Below, piece after piece: positions 1 to 64,000 of a stretch of 64,000 bases of DNA. Source of the DNA: Syntrophomonas sp. (GTDB taxonomy: Bacteria > Bacillota > Syntrophomonadia > Syntrophomonadales > Syntrophomonadaceae); NCBI GenBank assembly GCA_016841875.1, contig JAENYG010000008.1, forward strand, positions 7,950 through 71,949, read 5' to 3'. Both the position numbers and the translations under genes were made by a program. The notes below the pieces were generated by a model, which saw only the letters and a program-made list of their open reading frames with translations, made no database searches and was not told the DNA's origin. Each line of letters begins with the position of its first letter. Within the stretch, counting starts at the first letter, position 1.

Positions 1-2
1 TT

Positions 3-326
3 TTGGATGCTGATGAACAGACCAGGCAGATAGACATGATAGTTGAAGCAGAACCAGAACCAGAAATTGAGGCATCCACAAGTGAGCTGGTTACAGCTGA
101 GCTGGAAGCAGCAGCAGTTTTGACGGCTGTAGGAGTAGTTGAAAGTTATAATGAAGAATCACATGACATTGAACACTTAATAGATAAAGCTTTCGATGCC
201 AAGTGTAAAGATGATTATATATTAGCTATAAAGATTTTTGAACAAATACTGAAACAGAGGCCGCCAGAAGCAATTATACAACTTATTACGGAGGATATTG
301 AAGTAATGCATAAGAAAATATCATAG
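3..326 (+). CDS. C-terminal part of an acidic protein of unknown function (5' truncated)
   Basis: The reading frame is open from the left edge, so this is the 3' end of a longer gene whose start lies outside the window. The visible 107 residues begin with a low-complexity stretch rich in Glu, Ala and Pro (an EPEPEIEA segment), then a more ordered helical part containing DKAFDAKCKDDY and KIFEQILKQRPP, which resembles a single TPR-like helix pair. No catalytic motif is visible. It lies 190 bp upstream of the PRC-barrel gene on the same strand; the gap holds a small hairpin near 387-404 but no clear terminator. I do not recognise the family; a role as an adaptor or scaffold would be a guess. Confidence 0.6.
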   Translation: MDADEQTRQIDMIVEAEPEPEIEASTSELVTAELEAAAVLTAVGVVESYNEESHDIEHLIDKAFDAKCKDDYILAIKIFEQILKQRPPEAIIQLITEDIEVMHKKIS

Positions 327-515
327 CTTAGTAAATAATATCTTTAAAGGTTCCCCCCGGGCAATACCTGTACTATATTTGACTATAAGGGATATACCCT
401 ATTGGAGTCTACAGAGTTGTTTGAAAATCTTATGATACGTTTAGTTTAGTCTTACTCCTTTATTAGCAAGGTCGACCAAAATATTTAATAATTATTCTTA
501 GGAGGTATATTTATT

Positions 516-1325
516 ATGCGGAGTGCTGAAATTAAGGGATTAGCTGTATTTAGCATTACTGATGGAAAAGAGATTGGAAAGGTAAAAGATTTACTGATTA
601 ATCCAGACCGTAAGGCCGTAGATTATTTGATTGTTGAGATTCCCAATTGGTATTTTGGCTCACATGTTATTGCTTTCAATGTGGCCGTTGGAATAGGAAA
701 AGATGCTGTAATGGTTGAATCCGGAAGTGCTTTAAAAGAACTAAATCTAGAGCCGGCCAGTATAGAATTGGTTGAACGGGGCATCCGTCTTGTTGGCAGC
801 CGAGTGTTGACAAGAAAAGGGGTAATAATTGGCAAAATTGCCGAATATTATGTTAATGTTGACAACGGTCAAATCAGCGGCTGTGAGCTGGCAGATAATG
901 AGAATAATATTAAAGGTATTATTCCCAGCAGTGCTGCATTAACGTTCGGGAAAGATGCCCTGGTGGTCGATAACAACATAGATAATCAGTTACTGCAGAG
1001 TATCGATGATTATGACGAAGAAGTTAATCTCCCCGGTGGTGAGGTCATAGTTGCGGAAAAAACTGATATTCCACTAAATGATGATGTGGAGAGTAAAGCT
1101 ATCCTGGAGGAAGTAGATGCTAATGATGATGCATCGGATCGGGATAAAACAGTTAAGCTTTTTGAGCAAAGGCAGCGCGAGTATTTATTGGGCAGAGCAG
1201 CTAAGAATAATATTAAGGACGCTAACGGCTCTATTATTGTTCAGAAAGGTGAGGTAATAACTCAAGATATTATTGAGAAAGTTACTCTGGCAGGAAAATT
1301 CAAGGAATTGATGCTGGATGTCTAA
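516..1325 (+). CDS. PRC-barrel domain protein, two repeats
   Basis: This 269-residue soluble protein carries two PRC-barrel units. The first (about residues 1-75) contains KGLAVFSITDGKEIGKVKDL and the second (about 85-160) contains GSRVLTRKGVIIGKIAEYYV. The tail (about 170-269) is acidic and then ends in a segment about an endogenous GEVIT signature resembling PRC-associated extensions. PRC-barrels occur in RimM, in photosynthetic reaction centre H subunits and in Firmicute YlmC/YmxH sporulation-linked proteins; no enzymatic role is implied. A strong AGGAGG lies 8-9 bases before the ATG. The stop codon overlaps the next gene by 8 bp, so the two are almost certainly co-translated. Confidence 0.8.
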   Translation: MRSAEIKGLAVFSITDGKEIGKVKDLLINPDRKAVDYLIVEIPNWYFGSHVIAFNVAVGIGKDAVMVESGSALKELNLEPASIELVERGIRLVGSRVLTRKGVIIGKIAEYYVNVDNGQISGCELADNENNIKGIIPSSAALTFGKDALVVDNNIDNQLLQSIDDYDEEVNLPGGEVIVAEKTDIPLNDDVESKAILEEVDANDDASDRDKTVKLFEQRQREYLLGRAAKNNIKDANGSIIVQKGEVITQDIIEKVTLAGKFKELMLDV

Positions 1326-2475
1326 TAAAGGCCAACTCAGATTGCTTAAGGATAAGATAAATCCGAGAAAGCTGTTAATACCACTCATTATTGTCTTTCA
1401 GCTGATTCTGAATACCTCCGTTGGTGCGGCTTGGATTTTACCTCGTAATTCACAGACCATTCCATATGGTATTACTGTTGGTGGTCAGAAGGTTGGAGGT
1501 CTAAATCAGGAACAGGCATCTGCATATCTTGGCCAGAGCAATCCAGGTGATTTAAATGATAAAAAAATTGGACTAAAGAATGGGCCAATAGAATGGTGCC
1601 TACCCACGAAAGAGTTTGAATTCCGATATGATTATGCAAAAACTATCGATATCATACTGAAAGATACACCCGGGGAGGAAGGCTGTCCTAGAGTGCTCAA
1701 CCTTTTGAAGCTGCAAGCCAGGAACCTCGATATACCGGTTGAATTATCATGGGCTAAGGAACGGCTGGATACATTTTTAGAATCTATCAATGAAGAGATA
1801 ATGATACCGCCCAGGAATGCCAGTTTAAATGTTAATGATGGTAGAGTAGCAATTATAAATGAACAGGCGGGTGAAGAAATTGATATGAATTTAATGACCG
1901 CTAAAATCCTTCGGAGCATTCAACTCAATGAGATAGAAGCTATAAATATTGTGAAAAAGGATATTCAGCCTGACATTGTTAGAGAAGATATTGCAGCCGT
2001 GGACTGTGAACTAGCTGCTTTTGTTACAGAACTTAATAATATCGATCGTAATCATAATCGTACTGATAATATTATTCTGGCATCTCACATTTTAGATGGA
2101 ACAGTTATCATGCCAGGTGATGTTTTTTCTTTTAACCAGGTAGTTGGAGAAAGAAACCTGGAGAATGGCTTTAAAAATGCACCTGTGATTATCAACGGTT
2201 ATATACAACAAGATGTGGGTGGAGGTATTTGTCAGGTAGCGACCACCTTATATAATACCGCCCTGCTAGCAGGGTTGGAAATAATTGAACGTTCACCGCA
2301 TTCAATTCCAGTTAAATACGCCCCCCATGGGCTGGATGCTACAGTATTTTATGGTCAAATCGATCTGAAAATAAAGAATAATATGTCAAATCCAGTGATG
2401 ATCAATAGTACAATAGAAAATGATAATTTAAAAATTAGTATATACGGAAATCACCAGGATCAAAAAAACATCTAA
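1318..2475 (+). CDS. VanW family protein, membrane anchored
   Basis: This 385-residue protein has an N-terminal hydrophobic segment (about residues 18-38, signal anchor), a middle region resembling peptidoglycan-binding domain 4 (about 95-200), and a VanW domain (about 225-360). VanW hallmarks visible are ASHILDGTVIMPGDVFSFN, VGERNLENGFKNAPVI, DVGGGICQVATTLYN and ERSPHSIPVKYAPHGLDA. The domain is named after a vancomycin-resistance cluster gene of unknown biochemical function, and most Firmicute members are envelope proteins outside resistance clusters. No vanHAX-type genes are nearby, so a resistance role is not supported. The start overlaps the PRC gene by 8 bp, which suggests one operon and possibly an envelope partner role. 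Confidence 0.85.
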   Translation: MSNKGQLRLLKDKINPRKLLIPLIIVFQLILNTSVGAAWILPRNSQTIPYGITVGGQKVGGLNQEQASAYLGQSNPGDLNDKKIGLKNGPIEWCLPTKEFEFRYDYAKTIDIILKDTPGEEGCPRVLNLLKLQARNLDIPVELSWAKERLDTFLESINEEIMIPPRNASLNVNDGRVAIINEQAGEEIDMNLMTAKILRSIQLNEIEAINIVKKDIQPDIVREDIAAVDCELAAFVTELNNIDRNHNRTDNIILASHILDGTVIMPGDVFSFNQVVGERNLENGFKNAPVIINGYIQQDVGGGICQVATTLYNTALLAGLEIIERSPHSIPVKYAPHGLDATVFYGQIDLKIKNNMSNPVMINSTIENDNLKISIYGNHQDQKNI

Positions 2476-2690
2476 ACTACTTCTTCGTTACCCCTCCTTA
2501 TTGTGCCTTTATTCCTGGCTGCTGATGGCATTTTTTAACAAAACAAGCAGATTTATTCCTTCCTGAAACTTCATTATTAAAAAAGACTTATGGAAAACAT
2601 ACCGTCCATAAATTCAATTCAGGATAGCTTATGTAATTAATATAAAATTTACCGGGCCTAGACTTTCTCCAAAATCATCAAACTAAATTT

Positions 2691-3842
2691 ATGAAAGATA
2701 ATAACAAATCATCGACATTTTATATAGCTGCCACATATATAGGAACTGTAGTCGGAGCAGGATTTGCGTCCGGACAGGAAGTGCTTCAGTTTTTTGGGCA
2801 TTTTGGCGTATACGGGATTTTTGGCTTATTTTTAACTACCGTGCTATTGATATTTTTTGGTTACATGGTCCTCGAACTAGGAAAACGCAGGAAAGCATCA
2901 TCGCACCTGGAAGTCATCCACTATGCCGGTGGCAGATGGCTGGGAACGGTAATTGATTGGGTCATAACCTTCTTTCTTCTGGGTGGAATGGTTACCATGG
3001 CGGCTGGAGCCGGTGCCGTGTTTGTTGAACAATTTAATCTGCCTTTCTGGCTGGGCAGCGTACTTATCATTGCTGCCGCAGTTATTACAGTTCTCTTAGG
3101 TATAAACGGAGTAATCACATCAATAAGTTTTACTGTTCCACTTCTTATCACTGCTGTATTTGGACTATCAATATATACAATTGCCTTTCAGTATAAAAAT
3201 CTCTTGCAAGTATTGGCTGGATATTATAATCCCGGAGCAGCACCGACATCCTCATGGATTTTGGCTGCTATACTATACACTTCTTATAATCTGCTGCTGG
3301 CAGTGGCTATTCTTGCTCCTATGGGCGCTATTTCATCACCCCGAAAAATATTGAGAGGCGCTGTATTCGGTGGGCTAGGTCTGGGTGCAGGAGCAATGGC
3401 TATAACCCTGGCAGTTTTATCTACCCTGGGTTCATCTGGAGCTTATGAAGTACCTATGGTTTTTATTGCAGCTAATGTTTCTACTACAGTGGGTATTGCT
3501 TATACAATCATATTGTTGATGGAGATATATACAACGGCTGTAAGCAGTTTATATGGCTTTACCGCCAGACTGGCTGGCAGCAATCTAAAAGTCTACCGTC
3601 CTATTGCAATATTTAGCGGTCTGGCCGCCTTTGGGTTAGCCCAGTTTGGTTTTTCAAATCTAGTAGGGATCCTTTATCCAGCAGTTGGTTTTGCTGGATT
3701 GCTGCTGCTCGGTGCTCTAACCTATGTTTTTATCAGGGATAAATACAGACTATTAGTTGCATCTAAATTTCATCTTCAACCAGCCATGAAGTATGAAGCA
3801 TCAAATATGATGAAAAAGAAAGACCAGCATAATAAAAAATAA
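2691..3842 (+). CDS. YkvI-like integral membrane transporter-fold protein
   Basis: This 383-residue polytopic protein has about ten hydrophobic segments. The N-terminus (YIGTVVGAGFASGQEVLQFF) is the signature of the YkvI/COG3949 family, distant relatives of the APC amino-acid/sodium symporter fold with the unwound GAGFASG motif in helix 1. The substrate is unknown. The last 40 residues are charged and cytosolic. I see no good Shine-Dalgarno sequence before the ATG at 2691, so translation may be weak or the start uncertain, but the conserved helix begins only 10 residues later and the true start must be close. It stands alone, 215 bp after the VanW gene and 366 bp before the HtrA gene. Confidence 0.8.
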   Translation: MKDNNKSSTFYIAATYIGTVVGAGFASGQEVLQFFGHFGVYGIFGLFLTTVLLIFFGYMVLELGKRRKASSHLEVIHYAGGRWLGTVIDWVITFFLLGGMVTMAAGAGAVFVEQFNLPFWLGSVLIIAAAVITVLLGINGVITSISFTVPLLITAVFGLSIYTIAFQYKNLLQVLAGYYNPGAAPTSSWILAAILYTSYNLLLAVAILAPMGAISSPRKILRGAVFGGLGLGAGAMAITLAVLSTLGSSGAYEVPMVFIAANVSTTVGIAYTIILLMEIYTTAVSSLYGFTARLAGSNLKVYRPIAIFSGLAAFGLAQFGFSNLVGILYPAVGFAGLLLLGALTYVFIRDKYRLLVASKFHLQPAMKYEASNMMKKKDQHNKK

Positions 3843-3931
3843 ATGATTTGAGATATGAAGTAAGATTGTCATTCACAACCACAGAGACGATGTTATTAAT
3901 CCATGCATATAATTAAAAGCTGGTTTATGGG

Positions 3932-4013
3932 GAGAATGAATTCTCCCCTACTGGTCAATGAGATGTCGTCTGTTGTCCGGCTGGCATTCCCCCTTTACCC
4001 TGTCCCCTGACCT
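3932..4013 (+). repeat. Diverged intergenic repeat, copy 1
   Basis: This noncoding stretch between the YkvI and HtrA genes shares GAGAATGAAT followed by a CCCCTAC core and a later GACCT end with 12664-12740. Identity is patchy but collinear over about 80 bases. The start forms a small palindrome (GGGGAGAATGAATTCTCCCC, 3929-3948). It could be an old mobile-element remnant or a shared leader structure. Confidence 0.35.
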
Positions 4014-4216
4014 TAGCTGCTGCGGAACGCTTCCAAATACTACAATCTCAGCGGCCGCGAATTCAATCGATACCAGCTTTCACATAATTTCCTGCAAATT
4101 GTTAAGAAATAAACATAATCTTTTCATATTAGTACCGTATTCTTGGGGTAAATTAACTCTAGACGATAAAATCAACAGTACCTATCATCTGATAGGATCT
4201 AAAGGAGATGAAATTT

Positions 4217-5359
4217 TTGAAGAAGACTATTGCAGCCTTGGTAGTGGTGTCAGTAATAGCATTTATACTTGGGGGTGTTTTTGCTGCCGACGATGTTTTT
4301 AATATTAAGACAGCATTATGGTCTGGCAGCGATAATGCAATAGTGGAGGATAAAAATACCACCTATACTGTAGCCAGTACCGATGTAGGTCCAACATACA
4401 CCGTAGCTGATATTGTCGAGCAAGCAGGTCCGGCGGTGGTAAACATCGAAATCACCAGCACAGTCAACAATCCATTAATAAATGATCCCTTTTATCGCCA
4501 GTTTTTTGGGGGAAATCTCAGAAATTCACCACAGGTACAGGAAGCCATTGGCAGCGGTTTCATAATAAGCAGCGATGGATACATTATTACCAACCAGCAT
4601 GTTATTGATGGAGCTGAATCAATAAAGGTTACTGTATCAGGTAACGACGAACAGTATGATGCATATTTAGTGGGAGAAGATTATGATCTGGATCTGGCGG
4701 TAATTAAGATCACAGGAAATGATTATCCCACTCTAACCCTGGGAGTATCTGAACAGATGAGAGTTGGAGACCCGGTGATGGCGATAGGCCAACCCTATGG
4801 ATTGGACCATACCGTTACTACTGGAGTAATATCAGCTAAAGAAAGACCAATTACCATTGAAGACCGCAATTATACCAATCTTATTCAGACAGATGCAGCA
4901 ATTAATCCTGGTAACAGCGGCGGTCCCCTCTTAAATATGCAGGGGCAGGTAATTGGAATTAATACGGCGATTAATTCTGAAGCCCAGGGAATAGGTTTTG
5001 CTATTCCAATCGATACTGTAACCGAAGTGCTGGATGATTTGCTGGCTGGATCGAAGATTGAAAGAGCTTTTATGGGTGTATCAATGACCGATGTCACCGA
5101 GGAAGTGATAAAAAGCCAGGGACTGCCCGCTAACACTACCGGAGCCTTAATAGCTGAAGTTATTAAGGGCAGCCCCGCTGAAGAAGCCGGCTTACTTCCC
5201 ATGGATGTCATCGTTAGCATAGATGATACTAAAATTTCATCGGCTTCAGATCTACAGACTGTAGTTCAAGCCAAGAAAGTGGGTGATAAGATCAATGTCC
5301 GACTGATCCGTGAGGGAGATCAAAAAACTTTGGTCCTGCAACTGCAGGCCAAAGCATAA
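4217..5359 (+). CDS. HtrA/DegP-type serine protease with PDZ domain
   Basis: This is an S1C-family protease of about 380 residues that degrades or refolds damaged envelope proteins. It has an N-terminal membrane anchor, a trypsin-like domain and one C-terminal PDZ domain (about residues 285-375). Counted from the upstream ATG at 4208, the catalytic triad is His131 (TNQHVIDG), Asp162 (DLDLAVIK) and Ser237 (NPGNSGGP). The ATG at 4208 directly abuts the AAAGGAG at 4201-4207, which leaves no spacer. The in-frame TTG at 4217 has a 9-base spacer and is the better start. The gene converges on the MutS2-like gene and shares a terminator with it. A second, PDZ-less S1C protease lies at 45543-46325. 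Confidence 0.93.
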   Translation: MKKTIAALVVVSVIAFILGGVFAADDVFNIKTALWSGSDNAIVEDKNTTYTVASTDVGPTYTVADIVEQAGPAVVNIEITSTVNNPLINDPFYRQFFGGNLRNSPQVQEAIGSGFIISSDGYIITNQHVIDGAESIKVTVSGNDEQYDAYLVGEDYDLDLAVIKITGNDYPTLTLGVSEQMRVGDPVMAIGQPYGLDHTVTTGVISAKERPITIEDRNYTNLIQTDAAINPGNSGGPLLNMQGQVIGINTAINSEAQGIGFAIPIDTVTEVLDDLLAGSKIERAFMGVSMTDVTEEVIKSQGLPANTTGALIAEVIKGSPAEEAGLLPMDVIVSIDDTKISSASDLQTVVQAKKVGDKINVRLIREGDQKTLVLQLQAKA

Positions 5360-5386
5360 CTTAACTAATAGAAAACACATAACATA

Positions 5387-5440
5387 AACGGTAGGGTTTT
5401 TGCATTACATAACCACCTCTGCTTCAAAAACCCTACCGTT
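5387..5440. terminator. Bidirectional rho-independent terminator
   Basis: A perfect 16-bp inverted repeat (arms 5387-5402 and 5425-5440, 22-base loop) contains GGTAGGGTTTTTG and its complement. It sits between the convergent HtrA and MutS2-like genes, so runs of T follow the stem on either strand. Confidence 0.85.
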
Positions 5441-5474
5441 GTTCCTTGTTTGCAAGTCACTCTGTTTTTCAGTA

Positions 5475-7424
5475 TTATTCATCCGGTTGAGTCTCAATCA
5501 CTACTCCTTCCATATGATGCTTGCTGAACTGTTTGCGCTTCTTCCTGTCTTCCTTGCTTTCAAATACTATATCCAGATCATAGTTTTCCGGATAGAGATC
5601 CCTGGCTTCCACCTTAAGTGAGAGCCGCTTATGGTTGATCTTATATTTCTTTTTCATTACCATTACCACCACTTCTCCCCTGCTGTTTGCTGTTTCGCAA
5701 ACTATGCCAGTTCGATTCATAGTGCTTATAAAGACACAATCCCCCTTTTGGAATTTACTTTCTTCTCGGTGTTTGGGTTTTTTGCTATCTTTGGTGCTTA
5801 TCTGATTATCCACTTCAGTTGGCTCAGTGCGGATTATTCTTGTCTGCTCCACGATAGGCCGGGTTTTGAATATATCGTCACCGGAATAGTCTTTCTTCTC
5901 CCCGTAGGTTATTTCGTGGGCGCGCTCAACAATTCGCCTTTCCACTCCCAGCCTTAAAGCAATTAAGAAAGCATTGCTAGGGCCGGACTGGCCTATCTTG
6001 AGCTGATAGAGAGGCTGCAGCGATTCTATATCGAAAGTCATGCAGCCATTTCTAAACCCCGGGGTATTTTCGGCAAATTCTTTTATTTCACTTATATGAG
6101 TTGAGGCTATGAGAGTAGCGCCCTTATTAAAAACCTCCTCCAGTACCGCAATGGCAAATCCCATTCCTTCTCCCGGCTCAGTGCCTGCTCCGATTTCGTC
6201 CAAAACCACCAGCGAATTCGGATTGGAGCTTTCAATAATGCCCACTATATTTCTTACATGGGACGAAAAAGTACTCAGAGACTGCTCGATGCTCTGGCCA
6301 TCGCCGATATCGGCCAGAATATCAGAGAAAACGGCAAACTCGCTGCCTTCCTGAACGGGCACATGCAGACCGGATTGTACCATCAAGGTAAGCAGACCCA
6401 CTGTCTTTAAAGTGACCGTTTTCCCACCAGTATTAGGACCGGTGATGATCAAGGCTCGGTAATCGTCTCCAATGTAGAAATCAAGGGGTACTGCGTCTTT
6501 CCCTAGCAGGGGATGCCGACCACCTTTAATGTTGATGATCCTGCTGGTATTCAGATGTACAGCAGATCCATCCAATGATTTACTATATTTGGCCCGGGCA
6601 AAAATGAAATCATAATGTACCATGGCCTCAACATTAATGGAGATTTCCCGGGAACTGCTCTCAACCATTTCCGTAAGCTCGGACAATATCTGGAATACTT
6701 CGTTTTCTTCCTGGATTTTTAAAATATTTAGTTCTTCCTGAAACATGGCAATAGCCGCAGGCTCAATAAAAACAGTGGACCCACTGGATGAGACATCCAG
6801 TACATTACCAGCTATACTTTTTCGGTATTCTCTTTTTACTGGAATGACAAATCTCCCGTTTCTAGTGGTAACCAGAGCTTCCTGGATAATCTCGGAATAA
6901 GTGGAAGAAGATAATATGCTGTTAAGCTTCTGCTTGATCCGGTCATCGGTGAGCTTGATCTTCTTTCTCAGCCTGCTCAATTCCGGGGTAGCCCGGTCGT
7001 CCACTGTTCCGTTTACTATGCATCGGTCAATTTCATCATACAGCTGCGGCAGTTCAAACATGGATGAGGCATAAGATGCCACAGTCGGGCCAATAGTCTG
7101 CATGGAATCCATAAACTTCTTTAAACGTTTAACATACTGTAGCAGTCCTTTAACGGCTGATAGTTCTTCCGGGGTCATAACCCGCCCTTCGATACTGACT
7201 GCGGCTCCATCAACGTTTTCCAATGCCGTAAGAGGGACGCTGGAATTCACCTCCAGTATCTTTCTGGCCTCACTAGTTTCATTCATCCACACCTTGATTC
7301 TATTCAAATTTGTTGATGGCTTAAGCTGTTCTATTCTCCTTTTAGCTGGTTGGGACAAAGCGTATTGTTTTAGATCTTGCTTTACTTTCTCATACTCGAG
7401 TGCTTCCATCACATACGAATTCAT
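5475..7424 (-). CDS. MutS2-family ATPase lacking the Smr nuclease domain
   Basis: This 649-residue protein shows the MutS2 pattern. An N-terminal MutS-III/lever region (about 1-300) precedes a P-loop GPNTGGKT (about 328-335), a Walker B LVVLDEIGAG (about 403-412) and a signature-loop DGQSIEQSLSTFS. A small KOW/SH3-like segment (about 560-615, KGDCVFISTMNRTGIV) follows, then a basic tail. Typical MutS2 is about 780 residues and ends in an Smr endonuclease domain, which is missing here; the stop comes soon after the KOW-like part. MutS2 proteins suppress recombination and act on collided ribosomes; without Smr this paralogue should bind and hydrolyse ATP but not cut nucleic acid. AGGAGG precedes the ATG. 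A full-length MutS2 may exist elsewhere in the genome. Confidence 0.88.
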   Translation of the reverse strand: MNSYVMEALEYEKVKQDLKQYALSQPAKRRIEQLKPSTNLNRIKVWMNETSEARKILEVNSSVPLTALENVDGAAVSIEGRVMTPEELSAVKGLLQYVKRLKKFMDSMQTIGPTVASYASSMFELPQLYDEIDRCIVNGTVDDRATPELSRLRKKIKLTDDRIKQKLNSILSSSTYSEIIQEALVTTRNGRFVIPVKREYRKSIAGNVLDVSSSGSTVFIEPAAIAMFQEELNILKIQEENEVFQILSELTEMVESSSREISINVEAMVHYDFIFARAKYSKSLDGSAVHLNTSRIINIKGGRHPLLGKDAVPLDFYIGDDYRALIITGPNTGGKTVTLKTVGLLTLMVQSGLHVPVQEGSEFAVFSDILADIGDGQSIEQSLSTFSSHVRNIVGIIESSNPNSLVVLDEIGAGTEPGEGMGFAIAVLEEVFNKGATLIASTHISEIKEFAENTPGFRNGCMTFDIESLQPLYQLKIGQSGPSNAFLIALRLGVERRIVERAHEITYGEKKDYSGDDIFKTRPIVEQTRIIRTEPTEVDNQISTKDSKKPKHREESKFQKGDCVFISTMNRTGIVCETANSRGEVVVMVMKKKYKINHKRLSLKVEARDLYPENYDLDIVFESKEDRKKRKQFSKHHMEGVVIETQPDE

Positions 7425-7486
7425 TATTAAAAAACCTCCTATATATCAAAGCTGTTCAGCTTTTCCGACAATTTACAATAGCACAG

Positions 7487-7531
7487 AATAAAAAATGGCT
7501 GTTATCGGACCACGGGGATAGGTCAACAGCC
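7487..7531 (-). terminator. Leader terminator 2 upstream of the MutS2-like gene
   Basis: On the minus strand the stem GGCTGTT (7531-7525) pairs with AACAGCC (7504-7498) around a 20-base loop and is followed by ATTTTTTATT. It lies 63 bases or more before the MutS2-like start, so transcription from upstream would stop here unless read through. Confidence 0.55.
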
Positions 7532-7574
7532 TCCTAAGATTATGATTTAACTTACCGGAAAATTGAACAGACAT

Positions 7575-7604
7575 GAAAATAAAAATACCGTGCAATGAGC
7601 ACGG
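7575..7604 (-). terminator. Leader terminator 1 upstream of the MutS2-like gene
   Basis: On the minus strand CCGTGC (7604-7599), loop TCATT and GCACGG (7593-7588) are followed by TATTTTTATTTT. This is a compact GC stem with a U-rich tail, typical of an intrinsic terminator. Confidence 0.65.
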
Positions 7605-7661
7605 CACAGTATAATGCACTATTCCGGAAGAATGAAAATAACTTATACCCGTGTTCTCAAG

Positions 7662-7734
7662 TAACCAGTCTAATGGTATACCAACGAAGCCCAGCGGTTC
7701 CCGTTGGTTCCCTTTAGACTACCATATTCGGTTA
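7662..7734. other. Folded multi-stem element of unknown identity
   Basis: Three nested pairings are visible: TAACC 7662-7666 with GGTTA 7730-7734, AGTCTAA 7667-7673 with TTAGACT 7714-7720, and ACCAACG 7680-7686 with CGTTGGT 7702-7708. The rest of 7740-7873 is AT-rich with no gene. On the minus strand this element is followed by two intrinsic terminators before the MutS2-like gene, as in a small RNA or attenuated leader. It also resembles the hairpin ends of IS200/IS605-type elements, but no transposase is present. I could not match it to a riboswitch class. Confidence 0.4.
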
Positions 7735-7873
7735 AGGTTAATTGATAACAGACTCCGACATAAATTCATTCTCCTAAATATAACTTATGGTTTAATATTA
7801 GATTATGTTTCAGGTACAAGTCAAATGTTTATTATAAAAATAGGATCTAATATTTAATATATTCCAAACAGGC

Positions 7874-8203
7874 TTATTCTTTCCAGATATATAGATACCA
7901 GTATACAGGCATAGCAAACATGTTGCCCAGGAATATCACTACGGCCCAGAGAGCTTTTTTATCATTCTCAATACGGTCATTTCTGAAAATATTAACGATG
8001 TATACTGCTATAAGACCAAAAATCAATAACATGGTAAAAAAATGCAATCCAAATAAACCTGTGATAAATACTGGTGGACCGCCAGATGATGATTGTTGTG
8101 GTATCCATAAAAACATGGAAAACATGAAAATAAAAAATAAGCACATATATATAATAGGCCATAGTGTAGTAATACCAAGAACTATTTTAGCCGATTTTTT
8201 CAT
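7874..8203 (-). CDS. Small integral membrane protein
   Basis: This 109-residue protein has three hydrophobic segments (about 8-32, 48-72 and 84-106). The last segment, in ALWAVVIFLGNMFAMPVYWY, is reminiscent of the PLD-nuclease N-terminal membrane domain found in many small Firmicute proteins, but the match is weak. The start overlaps the stop of the upstream lipoprotein gene by 4 bp, so the pair is translationally coupled. The function is unknown; it could hold or stabilise the lipoprotein at the membrane. Confidence 0.65.
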   Translation of the reverse strand: MKKSAKIVLGITTLWPIIYMCLFFIFMFSMFLWIPQQSSSGGPPVFITGLFGLHFFTMLLIFGLIAVYIVNIFRNDRIENDKKALWAVVIFLGNMFAMPVYWYLYIWKE

Positions 8204-9471
8204 ATTGATTCATCTCCCTCAATAATATCTCTAACCTGTCCATCAAAGAGGTTAAGTGCCTTTAACGAATATTGGCCGGATGAATTATTAGTCAGCTTTT
8301 GAGAAAAATATACTTCCCCATCCTTGAGCCCCTGAGGATACAGCCAGCAGTAGTCCTTCACCAGGTCTATGCTCCCCTCATCTGCAGTACTGCTTTTTCT
8401 AATGTAGAAGCAATCCCCTTCTTTTGAGTTCCTTACCGAATATATAAAATCACTGCTGCTTTCCTTCCAGATAAAACTTCTAAAATAATCCCCGTCCGAA
8501 ATCTTCTGGACTGTTTTCGATGCTATATCCATCAACCAGAGTTCAGACCCCAGTCCTTGCTCCTTATCCTGACAGAAAAGAAGTATCTTCTCATCTGGAC
8601 TAATACTCATAAAACGATTATTCGGACCATGTATATCACTCTTGGTAAGAGGATGATCCTGCAGGGTATCCAGATCAAAATAACCCAGCTGGTGCTGGCC
8701 CATATCAACACCGCCATAATTACCGGTTTGGTAATACAGCCTTTTGCCATCTTTAGACCAATAACGAGGAAAATATGGTCCTCCTTGCTCCGTAATCACT
8801 TGAACTGACTCATCTTTCAGGTCATACATGGCCAGGATGGATGTACTATTGTCAAGGAGTGCTGCATAAGCAAAACCAGTACTATCAGCTGTCCACAGGG
8901 GGGACACAATAAATCGTATATCATCTCCTCCTATTAATGGCAGCGTTTTGCCAGTTTGACAATCATGGAGCAATAGACAATCTCTCCAGTGTTTCATTTT
9001 ACTATCAAAGAACCCGTATTCAAGCAGAATTTTCTCAGTGTCGGCTGACCAGTTTACCTCTACACGAGCATCACATTCCAGCAGTTCGGATGCAGACTGC
9101 TGCTGCAGATCGTACAACCATACGGCCTGGCGTATATTGTTGTAGTCATCATCCGGATAGCTGTCAGTTGCAAATATAACCTTTTCTCCATTGTCAGCCC
9201 ATTTCACATAGGATTGACTCAAGTAGCATCCTTCAGGACAGGTCCATATTGTTTTTATCGCCTCACCATTTATTGAGTAAAGCCATAATTCAGCTCCCTG
9301 GTTCATAATAATATTATCCATGGTGGGAGAAATAGTGGGAGGGATTGGCCCGTGCCGGGCTGTTTTTGAGGGCAGATCAGGTTCAGGTTCCTGGGGATGA
9401 TACTTACCCATGCAGCCGGACAGCAGGAAAATTATTATAAGCAGCCATACCCGCAGCTCCCATCGTTTCAT
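8200..9471 (-). CDS. Lipoprotein with TolB/WD40-like beta-propeller repeats
   Basis: This 423-residue protein begins with a lipoprotein signal ending in LLSGC (Cys20), then a proline-rich linker. From about residue 50 onward there are repeated blade-like units of the form WADNGEKVIFATD, WSADTEKILLEYG, WTADSTGFAYAAL, WSKDGKRLYYQTG and SPDEKILLFCQD. This pattern is typical of TolB-type six-bladed propellers that bind proteins or ligands outside the cell. No protease or enzyme domain is attached. The AGAGG ribosome site is well spaced from the ATG. The gene overlaps the downstream small membrane protein by 4 bp. The actual ligand cannot be told. Confidence 0.8.
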   Translation of the reverse strand: MKRWELRVWLLIIIFLLSGCMGKYHPQEPEPDLPSKTARHGPIPPTISPTMDNIIMNQGAELWLYSINGEAIKTIWTCPEGCYLSQSYVKWADNGEKVIFATDSYPDDDYNNIRQAVWLYDLQQQSASELLECDARVEVNWSADTEKILLEYGFFDSKMKHWRDCLLLHDCQTGKTLPLIGGDDIRFIVSPLWTADSTGFAYAALLDNSTSILAMYDLKDESVQVITEQGGPYFPRYWSKDGKRLYYQTGNYGGVDMGQHQLGYFDLDTLQDHPLTKSDIHGPNNRFMSISPDEKILLFCQDKEQGLGSELWLMDIASKTVQKISDGDYFRSFIWKESSSDFIYSVRNSKEGDCFYIRKSSTADEGSIDLVKDYCWLYPQGLKDGEVYFSQKLTNNSSGQYSLKALNLFDGQVRDIIEGDESI

Positions 9472-9614
9472 GATAAATTACCTCTACCTTTCCATTTCCC
9501 CTGTTTATCATATATTACTGTAATTATAAGTTCGTTTTTTCACAGACCATTAACTAATCAAGGTGTATTCTCAATTTGCTGGTACTTTTATCAAAGAGTT
9601 TCAGCATTAGATTG

Positions 9615-10994
9615 CTAATCTTTAAACCCCAGTAAACTGACCAGGTTATCAGGCATTTTTCTTAATGGCACAGCAGGTCTTTCCCGGTAGTAAAATTCCT
9701 GTTCAGATTCATATATAACATAGCTGACCGAGGTGCCTTCTCTCCACATGGTGACCACATAACTATGTCCTGTATCAGGGGTCAGTTGATAGCTGTCTTC
9801 CGGATATACAGCCTTTAATTTATCGAACTCCCGCACTATGTCGATCAGATCCTGTTTATGCCTGAGTACTCTTACCGTCTTTTTACCTTCACTGGTATTC
9901 TCCTGCAGGCGGGCATAGAGGAGCTCAGCGCTTAAATCGGTATAAGGTTTGTTATAGGTGATAGATTTCTGGGGATCATACTCAGGCGGTTCATAATTCT
10001 CATTAAAATCGCCTATGATCAATACTTTATCCAAGGGACTAACATCGATTATCTGCCATTTATCCTGATCAAATACCAGGTAGATTTTCTGTTTGCCAAT
10101 GATTTGGGCATCTTCCTCATGGCTGTCCTCGAAATACATATTGTAGGAAAAGACATCCTGGTAGTCCTGATAGCTTCCTTCATATAAAACATATTTATCA
10201 TAGGGGCTGTCCCATAATTCATGATCTAAGGCTGACCAGTCGAAGGTGTCCTTACAATTTGGGTGAAGACAATTTTTCAAAAGTTCTGTATTTCCTTCAA
10301 CGATGTTGATCACAAAATACCGAGCAATTTCGTTTGGCTTGCTTTTATCAAAAGATCCATAAGACACACGATTTCTTTCAAAATAATTGATAACTTCTTC
10401 ATCCCATTCCGGGTGGATCGAAATGCTCTTGGATAATCCGGTTTGAGTATCTGTAACAGTAACCTTTACCGTCTCAATATCATCCGCTACAGGTATTTCA
10501 TCATAATAAAAATAAAGTATATCTGAATTATCTGGTATATAAGCACCATTGCGGGAATCCATAGAAAAACGCTTATCAGAAGAATCGGTAATCCTTATAT
10601 CATAGCGTTCACTAAAATCATCCATAATTTTATCCGGCTCTCTATTATCAGTTGAAGCAATTCTTAATCCTTTTACAGTCAAAAACCCTCTATCTCCATA
10701 TTTTGTATAAGGACTGCTGTAGAAGAAAGCAGTTTCCAGGATTCTGTATAAAATTTGAGGCGGTATTTTGCTTTGATAATACCATGGAATATCCTCGGAG
10801 ACGTCTCTTGTTTTACGCTGGTATTTGTCCAGCTGCAGCTCGGTGAGGATGATAGTCTCATCAGCAAAATCCATTTTTTCAAAAATAAGATCGTTTTTGA
10901 CCGTGACTGTATGCTGAAAATAAAAGTAAACGCTGATCAGCAGCCAGACCAGTATTAACGATATAAGTACTCGATTTTTTCTGGATTTGAACAA
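9615..10994 (-). CDS. Membrane-anchored protein of unknown function
   Basis: This 459-residue protein has one N-terminal transmembrane segment (about 8-26) and a large, presumably extracytoplasmic, acidic remainder rich in Tyr and Asp. No known motif is recognised. The region around 215-305 (ARYFVINIVEGNTELLKNCL and a YEGSYQDYQDVFSYNMYF stretch) looks like an NTF2/DUF4829-like fold that is common in Clostridia secreted proteins, but this is tentative. The start is TTG with GGGGGA nine bases upstream. It lies 143 bp upstream of the propeller lipoprotein on the same strand and may belong to the same transcription unit. Confidence 0.65.
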   Translation of the reverse strand: MFKSRKNRVLISLILVWLLISVYFYFQHTVTVKNDLIFEKMDFADETIILTELQLDKYQRKTRDVSEDIPWYYQSKIPPQILYRILETAFFYSSPYTKYGDRGFLTVKGLRIASTDNREPDKIMDDFSERYDIRITDSSDKRFSMDSRNGAYIPDNSDILYFYYDEIPVADDIETVKVTVTDTQTGLSKSISIHPEWDEEVINYFERNRVSYGSFDKSKPNEIARYFVINIVEGNTELLKNCLHPNCKDTFDWSALDHELWDSPYDKYVLYEGSYQDYQDVFSYNMYFEDSHEEDAQIIGKQKIYLVFDQDKWQIIDVSPLDKVLIIGDFNENYEPPEYDPQKSITYNKPYTDLSAELLYARLQENTSEGKKTVRVLRHKQDLIDIVREFDKLKAVYPEDSYQLTPDTGHSYVVTMWREGTSVSYVIYESEQEFYYRERPAVPLRKMPDNLVSLLGFKD

Positions 10995-11229
10995 TTATCT
11001 CGTTCCCCCATAATCCTGGAAATAGTAATATACTCCAATGCTATGTCTAAGCAGATATGCTATTGAATATACTATGTGTGTCAAAATATAACATACACTA
11101 CATATTTTAGCACATATGGTAAATGTTCAATTATCTTATTTCATATGTTTGCATCTGATCAATACAATTATGGGGTGAAGAAATGATTCTCTTTTGAGAT
11201 TATGTAGATGTTTGAGATACTTAACTGTT

Positions 11230-11886
11230 TTACCTGGTAATATATGAAAGGTTGTTATATCTCCAATATTCCTGCTTTAAAAGTATATTATTCAGGTTTG
11301 ACAACTGCAGGTTGTATTTATCTGCAATAACTGTATTAACCAGGCTTTTATCAGGCACTATACCATCTGCAGACTGGCTTTCATAAAATTCATGCCAGGC
11401 TTTCCATATCGCTGCCTCATCCACGGTTAGCTGTTTATTCCAATCCTTTTCCCGTAAATCCCATTGTAGAGACATCTTGTCATAGTCGCCGGTATTTACG
11501 GTATTGGCTTTTCTTGTGTCCCCTTCAGGGGCAAATACCACTTTACCCAAAGTAAACCCGTATCCTATATATTCTGGATAATCATACATCATAATAACCA
11601 GGGCATTAAAGCTTGTGCCCCGTTTGGCTTCACCTATCAATTGTTCTGCAATGTATTTTAATTCAGATGTTCGTGCTGACTCCTGTACCACAACATGCCA
11701 GACATACTGAACCACTTCCGGAGTGGAGGTGTCTTCCACCAGTTTTACCGTATAAGGAATAGAAACATTAACCGGTTTTTGATTAAGTACTATCACCAGC
11801 AGGAGGATTCCAAAGACCATGAGTATTAAGAAATATATCATTATGACCCTGCTCTCAGATTTAACCGCCGTATGTTTTTTTTCCAT
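11230..11886 (-). CDS. Membrane-anchored protein of unknown function
   Basis: This 218-residue protein has one hydrophobic segment (about 14-34), then a soluble part with ELKYIAEQLIGEAKRGTSFN and GYGFTLGKVVFAPEGDTRKA. The region about residues 45-150 reads like a small alpha/beta domain often annotated as DUF4875 or similar in Firmicutes; I do not have firm evidence. GGAG lies nine bases before the ATG. It is upstream of the 459-residue anchored protein and on the same strand, but 236 bp separate them. Confidence 0.6.
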   Translation of the reverse strand: MEKKHTAVKSESRVIMIYFLILMVFGILLLVIVLNQKPVNVSIPYTVKLVEDTSTPEVVQYVWHVVVQESARTSELKYIAEQLIGEAKRGTSFNALVIMMYDYPEYIGYGFTLGKVVFAPEGDTRKANTVNTGDYDKMSLQWDLREKDWNKQLTVDEAAIWKAWHEFYESQSADGIVPDKSLVNTVIADKYNLQLSNLNNILLKQEYWRYNNLSYITR

Positions 11887-12006
11887 ATGGGTTTGCTCCT
11901 TTCAAATAGTATTAATTAGATTACTGGTCTTATATCTATTATGACAGGACTTTCCATGATTGGGAATGCTTCTCTTCGCGCTGCAATATTGTTCTATCGA
12001 GTAAAT

Positions 12007-12044
12007 CTAAAAGACCCCGGTATTTTTTAACCGGGGTCTTTTAG
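12007..12044. terminator. Strong terminator after the PII gene
   Basis: Perfect 14-bp arms (CTAAAAGACCCCGG at 12007-12020 and its complement at 12031-12044) surround a T-rich loop. It ends the minus-strand amtB-PII unit and can also work from the other side. Confidence 0.88.
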
Positions 12045-12128
12045 CAATATATCAAGTGATGTTCATAATATTACATTTGTATTGATACCAGTATACAATG
12101 AATAGCAATATGATACCCGATCCAGAAA

Positions 12129-12467
12129 TTATAGAGCCTCTTCTCCTTCTTCACCCGAGCTTATTCTAACTACTCTTTCTACTGGAAGAATAAATATTTT
12201 TCCGTCCCCAACCTTTCCTGTTTGACAGACCTTTTGAATTACAGAAATAATTTCCGATACTGACTCATCGATACAGACTATCTCAACTTTTACCTTCTGA
12301 AAAAGGTCGACCACATGTTCCTTGCCTCGGTAATACTGTTTCAAGTCCTTCTGTAAACCTCGACCCAGAACTTCATATACGGTCATGCCTCTGACGTTTA
12401 TGGCCTCCAGAGCAGTTTTTAGTTCTTCCAGTTTAGAGGGTCTAATGATGGCCTCAATTTTTTTCAA
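12129..12467 (-). CDS. PII nitrogen regulatory protein, no Tyr51
   Basis: This 112-residue protein is a PII family trimer subunit that binds ATP/ADP and 2-oxoglutarate and typically plugs AmtB. The N-terminus (KKIEAIIRPSKLEELKTAL), Q39, and the C-terminal TGKVGDGKIFILPVE ATP-binding loop are conserved. The T-loop reads QYYRGKEH, so the residue equivalent to the uridylylated Tyr51 of enteric GlnB is His51. Tyr45 and Tyr46 remain. Control is therefore probably by metabolite binding rather than uridylylation at this site. The start is TTG with GGAGG seven bases upstream. The gene follows amtB on the same strand after a 309-bp gap, the usual amt-PII linkage. Confidence 0.92.
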   Translation of the reverse strand: MKKIEAIIRPSKLEELKTALEAINVRGMTVYEVLGRGLQKDLKQYYRGKEHVVDLFQKVKVEIVCIDESVSEIISVIQKVCQTGKVGDGKIFILPVERVVRISSGEEGEEAL

Positions 12468-12663
12468 ACTATTACCTCCCCATTGCTGTAATGAATTTAT
12501 CCTAATTATGATTAACGATATATAAGGTCAGAAAAAAAGAATGTTTATTAAGTTCAATGCAGTTACTAGAGAGTATATCAGATAATACGGCATTCTAGAA
12601 TAAGATATCAGAGGAATATCTAAAAAAAATATTCTTGAAGTTAAAAATAGCTTTTTTTATTGA

Positions 12664-12740
12664 GAGAATGAATCCCCCCCTACCAGCAAATGACGTATCA
12701 GGTATTGCCAGAGGGTATTCTCCTCTATACAGTGGGACCT
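12664..12740 (+). repeat. Diverged intergenic repeat, copy 2
   Basis: Located in the 309-bp gap between amtB and the PII gene, it resembles 3932-4013 (shared GAGAATGAAT, CCCCTAC and GGACCT). The rest of the gap, 12468-12663, is AT-rich with poly-A/poly-T runs and no gene; a PII promoter may lie there but no clear one is seen. Confidence 0.35.
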
Positions 12741-12775
12741 AAACCAGTATATATTATAATTATGGAATATTATAA

Positions 12776-14026
12776 TCAACTGGTTCTATCACTAAAGAAG
12801 GCATATGCTGAAATATCATGCTCAGAAAGATCCAGGCCCTGTATTTCTTCTTCAGCAGATACACGTATCCCTATCGTTTTTTTCAATACGGTAAATATCA
12901 GATATGTAGCTGCAAAGGCCCATATTGAAACTGCGGCTGCTCCTAAAAATTGCACCAGCAGAAGATGTATTCCTCCTCCATAGAAAAGACCGCCTTGTTC
13001 AGCAAAAAGACCGACGGCAATAACTCCCCATCCACCATTAACACCATGGACAGCAATAGCTCCTACCGGATCATCTGCCTTCATCCGGTCAAAGAAATTA
13101 ACTGCTATAACTACCAGCACACCAGATACTGCACCGATGATCACCGCACTGCTTGGGCTAACAAAGGCTGTGCCGGCTGTTATAGCTGCCAGTCCGGCCA
13201 ATGAGCCATTCATTGTCATACTTGGGTCAGCCTTGCCATACTTGAACATGGTAAACAGCGCTGCTACGGTACCACCTGCTGCTGCAGCCAGGTTGGTGGT
13301 CAAAGCAATTCGGGCAATATTTAGATCAAGACCGGATAACGAACTGCCTGCATTAAAACCAAACCACCCAAACCATAGTATAAAAGTGCCTAAAAATGCC
13401 AGATGAAGGTTATGGGGCGGCAGGAAATTAATAGAGCCGTCGCTATTATAACGCCCTGATCGAGAACCCAGCACTATTACAGCAGCAAGAGCGCTCCACC
13501 CCCCCACCGAGTGAACTACTGCTGAACCGGCGAAATCCAGCATGCCCAGATTCCCTAACCATCCGCCAACTCCCCATACCCAATGGCCCGCTACGGGGTA
13601 GATGATGGCAGCTGCCAGGGCAGTATAAATAATATAAGGACCAAATTTCATGCGTTCAGCAACTGCTCCAGATACAATAGAAGCCATAGCCATGGCAAAA
13701 GCAGCCTGGAATAACCAATAAGCATAGATAGGTATTCGCAGTTTAATGTGATTCAAATCTCCACCGATGAAGAAACCAGTACTGCCAAATAGGCCGGCCT
13801 TATCTGCTCCGTACATGATAGCAAATCCTACTGCCCAATAGCTCAGCATTCCAACTGTACAATCCATAAAGACCTTCATAACAATGTTCAAAGAATTCTT
13901 GGCACTTATAAAACCCGCCTCCAGGAAGGCAAATCCACCCTCCATGATGAACACCAGTGCAGCGCAAAGCAGTACCCATACCGTATCAATCGAGGAAGCA
14001 AGGTCCTGCAGGGTAAGTACTTCCAT
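12776..14026 (-). CDS. amtB: Ammonium transporter AmtB
   Basis: This protein of about 416 residues, with eleven membrane segments, belongs to the Amt/Rh family that conducts ammonium/ammonia. The pore twin histidines appear in GSAVVHSVGGWSA and GAIAVHGVNGGWG, and the Phe-gate region includes LFQAAFAMAMASIVSGAVAE. The longest frame starts at a GTG (14038) that touches AAGGAG. Later starts at GTG 14032 (spacing 5) or ATG 14026 (spacing 11) fit the ribosome site better, and I take the ATG. The leader carries a 15-bp terminator hairpin, so expression may be attenuated. A PII gene lies downstream, whose product would block the transporter under nitrogen excess. Confidence 0.94.
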   Translation of the reverse strand: MEVLTLQDLASSIDTVWVLLCAALVFIMEGGFAFLEAGFISAKNSLNIVMKVFMDCTVGMLSYWAVGFAIMYGADKAGLFGSTGFFIGGDLNHIKLRIPIYAYWLFQAAFAMAMASIVSGAVAERMKFGPYIIYTALAAAIIYPVAGHWVWGVGGWLGNLGMLDFAGSAVVHSVGGWSALAAVIVLGSRSGRYNSDGSINFLPPHNLHLAFLGTFILWFGWFGFNAGSSLSGLDLNIARIALTTNLAAAAGGTVAALFTMFKYGKADPSMTMNGSLAGLAAITAGTAFVSPSSAVIIGAVSGVLVVIAVNFFDRMKADDPVGAIAVHGVNGGWGVIAVGLFAEQGGLFYGGGIHLLLVQFLGAAAVSIWAFAATYLIFTVLKKTIGIRVSAEEEIQGLDLSEHDISAYAFFSDRTS

Positions 14027-14060
14027 TGTCACAACCACTCCTTCTTAAATTTTGACAAGT

Positions 14061-14142
14061 AAAAAAGCGCCCTCTTATAAGACTTCAGATGCTATAATCT
14101 AGCCTTACAAAAGAGCGCCTTCGCCCGACAGGATATATCCTG
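14061..14142 (-). promoter_or_regulatory. amtB leader: palindrome plus intrinsic terminator (candidate attenuator)
   Basis: On the minus strand the arm 14118-14104 (GCGCTCTTTTGTAAG) pairs fully, with G-U wobbles, with 14081-14067 (CTTATAAGAGGGCGC) and is followed by six T. Just upstream is the perfect palindrome CAGGATATATCCTG (14142-14129). The terminator lies about 30 bases before the amtB ribosome site with no gene before it, so it must act as a leader attenuator. The sensing factor is unknown. Confidence 0.6.
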
Positions 14143-14304
14143 ATTTATTCTTTTGCTACAAAAATCTGTTTATATAACAAAGCTATTCTATCCTTAGTGC
14201 CAATTCTTATAATAAACCCATACACATTTTCTGGCAAGAGAAAAACAAATATGTTTATATGATAAGCAACAGGAGTGATCTAGTTGCTCGAAGACGTGAG
14301 GATG

Positions 14305-14604
14305 CTAATCTCTCATAACAGTATTTCTTGGTTTACCAGGATAATGAAACCAGCCCCACAGGCCGGCAAGAAAAATAATCAGGATGGGTAAAAGATCAAG
14401 GGTAACTGAAGATAATGTGTAAGGGAAAATAATGGGGGGATGTATTAATATGTCTGCGATTCGGGATAGTATCGGGTGATCGAATATTGGTGTAGGTGTC
14501 TTAAGAAATGTGCCTATCAATGCCATTAAGGGGTATAAAAATATGATGGTTACTAGCATTGAAAAAACATATTTTAAAGAATTTAATAATTTATGTATGT
14601 ACAT
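14305..14604 (-). CDS. Small two-helix membrane protein
   Basis: I place the start at ATG 14604, because AAGGAG (14615-14620) lies ten bases upstream. The longer frame from 14733 begins in a low-complexity Ser/Thr/Asn stretch without a ribosome site. The resulting 99-residue protein has two hydrophobic segments (about 12-35 and 67-90) and a short charged tail (GWFHYPGKPRNTVMRD). There is no recognised domain. It stands alone between the amtB leader and the protease-inhibitor region. Confidence 0.55.
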   Translation of the reverse strand: MYIHKLLNSLKYVFSMLVTIIFLYPLMALIGTFLKTPTPIFDHPILSRIADILIHPPIIFPYTLSSVTLDLLPILIIFLAGLWGWFHYPGKPRNTVMRD

Positions 14605-14909
14605 TCTAAAATTGCTCCTTGAATAGTGTAATTGTCTAACATACTTTGAGATTGTTGGGGTTTTGGGCATATTTATAGTATATCTGGTTATTTTGGTATT
14701 TCCAGTACTGCTGTTTCGGGCGGAATTATTCACATTTGATATCTGCAGATGCAGGTCGGTAACTGATCAATAATCGATATTTAGCTCTGAAGGGTTAAAT
14801 ATCGACTATAGGTATGTTTTAATTAAGTTCTTTTTAGTCTATTATGGCAGACCTAACCATTAATGAAAATAGGCAGCAAGTAGTTAGTGCGTCATATCGG
14901 TCCTTTACA

Positions 14910-14948
14910 AAAGCTGAAACCCTCAGTAAGATCTGGGGTTTCAGCTTT
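14910..14948. terminator. Terminator after the inhibitor gene
   Basis: Thirteen-bp arms (AAAGCTGAAACCC at 14910-14922 and complement at 14936-14948) end the minus-strand protease/inhibitor unit; the minus-strand stem is followed by TTTT. Confidence 0.8.
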
Positions 14949-14966
14949 GATTGTATCAAGTTATAC

Positions 14967-15863
14967 CTATAATACTTCAATTTCCAAACAATAAGTATGC
15001 AGGGGCTGTACACTTTCCCAGGGTCGCATATACCACAGCCTTAGAGTCGTAATGCCAGGGCTTACAGCTTTTATCTGCCAGCATTCCTTGCCGCCTGCCC
15101 CCATAATATTGGCTGTACTAGATGAATCGGTAACAAACTCAGGTCCGGTTAGGACTGAAACTGACGGATCAGGTTCCTCATTTATTACCCAGGTGAATCC
15201 TGTGGTCGGATTGCTGTTCAGTTCTAGCCTTATTTCTTCACCCGGATGCATGGTAATGGTCAGCCCATTATCTATTTCGGAGAACACTCTCACCAAGCTT
15301 TCATCTTCTTTATCTACATCCTCCCCTACCGCTTGATTCAGACAAACGGTTCTGGAAACCGGGTCCCAGCTAACCGGTACTGCCATAATGGCGGCCAGAA
15401 AACGGATAGGAACCATGGTTCGACCTTCCACAATAACTGGAACAGCGTTCTGCAGTTCATTGTTAGCAACCTGTATAATTTCATTAGATAGTGACCCAGT
15501 CACCTGACTGGAATCCGGCTTCAGGATAAGCGTAAAATCCTCACCACTGCTGGTTGTTCCTGCCATTAGCGCGGTGCGGGTGTCATCTTCCCATGTTATC
15601 TCACAACCAAGCGCTTCAGAGATGGCACGTAAAGGCACCAATAACCTGTCATTGATTATCAATGGCCGAATCTCTCTGTAAATAGTAACACCATCAAGAT
15701 CAATGCTTACAGCACTTGCGGGCACCACCGTCTTCACAGAACTTCCGTTATCACCATCGATTACATAGCTTGAGACAGCGCTAATGGGCGGCACCACCAT
15801 CCACAGGCTGATCAGCATCATAATCAGAAAGGCAGTGAGCAAAGTATATGATTTTCTTGGCAT
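14967..15863 (-). CDS. Secreted chagasin-type cysteine protease inhibitor with copper-amine-oxidase-like N-domain
   Basis: This is a secreted protein of about 298 residues. Start ATG 15863 is chosen since AGGAGG is 11 bases upstream and earlier in-frame starts abut it. After a signal peptide (about 1-30) come two copper-amine-oxidase-N1-type stalk repeats (about 51-172), a wall-association module common in Clostridia. The C-terminal domain (about 190-298) has the three loop motifs of the I42 chagasin family: NPTTGF, GAGG and RPWE. These loops wedge into the active site of papain-family enzymes. The upstream gene encodes exactly such a protease on the same strand, 113 bp away. Inhibition of that neighbour is inference, but the pairing is telling. 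Confidence 0.88.
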   Translation of the reverse strand: MPRKSYTLLTAFLIMMLISLWMVVPPISAVSSYVIDGDNGSSVKTVVPASAVSIDLDGVTIYREIRPLIINDRLLVPLRAISEALGCEITWEDDTRTALMAGTTSSGEDFTLILKPDSSQVTGSLSNEIIQVANNELQNAVPVIVEGRTMVPIRFLAAIMAVPVSWDPVSRTVCLNQAVGEDVDKEDESLVRVFSEIDNGLTITMHPGEEIRLELNSNPTTGFTWVINEEPDPSVSVLTGPEFVTDSSSTANIMGAGGKECWQIKAVSPGITTLRLWYMRPWESVQPLHTYCLEIEVL

Positions 15864-15944
15864 AGATTCCATCACCTCCTATCATTAATACAATATGATA
15901 GGGCGAAACTTACAGATAAATCAAATCCATTTTGTGTTATTAAT

Positions 15945-15972
15945 GGGAAGCAAAGAACGTCCCTTTGTCTCC
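15945..15972. repeat. REP-like fragment with GGGACGTTC core
   Basis: On the minus strand it reads GGAGACAAAGGGACGTTC then TTTGCTTCCC, matching half of the palindrome at 17420-17486. It begins four bases after the protease stop codon and sits between protease and inhibitor genes. Confidence 0.6.
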
Positions 15973-15975
15973 TTA

Positions 15976-17361
15976 TTATTTCATGGCAAAGGCCTTAAGG
16001 CAAACACTGGCATTTTTTTCCTCCTCATATATATCATACCAGGTTTTGCCATTATTGCTGATAAAACCCTGACCGGTCTGGGATCGAGCCTTACTGCTGT
16101 AACCTGCAACAGGTATTTCTACTGGTATGGGATAGTTCCAATCAGGAGTAGTGAGTTTGATCACTACCGAAAATCTCTGACCTTTTTTAAAGGAAACGGA
16201 ACTTGAAAATTTCTTTACAAAGTACGAGGAATCACTGATCCTACCCTCCAGATTTTTCACCAGTTCTCCGCTTCTGGGTTTAGAAGCAATAACATTTTTA
16301 TAGACATACAGGCTGTAGGTCGAATCAGGAGAAGCCGTATAAAAACTGCATCCATTTAGGTACTGGTCAGTTTCTGCCTCGAAAATATTTGCAAACCAGG
16401 CTGTAGTTTGGTTATAGCCATAACCTGCGACCCAACCCAGTGAGTCATATTGATGTATGATATCACCGGCAGCGGGGTTATCAACCGTGCAAAATAATGA
16501 ATTAGATCGCCCTATCCAGATATCGTAATAGGAGACGTAAAAGTATCCATTATCCCCCCAGTCCTTACCCCAGCTGTTACGTACAATAAAGGCTCCATCC
16601 CCTGGAGGGGCGCTTTTAAATTTAGAACCTGAATAATTGTCATCCCATCCCACCAGACATATAGCGTGGTTAGGAAATTCTCCACCTGAAGCATAGTAAG
16701 CTGCATTTTTATCGTTATAATACCCATTATTAAAATACATACTGCTGAACACTGCTCCGTAATTTTTAATACCCAGTTTCAAGCTGCAGTTATCTAGATA
16801 ACTGCGTCGGTCCGGAATATAAATTACCTTGTTGATATGTTTTACAGGCACGAACGTATTACAATTACCCTGCCAGGAATCATATGGATCGGTACTTTCC
16901 CGGATGGGACCGCTCCAACGGGCAAGATAAGCGTTGACCATCCATTCATTTCCACCGCCGTCATAAGAACGATCATATCCCTCATTACAATCTTTGCTGA
17001 GCAGGTTCTTTATGTTGTTTTCTGAAAAGTCCCAGCTTTCACCGGGAAGCAGGCAGGATTCCAGTGAGCCATACGCGGCAAAGGCCCAGCAAGTACCTGC
17101 AGACCCCTGGTCTTTAATAGCTGTAAGCTTGTTCTCTTTTCTCAAATCATAACTGGACGGCAGGGCCATACTCCGGTACTTGAGTAATGCTTTATTGCCG
17201 GTCGGGTGAGTTAGTGCCAGCGGCGGCGGAATATATCCGCTCTTCACCGGCATGGTTGGTACAGCACCTTGATCCTGCTCGATAATATCAAAATATTTAA
17301 CAAAGTCCTTATTTATGGGAGAACGTGATAAGCGAGGACGATAAATTCTCAAATAAGCCAC
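15976..17361 (-). CDS. Papain-family (C1A) cysteine protease with C-terminal lectin-like domain
   Basis: This 461-residue protein has a short N-region (1-68) and a C1A peptidase domain (about 69-285). The oxyanion Gln85 and catalytic Cys91 are in KDQGSAGTCWAFAA, His232 in PNHAICLVGWDDN, and Asn262 in VRNSWGKDWGDNGYF. A beta-rich lectin-like domain (about 300-450) follows, as in bacterial C1A proteases with extracellular activity. The frame begins at a GTG without a strong ribosome site, with an in-frame stop a few codons upstream, and no signal peptide is visible. A REP-like palindrome lies 59 bp upstream, so the 5' end may have been altered. The next gene downstream encodes a chagasin-type inhibitor. 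Secretion is expected for the family but not shown here. Confidence 0.9.
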   Translation of the reverse strand: MAYLRIYRPRLSRSPINKDFVKYFDIIEQDQGAVPTMPVKSGYIPPPLALTHPTGNKALLKYRSMALPSSYDLRKENKLTAIKDQGSAGTCWAFAAYGSLESCLLPGESWDFSENNIKNLLSKDCNEGYDRSYDGGGNEWMVNAYLARWSGPIRESTDPYDSWQGNCNTFVPVKHINKVIYIPDRRSYLDNCSLKLGIKNYGAVFSSMYFNNGYYNDKNAAYYASGGEFPNHAICLVGWDDNYSGSKFKSAPPGDGAFIVRNSWGKDWGDNGYFYVSYYDIWIGRSNSLFCTVDNPAAGDIIHQYDSLGWVAGYGYNQTTAWFANIFEAETDQYLNGCSFYTASPDSTYSLYVYKNVIASKPRSGELVKNLEGRISDSSYFVKKFSSSVSFKKGQRFSVVIKLTTPDWNYPIPVEIPVAGYSSKARSQTGQGFISNNGKTWYDIYEEEKNASVCLKAFAMK

Positions 17362-17419
17362 CCCAGAACATATACCATACTATGAAATTATATGAGGAAT
17401 GAATACATAAGGTTACCGG

Positions 17420-17486
17420 GAAGCAAGGGGACGTTCTTTTTGCTTCCTTTCACCAAAGGGAAGCAAAAAGAACGTCCCCTTGCTTC
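17420..17486. repeat. REP-like perfect palindrome, GGGGACGTTC core
   Basis: Two perfect 27-bp arms (17420-17446 and 17460-17486) each contain GGGGACGTTC flanked by GAAGCAA and TTTTTGCTTC; the 13-base centre can extend the stem. It lies upstream of the protease gene in a 415-bp intergenic region that otherwise holds only the 5' side of the NlpC/P60 gene. Confidence 0.85.
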
Positions 17487-17776
17487 AGTTCCCCTTTCAG
17501 GTCAGGTAATTTCACCCAGTCATTCTATATTATTCCATTATCTATATTGTCAGATAACGCCCCATCCCTGGAAAATTGGAGCCTATGGGATATGTGGTGC
17601 TTATTTATTGCAGCTGTCATTTCAGTTTGTAAACATTTACCTGAAGGTATATATAGAATGAAATAGAACCATTTAATTCAGGAAGAGGTTATTATCTGGA
17701 ATATTATATATCAAATTGGTTATTCAAGAAATATTTATCATCGACGTAATATTATAGTATTTTTTTGGAGGTTTTT

Positions 17777-18769
17777 ATGATTAGAAAAGTTTTCGCTTTG
17801 TGTATCTGCCTGATGGTACTATTGGGCTCAGGTATAATGGATTCATCTACTGCAAGTGCTGCCAGCAGCAGCACCTATATTCAACGGTACAAAACCAATT
17901 ACCCGGAGTATCTTATAAAAGATAAGGCTATTGCAGATGCTTTTTTGGCCAATTACAACAACAGTGAATCACAAGCTCTGGCTGCCAGAGCCATCTGGTA
18001 TATGGAAAACGGATATATGATATACGGTCATTACAAATATTGGGATACAGGTTTCATAGATTGTTCAAATTTTGTTTCCCTGGTATATAAGGACTTTGGT
18101 TATAAAATCACCTCAGCTTCGAAAAATTATAACCAGGTAGGTAAAAAAGTATCTGGTGTATATTCCAGGAAAATTAAAGGAAGCAGTAAATATGAATTAG
18201 TAGGCATTGATAATTTAAGGCCGGGTGACATATTGACTTTCTGGAAAGAAGATAGTGACGGGAGTGGTACCCATATTGGACATGTAGCCCTTTACATAGG
18301 GAAAATAAACGGCAAACCTACTATTATACAGACTGTATCCGGTAGACCTACCGCAATAGGCATCACTAATGATTTCAGGTACTGGTATGGTGAACACTTT
18401 GCTGGAGCCCGCCGGGTACTTGATGATGCATCGCAGTATCCTGGCAAAGTCTGGAAGGCATCAAAACCAGTAATCCCTGCTAAATATCAACTGCCACCAC
18501 AGAAGACGGTGGTTATGCCTGCCAGCAAGTTTATGGCCTATCAGGGTAAAAACAGCACGGTTGCTGCAGTTGATAACCAACCGACTTCCACAAAAATCAA
18601 TGATAATACAAGTGCTGCTAACCCGGTAATTGAGGAGATTGTTGAACCAGTCAAATCTGAGTCCAAAGAGACCAGTGATAATAATACCGGGCACTTTATC
18701 TTTACCAGTACGGGATATTATCATTCTACAACGATTTTTCCCAGTTATTATACAGCCAGCAGCGTTTAA
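17777..18769 (+). CDS. Secreted NlpC/P60-like cell-wall hydrolase
   Basis: This is a secreted protein of about 330 residues. GGAGG (17767-17771) sits five bases before ATG 17777, so the upstream TTG at 17765 is rejected. A signal peptide (about 1-29) ends near SSTASAA. The catalytic core spans about residues 65-215: the Cys is in FIDCSNFVSLVY and the His in THIGHVALYIG, as in NlpC/P60 or CHAP-like amidases that cut peptidoglycan stem peptides. The C-terminal 110 residues are low complexity, rich in Ser, Lys and Pro, and may lie in the wall. It is transcribed divergently from the papain-type protease and has its own terminator. Confidence 0.82.
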   Translation: MIRKVFALCICLMVLLGSGIMDSSTASAASSSTYIQRYKTNYPEYLIKDKAIADAFLANYNNSESQALAARAIWYMENGYMIYGHYKYWDTGFIDCSNFVSLVYKDFGYKITSASKNYNQVGKKVSGVYSRKIKGSSKYELVGIDNLRPGDILTFWKEDSDGSGTHIGHVALYIGKINGKPTIIQTVSGRPTAIGITNDFRYWYGEHFAGARRVLDDASQYPGKVWKASKPVIPAKYQLPPQKTVVMPASKFMAYQGKNSTVAAVDNQPTSTKINDNTSAANPVIEEIVEPVKSESKETSDNNTGHFIFTSTGYYHSTTIFPSYYTASSV

Positions 18770-18831
18770 GAAAACTGACCTGCAAAGAGTATTATAGCAG
18801 GATCGGTCTTGGTTCAGGTTAGATTAATATA

Positions 18832-18868
18832 CCCCATGCTTACATTTTATGCTTGCATGGGGCTCTTT
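18832..18868 (+). terminator. Terminator of the NlpC/P60 gene
   Basis: CCCCATGC (18832-18839) pairs with GCATGGGG (18855-18862), followed by CTCTTTTT. Confidence 0.85.
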
Positions 18869-18891
18869 TTACTGGCTTCTATGGTTTAGTA

Positions 18892-19245
18892 TTATAAATC
18901 ACTTGCTGTCCACCAATCGAATATTTCAATGTTATGCAGATCAGCCACAGATTTGGCATGAGCATAACAGCTAAAAGGAAGGGCTACATGTAAAGGATAA
19001 TTGCTTTTGGAAAGCATATCCCAGTGCTCAATAGTCTCATGCAGGTCTATAGTCTCTTTTGTCTCAACATCACAAATTATATAAGAGCCATTCCTGGAAG
19101 CAACAACGTCTGGGCGATAGCCATGTAAGATGTGAGCAATATCATCAGGATAATCAGGATGTTTACTGGTCATTATCTCATAACCGTTAGACTTGTAGTT
19201 TTTGATCATACTTCGAAGAATTGTATAATATACAAATCCTGTCAT
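18892..19245 (-). CDS. Small protein with PD-(D/E)XK nuclease-like motif
   Basis: This 117-residue protein contains RPDVVAS followed nine residues later by IICDVETKETI. A PD followed by a beta strand ending in (D/E)XK (here ETK) is the hallmark of the PD-(D/E)XK nuclease superfamily, so a small DNA-processing or Holliday-resolvase-like fold is possible. Supporting parts, DLHETIEHWDMLSK and a final beta-strand region, are consistent but weak. GGGGG lies upstream of the ATG. The gene is isolated, with the NlpC/P60 terminator downstream and no restriction or transposition partner nearby. The function is unproven. Confidence 0.6.
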   Translation of the reverse strand: MTGFVYYTILRSMIKNYKSNGYEIMTSKHPDYPDDIAHILHGYRPDVVASRNGSYIICDVETKETIDLHETIEHWDMLSKSNYPLHVALPFSCYAHAKSVADLHNIEIFDWWTASDL

Positions 19246-19443
19246 TAAAATAGCCCCCTTATATTTTTACCTTATATGGTGCAGATGGTTTGCGCCTGGG
19301 CGACGAAAGAAAGAGATTGTTTGTACAACGTTGAAGGAAGTTGCTTGGTGAGCTTTATCTCTAAGGAAAGAAGTTATTTTAACCACATTCTCTTACTTAC
19401 CTATTATATCACATATCATATGCACTTATCGATTTGGATTAAT

Positions 19444-19482
19444 AAGGCTCATCTTTCAGCGGAAAACTGATAGATGAGCCTT
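19444..19482. terminator. Hairpin terminator between the nuclease-like and oxidoreductase genes
   Basis: AAGGCTCATCT (19444-19454) pairs with AGATGAGCCTT (19472-19482). It follows the minus-strand oxidoreductase gene. The rest of 19246-19537 shows no gene. Confidence 0.65.
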
Positions 19483-19537
19483 TCAAGTGAGTCGATTTAA
19501 CCATCAATTTCTATAATGACCTTCAATGTACTTCGGT

Positions 19538-21481
19538 TTATTGAGAAATATCCCAGGCGGCTTTCGCACCTTCATCCACCGCTTCGATTATCCGTCGGGG
19601 ATCTGCAGCATCTCCAACTAAATAATATTTTATTCCCTGGTGATCAAGAAATTGCTTTAAATCGTTTACCGGTCGGGCACCGATTGCCATCACTACCTGG
19701 TCAACCGGTGATATTGTTTGGGTTTCGTGATCTTTAACCAGGACCACAGAATCCTCCGTTATTTGCTTGACTTCCGTATTAAACATAAAACGGCAGTCTG
19801 CTTTCTTCAGGCGATAATTCAACATGTTTCCATGGGAAGTGAGAGGATTGACTGGAGACTTTTCCAGTTTTTCAACCAGTACCAGGCTCCTGGCTCCTTT
19901 TCGGGCAATGAAGTCAGCTGTTTCCATACCGGTTAGTCCCCCACCTACCACTACTATATTATCTCCCACAGGCACCTCTGCCTTTAGTACGCTCCAGGCA
20001 TCGGTTACTAATGGAAGATGAGTTCCTTCAATGGAGGGAATAAACTGTTCTGCTCCACTGGCTAAAATCACTACCTCGGGGTTGCCCTCTAAAAGCATGG
20101 TTTCGGTAACCTCGGAACAGGTGTTGATCTGGGCTCCGTACTGCAGGGCTCTAGCCTTCAGCCTATCGATCCAATCAGCATATGGTTCTTTATATGGTGC
20201 TTGTGCAGCAACAATGACCTGGCCTCCTACCTGTTCTCCTTTTTCAAACAGGACTACCTGGTGTCCCAGCCGAGCCGCCTCGGATGCGGCAGTCAAACCG
20301 GCCGGTCCTCCCCCGACGACCCATACTTTACATTTATTCTTGGACTGCTGTACAGGGTAAAGTAATTCCTGTCCGGTCTCAGGATTTATGGCACATCGCA
20401 CTGATTTCCCCTCATATATCAGCCTTTCTATACAACCTTGATTGCAGGCCAGGCACTGGAAGGTACGTTCAGGATGTCCTTCTATAGCGTTTTTCAAAAA
20501 ATCAGGGTCTGCCAGATGCTGGCGGCCCACGGATATCAAGTCAGCATCCCCGCGTTTGACAGTTTCATTCATCACCATAGGATCGGTGAATCTTCCTACA
20601 CCTATAACCGGAACATCTAAGGTTTCTTTTATCTTCCGAGCCAGCCATACATTAAAACCCTGGGGATATTCTATGGGAGCCTGGATTATACCGGCAGGAC
20701 TTCCGTGGGTGCCAAAAGAAGCATGAATAACATCAACGCCAGCCTCAATAAAGTCAGGTACTATTGCCTTCATATCTTCTATGTCATAGCCGTTCTTAAT
20801 TGCTTCCTCTGCTGAGATGCGCAGAGATATGGGGAAATCCTGACCCACTTGGCGGCGTACTTCCTGAATACATTCCACGATGAAACGAGCACGATTTTTC
20901 ATACTTCCACCATACTGGTCATTCCTTCGATTGGAATGGACAGAAAGGAACTGACCCAACAGGTAGCCATGGGCAGCATGAAGTTCTACTGCATCGAATC
21001 CTGCTTTACGGGATCTTAACGCAGCCGCACCGAAAGCCTCTATTATTTCAACGATGTCATCGTTGGTCATCTCTCTCGGGGTACCACCAAATACAAAGCT
21101 GGGTAGGGCTGAGGGTCCTACCGCATTCCCCTTTTTTAATTGATAGAAACTTTCCCGCCCGGCATGATGAAGCTGCACAGCAATTTTGGCGTCAGCTGAA
21201 TGACATATCTCAACCAACTTGCTCAAACCTGGAATGCAGGTATCGTCGTAAATCCTCAGGGCACTGGGACTTACACTGCCATTTGGATGTACCGAAGAAA
21301 TCTCAGTGATGTACAGCCCTGCACCGCTCTGAACTCTTCTTTTAAAATAAGCAATATTGGCTTCACTAACTGTACCATCTCTGTTTCCCAAGCCAGTCCC
21401 CATGGGCGGCATGACTATACGATTCTTCAGCTCCATTGAATTTATTTTTATCGGCTGGAGCAGGTGCTCTAAGTTCTGCAT
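19538..21481 (-). CDS. NADH:flavin oxidoreductase / 2,4-dienoyl-CoA reductase family
   Basis: This protein of about 647 residues has the three-part layout of FadH and clostridial enoate reductases. An N-terminal FMN TIM barrel (about 1-330, with HAAHGYLLGQFLS and GRQHLADPDF) is followed by a 4Fe-4S site CLACNQGCIERL then VRCAINPETG (Cys spacing 2, 3, 11), and by FAD/NAD(P)-binding Rossmann domains (VWVVGGGPAGLTAASEAA and NIVVVGGGLTGMETADFIA). It would transfer hydride to an activated double bond such as in an enoate or dienoyl-CoA. The start ATG 21481 has GGGAGG ten bases upstream; the longer frame lacks one. The substrate cannot be told from sequence. Confidence 0.9.
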   Translation of the reverse strand: MQNLEHLLQPIKINSMELKNRIVMPPMGTGLGNRDGTVSEANIAYFKRRVQSGAGLYITEISSVHPNGSVSPSALRIYDDTCIPGLSKLVEICHSADAKIAVQLHHAGRESFYQLKKGNAVGPSALPSFVFGGTPREMTNDDIVEIIEAFGAAALRSRKAGFDAVELHAAHGYLLGQFLSVHSNRRNDQYGGSMKNRARFIVECIQEVRRQVGQDFPISLRISAEEAIKNGYDIEDMKAIVPDFIEAGVDVIHASFGTHGSPAGIIQAPIEYPQGFNVWLARKIKETLDVPVIGVGRFTDPMVMNETVKRGDADLISVGRQHLADPDFLKNAIEGHPERTFQCLACNQGCIERLIYEGKSVRCAINPETGQELLYPVQQSKNKCKVWVVGGGPAGLTAASEAARLGHQVVLFEKGEQVGGQVIVAAQAPYKEPYADWIDRLKARALQYGAQINTCSEVTETMLLEGNPEVVILASGAEQFIPSIEGTHLPLVTDAWSVLKAEVPVGDNIVVVGGGLTGMETADFIARKGARSLVLVEKLEKSPVNPLTSHGNMLNYRLKKADCRFMFNTEVKQITEDSVVLVKDHETQTISPVDQVVMAIGARPVNDLKQFLDHQGIKYYLVGDAADPRRIIEAVDEGAKAAWDISQ

Positions 21482-21579
21482 TATTATGTTTCCTCCCTTA
21501 AAAGGTGTTCGGTAGCTTTTATACGTATCTTTCAACTGAGCACAAAATTATCATCTGATGAATTGTCGTTAATGTAAGA

Positions 21580-22473
21580 TTATTCATGGAGAAGATACTT
21601 TCCATCTACTCTAACCTGGGCTCCTCCCCCAAATAGCACATTGATCTTACCCTGCTTAATTAAGGTGCCAAGTTTAACAAGATTGGGATTATCATAACTG
21701 GCATTCTGTTCAATGACCAGATTCTGGCCGTCCCACTGATTTTCTTCTAATAAATAATAACCAAATGCCGAATTTCCTGAGCCTGTAGCAGGATCTTCCA
21801 GGTATCCAAATTTAGGGGCAAATACCCGGGTGCGATAATCACTCGCTTTATTAGATGTCTCTTGAGTATATACCAGGATAATATCTATATCATGATTTAA
21901 GCAGAAATCTCTCAACTTAATTTCCTGTGGATCTATATTGATACATTCCCTCAGTTTGTGTATTGGTACAATCAAAGTGTTTAACCCTGCATTAACAAGG
22001 GATATTTTATGTCTATTATCGATCTCACTGGGACTCATTTCAAGCGCTTCTGATACATCTCCTATACTCAAAGCTGTTTTTTGATAAGCTGGCTGGGGAG
22101 CTGATATATAGACACAATCATTTTTAGGGATGTCATTTATTACATCAAGATATTCCTGTTTTACTTTGATTCTTATTTTTTCTTGCATGATCAGCAAAGG
22201 CTCATTGATTATCAAGTCATACATGGCTGCAATTGTGCCATGCCCACAAAAATATACTTCGCATTCCGAAGAGTAATATTTTAATAAATAGCTATCTTTA
22301 TCAGTAAACACATAGACAACTTCATTTACATAACCTTTCAATTCTCTGGCTATTTGCTGCATTTGAGCCGGAGTTATATCCGAAATATCTTCCAAATATA
22401 CACACGCGGCTGGATTCCCTGACGATAACCCTCCAGTGAAAGCATCGATTTTCTTGAATCTAAAACAGCTCAT
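21580..22473 (-). CDS. PhzF-family isomerase-like protein
   Basis: This 297-residue protein belongs to the PhzF/diaminopimelate-epimerase-fold family. Features are KIDAFTGGLSSGNPAACVYL at the N-terminus, the Glu in YVNEVVYVF that acts as general acid/base, YFCGHGTIAAMY, and EDPATGSGNSAFGYYL. PhzF itself isomerises an intermediate in phenazine biosynthesis, but no other phenazine gene is here and most members of the family have unknown substrates. GAGGTGA lies before the ATG. It is 42 bp downstream of topB on the same strand and may be cotranscribed with it. Confidence 0.88.
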   Translation of the reverse strand: MSCFRFKKIDAFTGGLSSGNPAACVYLEDISDITPAQMQQIARELKGYVNEVVYVFTDKDSYLLKYYSSECEVYFCGHGTIAAMYDLIINEPLLIMQEKIRIKVKQEYLDVINDIPKNDCVYISAPQPAYQKTALSIGDVSEALEMSPSEIDNRHKISLVNAGLNTLIVPIHKLRECINIDPQEIKLRDFCLNHDIDIILVYTQETSNKASDYRTRVFAPKFGYLEDPATGSGNSAFGYYLLEENQWDGQNLVIEQNASYDNPNLVKLGTLIKQGKINVLFGGGAQVRVDGKYLLHE

Positions 22474-22515
22474 TTATGACTTCACCTCATTAATTGGAAA
22501 AAACAAATACCATGT

Positions 22516-24594
22516 TTAGTCCTTTTTCTTTTCTTTTTCATTCAATGCTGCCTTTAACAGGTCACCCAGACTGGTGCCAAATTGTCCATTATCACTATAC
22601 TGATTAATCAATTTCTGATTGATTCGAGCACTGTTTCTATCCTTTTTAAAAATGTCATCATTATTGCTCTTTTCCGGCTGGCGATGACCGCAGCTGCGAT
22701 CCGGACAGACTAACATTTTACCCCTTTTCCCTTGAACCAGGAGCATATTCTTTCCGCAGGCCGGGCATTTGCTTTTAGTAACATTGTCCGGTTTATATTC
22801 ACTGCTGTCCTGTTGAATATCCCTTACCATTTCCCGGGCGCTTCTTCTTATTCCTTCGATAAATGCTTTTCTGCTGCCTTTACCTCTGGCAATATGAGTC
22901 AGCTGCTCTTCCCATTGGGCAGTTAAGACAGGTGACCTGAGTTCCTCCGGGGCCAGTTCTATCAACTGCCTGGCCTTCGATGTCGGGACTAACTGCTTAC
23001 CATTTCTCTCAATATAGAAACTGCTTATAAGTTTTTCAATGATCTCTGCTCGAGTGGCAGGCGTACCCAAGCCACTGCCGCTTATTGATTCTCGCAGCTT
23101 TTTATCATCTATAAACTTGACCGGGTTTTCCATGGCCGTCAGCAGAGCTGCCTCTGTATAACGTGGTGGTGGCGTAGTCATTCCACGGGTTATCTTGCAG
23201 CTTTTCAACTGCTTTTTGCTTCCCTCTTCCTGACGATTAAGGGTTTGTTCGGGCAGTACTTCACCTGTTTTCTTATCTTCTTCTTCAACTTTGGATGTGA
23301 CTGTTCGCCAGCCCTGTTCCTTGACCACCTTACCCCGCGAGTAAAAACGTTCCCCGTTTATCAAAGTGCAGATGGTGGTTTTTTCATAAGTATAGGGCGG
23401 ATAAAACATAGCAATAAATCGTCTGGCAATTAAATTAAAAAGCCTCTTTTCATCATTGACCAGCGCAGTTAAATTGACTGGTTCCCCGGTAGGGATAATG
23501 GCATGGTGGTCGCTGACTTTACTGTTATCCACAAACCGCTTGCCAGGATTCATTTTATTAGATAATAACGGCTTTACTATAGCCTGATATGGTCCGGTTG
23601 AAATACCTTGAAGCCTGCTCCCTAAAGTTGGTACTATATCTGAAGTTAGATAACGTGAGTCAGTGCGGGGATAAGTAACAATCTTATGCTGTTCATATAG
23701 TTTTTGCAGAACAGATAAGGTCTTTTGGGCCGAGAAGTTAAGTTTTCGATTAGCATCCCGCTGCAGCTCGGTTAAATCATACAGCATCGGAGGAGCCTCA
23801 CTTTTGTTCTCTCTGCGAATATCTTCTATCCTAGCTTCGTGGCCTTCAACCCGGAATATTATTTGGGCAGCTTTTTCCTGATCAAAAATTCGGCTCTGGC
23901 CTTTGGAATCTCGCCAATCTCCATAGTAGTCCCCAAAATCCGCCCTAACCGTCCAATAAGGCTGCGGTTTGAATTCTTGTATTTCTTTTTCCCGCTGAAC
24001 TACCATAGCCAGAGTTGGGGTCTGCACCCGGCCGGCGTTTAATTGGGCATTATACTTACAAGATAGGGCCCGGGTAACATTAAGACCTACCAACCAGTCT
24101 GCCTCTGCCCTGCATACGGCAGCATCATAAAGGTTATCATAATCTTTTCCGGGTTTAAGATTCTTGAATCCTTCCCGGATAGCACTATCAGTTTGAGAAG
24201 AAATCCACAGGCGCTTAAATGGCTTATTGTATTTAGCCTGAGCTATGATCCAACGGGCTACCAGCTCTCCTTCCCGCCCTGCATCAGTAGCAATCACCAG
24301 ATCTTTAATATCTCCCCGGTGCAGGAGTTTTTTTACTATCTGGTACTGGTGAGAACTCTGCCTGATAACTTTTAGCCTCATCTTTTCTGGCATCATAGGC
24401 AGATCTTCCATCCGCCACTGTTTAAGTTTCTGGTCATAATCATCGGGTTCGGCTAGGGTGACCAGATGACCCAGGGCCCAGGTTATCACATAATTAGCAC
24501 CCTCAATATAACCTTTATTTTTATTATTACAGTTCAAGACCCGGGCAATTTCCCTGGCCACACTCGGTTTTTCCGCTATCACCAGCGATTTCAT
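22516..24594 (-). CDS. topB: DNA topoisomerase III
   Basis: This 692-residue protein is a type IA topoisomerase that passes single strands and decatenates DNA. The TOPRIM domain (about 1-135) has EKPSVAREIARVL and the acidic DAGREGELVARWI. The catalytic tyrosine is in VTYPRTDSRYL (about residue 310). The C-terminus has one zinc ribbon (CPACGKNM and a later CPDRSCGHRQ) and a charged tail, common in Firmicute TopB. GAGG precedes the ATG. A 61-residue basic protein ends two bases upstream and the PhzF gene follows, so the three are probably one transcript. Confidence 0.95.
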   Translation of the reverse strand: MKSLVIAEKPSVAREIARVLNCNNKNKGYIEGANYVITWALGHLVTLAEPDDYDQKLKQWRMEDLPMMPEKMRLKVIRQSSHQYQIVKKLLHRGDIKDLVIATDAGREGELVARWIIAQAKYNKPFKRLWISSQTDSAIREGFKNLKPGKDYDNLYDAAVCRAEADWLVGLNVTRALSCKYNAQLNAGRVQTPTLAMVVQREKEIQEFKPQPYWTVRADFGDYYGDWRDSKGQSRIFDQEKAAQIIFRVEGHEARIEDIRRENKSEAPPMLYDLTELQRDANRKLNFSAQKTLSVLQKLYEQHKIVTYPRTDSRYLTSDIVPTLGSRLQGISTGPYQAIVKPLLSNKMNPGKRFVDNSKVSDHHAIIPTGEPVNLTALVNDEKRLFNLIARRFIAMFYPPYTYEKTTICTLINGERFYSRGKVVKEQGWRTVTSKVEEEDKKTGEVLPEQTLNRQEEGSKKQLKSCKITRGMTTPPPRYTEAALLTAMENPVKFIDDKKLRESISGSGLGTPATRAEIIEKLISSFYIERNGKQLVPTSKARQLIELAPEELRSPVLTAQWEEQLTHIARGKGSRKAFIEGIRRSAREMVRDIQQDSSEYKPDNVTKSKCPACGKNMLLVQGKRGKMLVCPDRSCGHRQPEKSNNDDIFKKDRNSARINQKLINQYSDNGQFGTSLGDLLKAALNEKEKKKD

Positions 24595-24596
24595 GC

Positions 24597-24782
24597 TTAT
24601 ACCTCACTTGTATCATCCCCGAGGGCGGGAGAATTATTTTTCTTCTGTTTCTTGCTGCGATGGCTGCTGGTTCCGTATCGATCCTCAGGACCGCGCTTAA
24701 CGCTGCCCTGGGAAGCGCTTTTTTGCTGCTTCTTTTCGATAATCTTCCGCATCATTTCGATGTTTTTATTCTTCTCTTCCAT
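24597..24782 (-). CDS. Small, highly charged protein upstream of topB
   Basis: This 61-residue protein is almost entirely hydrophilic (KNKNIEMMRKIIEKKQQKSA, then RSKKQKKNNS). The first half may form a short amphipathic helix. AGGAGG is well placed before the ATG, and the stop is two bases from the topB start, so it is translated with topB. It has no known domain. A nucleic-acid-binding or TopB-partner role is inference from its charge and position. Confidence 0.7.
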   Translation of the reverse strand: MEEKNKNIEMMRKIIEKKQQKSASQGSVKRGPEDRYGTSSHRSKKQKKNNSPALGDDTSEV

Positions 24783-25071
24783 GTTATATCCTCCTATGTC
24801 TTATTACAAGTTATTATTATATCACAGGAAACATGAAATAGGCCGAAAGTACTTGACTCCCAAACACCTTTTCAGCAGCTATATATTAAATCATCCTTAT
24901 TCATTATGCTATGATTCCTTAACTCTGATCCTGGTATACGATGTCCAATGAACCAAAATAATATTGATAATAAAAAAGGTAATATTACGCAGTTGATGGA
25001 AACTTAATATATTATTTGTAAAAAGGAGCATCGTTTAATCTATAAAAATAATCATCAGGAGGAGATGTAAG

Positions 25072-25641
25072 ATGAGGATTAAAGTCATATTTATATCAGT
25101 GGTTCTTGCTTTGCTAGTATTGACTATAGGTGGTTGTGGAAATAAAGAGGGAGTTCAAACTGATAATAATACACTCGATCCAGCAGTTAACACAACTTCT
25201 GAAATCGTGTTAGATCCAGCGCAGCTTCTGACCAAAGATGATGCAGAAAAATTGCTGGGTGAAGCAGTAGGCGACCCTGAGATTGTTGAAAATAGCATGG
25301 GGCAAAAGGTATACAATTATGCACCCGCAAAAGAAGGTACTGCCGTAAGATTCGTACAGCTATCTCTGGTGCAGACTGCTGCTATGCCTGATAAATTAAT
25401 AGATTCAGGATACACCGCGGCAAAACTTTATGATGATAGTATTGATCTTCTGGATGAAGCAAAGGAGATTAATGACCTGGGGGACAGAGCTTTCTGGGGA
25501 GGAAGCGGTTTAAAGATGGGTGCCGGCCTGCATGTCCTGCAGGGAGACGTATATTTTATCATTTCTGCAGCTCTGGGAAATGAAACTGACGATTACGATA
25601 ACTGCAGACAGCTAGCAGAAGAAGTTTTAAACAGGTTATAA
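25072..25641 (+). CDS. Lipoprotein of unknown function
   Basis: This 189-residue protein has a lipoprotein signal with lipobox TIGGC (Cys23) and then a soluble domain. The region LLTKDDAEKLLGEAVGDPEI followed by AVRFVQLSLVQTAAM and GDRAFWGGSGLKMGAGLHVL resembles the small DUF3558-like lipoproteins found across bacteria, which have an unknown cargo. GGAGGAGAT lies before the ATG. It stands alone between topB and the structured element at 25666-25939. Confidence 0.78.
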   Translation: MRIKVIFISVVLALLVLTIGGCGNKEGVQTDNNTLDPAVNTTSEIVLDPAQLLTKDDAEKLLGEAVGDPEIVENSMGQKVYNYAPAKEGTAVRFVQLSLVQTAAMPDKLIDSGYTAAKLYDDSIDLLDEAKEINDLGDRAFWGGSGLKMGAGLHVLQGDVYFIISAALGNETDDYDNCRQLAEEVLNRL

Positions 25642-25665
25642 AATTTAAACAGAAGAAAATGTGCC

Positions 25666-25939
25666 AGACCGATGACAGAAGCCCACAGGATTACAATTTG
25701 GACTCGCTGCGCTCGGAATTATAAAGAAATGAAGATCAAGGCATGAGGGAAGCCCACGATTGAGGCGTACCTGAGTACGCTGATTGAGCGGGCTTCTCTA
25801 TTATTTCGAACGCAGTGAGCCCAAACTGTGGTCCTGTAAGGGCTTTTTGAAATAACGCAGATATTCGTTTCCGCATGATACGTGAACCATGAGCGAACCT
25901 TAAATTGTGATCCCCGGAGGGAGCGTTTGTCATCGGTCT
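25666..25939. other. 274-bp element with perfect terminal inverted repeats and nested hairpins
   Basis: Perfect 12-bp ends AGACCGATGACA (25666-25677) and TGTCATCGGTCT (25928-25939) enclose an imperfect long stem. Its left arm (25678-25723, beginning GAAGCCCACAGG) pairs with its right arm (about 25798-25842) with G-U wobbles in place of mismatches. An inner hairpin (about 25750-25797) has GAAGCCC/GGGCTTC ends and GCGTAC-CTGA-GTACGC tip, with two GATTGAG copies. There is no credible ORF. This is either a structured RNA or a miniature transposable element. Confidence 0.5.
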
Positions 25940-25963
25940 AAAGGGGAGCAGTTGCTCCCCTTT
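25940..25963. terminator. Hairpin at the nitroreductase end
   Basis: AAAGGGGAGCA (25940-25950) and TGCTCCCCTTT (25953-25963) form an 11-bp palindrome next to the structured element, 14 bases beyond the minus-strand nitroreductase stop. Confidence 0.6.
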
Positions 25964-25976
25964 AGTGATATACCTT

Positions 25977-26546
25977 CTATTCCACCCAGCGAACTTTATC
26001 TTTCAGTTCAGGATCCAGGCGAGGAAGCGCTTCCGGAAAGCTAACCGGATACCCCAGCGGGGTAAGAGCTACAATTTCTTTGTTGTCTGGAATCTCCAGT
26101 ATCCTGCGTAGATTAGGTTCATCCTGCAGAGGGCCGGTCATCCAGCAGGTGCCCAAGCCCATAGCTCGTGCGGCCAGGAGTAGGTTTTCCATGGCCGCAC
26201 TGGCGCTTTCCAGGTTCATTTTGCTTATTCCTCGGATATCACTGGCATCAGTTAATACAACAATAAGTACCGGGGCTCCTCCATAAGTGCGAGCATAGCG
26301 AATGAATTCATCCCGCTGCGGCTGATCCCAGGAGGAAGTATAGCCATCAGCGATTATTGCATAACTATCCCCAAGCTGTATTTTCTTTTTTCCTGATACC
26401 ACGATAAATTCCCATTGCTGATTATTCATCCCGGATGGAGCGTAATTGGCAGCATTTAGTATCTTCAATATGTCTTCACGACTTACTGGATCCGGTTTAT
26501 ACTGGCGCACTGCCCGCCTTCCATAAATAACCTCGAAAAACTCCAT
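25977..26546 (-). CDS. Nitroreductase-family flavoprotein
   Basis: This 189-residue protein belongs to the FMN-dependent nitroreductase fold. RRAVRQYKPDPVSREDILKI and AANYAPSGMNNQQWEFIVVS are the FMN-binding N-terminal signature, ARAMGLGTCWMTGPL the conserved core, and TPLGYPVS the end motif. Members reduce nitro compounds, quinones or enone-type substrates, using NAD(P)H. GGAGG precedes the ATG. It has a terminator immediately downstream. No regulatory partner is visible; the next genes upstream are an unrelated regulator pair. Confidence 0.9.
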   Translation of the reverse strand: MEFFEVIYGRRAVRQYKPDPVSREDILKILNAANYAPSGMNNQQWEFIVVSGKKKIQLGDSYAIIADGYTSSWDQPQRDEFIRYARTYGGAPVLIVVLTDASDIRGISKMNLESASAAMENLLLAARAMGLGTCWMTGPLQDEPNLRRILEIPDNKEIVALTPLGYPVSFPEALPRLDPELKDKVRWVE

Positions 26547-26745
26547 AATACAACCTCCTTTATGCTATTTCCGTATTTGGGATCAAGTCAGGGGCTGCTT
26601 GCTTATTATTTGTTTTGCTAATACCCCTATTACCATGATTATACATTAATTATCTTATATCGATCAGGATTAATTTTTACCTTGAACTGATAGCTTCTGG
26701 TAATAACACCTTCGCATTGACAAAACATGTGGTAAATATAAATGA

Positions 26746-27144
26746 TCATTCTACTTTATTGTAATAATAATAAAACCCTACCCAGAAAAAGACTAGCAGT
26801 GCCAGCAGAAAACCAATCAGGTCCCAGGGAGTAAGCGGCCATGCCGGATCGAAAACGCTTCCTGCCAGTACCAGGCTGGCTAATACCAAAATATATATCC
26901 TAATTGCTGCCAGAGCGGCCTTGGAACTCAAGTATAAAGATCGTTCGTCATAAGCTACTTTACCTTCTGATTCAAGTTTTGTCATTTTCTTAAACTGGAT
27001 CGATTTCGCGGTAAACACTCCTATCGCACCTGCGATCAATCCTGTTCCCATCCCGGAATCACCCCTGGTGATCATATAAACACCCAGAGCTATGAGCAGT
27101 ATTACCGTAAGATAAAAAGTTGATCTGCTGTTTTTTATTTTCAT
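26746..27144 (-). CDS. Small membrane protein partnered with an XRE regulator
   Basis: This 132-residue protein has three or four hydrophobic segments (about 10-27, 30-46, 70-95 and 100-128) and a conserved cytosolic loop KMTKLESEGKVAYDERSLYL. The DERS pattern after the second segment is typical of the DUF2178-type membrane proteins that occur next to short XRE regulators in Firmicutes. The start overlaps the regulator stop by one base (TGATG), so translation is coupled. The biological role of this pair is unknown; the membrane partner may sense a condition and adjust the regulator, but that is inference. Confidence 0.75.
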   Translation of the reverse strand: MKIKNSRSTFYLTVILLIALGVYMITRGDSGMGTGLIAGAIGVFTAKSIQFKKMTKLESEGKVAYDERSLYLSSKAALAAIRIYILVLASLVLAGSVFDPAWPLTPWDLIGFLLALLVFFWVGFYYYYNKVE

Positions 27145-27347
27145 CAGTCATCATCCTCCTCAAAGATAAAAATATCCTCAATAATTAGTCCAAATATTAT
27201 GGCCAGTTTGTGGGCCAGCTGCAGAGATGGGTTATATTTGCCCTTTTCCAGGGATATAATCGTCTGCCGTGAGACCCCGGCTTTAATAGCCAGATCTTCC
27301 TGCGTCATACTATGAACACCCCGTAGTTCAATCAACCTATTTTGCAT
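27144..27347 (-). CDS. XRE-family helix-turn-helix regulator
   Basis: This regulator is 67 residues from ATG 27347. GGAGG is spaced six bases upstream, and the earlier in-frame ATG at 27371 lies within the leader. The HTH runs from about 5 to 60: MTQEDLAIKAGVSRQTIISL and EKGKYNPSLQLAHKLAIIFG are diagnostic, and the protein is little more than the DNA-binding domain. Two palindromes GTAAAGCNNGCTTTAC flank its own promoter, so autorepression is likely. It is cotranscribed with a downstream membrane protein. Confidence 0.9.
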   Translation of the reverse strand: MQNRLIELRGVHSMTQEDLAIKAGVSRQTIISLEKGKYNPSLQLAHKLAIIFGLIIEDIFIFEEDDD

Positions 27348-27376
27348 AATATCCCTCCAAAAGAAGTGCATTTAAA

Positions 27377-27435
27377 GTAAAGCTTGCTTTACATTTATTA
27401 TATATCATTCTTCCGCAATGTCAAGCTCGCTTTAC
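27377..27435 (-). promoter_or_regulatory. Promoter with two flanking operators for the XRE regulator
   Basis: On the minus strand a consensus -35 TTGACA (27424-27419), 16-bp spacer and -10 TATAAT (27402-27397) are present. A palindrome GTAAAGCNNGCTTTAC overlaps the transcription start (27392-27377), and a copy with one mismatch overlaps the -35 (27435-27420). This is a classic autoregulatory layout. Confidence 0.8.
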
Positions 27436-27615
27436 ACATCGATAGTATAAGCGACTTGTGTTTTGCGACCAAATAGTATGTATATTGGAGGTTAGGTATA
27501 TTAAATAGACGGGAGTAGTGGGAAACACAACAGTATGTTCGGGTATGTAAGGTCATTAGACCATTCCTATTGAAGAAATAGGGTACCCAATTATGATTGG
27601 TTTCCTAGTCTGAGC

Positions 27616-27704
27616 AAGGTAATCTGAATTGTTGTCAAATGGAACCGTCCCCATTGACAAAGGTAATCTGAATTGTTGTCAGATGGAACCGTCCCCATTG
27701 ACAA
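27616..27704. repeat. Two tandem copies of a REP-like unit with GGAACCGTCCCC core
   Basis: Two copies of a 45-base unit (27616-27660 and 27660-27704, period 44) differ at one base. Each contains GGAACCGTCCCCATTGACAA and can fold by TTGTCA/TGACAA pairing. The array ends two bases before the gerC stop codon. The core resembles the complement of the GGGGACG-type palindrome at 17420. Confidence 0.8.
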
Positions 27705-27705
27705 T

Positions 27706-28923
27706 CTATCTCACCGGTCCATAATGCTCTATAGAAAAATCACAGGATATGTTCACATCTATTCCGGGATAAATATCTTCCCACTCTTCGCTGATATTCT
27801 TCCATAATTCAGGGTTGTGTCGATGGATTTTGTCCCCAAAACCAAAGATATCTGATCGTAATTCCTTGCTTCTAGATAACGCTTCATAACATATACGAGT
27901 AACCGCCTGGTTGAGAGCCTCCTCGTACTGCTTTATATGCTCTGGGGTTATTTCGTTTATTGCACTGCCACCTTCCTGTATAGATCCGGTCCCCTTTATT
28001 TTCACGTTTATAATCAGACTATCCTGGTCATATTCCGTTTCAATTTTACTGCTGGCTTTCCCTAGGAGTATGGAATAATTCTGCCCAAAGACGGTCAAGG
28101 GGATAATGCCCGTCTGAAAATCATTCTTAATAAATAGCATACCCTGGGTTTCATTTGCACTCAGACAGCCCACCCGCTTATAATCCCGGTATACACCTGA
28201 ACCACTTACCAGTACCACTTTATTTTGCGGAGCATTCTTATCAGTATTTCCAATTCCAATCTGGGACTGGCTGAGGCTTTCAGGCGGGGTGATCAATTGC
28301 ACGCGGGGAAGCACCAGTTCTCTGCCGGGGGTGAGCAGATCATAAGTCATCTGAAATATGTTCACTGTCCCAGTTTTGGATACCCGGGGACCATTCTGCA
28401 ATATTAACTGCTGGATCTCCAGAGAAGTTATGGTTTCGAATTCCGGCTGGGCCTGCAGTGCCTCCTGGGCCGAGCCATCATATGCTACTACCAGGGTCCG
28501 AAAGCGAATATCCTTATGCCGGTTCAAAAAGTCAAGTACCTCCCCCAATCCTTCCGGGGTGATACTATTCCCTAAGACTATTATCCAAGTGTGGCCGAGA
28601 AAAAGCTGCCGGGAAGAACGCAGGTTCCAATTTCTTACCGCATCATATATAGTGATACCTTGCGAAGTTATTACCCGGGCTGTGCCTGCAGTTGCCGGGT
28701 TGCCCATCTGCGATGTATCACCTGATTTTGGTGGTTGGGTTGTCTGCAATGCTAATACCGATAAACGGAACTGCGGTTTGCCATCCAGGTTTATCATATC
28801 TATACCCAATCCGGTGCCTATACTTAACTGCTGAACCTCACGCCGGTTCCAGCAGCCGGAAAATGTCATATTCATTAAAAGCAATAACAGCAATAATATC
28901 AGTATAAAAGGCCGTTTTCTCAT
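27706..28923 (-). CDS. gerC: Spore germination protein GerC-type lipoprotein
   Basis: This 405-residue protein is the Ger(x)C component of a nutrient receptor. It has a lipoprotein signal ending in TFSGC, then NRREVQQLSIGTGLGIDM, LQTTQPP and VRNWNLRSSRQLFLGHTWII. The conserved C-terminal region includes EALNQAVTRICYEALSRSKEL. It sits on the outer face of the inner spore membrane and helps the receptor detect amino acids or sugars. The start overlaps the gerB stop by 4 bp. A tandem REP-like array ends just after its stop codon. Confidence 0.93.
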   Translation of the reverse strand: MRKRPFILILLLLLLLMNMTFSGCWNRREVQQLSIGTGLGIDMINLDGKPQFRLSVLALQTTQPPKSGDTSQMGNPATAGTARVITSQGITIYDAVRNWNLRSSRQLFLGHTWIIVLGNSITPEGLGEVLDFLNRHKDIRFRTLVVAYDGSAQEALQAQPEFETITSLEIQQLILQNGPRVSKTGTVNIFQMTYDLLTPGRELVLPRVQLITPPESLSQSQIGIGNTDKNAPQNKVVLVSGSGVYRDYKRVGCLSANETQGMLFIKNDFQTGIIPLTVFGQNYSILLGKASSKIETEYDQDSLIINVKIKGTGSIQEGGSAINEITPEHIKQYEEALNQAVTRICYEALSRSKELRSDIFGFGDKIHRHNPELWKNISEEWEDIYPGIDVNISCDFSIEHYGPVR

Positions 28924-30023
28924 TGCTCACTAACCCCCTTTTTCTTTAATAAGAAGGCCAGTAATAGAATGATACCGGGGAAAACCAGTTCGATAGAAAA
29001 AGCATAAAGAGGCCAAATATTACTAAAAAAGTAATCCGATTGTGCCTGGTTACCAAAAAAAGTTAAAGCCATGACCGTAGTTATGACAGCTGCACCCAGC
29101 AGGGGCCAGCGGTAATTATTTACGCCCATGGTAGTAGCTGCAGCAATACCAGCAGCATGCAGGAAAATTGCTAATTTCATTATGACTCCGGCTACCCAGA
29201 TTATTACGATGAGTATGTCTATACGTTCAATAATCTGCCCGATAGAAATATACCGGGCTATTCTATAAACCGGGTAGAGCTGAGTACTTGCCACCACACT
29301 GCCGAATACCCCGATTACTGTCATGGTTATGATGGTGGAATAAATAACTGCCACGATAACCTTCCCATAAGCTGCTTTGGAGGCTTCTTGCTTTAGTTTC
29401 AGGTAAGGGTAGAACATTATAAGCAGAAATACTTCCCCCCTCCACGCTGATGAATCTTTCCCGCCCAATAAAGCTGGCTTGTAACCATGTTCCAGGATAG
29501 GCAGGAAATTTTCAGTATTAATGTCTGGCAATACCAGCAGGATAACTGCCAGTGTGGCGACGCTAAAGAAGGCAAATAGAAGCAGATTATGCCGGGCTAT
29601 CACTTCTATTCCCAGGAAAGCACCATAAAAAGCTGCTCCGATCAAAATTATATTAAGCAGCAGAGGGGGAGTTTCCCTCAGGAAAGCGATATGGATAAAT
29701 GCTGAACCCTCGCTTAGCACGCCGCTAGTTATATGCATCAACACAACTGCAAAGATACCGGCCAGTATTTTGCCGGGAATACGCCCTATAATATCGGGCA
29801 GGTATTCAGTAAAAACCTGAGTCGGGAATCGCTGGCTCAGCGTTAAGGCCACCCAGGCTACAATCAGTCCGTAAACACCACTTACCACCACTATTGATAT
29901 CCAGGAATCAGGTCCAGCTGCCGCTATTACCCGGGACGGAACAGTAAATAGAGATGTACCCAACTCTGCCATTAGCAATATCAGCAGCAATTGGATGCTG
30001 TCAATGCGGCCTTTATCCAGCAT
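28920..30023 (-). CDS. gerB: Spore germination permease GerB
   Basis: This 367-residue integral membrane protein has about ten hydrophobic segments and belongs to the endospore germination permease family of the APC superfamily. LLILLMAELGTSLFTVPSRV near the N-terminus fits the unwound helix 1, and QVFTEYLPDIIGRIPGKILA follows. It forms the nutrient-binding membrane subunit of the GerA receptor. It begins directly at the gerA stop codon and its stop overlaps gerC, so all three subunits are made in step. Confidence 0.93.
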   Translation of the reverse strand: MLDKGRIDSIQLLLILLMAELGTSLFTVPSRVIAAAGPDSWISIVVVSGVYGLIVAWVALTLSQRFPTQVFTEYLPDIIGRIPGKILAGIFAVVLMHITSGVLSEGSAFIHIAFLRETPPLLLNIILIGAAFYGAFLGIEVIARHNLLLFAFFSVATLAVILLVLPDINTENFLPILEHGYKPALLGGKDSSAWRGEVFLLIMFYPYLKLKQEASKAAYGKVIVAVIYSTIITMTVIGVFGSVVASTQLYPVYRIARYISIGQIIERIDILIVIIWVAGVIMKLAIFLHAAGIAAATTMGVNNYRWPLLGAAVITTVMALTFFGNQAQSDYFFSNIWPLYAFSIELVFPGIILLLAFLLKKKGVSEQ

Positions 30024-31604
30024 TTATTGTTTTTCCCCCTTTCCGCCGGCAGGTGAGGGCGGTTCAGGTTTTTGTCCGCTGGCCTGCCTCTGCAAGTTAT
30101 TACTGGCCATTTGCCGGGGACGTTTATCCATCATCCAGGCCGGCACCCTGATAAAGGTATCCTTTAGATCCGAGAAACTGACCGGTGCCAGGGGGGACAG
30201 GTAAGGTATACCAAAAGACCTGATGGAACACAGGTGAAACATTAATATGGAAAACAAAACCATAATGCCGAACAAACCAAGGCTGGCCGCCGCCAGCATG
30301 AATATGAAACGCATAATGCGTACGCTGTTTGCCAGTGATAGCGAGGGAGTGGAAAATGAAGATATTGCGGTCAGGGAAACTACCACTACCATAGCCGGCG
30401 ACACCAGGCCAGCACTCACGGCCGCCTGCCCGATTACAATCGCGCCCACGATACTGATAGTTTGGCCAAAAGAGCGTGGCAGACGGACCCCAGCCTCCCG
30501 CAGTATTTCAAAACTCATCTCCATCAGCAGGGCTTCAACTAATCCGGGAAAAGGCACTTTTTCCCGGGAAATAATTATCGATAACAACAGCTGAGTTGGA
30601 AGCAATTCCTGGTGATATGTAGTCACGGCAATATAAAGGGCAGGAGCCAGGAGAGAAGTCAAAAAAGCCGACCAGCGCAGCAGACGAATGAATGAACTAA
30701 ACCAGTAATTATCATAATAGTCTTCCGGGCTCTGTATGAGACTGGTCAGATTGACTGGTACAATTAAAGAAAAAGGAGTATTGTCAAAGATTATTCCAGC
30801 TCTTCCTTCAAGAAGCGCGGCAGCTAATACATCAGGTCGTTCGGTACTGTCCACAGTGCTGATTATAGACCAGGGGGAATCTCGCAGGAATTCTTCCAGC
30901 TGTCCGTCTGCTACAATTCCATCTATTTTGATATTATTGATTCTCTCTTCAATTTCTGTCACCAGGTCTTCTTCGATGATTCCTTTTAGGTATACCAGAT
31001 TTATTCGGGTTCGTGTGATATCTCCCACTTCCATCTGCTTTATGGCCAGACGAGGGGTATGAAGCCTTTTGCGCAGCAACGCAGTATTTCTCCTAATATC
31101 CTCAGTGAAACCATCCTGAGCGCCTCTGGTCACAGTTTCTGAAGATGGTTCAGAAATTGTTCGACTGTTGTTTTCAAACACGCTGATCAAAACCATGCTG
31201 TTCAATCCTTCGACAAAAAGACCCGCCATACCTGATGATATTTTATTTATAACTTCTGCCCAACGCTGAGCTTCCAGTACCTTACCCATAGGAAGTTTTT
31301 CTTGTATCAACCATTTATTTGAGATGCCTTCTGGAGGTGAATCTTTTATGCTGAGTAAAGCTTCCATAACGTCGCGCTGGAATACATCATAATTTAAAGC
31401 TGGATCGAGAAAAACAATAAAAGCTGGTACCGGATGCTCATGACCGATCACAAACTCCCGGAATTGCATATCATCACAGGGGTTAAACATTTTATCTATA
31501 ATAGCCCTATTTTCTTCCAGACTGCTGGTAATTGATTCATTTTCCAGTTCATAGTTATTTAAATCCATTTTCATAATCTCAGTTTTACGGAGTATTTTGC
31601 GCAT
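30024..31604 (-). CDS. gerA: Spore germination protein GerA
   Basis: This 526-residue protein belongs to the GerA/SpoVAF family. A soluble N-terminal half (about 20-290, with VYLKGIIEEDLVTEIEERIN and DGIVADGQLEEFLRDSPWS) precedes a membrane half of five or six segments with VPFPGLVEALLMEMSFEILR and EAGVRLPRSFGQTISIVGAI. The tail is Pro- and Lys-rich and cytosolic. GerA family subunits form pentameric ion channels that release cations when the nutrient is bound. GGAGGTGA precedes the ATG. It is first in a gerA-gerB-gerC operon and the 340-bp region upstream (31605-31944) holds no gene. Confidence 0.94.
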   Translation of the reverse strand: MRKILRKTEIMKMDLNNYELENESITSSLEENRAIIDKMFNPCDDMQFREFVIGHEHPVPAFIVFLDPALNYDVFQRDVMEALLSIKDSPPEGISNKWLIQEKLPMGKVLEAQRWAEVINKISSGMAGLFVEGLNSMVLISVFENNSRTISEPSSETVTRGAQDGFTEDIRRNTALLRKRLHTPRLAIKQMEVGDITRTRINLVYLKGIIEEDLVTEIEERINNIKIDGIVADGQLEEFLRDSPWSIISTVDSTERPDVLAAALLEGRAGIIFDNTPFSLIVPVNLTSLIQSPEDYYDNYWFSSFIRLLRWSAFLTSLLAPALYIAVTTYHQELLPTQLLLSIIISREKVPFPGLVEALLMEMSFEILREAGVRLPRSFGQTISIVGAIVIGQAAVSAGLVSPAMVVVVSLTAISSFSTPSLSLANSVRIMRFIFMLAAASLGLFGIMVLFSILMFHLCSIRSFGIPYLSPLAPVSFSDLKDTFIRVPAWMMDKRPRQMASNNLQRQASGQKPEPPSPAGGKGEKQ

Positions 31605-31944
31605 ATTGTCACCTCCTGCAGAAGTACTCGTTGTTATTCTAACCAGATAAATGAAATAAATTCTGGAAAAGGGGAGCCGGACCTAACTAATTAATTCAAT
31701 ATAGTCCTATCCCTTGGAATGCAATCAGTTCCCCTGACCACCATCTTCAAATGCAGTGTCAGCACTCTATTCTTTAAAAGTGGGTACAGATATGGAAAAT
31801 TGATTTATTCTGAGCTGGCAATGAGACAGTATATATTCTTCATTAGAAGAGTTAAGCTGCTGGATAATAACTGATATCCTAATCAGTAATATATTTTTGC
31901 CCGGGTGAATAAATAGAAGTAGATTAAACGAAAGGTGGACAGTC

Positions 31945-32361
31945 ATGAGTACGCTATTTACGACCGGCCCGATGGAAAATGCTGCCAGCAATTCAGCTTT
32001 AAGTGTACTGGTAAAAATCCTTAACAATAATACTGAGGATGCTTTGACTGCTGAAATAACACTTTACGGACTGGATGGAGCAAAGGAGCAGATATCCAGC
32101 GTAACCCTATCTGTACCTTCTTTAAGTTCTGATTACACCAGTTTCCAGGTAGATTTTATAAAGGAATATGAAATCCAGATTGAAGTAGATAGGGATGAAG
32201 CTGCATTGATCTCAGTATGGGGTGTGGATTCTGAAGCCAACCTCATCGCCGCCCAGCGTTTAGTTCACACTGAACTCAAGGAGTATTCGATATCACCAAT
32301 GAAGAAAAACACTTATAAAATAAGAAAACCTGATAGAAGATACAATAAAAAACGCAGGTAA
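31945..32361 (+). CDS. Small beta-rich protein of unknown function
   Basis: This 138-residue protein has no signal peptide or membrane segment. Residues 1-110 contain repeated hydrophobic-polar beta patterns (LSVLVKILNNNTEDALTAEI, EYEIQIEVDRDEAALISVWG) with VDSEANLIAAQRLVHTELKE; the last 25 residues are strongly basic. The layout is like that of immunoglobulin-like spore or surface proteins seen in Clostridia, but no named family is certain. AAAGGTGG lies upstream of the ATG. It is divergent from gerA, so a spore link is possible but unproven. Confidence 0.65.
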   Translation: MSTLFTTGPMENAASNSALSVLVKILNNNTEDALTAEITLYGLDGAKEQISSVTLSVPSLSSDYTSFQVDFIKEYEIQIEVDRDEAALISVWGVDSEANLIAAQRLVHTELKEYSISPMKKNTYKIRKPDRRYNKKRR

Positions 32362-32460
32362 GTAATATTTGCTGACCACTGCTCAGGTAAGTGGGACGAA
32401 CCACTGTATCAGCCAGGATTGCTCCTACTGCACATATAATAATATTTTCTAATATGATTA

Positions 32461-32628
32461 TCATTTTTTAAAATATTTTTCCCTGACAATAGGTTCCCGG
32501 CATTTTCTACAGTAGATGACGGGTTTATGGTGAAATTCCTTCAGGTAAAATTTGTTCCCACACCTGGGACATTCACCGTTGCGACCTATTCTGGATTTGA
32601 TAACTGAATATTGATATATTGGATTCAT
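32461..32628 (-). CDS. 55-residue zinc-ribbon protein
   Basis: This short gene has AGGAGGAG nine bases before the ATG (32628) and reads MNPIYQYSVIKSRIGRNGEC onward. It contains two zinc-knuckle pairs, CPRCG (Cys20 and Cys23) and CRKC (Cys40 and Cys43), sixteen residues apart, so it should bind one zinc ion. The rest is basic (KIREP-like C-terminal helix with YFKK). Such tiny zinc ribbons often bind nucleic acid or ribosomes, but no homologue is certain. It stands between the beta-rich protein and the DEAD-box helicase gene. Confidence 0.8.
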   Translation of the reverse strand: MNPIYQYSVIKSRIGRNGECPRCGNKFYLKEFHHKPVIYCRKCREPIVREKYFKK

Positions 32629-32725
32629 CTATTATTTCTCCTCCAAGTATAATTAAATTAAATTATATCAAAGAAAAAGTGTTGAGGGAGTATAGACCGG
32701 TATTTTAGTGCTTGCAAATTAAAAG

Positions 32726-32752
32726 GATACCGACAGGCATGCTGACGGTATC
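32726..32752 (-). terminator. Terminator of the DEAD-box helicase gene
   Basis: On the minus strand GATACCG (32752-32746) pairs with CGGTATC (32732-32726), followed by CTTTTAATTT. Confidence 0.7.
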
Positions 32753-32847
32753 TATTATAACAAGTTTTCAGAGCCTCACCTGCTGGGAAAACCCTCTCAA
32801 GGCCGGATGGGTTGTCCGGAATCTACCCTGAAGCCGTTGTTTGATCA

Positions 32848-34278
32848 TTATTGGTCTCTGGGTCTGGGCCGGTTCGGTTTTTTAGGATTCCTGGTAAAAC
32901 CAGATTTTCTACCGAAACTGCTTTTACTGTTATCGTTTCTCTGAGCTTTCTTAAACTTTATCGGAGGAACATCAGACAGCTCCTTAAAAGGTGCTTTTTC
33001 GGGTTCTCGGGTCAGCATTTTTAAAGCTGCTGATAAAAGGGTTACTGAATCGTATTCTTCTAATAAACTCTCAGCTAGATTTTTGTAGGTCTGGATATTT
33101 TCCTTTTCAACTACCTGGAGCAGATTCTCTATAGCTACATGCTGCAAACCAGCAAAAGCTTCATTTACAGTAGGGACAGGCTTTCTAAGTATACGGTGTT
33201 TGGTTAGCTGTTCAATAAATCTAAGATGATCTATTTCACGCGGGGTCACAAAAGTTGTAGCCAATCCGGTTTCTCCCATTCGACCGGTTCTTCCTATGCG
33301 ATGCACATAGCTTTCGGGATCCTGGGGTATATCAAAGTTATATATGTTGGTTACTCCGCTTATGTCCAAGCCTCTTGCAGCTACATCGGTTGCCACCAGA
33401 ACTTCTACTTCTCCCGCCCTGAATTTGCGCATTATGGTATCTCGGCGGTTTTGGCCTAACTCACCGTGAATACCTTCAGCTGAATACCCGCGTTCACTCA
33501 AGGCTTCCGCTATTTCATCAACCCGGCGCCGGGTGCGTCCAAAAACAATAGCCAGTTCGGGATTTTGGATGTCAAGCAAACGGCATAATATATCTAACTT
33601 TTGTTTTTCCGGGGTTTCGATATATTCCTGCTTGATATTGGCTACCGTAACCTCCCGGGGGGCGATATGAATAATTTCAGGATTCTTCATAAATTTTCGG
33701 GCCAGGGTCTGGATGTGCAGAGGAACAGTAGCTGAAAAAAGAAGACTCTGTCTTTCTTCAGGCATATCTTGCAGGATGGTCTCAATATCCTCGATAAATC
33801 CCATATTTAACATTTCGTCAGCTTCATCCAGCACCACCATCTTAACCTGCTGGAGACGGATGGTCCTTCTTCTCATATGGTCCATCAGGCGGCCCGGAGT
33901 GCCTACAATTATATTGGGTCTTTTACGCAGTGCCTTTATCTGTCTGTCAATTTCCTGTCCTCCGTAAATAGGCAGCGACCTGACGTTTTTATAATGACCA
34001 ATCCGGTTCAACTCCTCAGCCACCTGGATGGCTAGTTCACGTGTGGGTGTTATAACCACACCCTGGATTTGTTCCAGATCGGTATTACACCTATCAACCA
34101 AAGGTATGCCATAAGCTGCGGTTTTACCAGTTCCAGTCTGTGCTCTCCCGATCAAATCTCTTCCCATCAATGCGACAGGAATCGTTTTTTCTTGAATGGG
34201 AGTAGGTTCTTCAAAACCCATACTCTTAATGGCTTGAATTATGGATGGTGCTAATGCCAATTCATCAAAAGTTCTCAA
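32848..34278 (-). CDS. DEAD-box RNA helicase
   Basis: This 476-residue protein carries all core motifs: the Q motif ([20 protein letters not shown] and PTPIQ), motif I AQTGTGKT, Ia [12 protein letters not shown] in [20 protein letters not shown] and [10 protein letters not shown]. Like CshA/DeaD, it has a basic Arg/Asn/Lys-rich tail (last 60 residues) for RNA binding. It unwinds short RNA duplexes in ribosome assembly or mRNA decay. The start is TTG with AAAGGAG eleven bases upstream. I use no gene symbol because cshA and deaD cannot be separated by eye. Confidence 0.94.
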
Positions 34279-34525
34279 TATGAGTAGATCTCCTTTTCTT
34301 TGTAGTTCTTCTGTTATAATTACCCGATATTTTGTTTTTTATAGCCCTTTTTCAATAGGTAATTAGGCTGCGCCTGGGATTGCCAGACAAGCACAAGATA
34401 CCAGGGATCACCTCCAGACTCTGATTAACCCTAGTAATATTCTCATATATCGAATGAAATGTAAATTTTAAACTGTCGCAATGCATATTATATCCGGAGA
34501 CAGTTTCGAACTAGAATAATTTTTT

Positions 34526-35482
34526 TCATAACCGGGCATCTTCTACCTGAGCAGCAGAGTTATTTGAGCATGGCCGTCCCTTTACTGCCAAATCGCTTTC
34601 CTGTTTGGCCCTGACACTGGTAATGAAAACCGCCAATAACACCAGTGCCCCACCTGCCATCTGTACCACGGTAAGTTTCTCGCCCAGTATAAACCAGGCA
34701 CCTATTGCGGTAACCACGGGAATGCCGTTAATAAATACCGATGCTCGAGAAGCTTCTATCCTGGTTAAAGCAAAATTATAAGCTAAAAAAGCTGTAATAG
34801 TACAAAATAGTGCAAGAAATACTAGGGCTGCAATAGATTGTATGCTCACCTGAGACCATCTTATATCCGGCAGATTATACAAAAAGAAGGGAGCGAAAAT
34901 TATGGTACCGTATATGACCTGAAAACCGGTAATTTGCATTGAGGATAGAGTTTTACCCAAATCCCGAGCCAAAACCATGTAAAAAGCAGCCGAAAAAACT
35001 GCACCTAATATTAGTAAATCACCTAATAAAGATCCTTCCAAAGATAACTTCTCCCCGCCCCCTAAAACTAATACTATAATACCTATGACTGATAAAGTTA
35101 TTCCCAGCAAGTTATTACGGGTTATTTCCTCCCCCAGAAGGAAGCGAGCTAATATCAATACTGCAATTGGCACCAGGGCCAGTATTATGGAGGCACTGGA
35201 GGCAGTGGTATAGGTCAAGCCAAACGTCTCACACGCAAAATATAGACCTGGTTGGAATAATGCGGTAAGTAACAGTTTCCTGTGCTGTTCAGGGCTGAGC
35301 TTTGGTAAACCGCTGCGCAGCATGACCATCAGGAAGAATACCGAAGCCAGGCTGAAGCGAAGGAAATTGCAGACCAAGGGAGTGAAACTGGTTAAGGCTA
35401 TCTTGGTACCAATAAAGGACAGTCCCCAGAACAGCATGGTTATGATCAGTGCAGCATAGGTAGTCAAATTCTTATTCATCAT
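34526..35482 (-). CDS. EamA/DMT-family transporter
   Basis: This 318-residue protein is made of two EamA repeats, each with five membrane segments. LLFWGLSFIGTKIALTSFTP-type sequence (residues 15-36) and IASRASVFINGIPVVTAIGA-like parts mark the two halves. EamA transporters export or import small metabolites, including amino acids and nucleotides. AAGGAG is six bases before the ATG. It is alone, and the substrate is unknown. The C-terminal 25 residues are polar. Confidence 0.88.
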   Translation of the reverse strand: MMNKNLTTYAALIITMLFWGLSFIGTKIALTSFTPLVCNFLRFSLASVFFLMVMLRSGLPKLSPEQHRKLLLTALFQPGLYFACETFGLTYTTASSASIILALVPIAVLILARFLLGEEITRNNLLGITLSVIGIIVLVLGGGEKLSLEGSLLGDLLILGAVFSAAFYMVLARDLGKTLSSMQITGFQVIYGTIIFAPFFLYNLPDIRWSQVSIQSIAALVFLALFCTITAFLAYNFALTRIEASRASVFINGIPVVTAIGAWFILGEKLTVVQMAGGALVLLAVFITSVRAKQESDLAVKGRPCSNNSAAQVEDARL

Positions 35483-35635
35483 TCTTACTCCTTAATTTAG
35501 AAAAACAGGCCATCATCTTCAATCCATTATATTATTTAGCTGCTCTCCTGTCTTTAGAATTCTCGCGGGATAATCTGTTATACTATATGAAAGTTACTGT
35601 AGCAGCTTAATGACCGGTTAATGAGGTGATTATAT

Positions 35636-36469
35636 TTGGAAATGAATATGGGTTCAATAATATGGTTTTTGTTTATCCTTTTTGCTTTTCTGCCGGTTTT
35701 AAATCAGAGACGTATTATTTCAGCCCGGCTTTCTCTTATACGCAGAATTGAAGAGAAACGGCACAGCCGGGTGATCACTCTCCTGCACAGACAGGAAGCA
35801 CTGAGTTTCCTGGGGATACCATTTCGCCGTTTCATAGATATGGAGGATGCGGAAAGGGTACTGCGTGCCATCCGTTTGACCCCAGATGATATGCCTATAG
35901 ACATAATCCTGCATACTCCGGGAGGTCTGGTTTTAGCTGCGGAACAAATAGCACGGGCTCTCAAAAGACATCCGGCCAAAGTAACAGCTATAGTACCTCA
36001 TTATGCCATGTCAGGTGGCACTTTGATAGCCCTGGCAGCTGATGAGATCATGTTGGATGAGAATGCAGTGCTTGGACCGGTAGATCCTCAGATAGGCCAA
36101 TACCCGGCCAATTCCATAATCAGAGTTCTGCGGGATAAACCGATCAACAGAATAGATGATGAAACAATTATATTAGCTGATATCGCTGAAAAGGCTACCC
36201 GGCAGGTATATGAATCAGCAGTTGATATCCTCTCTCCCCGGGTTGAACACGAACAGGCTAAAAAACTTGCCCAACTGCTCAGCGAAGGACGCTGGACCCA
36301 TGATTTTGCGCTGGTATGTTCAACCCTAACTAATATGGGATTAAATGTTAATTGTGGTGTTCCGGAAGAGATTTACCTTTTAATGAATCTATACCCCCAG
36401 CCAAACCGACAGGTGCCATCTGTTGAGTACATCCCCATTCCTTACCGCAGGGATAAAACATCCAGATAG
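35636..36469 (+). CDS. Membrane-anchored ClpP/crotonase-fold serine protease, SDH family
   Basis: This 277-residue protein has one N-terminal transmembrane helix (about 6-20), a basic linker, then a Clp-fold domain (about 55-220). IDIILHTPGGLVLAAEQIAR, VPHYAMSGGTLIALAADEIM and LDENAVLGPVDPQIG are the strand-helix motifs of the SDH/sppA-like family, with the catalytic Ser in AMSGGT. It probably cleaves membrane proteins or signal peptides at the inner face. GAGGTGAT is followed after five bases by TTG 35636; ATG 35642 is an alternative two codons later. It has a downstream terminator. Confidence 0.85.
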   Translation: MEMNMGSIIWFLFILFAFLPVLNQRRIISARLSLIRRIEEKRHSRVITLLHRQEALSFLGIPFRRFIDMEDAERVLRAIRLTPDDMPIDIILHTPGGLVLAAEQIARALKRHPAKVTAIVPHYAMSGGTLIALAADEIMLDENAVLGPVDPQIGQYPANSIIRVLRDKPINRIDDETIILADIAEKATRQVYESAVDILSPRVEHEQAKKLAQLLSEGRWTHDFALVCSTLTNMGLNVNCGVPEEIYLLMNLYPQPNRQVPSVEYIPIPYRRDKTSR

Positions 36470-36499
36470 ATAAAACAGTTCATCATTTCTTCATAGTGC

Positions 36500-36528
36500 A
36501 AAAAAGCTCACCAAATGGTGAGCTTTTT
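36500..36528 (+). terminator. Terminator of the SDH-family protease gene
   Basis: AAAAAGCTCACC (36501-36512) pairs with GGTGAGCTTTTT (36517-36528) around a four-base loop. It may also serve the converging GerMN gene. Confidence 0.9.
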
Positions 36529-36597
36529 ATATCATCAATGAGGCTTGAGGATTTCCTTGTACTTATACTATGTTTGATCTTTTCCCAAGCCCTGTTT

Positions 36598-37524
36598 TTA
36601 ATGCCTGCCTATCGCCTCTTCAATAGGTCCGTGTTCTATCGAAATAGGTTCTCCTTCCACTGTCATTTTTACTTTATCTATACCCGGAAATTCAGTCAGG
36701 GTATATACTATAGAATTTATCGTCATGCCTTCCCCGGTTGAACCACCCCAATGTTTGGTATGCATCTCAATAGAGAAATCTACCTGGGCGATATTATTAT
36801 CTATCACCACACTGTTGACCTGGACTTCAGCCGGAATGGTTTTATGCAGGTCACTGTTAGTTGGTCCTTTTATAAGTTCTTCCAGCGTTCTTAGCATTAA
36901 ATCATTCATAGAAATATCTGGAGCAACTGTAATTGTCCTGATTTCAGTTTCCAGAGCGGTTGCATCCTGATTGCAAAAATACAAGGTAATTTCTTTACTA
37001 ACTTCTGGTTGATTTATGTTATTATCGAAAGGCTCCATAAAGCCCCGGGGATTGCCGCTGGGACCAATAAGTTCTTCACCTTCCACCAGTATCTTAACCC
37101 GGTTAATGTCCCGGTCCAAACTGGTTAGAGTATTAACCACTGAGCCAACCGCAATAATTTCAGCAATGCTTCCTCCGAAACTGCAGAAATCTTTACTAAC
37201 ATTGACAATCAGGTCATTGCTCTGCTTCATGGTGCCATAGACTATGGTTTTGGATGCTATGTTGCTGCGGTAATCCGAGTTTTCTGTGCCTTTGATTAAT
37301 TCTTGCAGCACAATACTATATTTATCGTGGTCTTTGGGGAATAATATTTCTCTTTCTTCCACTACAAATTGTTCATTGCCTAAATCAGAATAGTACAATT
37401 GAACTTTTACCTTTTCTGTGTCATCAGGTGGGGTCGTACTACCTTGATTTGCGTCACTGGAACATCCTGTAAAAATTCCCATTACCATTAATATCACCAG
37501 TATTTTCACCAGACGATTTTTCAA
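36598..37524 (-). CDS. GerMN-domain lipoprotein, two copies
   Basis: This 308-residue lipoprotein has a lipobox near residue 20 (GIFTGC) and two GerMN domains (about 40-155 and 175-300), each with the pattern KGTENSDYRSNIASKT or KGPTNSDLHKTIP and VVNTLTSLDRDINRVKILVE or YTLTEFPGIDKVKMTVEGE. GerM is a spore cortex/germination protein of Bacillus that acts at the sporulation septum and cortex. The start is TTG with GGAGGAA upstream. The region 37525-37913 (389 bp) upstream of it holds no gene I can support, only a possible promoter. Confidence 0.9.
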   Translation of the reverse strand: MKNRLVKILVILMVMGIFTGCSSDANQGSTTPPDDTEKVKVQLYYSDLGNEQFVVEEREILFPKDHDKYSIVLQELIKGTENSDYRSNIASKTIVYGTMKQSNDLIVNVSKDFCSFGGSIAEIIAVGSVVNTLTSLDRDINRVKILVEGEELIGPSGNPRGFMEPFDNNINQPEVSKEITLYFCNQDATALETEIRTITVAPDISMNDLMLRTLEELIKGPTNSDLHKTIPAEVQVNSVVIDNNIAQVDFSIEMHTKHWGGSTGEGMTINSIVYTLTEFPGIDKVKMTVEGEPISIEHGPIEEAIGRH

Positions 37525-37913
37525 CTTTTCCTCCTCCTGTTTGCATAATCTTTAATAATAAAAACACCTGATATCAAAACAAATCCTGGAAACTACCTAA
37601 CTGCAGCAGATATTGACTATCTTGGAGATTAATTGTCTGCTGTCTGACCTGAATCTCTTGAGACAGTATTCTTTTCTTATCTCTTTCAGTATTACTAGAA
37701 AATATTGTAACACAAGCCGTACTAAATTTTCACAGATACAGCCTATGTTAAATAATCGCAGAGGTGATTTTTGCTCACCGAGAAAAGCAGCAAATATATG
37801 TGTGGAAAGCATTACACAGAGATGTGGCAGATGAGCATGCCAGACTCTTGCTCCAGCAAACCCATAGAGTATTGATTGCATGGTAACTTAACCATTATAT
37901 TTATGTTTCAATA
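37525..37913. other. 389-bp intergenic region without a supported gene
   Basis: This region lies between the GerMN and metallo-hydrolase genes. Open frames on either strand of about 70-95 codons lack ribosome sites and good starts. It may hold the GerMN promoter. Confidence 0.5.
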
Positions 37914-38891
37914 CTACAACGAAAAGAGGGTCACTCCATCACCATCATACTTAAGTACTTCCCCCTTTTCATTCAGGTATTTCAGATGGGCAATAACCTC
38001 GCCAATTGCAAACCATTTTTGTGGTAAAGGAAATTCATCCCATTGGTAATATTTCAGATCCCAGGTCATCATAGAAGCAATATCGTATGCGTTGGCCGGG
38101 CCATACTCAAGCATTCTAATTATCTCTTGACATCGAAGCTGATGATGCTTCTTCAGCTCCATTATCCGTTCCTGATGATCATAAATGATAGAACGGTGAG
38201 ATGGAAGCGTTAGTTTTACAGCCAGATCATAAACTTTATCCAGGCTTTGCAGGTAATCCTGTAAAGGATTATAAGTGCTGGCAAATAGAGCAATATTAGG
38301 GGTTATGTCTGCTAAAATATGATCGCCAGAGAATAAGACTTGCTTATCTGCATCATACAAGCATAAATGACCCCGTGTATGTCCGGGAGTCAATATACAT
38401 TTAAGGGAGAAACCGCCTATTTCTATGGTCAAACCATCCTCTACTATTTCAAACTCGACGTTATCCGGACCGGAATATTTAAAACCTGGATGACTAATTA
38501 TGGCTTGCTTCCCTTCCAGAAAACCATTTTGGACTGCGAAAGCGGCCAGGTCATTCCAATATTGGCTTCCATTGGAAGCTGTAAAAAAGTTCAGCATTTT
38601 AGTGTCTGCTTCACTTCCGTATATCCTCGAGTCTGATGATTTTAGATATGATATCAAACCCACATGATCGGCATGAAAATTAGTTATCAGTATATCGGTT
38701 TTATGCAGGTCAACGCTCAATTCTTGTACAGCCTGATCAAATGCCTTCTTACATTCGGGTCGGTTCATTCCGGTATCGATGAGAAGGTTTTTCCCCTCCC
38801 CTTTTATCAGATAGGAATTTATAGTCTTTAATGGATTCCCTGGCAAAGGTATTTCTAATTTATATAGACCGGGAAATATTTTGTTAATCAT
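37914..38891 (-). CDS. Metallo-beta-lactamase-fold hydrolase
   Basis: This 325-residue protein has the MBL metal-binding pattern: LLIDTGMNRPE, ILITNFHADHVGLI (HxDH; the usual first His of HxHxDH is Asn here), TPGHTRGHLCLYD and LFSGDHILAD. A C-terminal helical domain (about 215-325) with HHQLRCQEIIRMLEYGP and KWFAIGEVIAHLKYL recalls the extra helices in larger family members. It may be a metal-dependent thioesterase or glyoxalase-II-like hydrolase. GGGGGAAA precedes the ATG. There is no helpful neighbour, so the substrate is unknown. Confidence 0.85.
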   Translation of the reverse strand: MINKIFPGLYKLEIPLPGNPLKTINSYLIKGEGKNLLIDTGMNRPECKKAFDQAVQELSVDLHKTDILITNFHADHVGLISYLKSSDSRIYGSEADTKMLNFFTASNGSQYWNDLAAFAVQNGFLEGKQAIISHPGFKYSGPDNVEFEIVEDGLTIEIGGFSLKCILTPGHTRGHLCLYDADKQVLFSGDHILADITPNIALFASTYNPLQDYLQSLDKVYDLAVKLTLPSHRSIIYDHQERIMELKKHHQLRCQEIIRMLEYGPANAYDIASMMTWDLKYYQWDEFPLPQKWFAIGEVIAHLKYLNEKGEVLKYDGDGVTLFSL

Positions 38892-39143
38892 CTAATTTCC
38901 CCCTTTTCCATGTTAGTTCCATTTTATCTTATATTTAGATAAACCGATATCGTTTCCAGAATATTTCAATAAATATATACGGGCTGTTTGTCCCTATTTG
39001 GTCGGAAGTTTGAAGCTTTATACTATTTAATACAGATATATTTACCTTTTTAATATTATTATAGGAATTTATTCACATATATGCAGGATATTCCGGATTT
39101 ATGTAGAAGGAATAAGCTAGGAAGGAACGGGAGGGGTAAAGTG

Positions 39144-40001
39144 ATGACTAATATTGTTATTGTGGGTGCCGGACAGGGTGGCAGCTCTATTTTGAAAGCG
39201 CTGCAGGGGATCGAAGGTATTCAGGTAATAGGAATTTGCGATGCTAATCCATCAGCTCCAGGTATGGTTCTGGCAAAAGAAATCGGAGTAAAAATTTATA
39301 CCGACCTGAATAATGTGTTTTCCCTGAGCAATTGTGATTTAATTATTGAAGCAACTGGAAGCGAAAAAGTACAAGAAATCATTACTGCTGGGAAAAATGG
39401 TCATACGGCAGTAGTGGATTCTCATGGCGCGAATCTGATGATGACCTTACTGGAAAGCCGGGAAATGATGATGGTAAAACTGCATAACGAAGCGGTAAAG
39501 CTGTCCGATATGTCCAACGATCTTTCCGCAACCATGCAGACGGTTACCCGTGCGATGGAAGAAGTTGCCACTTATGCTAATGAAGTCTCCAAAAAGGGTG
39601 ATGACCTGGTAGATTACGCCAACCAAGCTGTAGAACGTTTGAATGAAACCGGTGAAGTATTAAATATCATTAATTTTACTGCCACCCAAACTAAACTGCT
39701 GGGTTTCAATGCTGCTATTGAAGCCGCTCGGAGCGGTGAACACGGTAAAGGTTTTGCGGTGGTGGCTGATGAGGTAAGAAAGCTGGCCGTAGAAAGTACG
39801 GTATCAGTAGGAAAAATATCTGATATATTAAAAAATATTGAAGATTCTGTGAAGACCATAGCTGGTGGAGTGAATGATGCAGGTAGAACTATAAGAAAAC
39901 AGGCGGATCAAACTCAGGCGGTATCGTCCAGCATACAACAGGTTGAAGCTATGGCTCAGGAGTTAACAGCTCTGGCTCATAGCCTGGCAGATCTTGCCTG
40001 A
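39144..40001 (+). CDS. Cytosolic chemoreceptor with N-terminal Rossmann NAD(P)-binding domain
   Basis: The start is ATG 39144, since GGAGGGG lies seven bases upstream; the longer frame from 39081 lacks one. The 285-residue product has no membrane segment. Residues 1-105 are a Rossmann fold with VGAGQGGSSILKALQ (GxGxxG), the acidic ICDAN after strand 2, and IIEATGSEKVQEII, as in homoserine- or oxidoreductase-type NAD-binding domains. Residues about 110-285 are a methyl-accepting signalling domain with the conserved hairpin tip [20 protein letters not shown] and VVADEVRKLAVEST. It is a receptor where a pyridine nucleotide or a bound metabolite likely modulates CheA, an inference from the domains. 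It has a downstream terminator. Confidence 0.85.
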   Translation: MTNIVIVGAGQGGSSILKALQGIEGIQVIGICDANPSAPGMVLAKEIGVKIYTDLNNVFSLSNCDLIIEATGSEKVQEIITAGKNGHTAVVDSHGANLMMTLLESREMMMVKLHNEAVKLSDMSNDLSATMQTVTRAMEEVATYANEVSKKGDDLVDYANQAVERLNETGEVLNIINFTATQTKLLGFNAAIEAARSGEHGKGFAVVADEVRKLAVESTVSVGKISDILKNIEDSVKTIAGGVNDAGRTIRKQADQTQAVSSSIQQVEAMAQELTALAHSLADLA

Positions 40002-40017
40002 TGTAATTCGATCAAAT

Positions 40018-40053
40018 ATCTCCCCAGTAATTTTGCAGGGGAGATTCTATTTT
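40018..40053 (+). terminator. Terminator of the Rossmann chemoreceptor gene
   Basis: ATCTCCCC (40018-40025) pairs with GGGGAGAT (40038-40045) and is followed by TCTATTTTTTT. Confidence 0.92.
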
Positions 40054-40151
40054 TTTGTGGAAATATCAAAACAACTGCCAGTCAATAATTTGTAACGCGC
40101 TCAGTGATAGGCTTCAGTCATAACCTTTTATTCTGTAGAAACATCCCCCTA

Positions 40152-43100
40152 TTAACTCGTTTTCTTATTTATAATTCTATCCCCCTTCTCGATAGAGGAG
40201 CTTTCTTTTTCCAAGGAAACACAGGTCGTATCTGCCATATCACTATCTATATTCATATTCTTAAAAGCAACTGACAGCATGAGTTTGATTCTATTCAACT
40301 GATTTACCTCACTAGCACCCGGGTCATAGTCTATAGCTGCTATGTTGGCTTCAGGATACTGCCTTTTCAGTTCTTTAATCATACCTTTGCCTGTAACATG
40401 GTTAGGAAGACAGGCAAAAGGCTGCATACAAATGATGTTGGGTGCGCCCATTTCTATCAGCTCTATCATTTCCGCAGTTAATAACCAGCCTTCACCAGTA
40501 TGATTTCCAAGCGAAACCACCTTCTCAGCGTTTTTAGCCATGTTATAAATTGAACAAGGCGCATCGAATCTTTTACTACGATTTAATGCTTTTATCATAT
40601 CCCGGCGGCAATTATCAAAATATTTTATGAACCACATACCCAGCACTTTGCCCTTTAATGTGCCAGCTAGATAACGATGGCGATAAATAAGGTCATAAGC
40701 GCAATAGGTAAAGAAATCAAGTAGATCTGGTACCACAGCTTCTGCCCCTTCGTTTTCAATGATGTTAATTACGTTGTTATTGGCAGTTGGGTGGTATTTG
40801 ACCAGTATTTCCCCTACAATTCCTATCCGGGGTTTCCTGACCTCCCTTATTTCCAACTGATCAAATTCTCTTACGATCTGTTTGACATACTTGCGAAAAC
40901 TGTACATATCACCAATCATCAACTGCTGTTTACAAAGGTTTATCCACTTTTGGAAAAGAAGATTAGCTGAACCGGGTATTTTCTCGTAGGGTCGGACCCG
41001 GTAAAGTACTCTCATAAGCAGATCGCCGTAGATTATTCCCATGATTACCTTTTTAAATAAAGCTGGGGTTATTTTAAATCCGGGGTTAGATTCGAGACCG
41101 GTAATATTTGCTGAAATAACCGGTATATTTTCCAGGCCGGCATCCTTCATAGCTTTACGTAAAAAGGCAATATAATTGGTTGCTCTGCAGCCCCCTCCGG
41201 TCTGAGATATTATGACTGAGGTGTTATTTAAATCATATTTACCCGATTTCAGAGCCGAAATAAGCTGTCCAACTACTAGTATCGATGGATAGCAAGCATC
41301 ATTATTCACATATTTAAGGCCCTCATCAACCGCATTCTTGTCCACTGAGGGAAGGACTACGATATTATATCCCTCGGATGCAAAAAGATTCTGCGCAAGT
41401 TCAAAATGTATAGGTGACATTTGTGGGCATATGATAGTGTGCTTGCCGCGCATTTCTTCGGTAAAGGGCCGTCTGCTCTGAACTGCAGGTGGAAAAGATG
41501 GCTTTATTCCCGATTTATAACGATCTTCCATGGCTGCCACCAGGGATCTAATTCTGATTTTCACTGATCCCAGGTTGCTTCCTTCATCAATTTTTAAGCA
41601 GGTATAGATTTTTCCCGCTGAATCCAGTATCTCTTCCACCTGGTCCGTGGTAACGGCATCCAAACCGCAGCCGAAGGAATTAAGCTGTATTAATTCCAGA
41701 TCATCTCGACTCGAAACATAACTGGCAGCTGCATACAGTCTGGAATGATACATCCATTGATCCACTACTCGAATGGGGCGATTAACCGTGCCAAGATGGG
41801 AAATGGAGTCTTCGGTCAATACTGCAAAACCCATAGAGTTGATTAATCCAGGAATACCGTGATTGATCTCAGGATCAATATGATAAGGCCGGCCAGCAAG
41901 TACAATTCCCTTCTGATCTGTCTCTTCCAAATATTTAAGGGTTTCTTCCCCTTTTTTCCTTATGTCTTGACGGGCTTCTGCTTCCTCTTGCCAGGCTGCT
42001 TCTACAGCGGCAGCAATTTCTTTTTTATCTATACCATAATCTGCTAATTCCTCATAAAGTCTTTGGATCATACGTTTTTTGTTTTCGTAAGGAAGAAAAG
42101 GATTCATAAATTTAATGTGCTTATCCCTTAACACATCCATATTATTCTTAATAACTTCTGGGTATGAAATTACTATAGGACAATTGAAATGATTGGAGGC
42201 TTCTTCAATTTCTTTTTTCTCATATGTTATACATGGATGAAATATGGTTTTTGCTCCACGATTTACCAAGGCCATTATATGACCATGAACCATTTTGCCC
42301 GGATAACAAACCGATTCAGAAGGTATAGTTTCCAATCCCAGTTCATAAATTTTCTTCGATGAACGTGGAGATCTCTCCACCCGGAAACCCAGTCGGGTGA
42401 AAAAAGTGAACCAGAAAGGGTAATTCTCATACATATTTAGCACCATTGGAATACCAATGGTTCCCCGGTAGGCTTCTTTTTGCTTCAGAGGCACATAGCT
42501 GCTCAGCCGCCGCAGCTTATATTCATAAAGGTCTGGTAAATTACTGCCTTTCTTCTCCATACCAGCCCCTTTTTCACAGCGATTACCGGAAATATACTCT
42601 CTGCCATCATTAAAGGTATTTATGGTAAGCAGACAGTTATTTAAACAGCCTTCACATCGTGACATAGAACTTCTATAGCTGAAATCTTTTAGGGCAGAAC
42701 TGCCAATAAGATTACTATCATGGCCGGGAAGATATTTCTCGGATGCAATCAGGGCTGCGCCAAATGCTCCCATTATCCCTGCTATATCCGGCCGAATCAC
42801 TTGCCGGCCCACAATATTCTCAAAGCTTTTCAGGATCGCATCGTTATGAAAAGTTCCCCCTTGAACCACTATTTTATCTCCCAGCTGATCAGTGTTTCTT
42901 AGCTTAATTACCTTAAATAGAGCATTTTTAATAACTGAATAGGATAGACCGGCAGAAATATCGCCTACAGTGGCACCCTCTTTTTGAGCTTGTTTTACCA
43001 TAGAATTCATAAAAACTGTACATCTGGTGCCAAGGTCCACGGGGTGCTCTGCTAGAAGAGCATTTTCAGCAAATTCCTGAACACTCATATTTAAGGATTG

Positions 43101-44477
43101 AGCAAATGTTTCAATAAAGGAACCGCACCCAGAAGAGCAAGCTTCATTCAAAATTATACTGTCAATAGTACCATTTTTTATTTTAAGACATTTCATATCC
43201 TGCCCACCGATATCAAGAATAAACTCCACCCCGGGCATGAAATACTGGGCAGCACGATAATGAGCAATTGTTTCTACTTCGCCCAAGTCTACTGAAAAGG
43301 CTGATTTGATCAAGCTTTCCCCATAACCGGTCACCGATGTGTTTCTAATAATTGCTCCTTCAGGTAATTTATCATATAAATCGCGCAAAAGATTCAAGGT
43401 GCTGGTCAAGGGACTGCCCTCATTACTGGCATAATATGAATACAGAAGCTTACCTTGACTATCTATCAAAGCTGCTTTGGTAGTAGTTGAACCGGCGTCT
43501 ATCCCCAGGAAACAGTCCCCCTGAAATTCCGTCAGACTTCCCCGTTCCAGAGCATGGGACAGGTGTCTGGCTTTGAATTCACCCAGTTCCTCTTGACTGG
43601 TAAATAATGCATCCAGCAGTCTTACATCTTCAGATGGTATATCACCCAAGTTATGAATTCTCCGCAAGAGCTTATTAAAATTAACTGTTTCCTCAGACCT
43701 GGATGCCAATGCTGCACCAATAGCCACGTAATATTGAGCATTATCCGGGAATAGGGCATGCTGCTGGTCAAGGTTAAGAGTTTCGATGAATCTCTTTCTA
43801 AGTTCAGATAGAAAATATAAAGGTCCACCTAGAAATGCCACATGGCCACGGATAGATTTTCCGCAAGCCAGACCGCCAATGGTCTGATTAACCACTGACT
43901 GAAAAATAGAAGTAGCTATATCTTCTTTAGATGCCCCTTCGTTTAACAAAGGCTGAATATCAGTTTTAGCAAATACACCACATCTTGCGGCGATAGGATA
44001 TATCGTATGATACTGCCGGGCCATTTCATTTAACCCGGAAGCGTCTGTCTTCAGCATAGCTGCCATCTGGTCAATAAATGCTCCAGTTCCACCCGCACAG
44101 GTACCATTCATCCGCTGATCAACGCTTCCTCCAACCTCATAGAAGGTTATCTTGGCATCTTCTCCACCCAGCTCTATAGCTACATCAGTTTGAGGTATAT
44201 ATTTTTCCACCGCCTGGGAACAGGCTATAACTTCCTGAATAAAACCAGCCTCTAAAAACTTAGAGGCAGATAAACCCCCAGAACCCGTTACCATTAGAGT
44301 TACATTCCTACCCGGGTATTCAAGATGAGCTTCCTCTACCATCTTAGATATAGTAACTTTAATATCCGAGTAATGGCGTTGGTATTTGCTGTATACGATA
44401 GAATTGGAATGGTCTAAAATGACTATCTTTACAGTTGTTGAGCCAACATCTAAACCGAGGTGCAGCAATTTATCCAT
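40152..44477 (-). CDS. Large CoA-substrate-specific enzyme activase (HgdC/BcrA/BadF type, tandem)
   Basis: This 1441-residue protein is a fusion of several units. Two ASKHA ATPase domains (about 1-260 and 320-590) have [13 protein letters not shown] and [13 protein letters not shown], FeS-cluster cysteines in [16 protein letters not shown] and [17 protein letters not shown], and [16 protein letters not shown] middle-to-C-terminal region (about 640-1440) resembles the DUF2229 and HgdB-type dehydratase partner, with Cys motifs [13 protein letters not shown] and [14 protein letters not shown]. Small activases (about 260 residues) deliver low-potential electrons to 2-hydroxyacyl-CoA dehydratases or benzoyl-CoA reductases. 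The substrate of this large version is unknown. It is divergent from a TetR gene with palindromes between them, and the Shine-Dalgarno is 25 bases from the ATG across a hairpin. Confidence 0.9.
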
Positions 44478-44485
44478 ATGTTACA

Positions 44486-44509
44486 CAGCTATAAAGCTGC
44501 TCCCTCCTT
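44486..44509 (-). promoter_or_regulatory. Shine-Dalgarno separated from the activase start by a hairpin
   Basis: On the minus strand AAGGAGGG (44509-44502) is followed by the perfect hairpin CAGCT-TTAT-AGCTG (44499-44486) and the ATG at 44477. The spacer is 25 bases, or about 11 if the hairpin is folded. This may tune translation. Confidence 0.5.
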
Positions 44510-44528
44510 TTTTCGCATATCTTAGACA

Positions 44529-44652
44529 GTTTTCAAACACTGTTTGAAAACCTGATTATATGGTATTTTATATTTTATACTTTGTCAATTCTCTGTGCAA
44601 TAATTGACCCGATATGAATAATCGGATATTATATTAAAACAGTGTTTAAAAC
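44529..44652. promoter_or_regulatory. Divergent activase/TetR control region with two related palindromes
   Basis: Site 1 (44529-44551) is a perfect palindrome, GTTTTCAAACA-C-TGTTTGAAAAC. Site 2 (44634-44652) shares the AAACAGTGTTT centre. A -35 TTGACA (44588-44583) and a weak -10 TACCAT (44565-44560) with a 17-bp spacer point to the activase, so site 1 covers its transcription start. Site 2 lies 55 bases before the TetR start and probably controls it. Confidence 0.75.
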
Positions 44653-44706
44653 ATTGGCGTCAGCATTATCAACTTAGTATTTCTACATAAAAGAGGATGT
44701 ATAACT

Positions 44707-45303
44707 ATGCAGTATAAGGAAAAGTATACAAGTACCCAAAGAAAAATCATTGAATCGACACTGAATATTATTTCAGCGGAGGGTTTTTGCAAGGTTACTA
44801 TCAGGAAAGTAGCCTCCTCGGCAGGTGTTAATGTGGCTGCCATCAATTATCATTTCGGCAGTAAAGAACAGTTGATAAATGATGCATTACACAGCATTAC
44901 CGAGCAGTTAAAAAGCTCTTTCGTAGTACTTGACCGGGAAGATCTAGTGCCCGAAGATAGATTGAGGGTTTTTTTAGATGATTATACCAAGACTCTCCTG
45001 ATGTATCCCGATATTATGAAAAATTTCATCATGCAGTCTATAACCGAGTACCAGGTTAGCGGAGAATATGAATCCTTTTTGCAGGAGCAGGGTTATGACT
45101 TGATCAAAAATACTTTGATGCAAATCAGGCCGGATGAAAGCGAAGCAATTATCGGAATGAGGATAATGCAGATGCAAGGAGGTCTGGCCTTTCCTGTTCT
45201 GGTCGCCAATCGAACCATAGCGCTAAAGGATTTTGACTATTTTCATGAAGATGTAAGATCTCAATATGTAGAAATAATGATGAAATATATAACATCGCCA
45301 TAA
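44707..45303 (+). CDS. TetR-family transcriptional regulator
   Basis: This 198-residue protein has an N-terminal HTH (about 10-55) with KIIESTLNIISAEGFCKVTI and RKVASSAGVNVAAINYHFGS, the recognition part of TetR proteins. The C-terminal ligand domain has no recognisable motif, as is usual. It is divergent from the 1441-residue activase gene with two palindromes in the gap, so it likely represses that gene and itself. The inducer is unknown; a CoA thioester or related metabolite would be reasonable. There is no clear ribosome site, though a GAGG lies upstream (44691-44694). Confidence 0.9.
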   Translation: MQYKEKYTSTQRKIIESTLNIISAEGFCKVTIRKVASSAGVNVAAINYHFGSKEQLINDALHSITEQLKSSFVVLDREDLVPEDRLRVFLDDYTKTLLMYPDIMKNFIMQSITEYQVSGEYESFLQEQGYDLIKNTLMQIRPDESEAIIGMRIMQMQGGLAFPVLVANRTIALKDFDYFHEDVRSQYVEIMMKYITSP

Positions 45304-45542
45304 AAGCGCCAGTCAACCCTTTGCTGCAGCGCATACAATAAACTAAGCAATTGTTTAGGCATTGCAACGCCTTCATGTAAACGATGGGTGTAGCGGCTAA
45401 ACATATGTTGCCAGGAACTTGCCTTAGTGTTTTATCGTTTAGGTAATGGTTTCAGGTTTGTTTTAGTCATCAAATCGATTTTATTCCAACCAACCAGAGA
45501 TGCTTCCAGGTGATTCCTCATAAATATAAGAGTACATATGAT

Positions 45543-46325
45543 CTAGTTAGCGTAATTCAATTCCTTGAAATAATCTTTGAAGTAGTACAAAGGATACGCC
45601 AGGGTTAGATTTCTTTCTTTCTCCCCCTGCTTGGCAGAAGTCACTGCATAAACAATCGCTATAACCTGACCCTGTTGATTAATAACCGGACTCCCGCTAT
45701 TACCTGGTTGGCAGTTTATGTCCAGCAGCATAATGGGTATATCTCCTGTGGTGTAATACCCCATAATTGGACCCTGCAATATTACCTGTTTAAAACCCAT
45801 CGGATTACCTATGACTGATACAATATCTCCTGGTTCTAAAATAGTGTCTGTTTGCAGGGTTATATGAGGCAGATCTTGAGTATCGAGGTTGAGCAAAGCA
45901 ATGTCAGCGTTATCAAAAGTATGGATGTCATCGCTGTATAACACTCTGCCATCCTCAAACTGTATTTTGATACTCCTGGCGTTCTCGACAACATGTTGAT
46001 TGGTTACTATTATTCCGGTATCAGATATATTAAATCCTGTACCCTGACGGGACGTGTAATTGAACAATTCTTCATTATATGCTTTTATAGATACTACTGC
46101 TGAAACGGCTTGATTCAAATCTGTATTATCCTGCGGATCAACCCTGTTCTTAAGAAAGTCTAATCTACCGTTGAGCAATGAAAAAAATTGAGGAATAGAT
46201 AATGAAATAAAGGTCAGCAACACTATGACTGCTAATATTTTATAAGCAGGATGCCTTTTCTGATATGGACTTTCCTGTAAGTGGTCGTCATCTACACCAC
46301 GGTCATTATTATCATCGAAATTCAC
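45543..46325 (-). CDS. Membrane-anchored trypsin-like serine protease without PDZ domain
   Basis: This 260-residue protein has an acidic N-terminal cytosolic part (1-28), one transmembrane segment (about 30-50) and a trypsin-like domain (about 70-255). The catalytic triad is His111 (TNQHVVEN), Asp141 (NADIALLNL) and Ser210 (QPGNSGSPV). It belongs to the S1C-type family but has no PDZ domain, so substrate choice must rest on the protease domain itself. The start is GTG, with GGAG eight bases upstream. It is isolated from the PDZ-bearing HtrA at 4217-5359. Confidence 0.9.
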   Translation of the reverse strand: MNFDDNNDRGVDDDHLQESPYQKRHPAYKILAVIVLLTFISLSIPQFFSLLNGRLDFLKNRVDPQDNTDLNQAVSAVVSIKAYNEELFNYTSRQGTGFNISDTGIIVTNQHVVENARSIKIQFEDGRVLYSDDIHTFDNADIALLNLDTQDLPHITLQTDTILEPGDIVSVIGNPMGFKQVILQGPIMGYYTTGDIPIMLLDINCQPGNSGSPVINQQGQVIAIVYAVTSAKQGEKERNLTLAYPLYYFKDYFKELNYAN

Positions 46326-46533
46326 CAGTAGTTCTCCTTAATTTTAATATTCAAAATAAAGCAGCTTATGATTATTATACCTAATCTATCTGCTGCATGG
46401 CGGGGCTTTGATCATTTATCCATAAATTATCGGTTGTAATGCCTGCATATTTAGGAGCGGTTTAGTGTGAGTGTTTGACCTGAAAGTTTAATCAGCTGAA
46501 AGGATCGATCCCCTGATGAAGTAATGAGCCAAA

Positions 46534-49500
46534 TTATAATTGAAATTTGACCCAAAAAGTGGTGCCGTCAGAAGATGTTTTCACATCAATCAAGGCGTTA
46601 TGACGGGAGGCAATATTAAAACAAATAGGGAGGCCTAATCCTATACCCATTTCTTTGGTGGTATAAAATGGAGTTCCTAAATTGTCCAGTATTTCATCTT
46701 GTATACCGGAGCCCTGGTCTTGAATCTGCAGTACTACTGCATTACCCTCCTGATAAGTCTTAATAGTCAATACTTCGCCCGCAGCCATGGATTCTAATCC
46801 ATTTCGGGTCATGTTAAATATCAACTGTCTAATTTCTTTGGAATCAAGCATTAAATCAGGTATAGTTTTTAAATCCATTTTTACTTGTTTATCTGATTTA
46901 ATAGCATCTGCAGAAATTAACGGGTATATGGCCATTAGTATATCATTGAGATTTTCTTTTTCAGAGTACAAGGGCTTATCTTTGGCAAGAGATAAAAATT
47001 CAGAAATAATACTGTTAGCATCATCCAGCTCCTCGATCATGAGATCGAAAACTTCCTTATAATCTTTAAAATCTAAATTGCAGCCCAGCATTTGCAGAAA
47101 ACCACGCACCGTGGTCATGGGATTTCTAATTTCGTGTCCCAGCCCAGCAGCCATTTCTCCTACCGTTTTTAATCTGTCCAAACGAGACAATTCGCCTTCC
47201 ATGCGTTTTCGGTCGGATATATCACGGCTAACCAGAACTGCGCCATATATTCTGCCTTTGTGATCATAGATAACGTTGACTACTGTTTCCATATACAGAT
47301 AACTATCATCTTTGCGGCGATATCGATAATCAAATTTGGAAAAGGTCTTGGACCTAAAAGCACGTACAAAATGCTCTTTGACCTTGTCCAGGTCCTGGGG
47401 ATGTACAAATTCATAGAATGAACATCCGAGCATTTCATCAGCTTCGTAGCCCAGCATACTGTAACATGAAGGAGTAATGTATTCATAATCTCCAACTATA
47501 TTGACCTGTCCAATCATATCTATCATATTATCAGTCAAACGCCTCAGATTTGCTTCGCTGGCCTCCAGAGCCTCCGCGGATTTTTTCTGTTCAGTAATAT
47601 CCTGTATCTGAACCAGAAAACCTTCAATACTTCCGTCGGGGTATCTTAGCGGACTTATATAATATTTAATAAATGTTTTACCGGTCTTTATAGTATTAAA
47701 AGCACCAGCATTTCTGATTTTATCAAAATTCAGTTCTTCTTCATAACTTAAAATAGCCAGATTACTTAGTATTCCTTCATCGGCCGGTCTAAAATGTTTA
47801 TCGGCAAACAGGTTAAAATGTTTGACGTCATCAATACCTTTTATGCCAAGTATATCGATCATAGCCATATTTACATCTATCAACTGTCCATGAGGATTAT
47901 AAACCGCAATTCCAATCGGAGATTGGCGGAAGATACTTCTGAACTTTTCTTCACTTATTCTCAATGCTTCCTGGGCTCTTTTTCGTTGAGTTATATCAAT
48001 AAAAGTACCTACTACCCCAATAAACTCGTCATCTGAATTAGAAAGGGGGGCCTTATTAAAAATTACGTCATGCCGGTCCCCATCAGCATTTTGAAATTCC
48101 CACTCATAGGTCTGAATACCAGCATTAGAAAGCAGGTCTAGATCCATTTCGCGATATTTAGATGCCAGATCCTCAGGCAGTACTGTAAATAGAGACTGCC
48201 CCAATATATCCTTTCTGGCCAGACCTAGGGCGGTTTCGAATGCCTTGTTGGCGAACTGGAATTTACCGCAGGTATCTCTATAAAAAGCAGGCGTTGGTAT
48301 CCCATCAAGAATATTTTCTAAAAAAATTATCTGTTCCTGGAAACGTTCTTCGATTTTTTTTACCTGGGTTACATCGACGATAACAGCAGCTAGTTTACCC
48401 GTAATCGGGGCGAAAATAATAATGTCTAAATATTTTCCTATGATTGGTTCATAGGCTTCAAAATAGACCTGCCGGCCGGTATTTAAAACTACGTCAATAG
48501 CTTCTAACCATAAGTGCAGGTTACTGCAGTTCAACTCGCTGATAGTCTGTTCATATATAAGCTCGCTGGAAATGTTCATAATGTTTGCACATGATTGACT
48601 AATTTGCACAATTCGGGCATCGCAAATCAAATCTTTCTTATCTCTAACTGGATCAAGCAGGATCATAGCACCATTGGAAGTATTGAACAATCTCTGGTAA
48701 AGACGGTTGTCATGGTGCAGAAGCATATAGTAGGTATCCGGTTCACCATCATAGTACTTTAATATATGGCAATTTTTATATCTCTCATCTTCCTGTAATA
48801 ATGAGCACATAATCTCATCGGTAATTATAGAGGATCCATCTTTTTTAATATATTCAGTCTGAAAATGATATATAGACAGAGGTGAACTAAGTGTCTCCAA
48901 TTGATAGCTGTTTACCGCGGGAAACAAATCTCTCCTTCCCGCTACTATATCACTGGCATTAAAGGAGCACATCTGGTCAATGGTATAGCCGGTAAATGAA
49001 GCAAAGACTGAATTACAGGCGATAATCTCGCCTCTTTCATTAGTTTCATATATTGGTAAATCAATAATATTTAGATTATTATCCTTACTCTCATAAGTTT
49101 TAATATTAAAATCTTTTTCAGTAGTCTTTTTATAGAGCCGATTAATGTTCATTTGATTATTTTGTATATTAATAGGATATAGAGAAACCAACATTTGTTG
49201 TTTAATGGGAGAAAACTGGCTCTTTTTAAACTGGGCCAAGAGTACTATTTTATAGTTTGACAATATATAGCTATTTATAGCGGCCAGGTTTTCCTGTAAC
49301 GAATGTATGTCCATTATATTTTCATCATTCTGGTTCATATCAAGAATCATGTACGTTTTCGTATTGAGGTCATTTTTATTATTGCTAAAGTTTTTAAGCA
49401 AGTTTTTTATAATGGTGTATAAATTATCAATGCGAATATCCTGAATGATTAAAGCCCCGTTATTTTCCAAGCAATCCACATTTATATTTATTGATTTAAG

Positions 49501-49701
49501 ATAGTCTCTGAATCGCTTACAACCAGACTTATTTGATAGATAGATGTATTTATTTTCCTCATTGTAGTCTGCTTCTAATAACGCAGCACATACCTTCTGT
49601 GCCTCTTCAAAAGACTCATAAAGATGACAAATAAAATCATCTGGTTTAATATGGTTAATTAAATCATTGTCTAATGTATCATTTTTATAAGCCCGCTTCA
49701 T
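46534..49701 (-). CDS. Multi-PAS histidine kinase with N-terminal MEDS-like domain
   Basis: This 1055-residue kinase starts at ATG 49701 (GGAG nine to ten bases upstream; the longer frame lacks one). Residues about 10-175 (IKPDDFICHLYESFEEAQKV) match the MEDS sensory domain, a putative hydrocarbon or one-carbon sensor. Four or five PAS domains follow (about 200-835), including FVHPQDLDKVKEHFV. The HisKA box has the phosphorylated His in GLGHEIRNPMTTVRGFLQML, and the HATPase_c domain at the end has NMTRNGLESMA and GIGLGLPICFNIA. No membrane segment is visible, so it is cytosolic. No response regulator follows it; the divergent gene pair at 50051-53573 is the nearest candidate partner. Confidence 0.9.
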   Translation of the reverse strand: MKRAYKNDTLDNDLINHIKPDDFICHLYESFEEAQKVCAALLEADYNEENKYIYLSNKSGCKRFRDYLKSININVDCLENNGALIIQDIRIDNLYTIIKNLLKNFSNNKNDLNTKTYMILDMNQNDENIMDIHSLQENLAAINSYILSNYKIVLLAQFKKSQFSPIKQQMLVSLYPINIQNNQMNINRLYKKTTEKDFNIKTYESKDNNLNIIDLPIYETNERGEIIACNSVFASFTGYTIDQMCSFNASDIVAGRRDLFPAVNSYQLETLSSPLSIYHFQTEYIKKDGSSIITDEIMCSLLQEDERYKNCHILKYYDGEPDTYYMLLHHDNRLYQRLFNTSNGAMILLDPVRDKKDLICDARIVQISQSCANIMNISSELIYEQTISELNCSNLHLWLEAIDVVLNTGRQVYFEAYEPIIGKYLDIIIFAPITGKLAAVIVDVTQVKKIEERFQEQIIFLENILDGIPTPAFYRDTCGKFQFANKAFETALGLARKDILGQSLFTVLPEDLASKYREMDLDLLSNAGIQTYEWEFQNADGDRHDVIFNKAPLSNSDDEFIGVVGTFIDITQRKRAQEALRISEEKFRSIFRQSPIGIAVYNPHGQLIDVNMAMIDILGIKGIDDVKHFNLFADKHFRPADEGILSNLAILSYEEELNFDKIRNAGAFNTIKTGKTFIKYYISPLRYPDGSIEGFLVQIQDITEQKKSAEALEASEANLRRLTDNMIDMIGQVNIVGDYEYITPSCYSMLGYEADEMLGCSFYEFVHPQDLDKVKEHFVRAFRSKTFSKFDYRYRRKDDSYLYMETVVNVIYDHKGRIYGAVLVSRDISDRKRMEGELSRLDRLKTVGEMAAGLGHEIRNPMTTVRGFLQMLGCNLDFKDYKEVFDLMIEELDDANSIISEFLSLAKDKPLYSEKENLNDILMAIYPLISADAIKSDKQVKMDLKTIPDLMLDSKEIRQLIFNMTRNGLESMAAGEVLTIKTYQEGNAVVLQIQDQGSGIQDEILDNLGTPFYTTKEMGIGLGLPICFNIASRHNALIDVKTSSDGTTFWVKFQL

Positions 49702-49924
49702 CAGACACCTTCTCCTAATTCTATACAACTGGTAATCACCTGCTTAATAGTAACATATTTCGTCATAAATAGTCATTTTCCTCTATAGTATAACATCAAT
49801 TATCATAATCCCCTTGTTTTACTCATGCTTTTTGTTATTATTCTTATATTTATTTTCCAAATACAATAACAAAATATTGAAAACAGAATATTGATAATTA
49901 TTTTATTGAAAATTGATTTTTAGA

Positions 49925-49953
49925 TTATGACTCTTGTCCTAATCTGTTATAAT
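49925..49953 (+). promoter_or_regulatory. Probable promoter of the hybrid kinase
   Basis: TTATGA (49925-49930), 17-bp spacer, then TGT-TATAAT (extended -10 at 49945-49953). The 349-bp gap between the divergent kinases is AT-rich and otherwise empty. Confidence 0.45.
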
Positions 49954-50050
49954 TTTATTAATATAATATAGATTGTCCTTAATATGGAAGAAATACATTA
50001 TTATGCTTCTTCCATAAATCAAAAATATGCTTACAGGGAGGAATATTCCT

Positions 50051-52615
50051 TTGCTGGATCAGCAGCTGCTTCATTCCTGCATTGATAAATTGAGTTATGG
50101 TATTATCATTTTTCACAGTGATCGACTGATTTATGTAAATCAGCGCATGATGGATTTACTTGCTTATGATTGCCAACAATTGAAAACAATGTCTTTGAAT
50201 GAACTTTTATATAATGACGTCTCTAATGAACAAATCAATACCAATGATCAATGTGACCAATCCTTCCTAATAAACAAATATGCTTGTAAAATTCCCTGCT
50301 GTGTGACTAATGCAACCGTCCATCCTGAACTGGATCCGTTTTTCATTGTTATCGAAAATACCTGGCCCGGAAACGTGCAGAAACAGCTGGCTTATATGTA
50401 TAGCATTATTCAAGATTCAGCTCAGTGTATTATAGGAACAGATCTGGAAGGTACCATTGTAAGCTGGAATTATGCTGCAGCAGATGTTTACGGATATACA
50501 GCTGAAGATGTGATAGGAAGAAACATATCTATCATTATGCCGCCTGATATCAGGTTTTCTATGCTCAATCGAATCATAAATGGTGAATCAGTACCAAAAC
50601 AGCGAACTTATGCCTGGACCAAGCAGGGTATACTAGTGAACATAGAATTAAGCATCTCCCCTATCAAGGATGAACATGCGAAAATCGAAGGTATATCATT
50701 CTTTAGCCGGGATATAAGCCTGGAAAAACTGGCGGAAAAGAAAATATTTTATCAGTCCCGACTGTTGGAAGCCGTTAATGATTCTATTCTGGGAACTGAT
50801 TTTGATGGCAAAATTGCCTACTGGAATCAAGGAGCAGAGCGTATGTTTGGCTGGAAATCGGAAGACATGCTGGGTAAATCATATTCAACTCTCTTTATTG
50901 ATGAAGATTTTAATGATCTTTTCAACAATATGCAGCAGATCAATGCCGGTCAGTGGGAAGGCGTAAAAAGAGTCCACACCAGTGAAGGCGGTAATAAATA
51001 TGTCCGTATCTCAATAAATACTATATATGATGAGACAGAAGAGCCCGACTTTCTGGTGATTGTGTTCACAGATATAAGCGAAATAATTGAATCTCGACTT
51101 AAAGCAGAAGAAGCAGTACGGTTCAAAAGTGATTTTATGGCCAATATCAGCCATGAAATAAGGACCCCCATGAGTAGTGTAATTGGATATGCTGAGTTGC
51201 TGGATGAAAATAAATTCGATGCCGAAGAAAAGAAGTATTTACAGGGTATCAAACAAAATGCCACTCAATTGCTGGATCTTATCAATGATTTTCTGGATTT
51301 ATCTAAAATGGAAGCCAATAGTATGCTTCTCGATGAAGTAACTTTTGATGTTCAGGATCTTGTTTATTCAAGTCTGAAGGTATTCGAACCAACCGTTAAG
51401 AAAAAGAAACTAAATTTCACTGTTAAAATAGAGAAAAATGTACCTGAAAAACTGCGGGGAGATAGAGTCAGAATACGACAAGTATATAATAATCTGCTCT
51501 CCAATGCAGTGAAATTTACTAAGAAGGGCGAAATATATATTGTTGTTGAAATACTGCCTTCCCAGGGCAATCAATATGAGATACCTTTATCCATAAGCGT
51601 AATAGATAGCGGTATAGGCATCCCGATGGATAAAATGGCAGACATTTTTATGCCATATACGCAGGTAGATAGTACTACTAACACAGAATATGGAGGTACT
51701 GGCCTGGGGTTAGCTATAAGTAAGCGACTGGTTGAGTTAATGAAAGGATCGATCACAGTACAATCGACTCCTGGAAAAGGCTCCAAATTTGAGGTTATAC
51801 TGCCCTTAAAATACGCTGATACCCAGGTGGATAAGACAGATCCAGGGGACAGCTCCTTCATGTCTCGACGTAAAATTGTACTGGTATCGGATAATAGTTT
51901 CTTGATATCTCAATTTAATGGAATATTTAGCGGCTCAGATTATCAGCCGATTATCATCGGTTATAATAGAAAAATCGAGACGGCCATCAATTTTTACCAG
52001 CCCTATGCAGTAATAATTGATATGGATAATATTAATGATGAGCACAACCGCTGCCTGCTCGAGATTAATCATCTGGTCGATATAGACAAAACCATTCTGC
52101 TGGTATACTCTAATTGCATGAGTGAAGCAGAAATTCATAGGTACGGATGCTTCGGCCTAATAGGCAGCCCCATTGATGGTCCCAGTTTAATCCAGCAATT
52201 GGATGAAATGCAAAAAGTGAATAAAGGCATTGAGGGATATTCATTCCAATATCCAGTCCTTATTTTCGACAAAGATGAAATAAACTTGAAATTATTATCT
52301 ACTGCCCTGCAGAATTCAGGTTTTGAAACATATACCGCGTTGACACCTGTCGATGCAGAGAATTATGTGCGCAATAAAGAAATAGGTATTCTGTTAATCG
52401 ATATGGAGATTTTGGATTCTAACCTGGATTGGCTTAATACAACTTTGGTTATTCGTCCCGATCTTAAAATAATAGGATTAAAGAAAAATGATTTTCAATA
52501 CCACGATAAGGTCAAAATATATATTAACCGGCCATATACAACCCAATCACTACTTTCTGCCATAAATAATTGTTTGATTTTTAATAATTTAGGGAGGGAC
52601 AATATTAATGCGTAA
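50051..52615 (+). CDS. Hybrid PAS histidine kinase with two degenerate receiver domains
   Basis: I take TTG 50051 as the start (GGGAGG nine bases upstream); ATG 50027 lacks one. PAS-like domains lie at about 120-235 and 240-355, the HisKA motif is in FMANISHEIRTPMSSVIGYAE, and HATPase_c (about 470-590) has YGGTGLGLAISKRLVELM. Two receiver-like domains follow (about 605-720 and 735-850) with IIDMDN and LLIDMEI near the phospho-acceptor. Both lack the canonical KP lysine: the second has NRP (Arg in place of Lys) and the first has GSP. Their phosphotransfer is doubtful. The C-terminus overlaps the next gene, a response regulator-GGDEF, by 8 bp. Confidence 0.9.
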   Translation: MLDQQLLHSCIDKLSYGIIIFHSDRLIYVNQRMMDLLAYDCQQLKTMSLNELLYNDVSNEQINTNDQCDQSFLINKYACKIPCCVTNATVHPELDPFFIVIENTWPGNVQKQLAYMYSIIQDSAQCIIGTDLEGTIVSWNYAAADVYGYTAEDVIGRNISIIMPPDIRFSMLNRIINGESVPKQRTYAWTKQGILVNIELSISPIKDEHAKIEGISFFSRDISLEKLAEKKIFYQSRLLEAVNDSILGTDFDGKIAYWNQGAERMFGWKSEDMLGKSYSTLFIDEDFNDLFNNMQQINAGQWEGVKRVHTSEGGNKYVRISINTIYDETEEPDFLVIVFTDISEIIESRLKAEEAVRFKSDFMANISHEIRTPMSSVIGYAELLDENKFDAEEKKYLQGIKQNATQLLDLINDFLDLSKMEANSMLLDEVTFDVQDLVYSSLKVFEPTVKKKKLNFTVKIEKNVPEKLRGDRVRIRQVYNNLLSNAVKFTKKGEIYIVVEILPSQGNQYEIPLSISVIDSGIGIPMDKMADIFMPYTQVDSTTNTEYGGTGLGLAISKRLVELMKGSITVQSTPGKGSKFEVILPLKYADTQVDKTDPGDSSFMSRRKIVLVSDNSFLISQFNGIFSGSDYQPIIIGYNRKIETAINFYQPYAVIIDMDNINDEHNRCLLEINHLVDIDKTILLVYSNCMSEAEIHRYGCFGLIGSPIDGPSLIQQLDEMQKVNKGIEGYSFQYPVLIFDKDEINLKLLSTALQNSGFETYTALTPVDAENYVRNKEIGILLIDMEILDSNLDWLNTTLVIRPDLKIIGLKKNDFQYHDKVKIYINRPYTTQSLLSAINNCLIFNNLGRDNINA

Positions 52616-53573
52616 ACGGAGAATCCTGGTGATAGACGATGAAGAGAGTATAAGAAGTCTGTTAAAATCTTCGCTTATACATGAAGGTTATGATGTAATA
52701 ACTGCATCAGATGGGATAGAAGGATTTGACAAAGCGGTAATTCTACCTCCTGATATGATTTTGCTGGACATCATGATGCCCGATGTCAATGGATATCAAG
52801 TTCTTCAGCGTTTAAGCAAGGATCACAGAACCACGGGCATCCCGGTACTTTTGCTGACCGCCAAAGCCGATGGTGAAGAACGAGTTATTGGTCTTGAGGC
52901 AGGTGCGGTAGACTATATCACCAAACCTTTTTATCTTCGTGAGGTGGTAGCTAGAATGAAGATACATCTCCGTTTAAAGGAATGTGAAGAGGAGTTGACC
53001 CGTAAAAACCAGGTCCTGGAAGAATATTCTGATCTGCTGCTGCAGCTTAATGCCAGGCTTGAAGAAATGGCTCGCATGGACGAACTAACCCAGATATGGA
53101 ACCGGAGAGCTTTTAACGAGCAGATGAACAATACCCATAATTATTCAGTGAGATATTTGCGGCATTACAGCCTGATCATTATAGATCTGGATCATTTTAA
53201 GCCCTACAATGATATGTACGGGCACCAGCAGGGAGATATTATTCTTATGAAGGTAGCGCAAACCATCAAGACTGCCTGTCGGGAAACAGACTTCGTGGCT
53301 AGATATGGCGGAGAAGAAATCGTAGTACTGCTTATGGAGACTGATGAAGAATCAAGTCATACTATTGCCAAAAGAATAATAACTTCGGTAGAAAAGCTTA
53401 ATATTAAGCACGAAGGAAATGAGAGTTACGGAAGGGTCACGGTTAGTGCTGGTGTAGCCAATTATTCTCCCTACAAAAGCCTGGACAAAGATTGGGAAAC
53501 AGTATTAAAGCGTGCTGATGATGCCCTTTATTTGGCTAAGAACAAAGGTCGCAACCGAGTCTATAAAAAATAA
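52608..53573 (+). CDS. Response regulator with GGDEF domain
   Basis: This 321-residue protein joins a receiver (about 1-120: VIDDEESIRSLLKSSL, the phospho-Asp in LLDIMMPDVNG, and KPF) to a coiled-coil linker (about 123-155) and a diguanylate cyclase domain (about 155-320) with RMDELTQIWNRRAF-type, DLDHFKPYNDMYGHQQGD and RYGGEEI. The active-site motif reads GGEEI instead of GGEEF. The inhibitory RxxD site (RETD) lies five residues upstream, so product feedback seems possible. It overlaps the hybrid kinase by 8 bp, so kinase input likely controls c-di-GMP production, if the enzyme is active. Confidence 0.92.
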   Translation: MRKRRILVIDDEESIRSLLKSSLIHEGYDVITASDGIEGFDKAVILPPDMILLDIMMPDVNGYQVLQRLSKDHRTTGIPVLLLTAKADGEERVIGLEAGAVDYITKPFYLREVVARMKIHLRLKECEEELTRKNQVLEEYSDLLLQLNARLEEMARMDELTQIWNRRAFNEQMNNTHNYSVRYLRHYSLIIIDLDHFKPYNDMYGHQQGDIILMKVAQTIKTACRETDFVARYGGEEIVVLLMETDEESSHTIAKRIITSVEKLNIKHEGNESYGRVTVSAGVANYSPYKSLDKDWETVLKRADDALYLAKNKGRNRVYKK

Positions 53574-53586
53574 TATAAACGCAATC

Positions 53587-53609
53587 GTATCTCCACCTGG
53601 TGGAGATAC
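53587..53609. terminator. Hairpin between the convergent GGDEF and radical SAM genes
   Basis: GTATCTCCACC (53587-53597) pairs with GGTGGAGATAC (53599-53609), with TTTAT on the plus side. Confidence 0.75.
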
Positions 53610-53610
53610 T

Positions 53611-55377
53611 TTATGGTACAGCCGGATAGTCGTCATTATAAGAATCAAGAACGATATTCCGATAAGATTTGTTTTCATTCTGATTATACAGGAATATCAC
53701 CGGTATTAAGTGATCCGTCTCTTGATATTCTAAAGGATTGATTCTAAGATATACCAGATAAGCATATTTCCTCATCTCCCTTAAACTCTTACCCCTCATT
53801 TCAGGCACATATTTCTTCAAGAATCCATCATCGCTTAATAAAGAATTCAGCAGATTTTGAGCTTCTGATGTCTTATGGCGCTGAAGCTGTTCAGGAACCT
53901 GATATACCCGGTTGTTTAGCAGATAATCATATTTTAGTAATTCACTTACTGCATTAAAGTATTTGCCGCAAATTTTCTTGACGAATTGGGATAAGGATAT
54001 ATAGAGAGTGTCACGCCGATGAGGCTGGTCATATAGGCCATTAATTCGCCAAAATGACGCATATTCATCCAGCAGCGCAAAAGCATCACCTTCATAGATC
54101 ATATTCACAATATATTCCATGGTGTACCGGACCAGGCCAGCATTATAATATTTCTCTACCAGATCTTCTATATCATGAAGCTTGAGTAAATCAAGGTAAG
54201 TCATATAAGAATTGGCTAAGACCTCATATGGAGCTAATGTTTGAAATCTATAAGCATATTTATCTCTTTGGATATGTATTTGTGAACCTTTTAGAAGCTT
54301 TAAAAACCCTAGCTGAATAACATCAGGTTTAAGCCTGTAAACATCATTGAAAGATTGCCCGAATCGTCTATAATCTTCATAAGGCAGTCCCGCGATCAAA
54401 TCAATATGGAGATGAATGTTGTGGTATGATTGAATCTTTTTAGTATTGTTGACCAACCTGTCCCAGTCAGTGATTCGATTGACGGCCTGTAAAGATTTCT
54501 GACAGGTAGACTGGACACCAATTTCGAAATCAAAAATCCCCGCTGGAATATCTTTCAGAAAAATTAATCCTTCATCCGAAAACAATTCGGCACATACTTC
54601 AAAATGAAAAGAAGTACTCCTCTTTCCCCCCATTTCTTCTAGTATGAATTTCATCAGTTCTATAGAGCGCTTCTCATTGCTATTGAAGGTACGATCAACA
54701 AATTTTATTTTCTTTATACCATTTTGAATTAGAAACCTTAAATCCTTTTTAACCCGTTCCATAGGGAGATATCTTACTCCTCTGAGAGTAGACGATAAAC
54801 AATAGCTGCAGTTGAAGGGGCATCCCCTAGAAGTCTCATAATATACCATCTTGTGATCGTAATGTGACATATCTCCATGATAGGGGGATGGTATCATTGA
54901 CAAATCATTAATCAAGACGGCTGGTTCATTTCGAATTATGGTATCATGACAGCGACAGGTAACGCCCTGAAGTTTAGTGTAATCACTACCAGAAGATAAA
55001 TGCTCCAAGAGTGCTCTTAGGGTCTGCTCCCCTTCCCCGCTTATTATTATATCTATAGCTATATTGGTACTCATAATCTGCTCTGAATCATAAGAGACCT
55101 CAGGTCCCCCCAGAATTATTTTGCATTCTGGATCCATCTGCTTGTAATCACAGCACAGCTCCAGGATAAGCCTGATATTCCAGATGTAACATGACAAGCA
55201 TAAGACCGCAGGGTGAATACGATAAATCTCTGCCATAACACTTCCCAGCCTATCATTAATCGTAAATTCACGGCATTCTAACGTCCATTTCTCATCCTTA
55301 CACGATTCCCGCAGATACGCCAGGGCTAGCGAAGAATGGGTATATCTGGCATTTAAGGTAGTAAGTAATACTTTCAT
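53611..55377 (-). CDS. B12-binding-type radical SAM protein
   Basis: This 588-residue protein joins an N-terminal cobalamin-binding-like Rossmann domain (about 1-135, with MKVLLTTLNARYTHSSLALA) to a radical SAM domain with the cluster cysteines in TSRGCPFNCSYCLSSTLRG (CxxxCxxC). A long C-terminal part (about 375-588, with DUF4080-type features YFNAVSELLKYDYLLN) follows. Members modify small molecules or RNA using a radical from S-adenosylmethionine, but the reaction of this subgroup is unknown. No strong ribosome site is seen before the ATG. It shares a hairpin with the convergent GGDEF gene. Confidence 0.88.
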   Translation of the reverse strand: MKVLLTTLNARYTHSSLALAYLRESCKDEKWTLECREFTINDRLGSVMAEIYRIHPAVLCLSCYIWNIRLILELCCDYKQMDPECKIILGGPEVSYDSEQIMSTNIAIDIIISGEGEQTLRALLEHLSSGSDYTKLQGVTCRCHDTIIRNEPAVLINDLSMIPSPYHGDMSHYDHKMVYYETSRGCPFNCSYCLSSTLRGVRYLPMERVKKDLRFLIQNGIKKIKFVDRTFNSNEKRSIELMKFILEEMGGKRSTSFHFEVCAELFSDEGLIFLKDIPAGIFDFEIGVQSTCQKSLQAVNRITDWDRLVNNTKKIQSYHNIHLHIDLIAGLPYEDYRRFGQSFNDVYRLKPDVIQLGFLKLLKGSQIHIQRDKYAYRFQTLAPYEVLANSYMTYLDLLKLHDIEDLVEKYYNAGLVRYTMEYIVNMIYEGDAFALLDEYASFWRINGLYDQPHRRDTLYISLSQFVKKICGKYFNAVSELLKYDYLLNNRVYQVPEQLQRHKTSEAQNLLNSLLSDDGFLKKYVPEMRGKSLREMRKYAYLVYLRINPLEYQETDHLIPVIFLYNQNENKSYRNIVLDSYNDDYPAVP

Positions 55378-55457
55378 GTTTTACAGCCCATGATATTAAA
55401 GCAAATGACCGCCGAGCGGTCATTATTATTGTCTCTTAATCTCCTTTTATATGGGCC

Positions 55458-56357
55458 TTACTCCTCTCCAACAATTTTTATTTCCGGTACCAGGTCTACT
55501 TCATGTTTTTCCCTTGTTTTTTCCTGTATATAACGAATCAGATCAATAACATCTTCAGCGGTAGCGTTACCCTTATTGACAATAAATCCTGCATGTTTAC
55601 TGGATACCTCTGCACCACCAATGGAAAAACCTTTGAGGCCTAATCCCTCAATAATTGGGCCCACATAGAAACCTTCCGGTCTCCTGAAGGTGCTTCCTGC
55701 GCTGGGTTGTTCCAGCGGTTGTTTTTCGCTTCTGCGCCGGGCAAACTCTCTCATGGTCCCTATAATATCTTCCCTGCTGCCCGGTTTAAGATGTAGCCGG
55801 GCGGAAAGAACAATATATTCGCCTTTTTGAAATACGCTACTTCTATATTCGAATTTTATCTGCTCCCGGGTAAATGTCTTGAAATTACCCTCAGTGTCTA
55901 TGGCCAGCACCTCATAAACAAGGTCTTTCATTTCGCCATTATAGGCACCGGCATTCATGACCACTGCTCCACCCAGAGTTCCCGGTATTCCCTCTGCAAA
56001 CTCTAAGCCGCTCAAACCATGCTCTGCTGCTTCCAGCGCCAGGGCTGATAGGTTCATGCCTGCCTCGGCATATATTTCCTGTCCAGCAATAGAAAACCGG
56101 TTGAGGCCATTACCGAGTTTAATAACCATGCCCCTAATTCCTTTATCTCTGACCAGAACATTACTCCCCTGTCCCAGCAAAATAAATGCTATATTATTTT
56201 CCCGGCAGAAAGTCACTGTCATACAAATATCAGTAATGCTGTTGGGCAGGACCAGTACATCAGCTGGACCACCAATATTAAATGTAGTATGATGTTTCAT
56301 CTCTACATTAAGCTTAATCTGATCAGCTGATAAAAAATTATACAGTTTTGAATACAT
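55458..56357 (-). CDS. murB: UDP-N-acetylenolpyruvoylglucosamine reductase MurB
   Basis: This 299-residue FAD enzyme reduces UDP-GlcNAc-enolpyruvate to UDP-MurNAc in peptidoglycan synthesis. Visible signatures are TTFNIGGPADVLVLP, LGQGSNVLVRDKGI, LEFAEGIPGTLGGAVVMNAG, the catalytic Ser in PSAGSTFRRP, and the Glu in EVDLVPEIKIVG. The length and the YPSAGS-type loop fit the shorter (type II) MurB class. AGGAG precedes the ATG. It lies apart from other mur genes, 80 bp upstream of the radical SAM gene on the same strand. Confidence 0.94.
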   Translation of the reverse strand: MYSKLYNFLSADQIKLNVEMKHHTTFNIGGPADVLVLPNSITDICMTVTFCRENNIAFILLGQGSNVLVRDKGIRGMVIKLGNGLNRFSIAGQEIYAEAGMNLSALALEAAEHGLSGLEFAEGIPGTLGGAVVMNAGAYNGEMKDLVYEVLAIDTEGNFKTFTREQIKFEYRSSVFQKGEYIVLSARLHLKPGSREDIIGTMREFARRRSEKQPLEQPSAGSTFRRPEGFYVGPIIEGLGLKGFSIGGAEVSSKHAGFIVNKGNATAEDVIDLIRYIQEKTREKHEVDLVPEIKIVGEE

Positions 56358-56410
56358 GTAAAATCTCCTGTTAGTTTATATATGCTCATTCTATTTAAGT
56401 ATTTTAAGGT

Positions 56411-57676
56411 TTATTCCAGGTTGGTGACCTGAATCCCAGTTTTACTGGCTTCTGGCATTATAATAATAGAAGGATTATCCCCATGTTTCATATAAGCTAT
56501 TCTTAGAGCTTCTTCCAGGCTCTCAGCATATTGCAGGAACATATCTACTACCATACTCTGGCTTAAACTGCTGACCAGGATAACGTCAGCCTTTCTTAAG
56601 GTCCTGCAGATAGCATAAGCTTTATGGCCACCCAGTTCAAAATTATTATAGAAACGCTCAACAATATCTTCCGGGGTATTGGCCTGCCTGATCCATTCCT
56701 CAAAGGTTTCTTCACCCAGCCCCTCACTGCATTCAGCCAGAAGTATTATGGACCCACCCTCCTTTACTGCCAGCGAAGCAGAATCTAAAGCTTTTTGAGA
56801 TTGGTACATATTAATGTCTTTGGGATATCCGCCACAGCCTGCAATAACTATATCGGCTGGTTGTTTAATCGAAACAACATTATGTTTTTCACAATATTTT
56901 ACGCATAACAGCCACGCCTCATACACATCTCCAGCAGCAGCAAAAAGAATTTCATCTTTTCCAGCCGTGACTACATTAACAATATAATCTACTCCCACCT
57001 TCCGGGCCGCTTCCAGCATAATATCGCTTACCGGGTTACTGCTGTAATTACCCAGACAGGCACGCTCATCACTCATCATTTTGTGGTTGGATTCAATAAG
57101 TCCCCTCCCGGCTACTCCGGGAAGAATTGATTTTCTGCCCCCGGAATAGCCTGCAAAATAATGCAGGTTAACCAGTCCAGTCGTTATTAACAAATCAGCA
57201 TCCGCTACGGTTTGGTTGATCACTAATTCCATTCCATTGCTTAAATGCCCTAATGACACTAGATTCTCATCACAATTATGATTTTCGATCCGGTATTTAC
57301 TGCATATCGCATCACCAAATATTATCCGGTTTTCCTCTGCAGTATGCGGACGATGAATTCCAAGCGCCACCAGCAAGATTATATTCTCTGCCGGTATGCC
57401 AGCATCTTCCAATTCTCTTAAGATCGGCGGTAGGATTAACTGGTAGGGTGTTGGTCGGGTAATATCATTTACAACAATTACTGCATTAGCAGCCTTTTTC
57501 TCATATATGATTTCCGGGAGATTTTTAGTATATACCGGGTTCGCTAGCGCCTTATTTAAGACTTCCCTGCTGTCGAATGCTGTACTGACAGGTGGCGGTT
57601 CAACAATCTGCAGTATATTGCGGTCTGATAGTTTTATTTCGATTTGTTCTTTTCCATAGGCCATTTTTATAATCAT
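56411..57676 (-). CDS. larA: Nickel-dependent lactate racemase family protein LarA
   Basis: This 421-residue protein belongs to the LarA family, which isomerises 2-hydroxyacids with a nickel-pincer nucleotide cofactor. Signatures are NDITRPTP, ALGIHRPHTAEE, LVNLHYFAGYSGGRKSILPG with the cofactor-linking Lys, and GCGGYPKDINMYQSQKALDS. Start ATG 57676 has AGGGG seven bases upstream; the longer frame at 57697 has none. The maturation genes larB, larC and larE are not in the window. It is divergent from glcD/glcF, so lactate interconversion before oxidation is plausible, but LarA homologues act on other hydroxyacids too. Confidence 0.9.
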   Translation of the reverse strand: MIIKMAYGKEQIEIKLSDRNILQIVEPPPVSTAFDSREVLNKALANPVYTKNLPEIIYEKKAANAVIVVNDITRPTPYQLILPPILRELEDAGIPAENIILLVALGIHRPHTAEENRIIFGDAICSKYRIENHNCDENLVSLGHLSNGMELVINQTVADADLLITTGLVNLHYFAGYSGGRKSILPGVAGRGLIESNHKMMSDERACLGNYSSNPVSDIMLEAARKVGVDYIVNVVTAGKDEILFAAAGDVYEAWLLCVKYCEKHNVVSIKQPADIVIAGCGGYPKDINMYQSQKALDSASLAVKEGGSIILLAECSEGLGEETFEEWIRQANTPEDIVERFYNNFELGGHKAYAICRTLRKADVILVSSLSQSMVVDMFLQYAESLEEALRIAYMKHGDNPSIIIMPEASKTGIQVTNLE

Positions 57677-57813
57677 TTCAAAACCCCTGCTATTCATTGA
57701 TTATTTGTGAATTTATTATAGTTTATTGCTCCTTTAAGCTAAAATCAACCCTGCCGCCCACCGTTATGTTATAAACAACTATAAATTTACAGGATAAATG
57801 TTAATATTCTTTG

Positions 57814-57822
57814 TGATATAAT
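57814..57822 (+). promoter_or_regulatory. Extended -10 promoter of the glcD operon
   Basis: TGATATAAT (57814-57822) is a perfect extended -10; the -35 is weak. It is about 45 bases upstream of the glcD start. Confidence 0.45.
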
Positions 57823-57870
57823 AAGCAGTGATTTGATTGCAAGTAAAAATGCCCACAAGGGGGAGAAAAT

Positions 57871-59271
57871 ATGGAAACTTCGAAGCTTAAACAGGAATTG
57901 GTCAAGCTGCTGGGTAAGGATAAGGTTCTGACTGAAGACCTTGATCTCATGTACTATTCATACGACAGTTCATTTTTAACTAAATTGGAGCCTTCCCAGC
58001 CTAATGCAGTTGTATTCCCAAAATCTACCGAAGATGTGCAGAAGGTAGTTGAATTCGCTTATGCCAACCAGATCAATATTGTGCCCAGGGGGGCTGGAAC
58101 AGGTGAAACAGGGGGATGTATAGCCGTCCAGGGTGGTATCGTACTGGATCTATCCACCTGGAATGAGATTATCGAAATTGATGTAAAAAATATGCAGGTT
58201 ATTGTGAGCCCCGGAGTAATTCATGCTGAGCTGAACAATGAACTGGCTAAACATAATCTCTTTTTTCCGCCTGATCCCGGCAGCAGTATGATGTGTACGG
58301 TGGGTGGAATGGTGGCCAACAATGCGTCAGGTCTTCGGGCGGTCAAGTACTGGGCGACCGAGCCTTATATACTGGGATTAGAAGTCGTAATGCCCAATGG
58401 GGATGTTATTATTACCGGTGGTATGAAGGCCAGGTGTATCAAAAATGTCTCCGGAATCAATTTAACCAAGCTCATGGTCGGCTCTGAAGGAATTCTAGGA
58501 GTTGTTACTAGAATAAGGCTGAGGTGTTTCCCGAAACCAAAAGCTCGCGGTATTGCTATGGCAGTATTTGATAATCTGGATGATGCACCAGAGGCGGTAA
58601 TGGATGTCTACCAGGCTGGGATACTTCCCTCTGGTATCGAAATACTGGATAGTTCAGCTATCAAAGCGGTAAATGATTTTAAGCCGGAGATAAAATTGCC
58701 GGATGCAGAAGCGATTCTGCTTTTTGAAGTAGATGGAAACCCGCCCAGCGTTGAATATGAGGGGCAGGTAATACGAGAAGTTACTGGCCAGAGGGCTCGT
58801 TCAGTTGAATGGGCGACTGAGCCTAAACGTATGGCTGAGCTATGGGAAGGAAGAAGTGTTACTGCTGCTGCTTCAGCCAGGGTGCGGCCTGATGGAAGCA
58901 GAATATTTGCTGGTGAAGATATTAGTGTTCCGATTTCACGTGTTGCTGATACACTAAGAGCCTTACGTGATTTAGCCGATCAACATGGCATACAGATTGT
59001 AAACTATGGCCACATTGGCGATGGAAATGTGCATACTGCTCCCGTTATTAATCCGGAAATACCTGAAGAAGTTGAGAAAGTAATAAAATTTGTTGATGAA
59101 GTGCATTTACTGGCTATCGAAATGAACGGATCGACCACCGGTGAGCATGGGGTTGGAGCTGTGAGGCGTCCTTATGCAGAGCTTGAACATGGTAAGGCAG
59201 TTGAATATATGCGAAAAATCAAAGCGGCTTTTGACCCAGCAGGAATAATGAATCCCGGGAAAGTGTTCTAA
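57871..59271 (+). CDS. glcD: FAD-linked lactate/glycolate oxidase subunit
   Basis: This 466-residue protein is a VAO-type flavoprotein. The FAD-binding part (about 40-220) has VVFPKSTEDVQKVVEFAYAN, IVPRGAGTGETGGC, DPGSSMMCTVGGMVANNAS and VGSEGILGVVT. The C-terminal substrate domain has GHIGDGNVHTAPVIN and GSTTGEHGVGAVRRPYAELE near the end. It oxidises D-lactate or glycolate; with the next gene it forms a GlcD-GlcF pair. GGGGGAG precedes the ATG. The two genes are 19 bp apart and likely cotranscribed. LarA is divergent upstream, which supports lactate as the substrate. Confidence 0.92.
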   Translation: METSKLKQELVKLLGKDKVLTEDLDLMYYSYDSSFLTKLEPSQPNAVVFPKSTEDVQKVVEFAYANQINIVPRGAGTGETGGCIAVQGGIVLDLSTWNEIIEIDVKNMQVIVSPGVIHAELNNELAKHNLFFPPDPGSSMMCTVGGMVANNASGLRAVKYWATEPYILGLEVVMPNGDVIITGGMKARCIKNVSGINLTKLMVGSEGILGVVTRIRLRCFPKPKARGIAMAVFDNLDDAPEAVMDVYQAGILPSGIEILDSSAIKAVNDFKPEIKLPDAEAILLFEVDGNPPSVEYEGQVIREVTGQRARSVEWATEPKRMAELWEGRSVTAAASARVRPDGSRIFAGEDISVPISRVADTLRALRDLADQHGIQIVNYGHIGDGNVHTAPVINPEIPEEVEKVIKFVDEVHLLAIEMNGSTTGEHGVGAVRRPYAELEHGKAVEYMRKIKAAFDPAGIMNPGKVF

Positions 59272-59290
59272 GGAGTAGTGAGGTTAAGTT

Positions 59291-60571
59291 ATGGAGTTTA
59301 AAAAATTACCGCCCGTTAAGGATCAGCTGATGAAATGTGTGCGCTGCGGCAAGTGCCGGAGTGTTTGTCCTGTATTTGCTGAAGTAGGGATTGAGACTAC
59401 TGCTCCTCGCGGACATGTTTTTATGGTACAGATGCTGAGGGATGGCAAGGTCGAACCTACTAATGAAGTCTACGAAAGACTAGGTCAGTGCCTGTTATGT
59501 GAGACCTGTTCCGTTAACTGCCCGTCAGGCATAGATGTGCATGAATTAAACGCGGCAGCCAGATCATATATATATGAAAATAATCCTAGTGCCGGCAAAG
59601 AGTTGTTATTTGATACCCTTTGGACTAGACCAGGAATGCTGCGATCTTCTGCACGAGTCATGAGCACGGTTCAGAAACTGGGCTTACAGACCCTGGCACG
59701 AAAAACCGGACTTACCAAAATTCTACCGGGCGATCTCAAGGAAGCCGAACAGATGATGGATAATATACCATCTAAATCAGCCCGAAGCAGTTTGTCTGAG
59801 ATCAATCCTGCCCTAGGTAAAAAGAAATATACGGTGGGGTATTTTCTGGGATGCGGGACTGACCTTTTCAACCCCAGTGTAGCAACTGCTACAGTAGACG
59901 TGCTGACCCGTAATGGGTGTGAAGTTATTATTCCTAAAGACATGAAGTGCTGCGGTCTGCCTCATATTGCGAATGGAAAAATGGAAACCGCCCAAAAGCT
60001 GGCCGCCCACAATATTAAAGTGTTTAAAGCTTATGATTTGGACTATATTGTTACCGATTGTGCTTCTTGTTCATCAGCTTTGTCCCGAAAAAACATGGAG
60101 TTTCTATTTGCCGGGCTAAAAATAGAAGATGAAGCCCTGGCCTTATCAGAAAAGGTTATGGATCTTACAGTATTCTTAATTAATGTACTTGATATAAGAT
60201 TACCTGAAGATAAAACCGCCCCGAAAATACGGGTTACCTATCATGACCCCTGTCACCTGGCTAATGCCCAGTTGATCAAGAATCAGCCTCGAGAGGTTCT
60301 GAGAAGAATTCCCGGGGTGGAGCTGGTCGAAATGAAGGCCGCCAACACCTGCTGTGGTGGTTCAGGAACATACAGTACCACCCATTACGAGATGTCGATG
60401 AAAATACTGGATAAGAAAATGGATAATGCTATGGCCACCGGTGCGGAAATAGTGGCTACCTGCTGCCCCAGCTGCATGATGCAGTTAAACTACGGCTGTA
60501 AGCGTAATAATTGGGATATTGAAGTATTACACCCAGTTGAACTGCTCAGTCGTTATTACCGGAATAATTAA
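59291..60571 (+). CDS. glcF: Iron-sulfur subunit of the lactate/glycolate oxidase
   Basis: This 426-residue protein is a two-4Fe-4S, two-CCG-domain subunit. The cluster motifs are CVRCGKCRSVCPVF and CLLCETCSVNCPSG, and the CCG repeats are KDMKCCGLPHIANG and ANTCCGGSGTYSTTHYEMSM, with a final CCPSCMMQLNYG. Related subunits pass electrons from the flavoprotein to quinone or to an electron-transfer flavoprotein. GAGGTTAAG lies before the ATG. A REP-like palindrome follows 33 bases after its stop codon. Confidence 0.92.
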   Translation: MEFKKLPPVKDQLMKCVRCGKCRSVCPVFAEVGIETTAPRGHVFMVQMLRDGKVEPTNEVYERLGQCLLCETCSVNCPSGIDVHELNAAARSYIYENNPSAGKELLFDTLWTRPGMLRSSARVMSTVQKLGLQTLARKTGLTKILPGDLKEAEQMMDNIPSKSARSSLSEINPALGKKKYTVGYFLGCGTDLFNPSVATATVDVLTRNGCEVIIPKDMKCCGLPHIANGKMETAQKLAAHNIKVFKAYDLDYIVTDCASCSSALSRKNMEFLFAGLKIEDEALALSEKVMDLTVFLINVLDIRLPEDKTAPKIRVTYHDPCHLANAQLIKNQPREVLRRIPGVELVEMKAANTCCGGSGTYSTTHYEMSMKILDKKMDNAMATGAEIVATCCPSCMMQLNYGCKRNNWDIEVLHPVELLSRYYRNN

Positions 60572-60603
60572 AGCTTTGTGGTCAGGCACTGACTTTCTGG
60601 AAT

Positions 60604-60679
60604 GGTGCCAGGCACTAACTTACTAACTTATTCTCTTTAGTATTTAATGGAATAAGTTAGTAAGTTAGTGCCTGGCACC
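60604..60679. repeat. REP-like perfect palindrome with GGTGCCAGGCAC core
   Basis: Two perfect 29-bp arms (60604-60632 and 60651-60679) each begin or end with GGTGCCAGGCAC, itself a small palindrome, plus an AACTTACTAACTTATT tail. A diverged partial copy lies just upstream (60590-60602). It separates glcF from the convergent chemoreceptor gene. Confidence 0.9.
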
Positions 60680-60693
60680 ATGTTTCTGATTGA

Positions 60694-61848
60694 TTACAAT
60701 TTCTTTGAAATATTGTTTAATTCATCGGACATGGCGGTTATTTCTTCAATACTTGCTGTGATTTCCTCCGTAGCTGCTGCCTGTTCCTGGACTGCTGACA
60801 AAGATAATTTGCTCTTTTCATTTGCTTCCCTGGTTATTTCCTTTATGGTATTAGTTAATTGTGCTATCTTCGGTACTGTTCCCTTGGATTGTTCTGACAG
60901 ATGTCTAATTTCTTCTGCAACGACACCAAAGCCCCGGCCAGCTTCACCTGCCCGCGCTGCTTCTATAGCTGCATTAAGACCTAACATCTTAGTTTCCTCG
61001 GCTATCTCTTTTATGAATACTGATACTTCGTTAATTTGTTCTGCATAATCAATTATTTCTTTAATGCTGGCATTCAGAGACTGTTCATTAGAATGTATGT
61101 CAGTTGCAGATCCTGCCAATTGTTGAATGGCAGCACCAATGCTGCTCAGACCTTCTCCAAGATTGTTGGACATGTCACGCAGTGTAACCGCCGTTTGTTT
61201 TGGAGTAACGAGACCCAGGGTAGCGACAAAATTTTCCTTGTTGTCATCCAGCAATGGATAGCTTACTACATTAACCGGAATACCATATCTGGCAGCATCA
61301 ATTTCTACCGTTATCGGCTGTTGAGATTTTAAAGCTTTGTAAGCAACATCTTCCGGCTTTAACTCATGACCTAAATTAGTTGGCTCTATGTTGACATTCC
61401 AATTTTTGGATTCCTGTCTATAGGCAACTTTCTGTAAATCGGTCATATATATGATAGATCCTTCGTGAAACATCTCCGCCAGTATTGGTGCAAAATCACC
61501 GAAAGCTGCTGCAACTGGATGCAATTTAGGTACTACTATAGAAAATGCACCTAGCGTTTCTCCATCATCATTGATAACTGGTATTGATGAGATTTCCAAT
61601 CTCATCCCATATACAGAACGTGGAACATTTTCATTCACTACCTTTTTTTCTTTTATTGACTTCATGGTAGTAGTAGTAGCATCTAATTTATGTCCAACTT
61701 TAAATAATTCAATGGTAAATGAATCTGATTGTTTCATCCAGACCACTGTGCTGCCTTCCACAATTACAAACAAAACCCCTCCAGGGATCATCTTCACCAT
61801 TATTTCTGATAATACTTTACATGAATCTAAAGCTCGTGTCGAAATCAC
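60694..61848 (-). CDS. Cytosolic methyl-accepting chemotaxis protein with duplicated sensor module
   Basis: I take GTG 61848 as the start because GGGGGAG sits six bases upstream; the longer frame begins in an implausible Arg-rich stretch. The 384-residue protein has no membrane segment. Two related modules lie in its first 215 residues, with [20 protein letters not shown] and [20 protein letters not shown] aligned, and ALGLVTPK- or FSIVVPK-type ends, so the sensor is a tandem duplication, perhaps PAS- or Cache-like. The signalling domain (about 240-384) has the tip [20 protein letters not shown] and [13 protein letters not shown]. The ligand is unknown. The intergenic region 61849-62247 is described separately. 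Confidence 0.88.
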
Positions 61849-62131
61849 CACTATCTCCCCCTTCTTTGCCAATAGCCTCACCCTTACTGAAAATCGCCTC
61901 CTGCACATTACTAACTGCAGCAAATACAAAGACTTATAATAGCGAATATTGTTTCAATAGAATAATCAACACCTTAATAAATTTGCATGGGCATCTCTCC
62001 TTTATTGTATCCTAATACTTAATATTTTAGTTCTTATATCATATATCGTATTTTATTTTAGATTTATTGTCCTATTTATTCATTTATTTTAGCATAATAA
62101 TAGTTATTTTGGCAGAATATTTTAATAATTT

Positions 62132-62159
62132 TATATATTTGCATTAATGCAAATATATA
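62132..62159. promoter_or_regulatory. Perfect 28-bp AT-rich palindrome
   Basis: This palindrome is perfect and centred on GCATTAATGC with ATATATT arms. It lies about 285 bases upstream of the chemoreceptor start and about 90 bases from the intron end. It could be an operator. The rest of 61849-62247 is AT-rich and shows no gene. Confidence 0.4.
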
Positions 62160-62247
62160 TTAACAAACAGCAATATCCTTAAACTCCAAATATCCATACC
62201 CAACGATGTATTTTTTGTTTAGACCAGATCTCTTGATTATGAATAGG

Positions 62248-62897
62248 AATCGAGTAGGAGGGGGTGACTAACCCCCGTCCTCTCACACCACCGCTCATGC
62301 GGTTCCGCAAGCGGCGGTTCGGCTTTAGTAAATTTGGCGTATGCCGTGCGTGGTTTATCTTCAATAACTAAGCGTTCTTATCTTTTGTCATCGGTTTCCA
62401 ACCTACTTTCAGATAAGCAACCTCTTTCGAGCAACTGCTATCTTCGTTATTTTAGTAAACCATGTCTAATTTACTGCAACCGTCGAGCCCTTTTCTCCAT
62501 TAGCTTTCACTAACTTCTTCGATACTACGACTCGAACTGACTTCTGCATGTTCAGCTTTACCTTGTGATAAAGGTTACTAAGTAGCGAATATTTTATCGC
62601 TATGCAGAGCGTACCATGCAGATCTCCCCCGTTAAGGCGCATAGTCTTTCACTCCATATACCTGCCACATTTACACAGCATACCTTCGGATAGTTATTGG
62701 GCTTCAGTTTGTGTTGCAACCTTACCCGATATGCCATGCCTTCTATGTGATTTCTGTCCGTCAGGCCAGAGATTTGCCATCCGACTTCCTTCAGATTCCG
62801 TCTCGCGGCGGACACCCTTGTCTTTGGCTGTACACTTCCCACTATCAGGGTGTGTTAGGGACTTTCACCCGTTAGACTATGCCCATGCAGGGCGAAC
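62248..62897 (-). mobile_element. Group IIC intron lacking its reverse transcriptase ORF
   Basis: On the minus strand the region starts with GTTCGCCCTGCATGGGC (5' end near 62897) and has GGGTGAAAGTCCC and AAGGGTGTCCGCC typical of domain I of group IIC introns. It contains domain V (GAACCGCC at 62320 to GGTGGTG at 62286) and domain VI (62285-62248) ending TCCTACTCGATT. The order and several motifs match the well-studied Oceanobacillus iheyensis IIC intron from memory. It is about 650 nt. No frame for a maturase is present, so domain IV has lost its ORF. The 5' end overlaps a perfect palindrome downstream of the dacF-like gene, which is the preferred IIC target type. Confidence 0.88.
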
Positions 62898-62943
62898 AAC
62901 ACAAATAAGTTCGGTACCAGGTACCGAACTTATTTGTGTTGTT
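62895..62943. repeat. Perfect palindrome with GGTACCAGGTACC centre at the intron 5' end
   Basis: Arms of 24 bp (62895-62918 and 62920-62943) flank one base. The centre matches the GGTGCCAGGCAC core at 60604 as GGTRCCAGGYACC. It starts three bases beyond the carboxypeptidase stop and may act as its terminator on the minus strand. Confidence 0.9.
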
Positions 62944-62946
62944 GAT

Positions 62947-64000
62947 TTAACGATAGTTTCTAATTCGAACTGATCTGCTTCTTGGTGAACGCTTCTTGAT
63001 GATTCTTAGAACGATATACCTCAGACCACTTTTGAGTATTGCTTGTGCTCTTTTGTTCTTGCAGGTTATGTATACCAGGATTATGAAGAAAAACCACTTA
63101 AATAAGCTTGATGCGCCATCCACAAAAGACCCGGTCCAGTATGGTTTTAATTCTACAGAATCGGCAGCCACTAGATCGACACTACCAATTTCTTCATTCT
63201 GCTTATATATTTTGCAGACACCCAGCAGGTCGCCTTTTTCAACTGGAGCTGACACCTCTGAGTATGGCAAAATGCTGCATCTTAGCTGAGACCTTTCTTC
63301 CGGTGCAGCGGCTACTAATATATCTCCTGATGGTCGTACGATAACAGTTTTAGCCTGTCCCCCGGTAACCTTTACCAGCAATGGATCTTCACTGGTTGGT
63401 AGTTCTGTCATCTGGTAATTGGTAAATCCATAATCCAACATCTGGATTATATCATCATAAACACTTGGTGAATTCAGGCAAACCGCAATCAATATCATAT
63501 TGTCCTTTTGAGCGGCCCCTACCACGCAATTACCTGCTTCTCGAGTATATCCGGTTTTAATACCTAATGCTCCCGTATAGCGATAGAGTAACCGGTTTTG
63601 ATTCCATAAGCTGCGTTGTTCCTCACTATCGGGTGGACCTGTAATAATAATATTCTGGGTGCTGACCACCTCTCGAAATATTGGATCTTGTAGTGCCGTT
63701 CTGCTTAACAGGGCCAGGTCATAGGCACTGGTGTAATGTTCTTCTGCTTGCAGACCGTGAGGGTTGCAGAAATGGGTATCTTCCATCCCCAGTTCATCTG
63801 CTCGCTGGTTCATAAGGTCTACAAAGTCTTCTACATCAGATGAAACACTCTCAGCCAGTGCCACCGCCGCATCATTAGCTGAAGGCAGCATGCAGGCATA
63901 TAGCAGTTCCCGTCGGGTTAATGTTTCTCCCGGCTGGAGATATATACTGCATTCAGGAGTAGCGGCAGCATTTTCACTAACTTCCACCACTTGATCCAGA
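62947..64000 (-). CDS. D-alanyl-D-alanine carboxypeptidase (5' truncated by the window)
   Basis: The frame runs off the right edge, so the N-terminus and the catalytic SxxK motif are outside. The visible part begins in the region before SVS-type motifs: the SxN motif is in MLPSANDAAVALAES and the KTG motif in ALGIKTGYTREAGNC. Next come a beta-rich PBP5-C-like domain (about 210-290) and a transmembrane segment (about 305-325) with a basic tail for membrane attachment. The protein trims pentapeptides in peptidoglycan; in spore formers DacF/DacB-like members also act on the cortex. A palindrome follows its stop codon, then the group IIC intron. Confidence 0.9.
   Translation of the reverse strand, partial: LDQVVEVSENAAATPECSIYLQPGETLTRRELLYACMLPSANDAAVALAESVSSDVEDFVDLMNQRADELGMEDTHFCNPHGLQAEEHYTSAYDLALLSRTALQDPIFREVVSTQNIIITGPPDSEEQRSLWNQNRLLYRYTGALGIKTGYTREAGNCVVGAAQKDNMILIAVCLNSPSVYDDIIQMLDYGFTNYQMTELPTSEDPLLVKVTGGQAKTVIVRPSGDILVAAAPEERSQLRCSILPYSEVSAPVEKGDLLGVCKIYKQNEEIGSVDLVAADSVELKPYWTGSFVDGASSLFKWFFFIILVYITCKNKRAQAILKSGLRYIVLRIIKKRSPRSRSVRIRNYR

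Follow-up and report, generated by a model that had tools for sequence, protein, structure and literature searches.

The 274-bp structure at positions 25666–25939 of the window (the whole stretch of 64,000 nucleotides that was analyzed) is a worn copy of a dispersed repeat family, and a single-copy RNA gene is excluded. The members of this family, referred to here as E, insert at stem-loops and duplicate the target stem-loop when they do so. We conclude that E is a family of stem-loop-targeting MITEs, presumably IS1182-like, in which the target-site duplication is the hairpin itself and the core shows covariation. Target duplications are normally a fixed few bp in length and are set by the transposase. 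That of E is whatever hairpin was hit, as would be expected if the enzyme reads the shape of the DNA and not its sequence or a distance along it. No publication that describes this repeat family, or duplications of whole hairpins, came to light; most subscription literature lay outside the search, and an earlier description is possible.

A BLASTN search of the host genome, which the sequence-only reading of this DNA had suggested as a check, returned 83 matching pieces of the window element at approximately 40 places. With 38 simple copies as its basis, a covariance model found 45 copies of E in the host, and two sister species have 48 and 22; the model matched 29 of the 63 genomes of the order (Syntrophomonas and relatives). 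A search of relatives found E in 24 of 101 genomes. Public records carrying the core motif come from Syntrophomonas and Syntrophomonadaceae, and searches of phages, plasmids and viral contigs found no E. According to crude reading-frame calls, almost all host-genome copies adjoin the 3' end of one gene or more, either after a + strand gene, before a – strand gene, or both, with eight beside a – strand gene only; the few divergent positions given by these calls are doubtful. Since both orientations occur, including the eight copies beside a – strand gene only, E does not depend on sense transcription with its neighbor.

In the flanks of simple copies the same hairpin is seen on both sides of E, and it is a different one at each locus; the left repeat abuts hairpin P1 of the element and the right repeat abuts its CTG end. 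With a direct repeat in the flanks counted at a score of at least 26, E lies between two copies of a locus-specific, usually terminator-like hairpin in 60 of 122 copies, compared with 2.6% of the cross-locus pairs that served as the control. In the 58 deduplicated cases, a stem of at least six pairs is present in 55 of the left hairpins (T1) and 57 of the right hairpins (T2), versus 29% of random stretches of equal length, the T1/T2 repeats have a median length of 24, and 20 of the pairs are identical. An A-run before a hairpin or a T-run after it is a feature of intrinsic terminators, and such runs are seen in 37 of the 58 cases (A before T1, or T after T2). The duplicated target hairpin is 17–45 bp in most cases; a few of the longest flank alignments extend into the element in tandem arrays, and repeat length is overstated there. 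E copies are found at stem-loops irrespective of sequence and orientation. Tandem T-E-T-E-T arrays, with up to three near-identical E units, are present at four loci (L025, L034, L046, and L367). At two loci (L026 and L032) the arms of the left hairpin are more complementary to each other than those of T2 or of the empty site, as if one had served as the template for the other.

Orthologous loci were fetched from the two sister species with the neighboring genes as probes. In seven filled/empty pairs (Table 1) the sister locus lacks E and carries exactly one hairpin, and the alignments of the two flanks overlap by 20–25 bp, which is the hairpin; loci with unrelated or different insertions were left out of this count. 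Because the sister orthologs without E carry the hairpin once in all seven of these clean cases, the target-site duplication is the whole stem-loop. This includes one of the arrays, where T-E-T-E-T at L046 faces a single T in the sister locus L258. The window locus was rejected as a clean empty site because its ortholog in sister species G002, in which E is absent and the terminator hairpin is kept, holds an unrelated stretch of approximately 100 bp; Rfam gave no match for this stretch, so that a group II intron remnant is unsupported there.

A simple E unit of approximately 150 bp consists of the hairpin P1, the long stem P2, and a conserved core with the consensus CAAGGC..GATTGAG.CGTAC..GTACG.TGATTGA..ATAACGC. 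P1 is a CAG-hairpin (TTGTCGAC AAA GTCGGCAA), P2 is a 21-bp stem (CAGRCCGATGAC..GAA / TTC..GTCATCGGYCTG) enclosing the unpaired motifs AGATCAAGGCATGA and GAAATAACGCAGATA, and P3 contains a symmetric loop, in which GATTGAG faces TGATTGA, and the GCGTAC hairpin. The terminal inverted repeats are the CAG..CTG outer ends together with CAGRCCGATGAC / GTCATCGGYCTG. In the family alignment (A1), compensatory changes are present in 34 of 50 pairs compared with a shuffle mean of 18.6, the covariation score is 0.305 versus 0.181 for shuffles and 0.06–0.10 for slid controls, and none of 500 shuffles reached any of the covariation measures. Selection for a single-stranded fold is real in E, and it was seen on other copies of the family and not on the long stem of the window copy. 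Cells with G-T outnumber those with A-C (199 vs 61), but as the shuffles lean in the same direction (265 vs 121) this excess points only moderately to the + strand as the one that folds. We propose that the conserved fold of the core is probably a strand-specific folded form, either ssDNA or RNA, that is recognized during mobilization. No curated Rfam model matched E at the gathering score (the best, weak match had 17.8 bits vs 47.2 needed), and a known RNA family was therefore rejected.

The window copy is in a convergent gene-end setting, as a + strand gene ends at 25641 and a – strand gene, which appears nitroreductase-like by eye, ends at 25977. It folds at –131.4 kcal/mol, compared with –85.3 ± 4.8 kcal/mol for shuffles (z = –9.65), and the covariance model matches its core at 25730–25808 (E = 1.3e-12). 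Relative to simple copies it is missing P1 as well as T1, the left target hairpin, and three nested inserts have made it larger (Table 1). Much of what had been described from the letters is borne out, namely the perfect 12-bp ends (AGACCGATGACA at 25666–25677 and TGTCATCGGTCT at 25928–25939, by direct reading), the inner GCGTAC hairpin with two copies of GATTGAG, the terminator-type hairpin at the boundary, the lack of any convincing reading frame in the window copy, and a long stem, put at about 40 pairs and found to have 37 within 25680–25844, four of them G-U. The conclusion drawn from that stem does not hold. The stem forms because the first of the nested inserts, the ~48-bp module X, pairs with the inverted X of the second over 40 bp, and as the long stem is therefore two inverted copies of a nested insert, the argument from wobble pairs fails. 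The arm differences, said to tend towards G-U compatibility, comprise four of G-U type, four of A-C type and one transversion (a manual count with the arms aligned by eye); hence the long stem of the window gives no sign of selection for pairing, and the differences are what would be expected of a single sequence present twice, in inverted and diverged form. A group II intron D1-D4-3 match (Rfam, 142.8 bits) is present at 62638–62812 on the – strand of the window.

Table 1. Features of the window copy of E and loci of the filled/empty comparisons.
Feature	Position or loci	Strand	Basis
E element, window copy, truncated at the 5' end and containing three nested inserts	25665..25939	+	Alignment of simple copies; BLAST and covariance-model matches
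Stem P2, outer part, 5' arm CAGACCGATGACAGAAG	25665..25681	+	P2 5' arm in family alignment A1
Nested insert X, ~48 bp, in P2 5' arm	25682..25729	+	Missing at the same place in simple copies; X also elsewhere in sister genomes
Conserved core, 5' part: AGATCAAGGCATGA, P3 5' arm, GATTGAG / GCGTAC hairpin / TGATTGAG, P3 3' arm GCGGGCTT	25730..25795	+	Covariance-model match; invariant columns of A1
Nested insert X, inverted, in P3 3' arm, GGGCTT on both sides	25796..25845	-	Simple copies join GGGCTT straight to TTTGAAATAACGC
Conserved core, 3' part TTTGAAATAACGCAGATATTCGTTTC	25846..25871	+	Alignment A1; BLAST matches at query positions 191-221
Third nested insert, diverged, inverted and X-like (judged by eye), in P2 3' arm	25872..25925	-	Same insert type and place in L009, L010, L027, L030
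Stem P2, outer part, 3' arm and element 3' end TTTGTCATCGGTCT	25926..25939	+	Family alignment A1
T2 terminator-type hairpin AAAGGGGAGCAGTTGCTCCCCTTT, insertion target, left duplicate T1 lost	25940..25963	+	Predicted hairpin; G002 ortholog keeps the hairpin, without E
Clean filled/empty pairs	L026/L248, L027/L250, L024/L266, L028/L280, L031/L264, L046/L258, L022/L285		

The sequence-only reading had argued for selection on RNA structure as opposed to a fresh inverted duplication. Selection on a folded single strand stands for the family, through the covariation in other copies, and does not stand for the window stem, which is two inverted copies of X. It had left open an undescribed RNA or a MITE, and the multiple copies with target-site duplications, together with the empty sites in sister species, settle this in favor of the mobile element; E has no matching Rfam family. 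Two outcomes had been named as refuting the proposal, a match to a known Rfam family, which was not found, and multiple copies with target-site duplications and no covariation, of which the copies and duplications were found together with clear covariation.

On balance, we favor a mechanism in which E is a MITE-like element that is moved by an IS1182-type transposase attacking the feet of extruded hairpins. On this reading E is a small transposable element of the non-autonomous kind, with stem-loops as its targets, for the most part the intrinsic terminators of genes, and it would depend on a DDE transposase from the IS1182 family supplied in trans. We propose that this enzyme recognizes the CAG..CTG ends, and probably also hairpin P1, and that it joins the 3' ends of the element to an extruded hairpin (cruciform) at both of its 5' feet. 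The subsequent gap repair would copy the hairpin to give a complete stem-loop on both sides. With a complete hairpin left on either side of E, the gene retains a functional terminator and the insertion would be nearly harmless, and E thus illustrates a route into gene ends that leaves the terminator intact.

IS1272 and TnSha1 of the IS1182 family, from Staphylococcus, insert in terminator hairpins in either orientation, with a part deleted and no duplication (PMC4923244). The model for IS1272 is an attack on a cruciform, in which the entire stem-loop would be duplicated if joining took place at the 5' feet, a route (pathway b) presented without an example (PMC5678879). What E does matches the prediction of pathway b. 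E and these elements are alike in targeting stem-loops, mainly terminators, with no sequence preference and in both orientations, and in having the ends of DDE transposons. They differ in that IS1272 deletes or replaces the stem-loop without target duplication, whereas E keeps and duplicates all of it, and in that E is a non-coding element of 150 bp with a covarying internal fold. E would be a natural insertion series for a pathway so far drawn only as a possibility, with dozens of filled and empty sites for testing it.

The insertion mode of E is shown; for the enzyme, we infer that an IS1182-type transposase is the likeliest of several that could move E, and only that, because no insertion sequence with E ends was found in the host, the duplications of the insertion sequences are short, and co-occurrence is weak. 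Specifically, no autonomous element with E ends, or sharing the 12-bp ends, was found in the host genome among the checked members of 47 exact GTCATCGGYCTG sites; those checked proved to be E copies or remnants of it, apart from a single chance match in coding sequence. IS1182-family elements occur in 27 of the 63 genomes of the order, and E and the IS1182-family transposase gene co-occur weakly across it. The ends of such elements in the order (L373, L378, L399, L406, and L371), which include CAGRCTGTGTGAAAAGTC, CAGAGTGTCAAAG and GAGACCACTGAAAAAGTC and beside the latter two CAGACTGTGTGAAAAGTC, may resemble those of E, the best pairings agreeing at 10–15 of 18 positions against a null mean of 4.8 in an A-rich, hand-anchored comparison, with agreement of up to 13–15 positions for CAGACTGTGTGAAAAGTC, CAGAGTGTCAAAG and GAGACCACTGAAAAAGTC. 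These elements sit in palindromes. The left end of L373 carries a P1-like hairpin (CTGTGTGAAAAGTCTTTCACACAG), and the L371 end abuts a hairpin as E does, at one end only. Unlike E, these elements carry a transposase and have duplications of ~4 or 9 bp, and the full copies examined had these short duplications and none of a whole hairpin. IS1182-family elements were also seen in GGGGACGGTTC or GGACAGTCC palindromes (L374, L397, L382, L399, and L406), some of these copies with a 9-bp (GAACCGTCC, GGACAGTCC) or ~4-bp duplication; the palindromes that hold them are a repeat family themselves.

It is unlikely that the folded core is itself the active agent, as a strand-specific RNA or ssDNA that would guide or license insertion at terminator hairpins outside known transposition pathways. 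We also consider it quite unlikely that E is a functional RNA gene or a 3'-UTR regulatory RNA beside tandem terminators, with copies that arose by ordinary gene duplication. This would account for the strong covariation, the asymmetry between G-T and A-C cells and the position at gene ends, but not for the E-free sites with a single hairpin in sister species or for flanking hairpins that match each other and differ in sequence between loci. Moreover, about one third of the host copies with clear neighbors adjoin the end of an opposite-strand gene only, and would be antisense. An RNA gene as the sole explanation is largely refuted.

Just as doubtful is that E is a REP/REPIN-type element moved on single-stranded DNA by a RAYT (Y1 HUH transposase), even though its hairpin structure, multiple copies, location at gene ends and strand-specific fold would all be in keeping with this, and Y1 genes are widespread in the order (present in 42 of 63 genomes, with eight matches in the host). 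Y1 transposition (IS200/IS605) is not expected to duplicate the target, as is seen at E; the seven Y1 genes examined in the host have no core or E end within ~1.4 kb, so that a Y1/RAYT partner is unsupported; and genome G054, which is 100% complete, has 19 matches to E and none to Y1. The host matches (PF01797) include G000:C42:141657 and C2:49170, and most are of RAYT-like length (254–304 aa). REPs resemble E in being multicopy, extragenic and hairpin-forming, and those with a CGTC tag are likewise without a known transposase (PMC3733652), but they measure 20–40 bp, bear a GTAG or CGTC tag and lack target duplications the size of a hairpin, compared with ~150 bp and CAG/CTG ends for E.

It is very unlikely that E is a retroelement-like (SINE-like) RNA converted to DNA at terminators by a group II-type RT, with target-primed insertion yielding the duplications. 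Group IIC introns use terminator hairpins as targets, as does E, and the RNA-like covariation and the group II intron elsewhere in the window might be cited in its favor. However, these introns are ribozyme retroelements, whereas E duplicates its target and is without a group II match in Rfam, the inverted-repeat ends and hairpin-exact duplications better fit cut-and-join transposition, and the nested inserts with terminal matches resemble DNA insertions. Finally, recombination or replication slippage at terminators without E insertion, which may explain the tandem arrays and is in line with the perfected T1 arms at L026 and L032, is highly improbable as the origin of the T1/T2 pairs, being contradicted for the basic pattern by E-free sites with a single hairpin and by locus-specific hairpins at dozens of unrelated loci.

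The stem-loop-targeting MITE that we favor is itself a host for other modules. Module X is seen at further sites within E copies, and in sister genomes it stands alone or in tandem. Among L357, L356, L354, L355 and the two window copies (25682–25729 and 25796–25845), it nests at GAAG/CTTC in E and is found outside E as well. Inserts are stacked three deep, since a further module (CCCCGTACCGGGGCAACTGATG..) nests inside X. The core in turn extends beyond E: a phylum-wide sample of 398 genomes has 24 that contain GAGGCGTAC..GTACGYYGA with AAGGC / AACGC flanks, versus a single match in total for the reversed-control core over the same 398. The motif, which covaries and has no entry in Rfam, recurs across Firmicutes. 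In other lineages (L340, L353, L054, and copies in G008) the core is in the loop of a terminator-like stem, and no separate flanking duplicates were seen in these. The core is also present in a Desulfobacteraceae genome (L143), and in Lachnospiraceae (L092, L099, L101, L122, L103, L105, L115, and L148) it occurs as an inverted pair in a different MITE, which has TACCCTC ends (30-bp TACCCTCWSTGAACAAAGG ends); the core thus travels in carriers with different ends. Near-identical copies of the carrier MITE in one Lachnospiraceae genome suggest recent movement.
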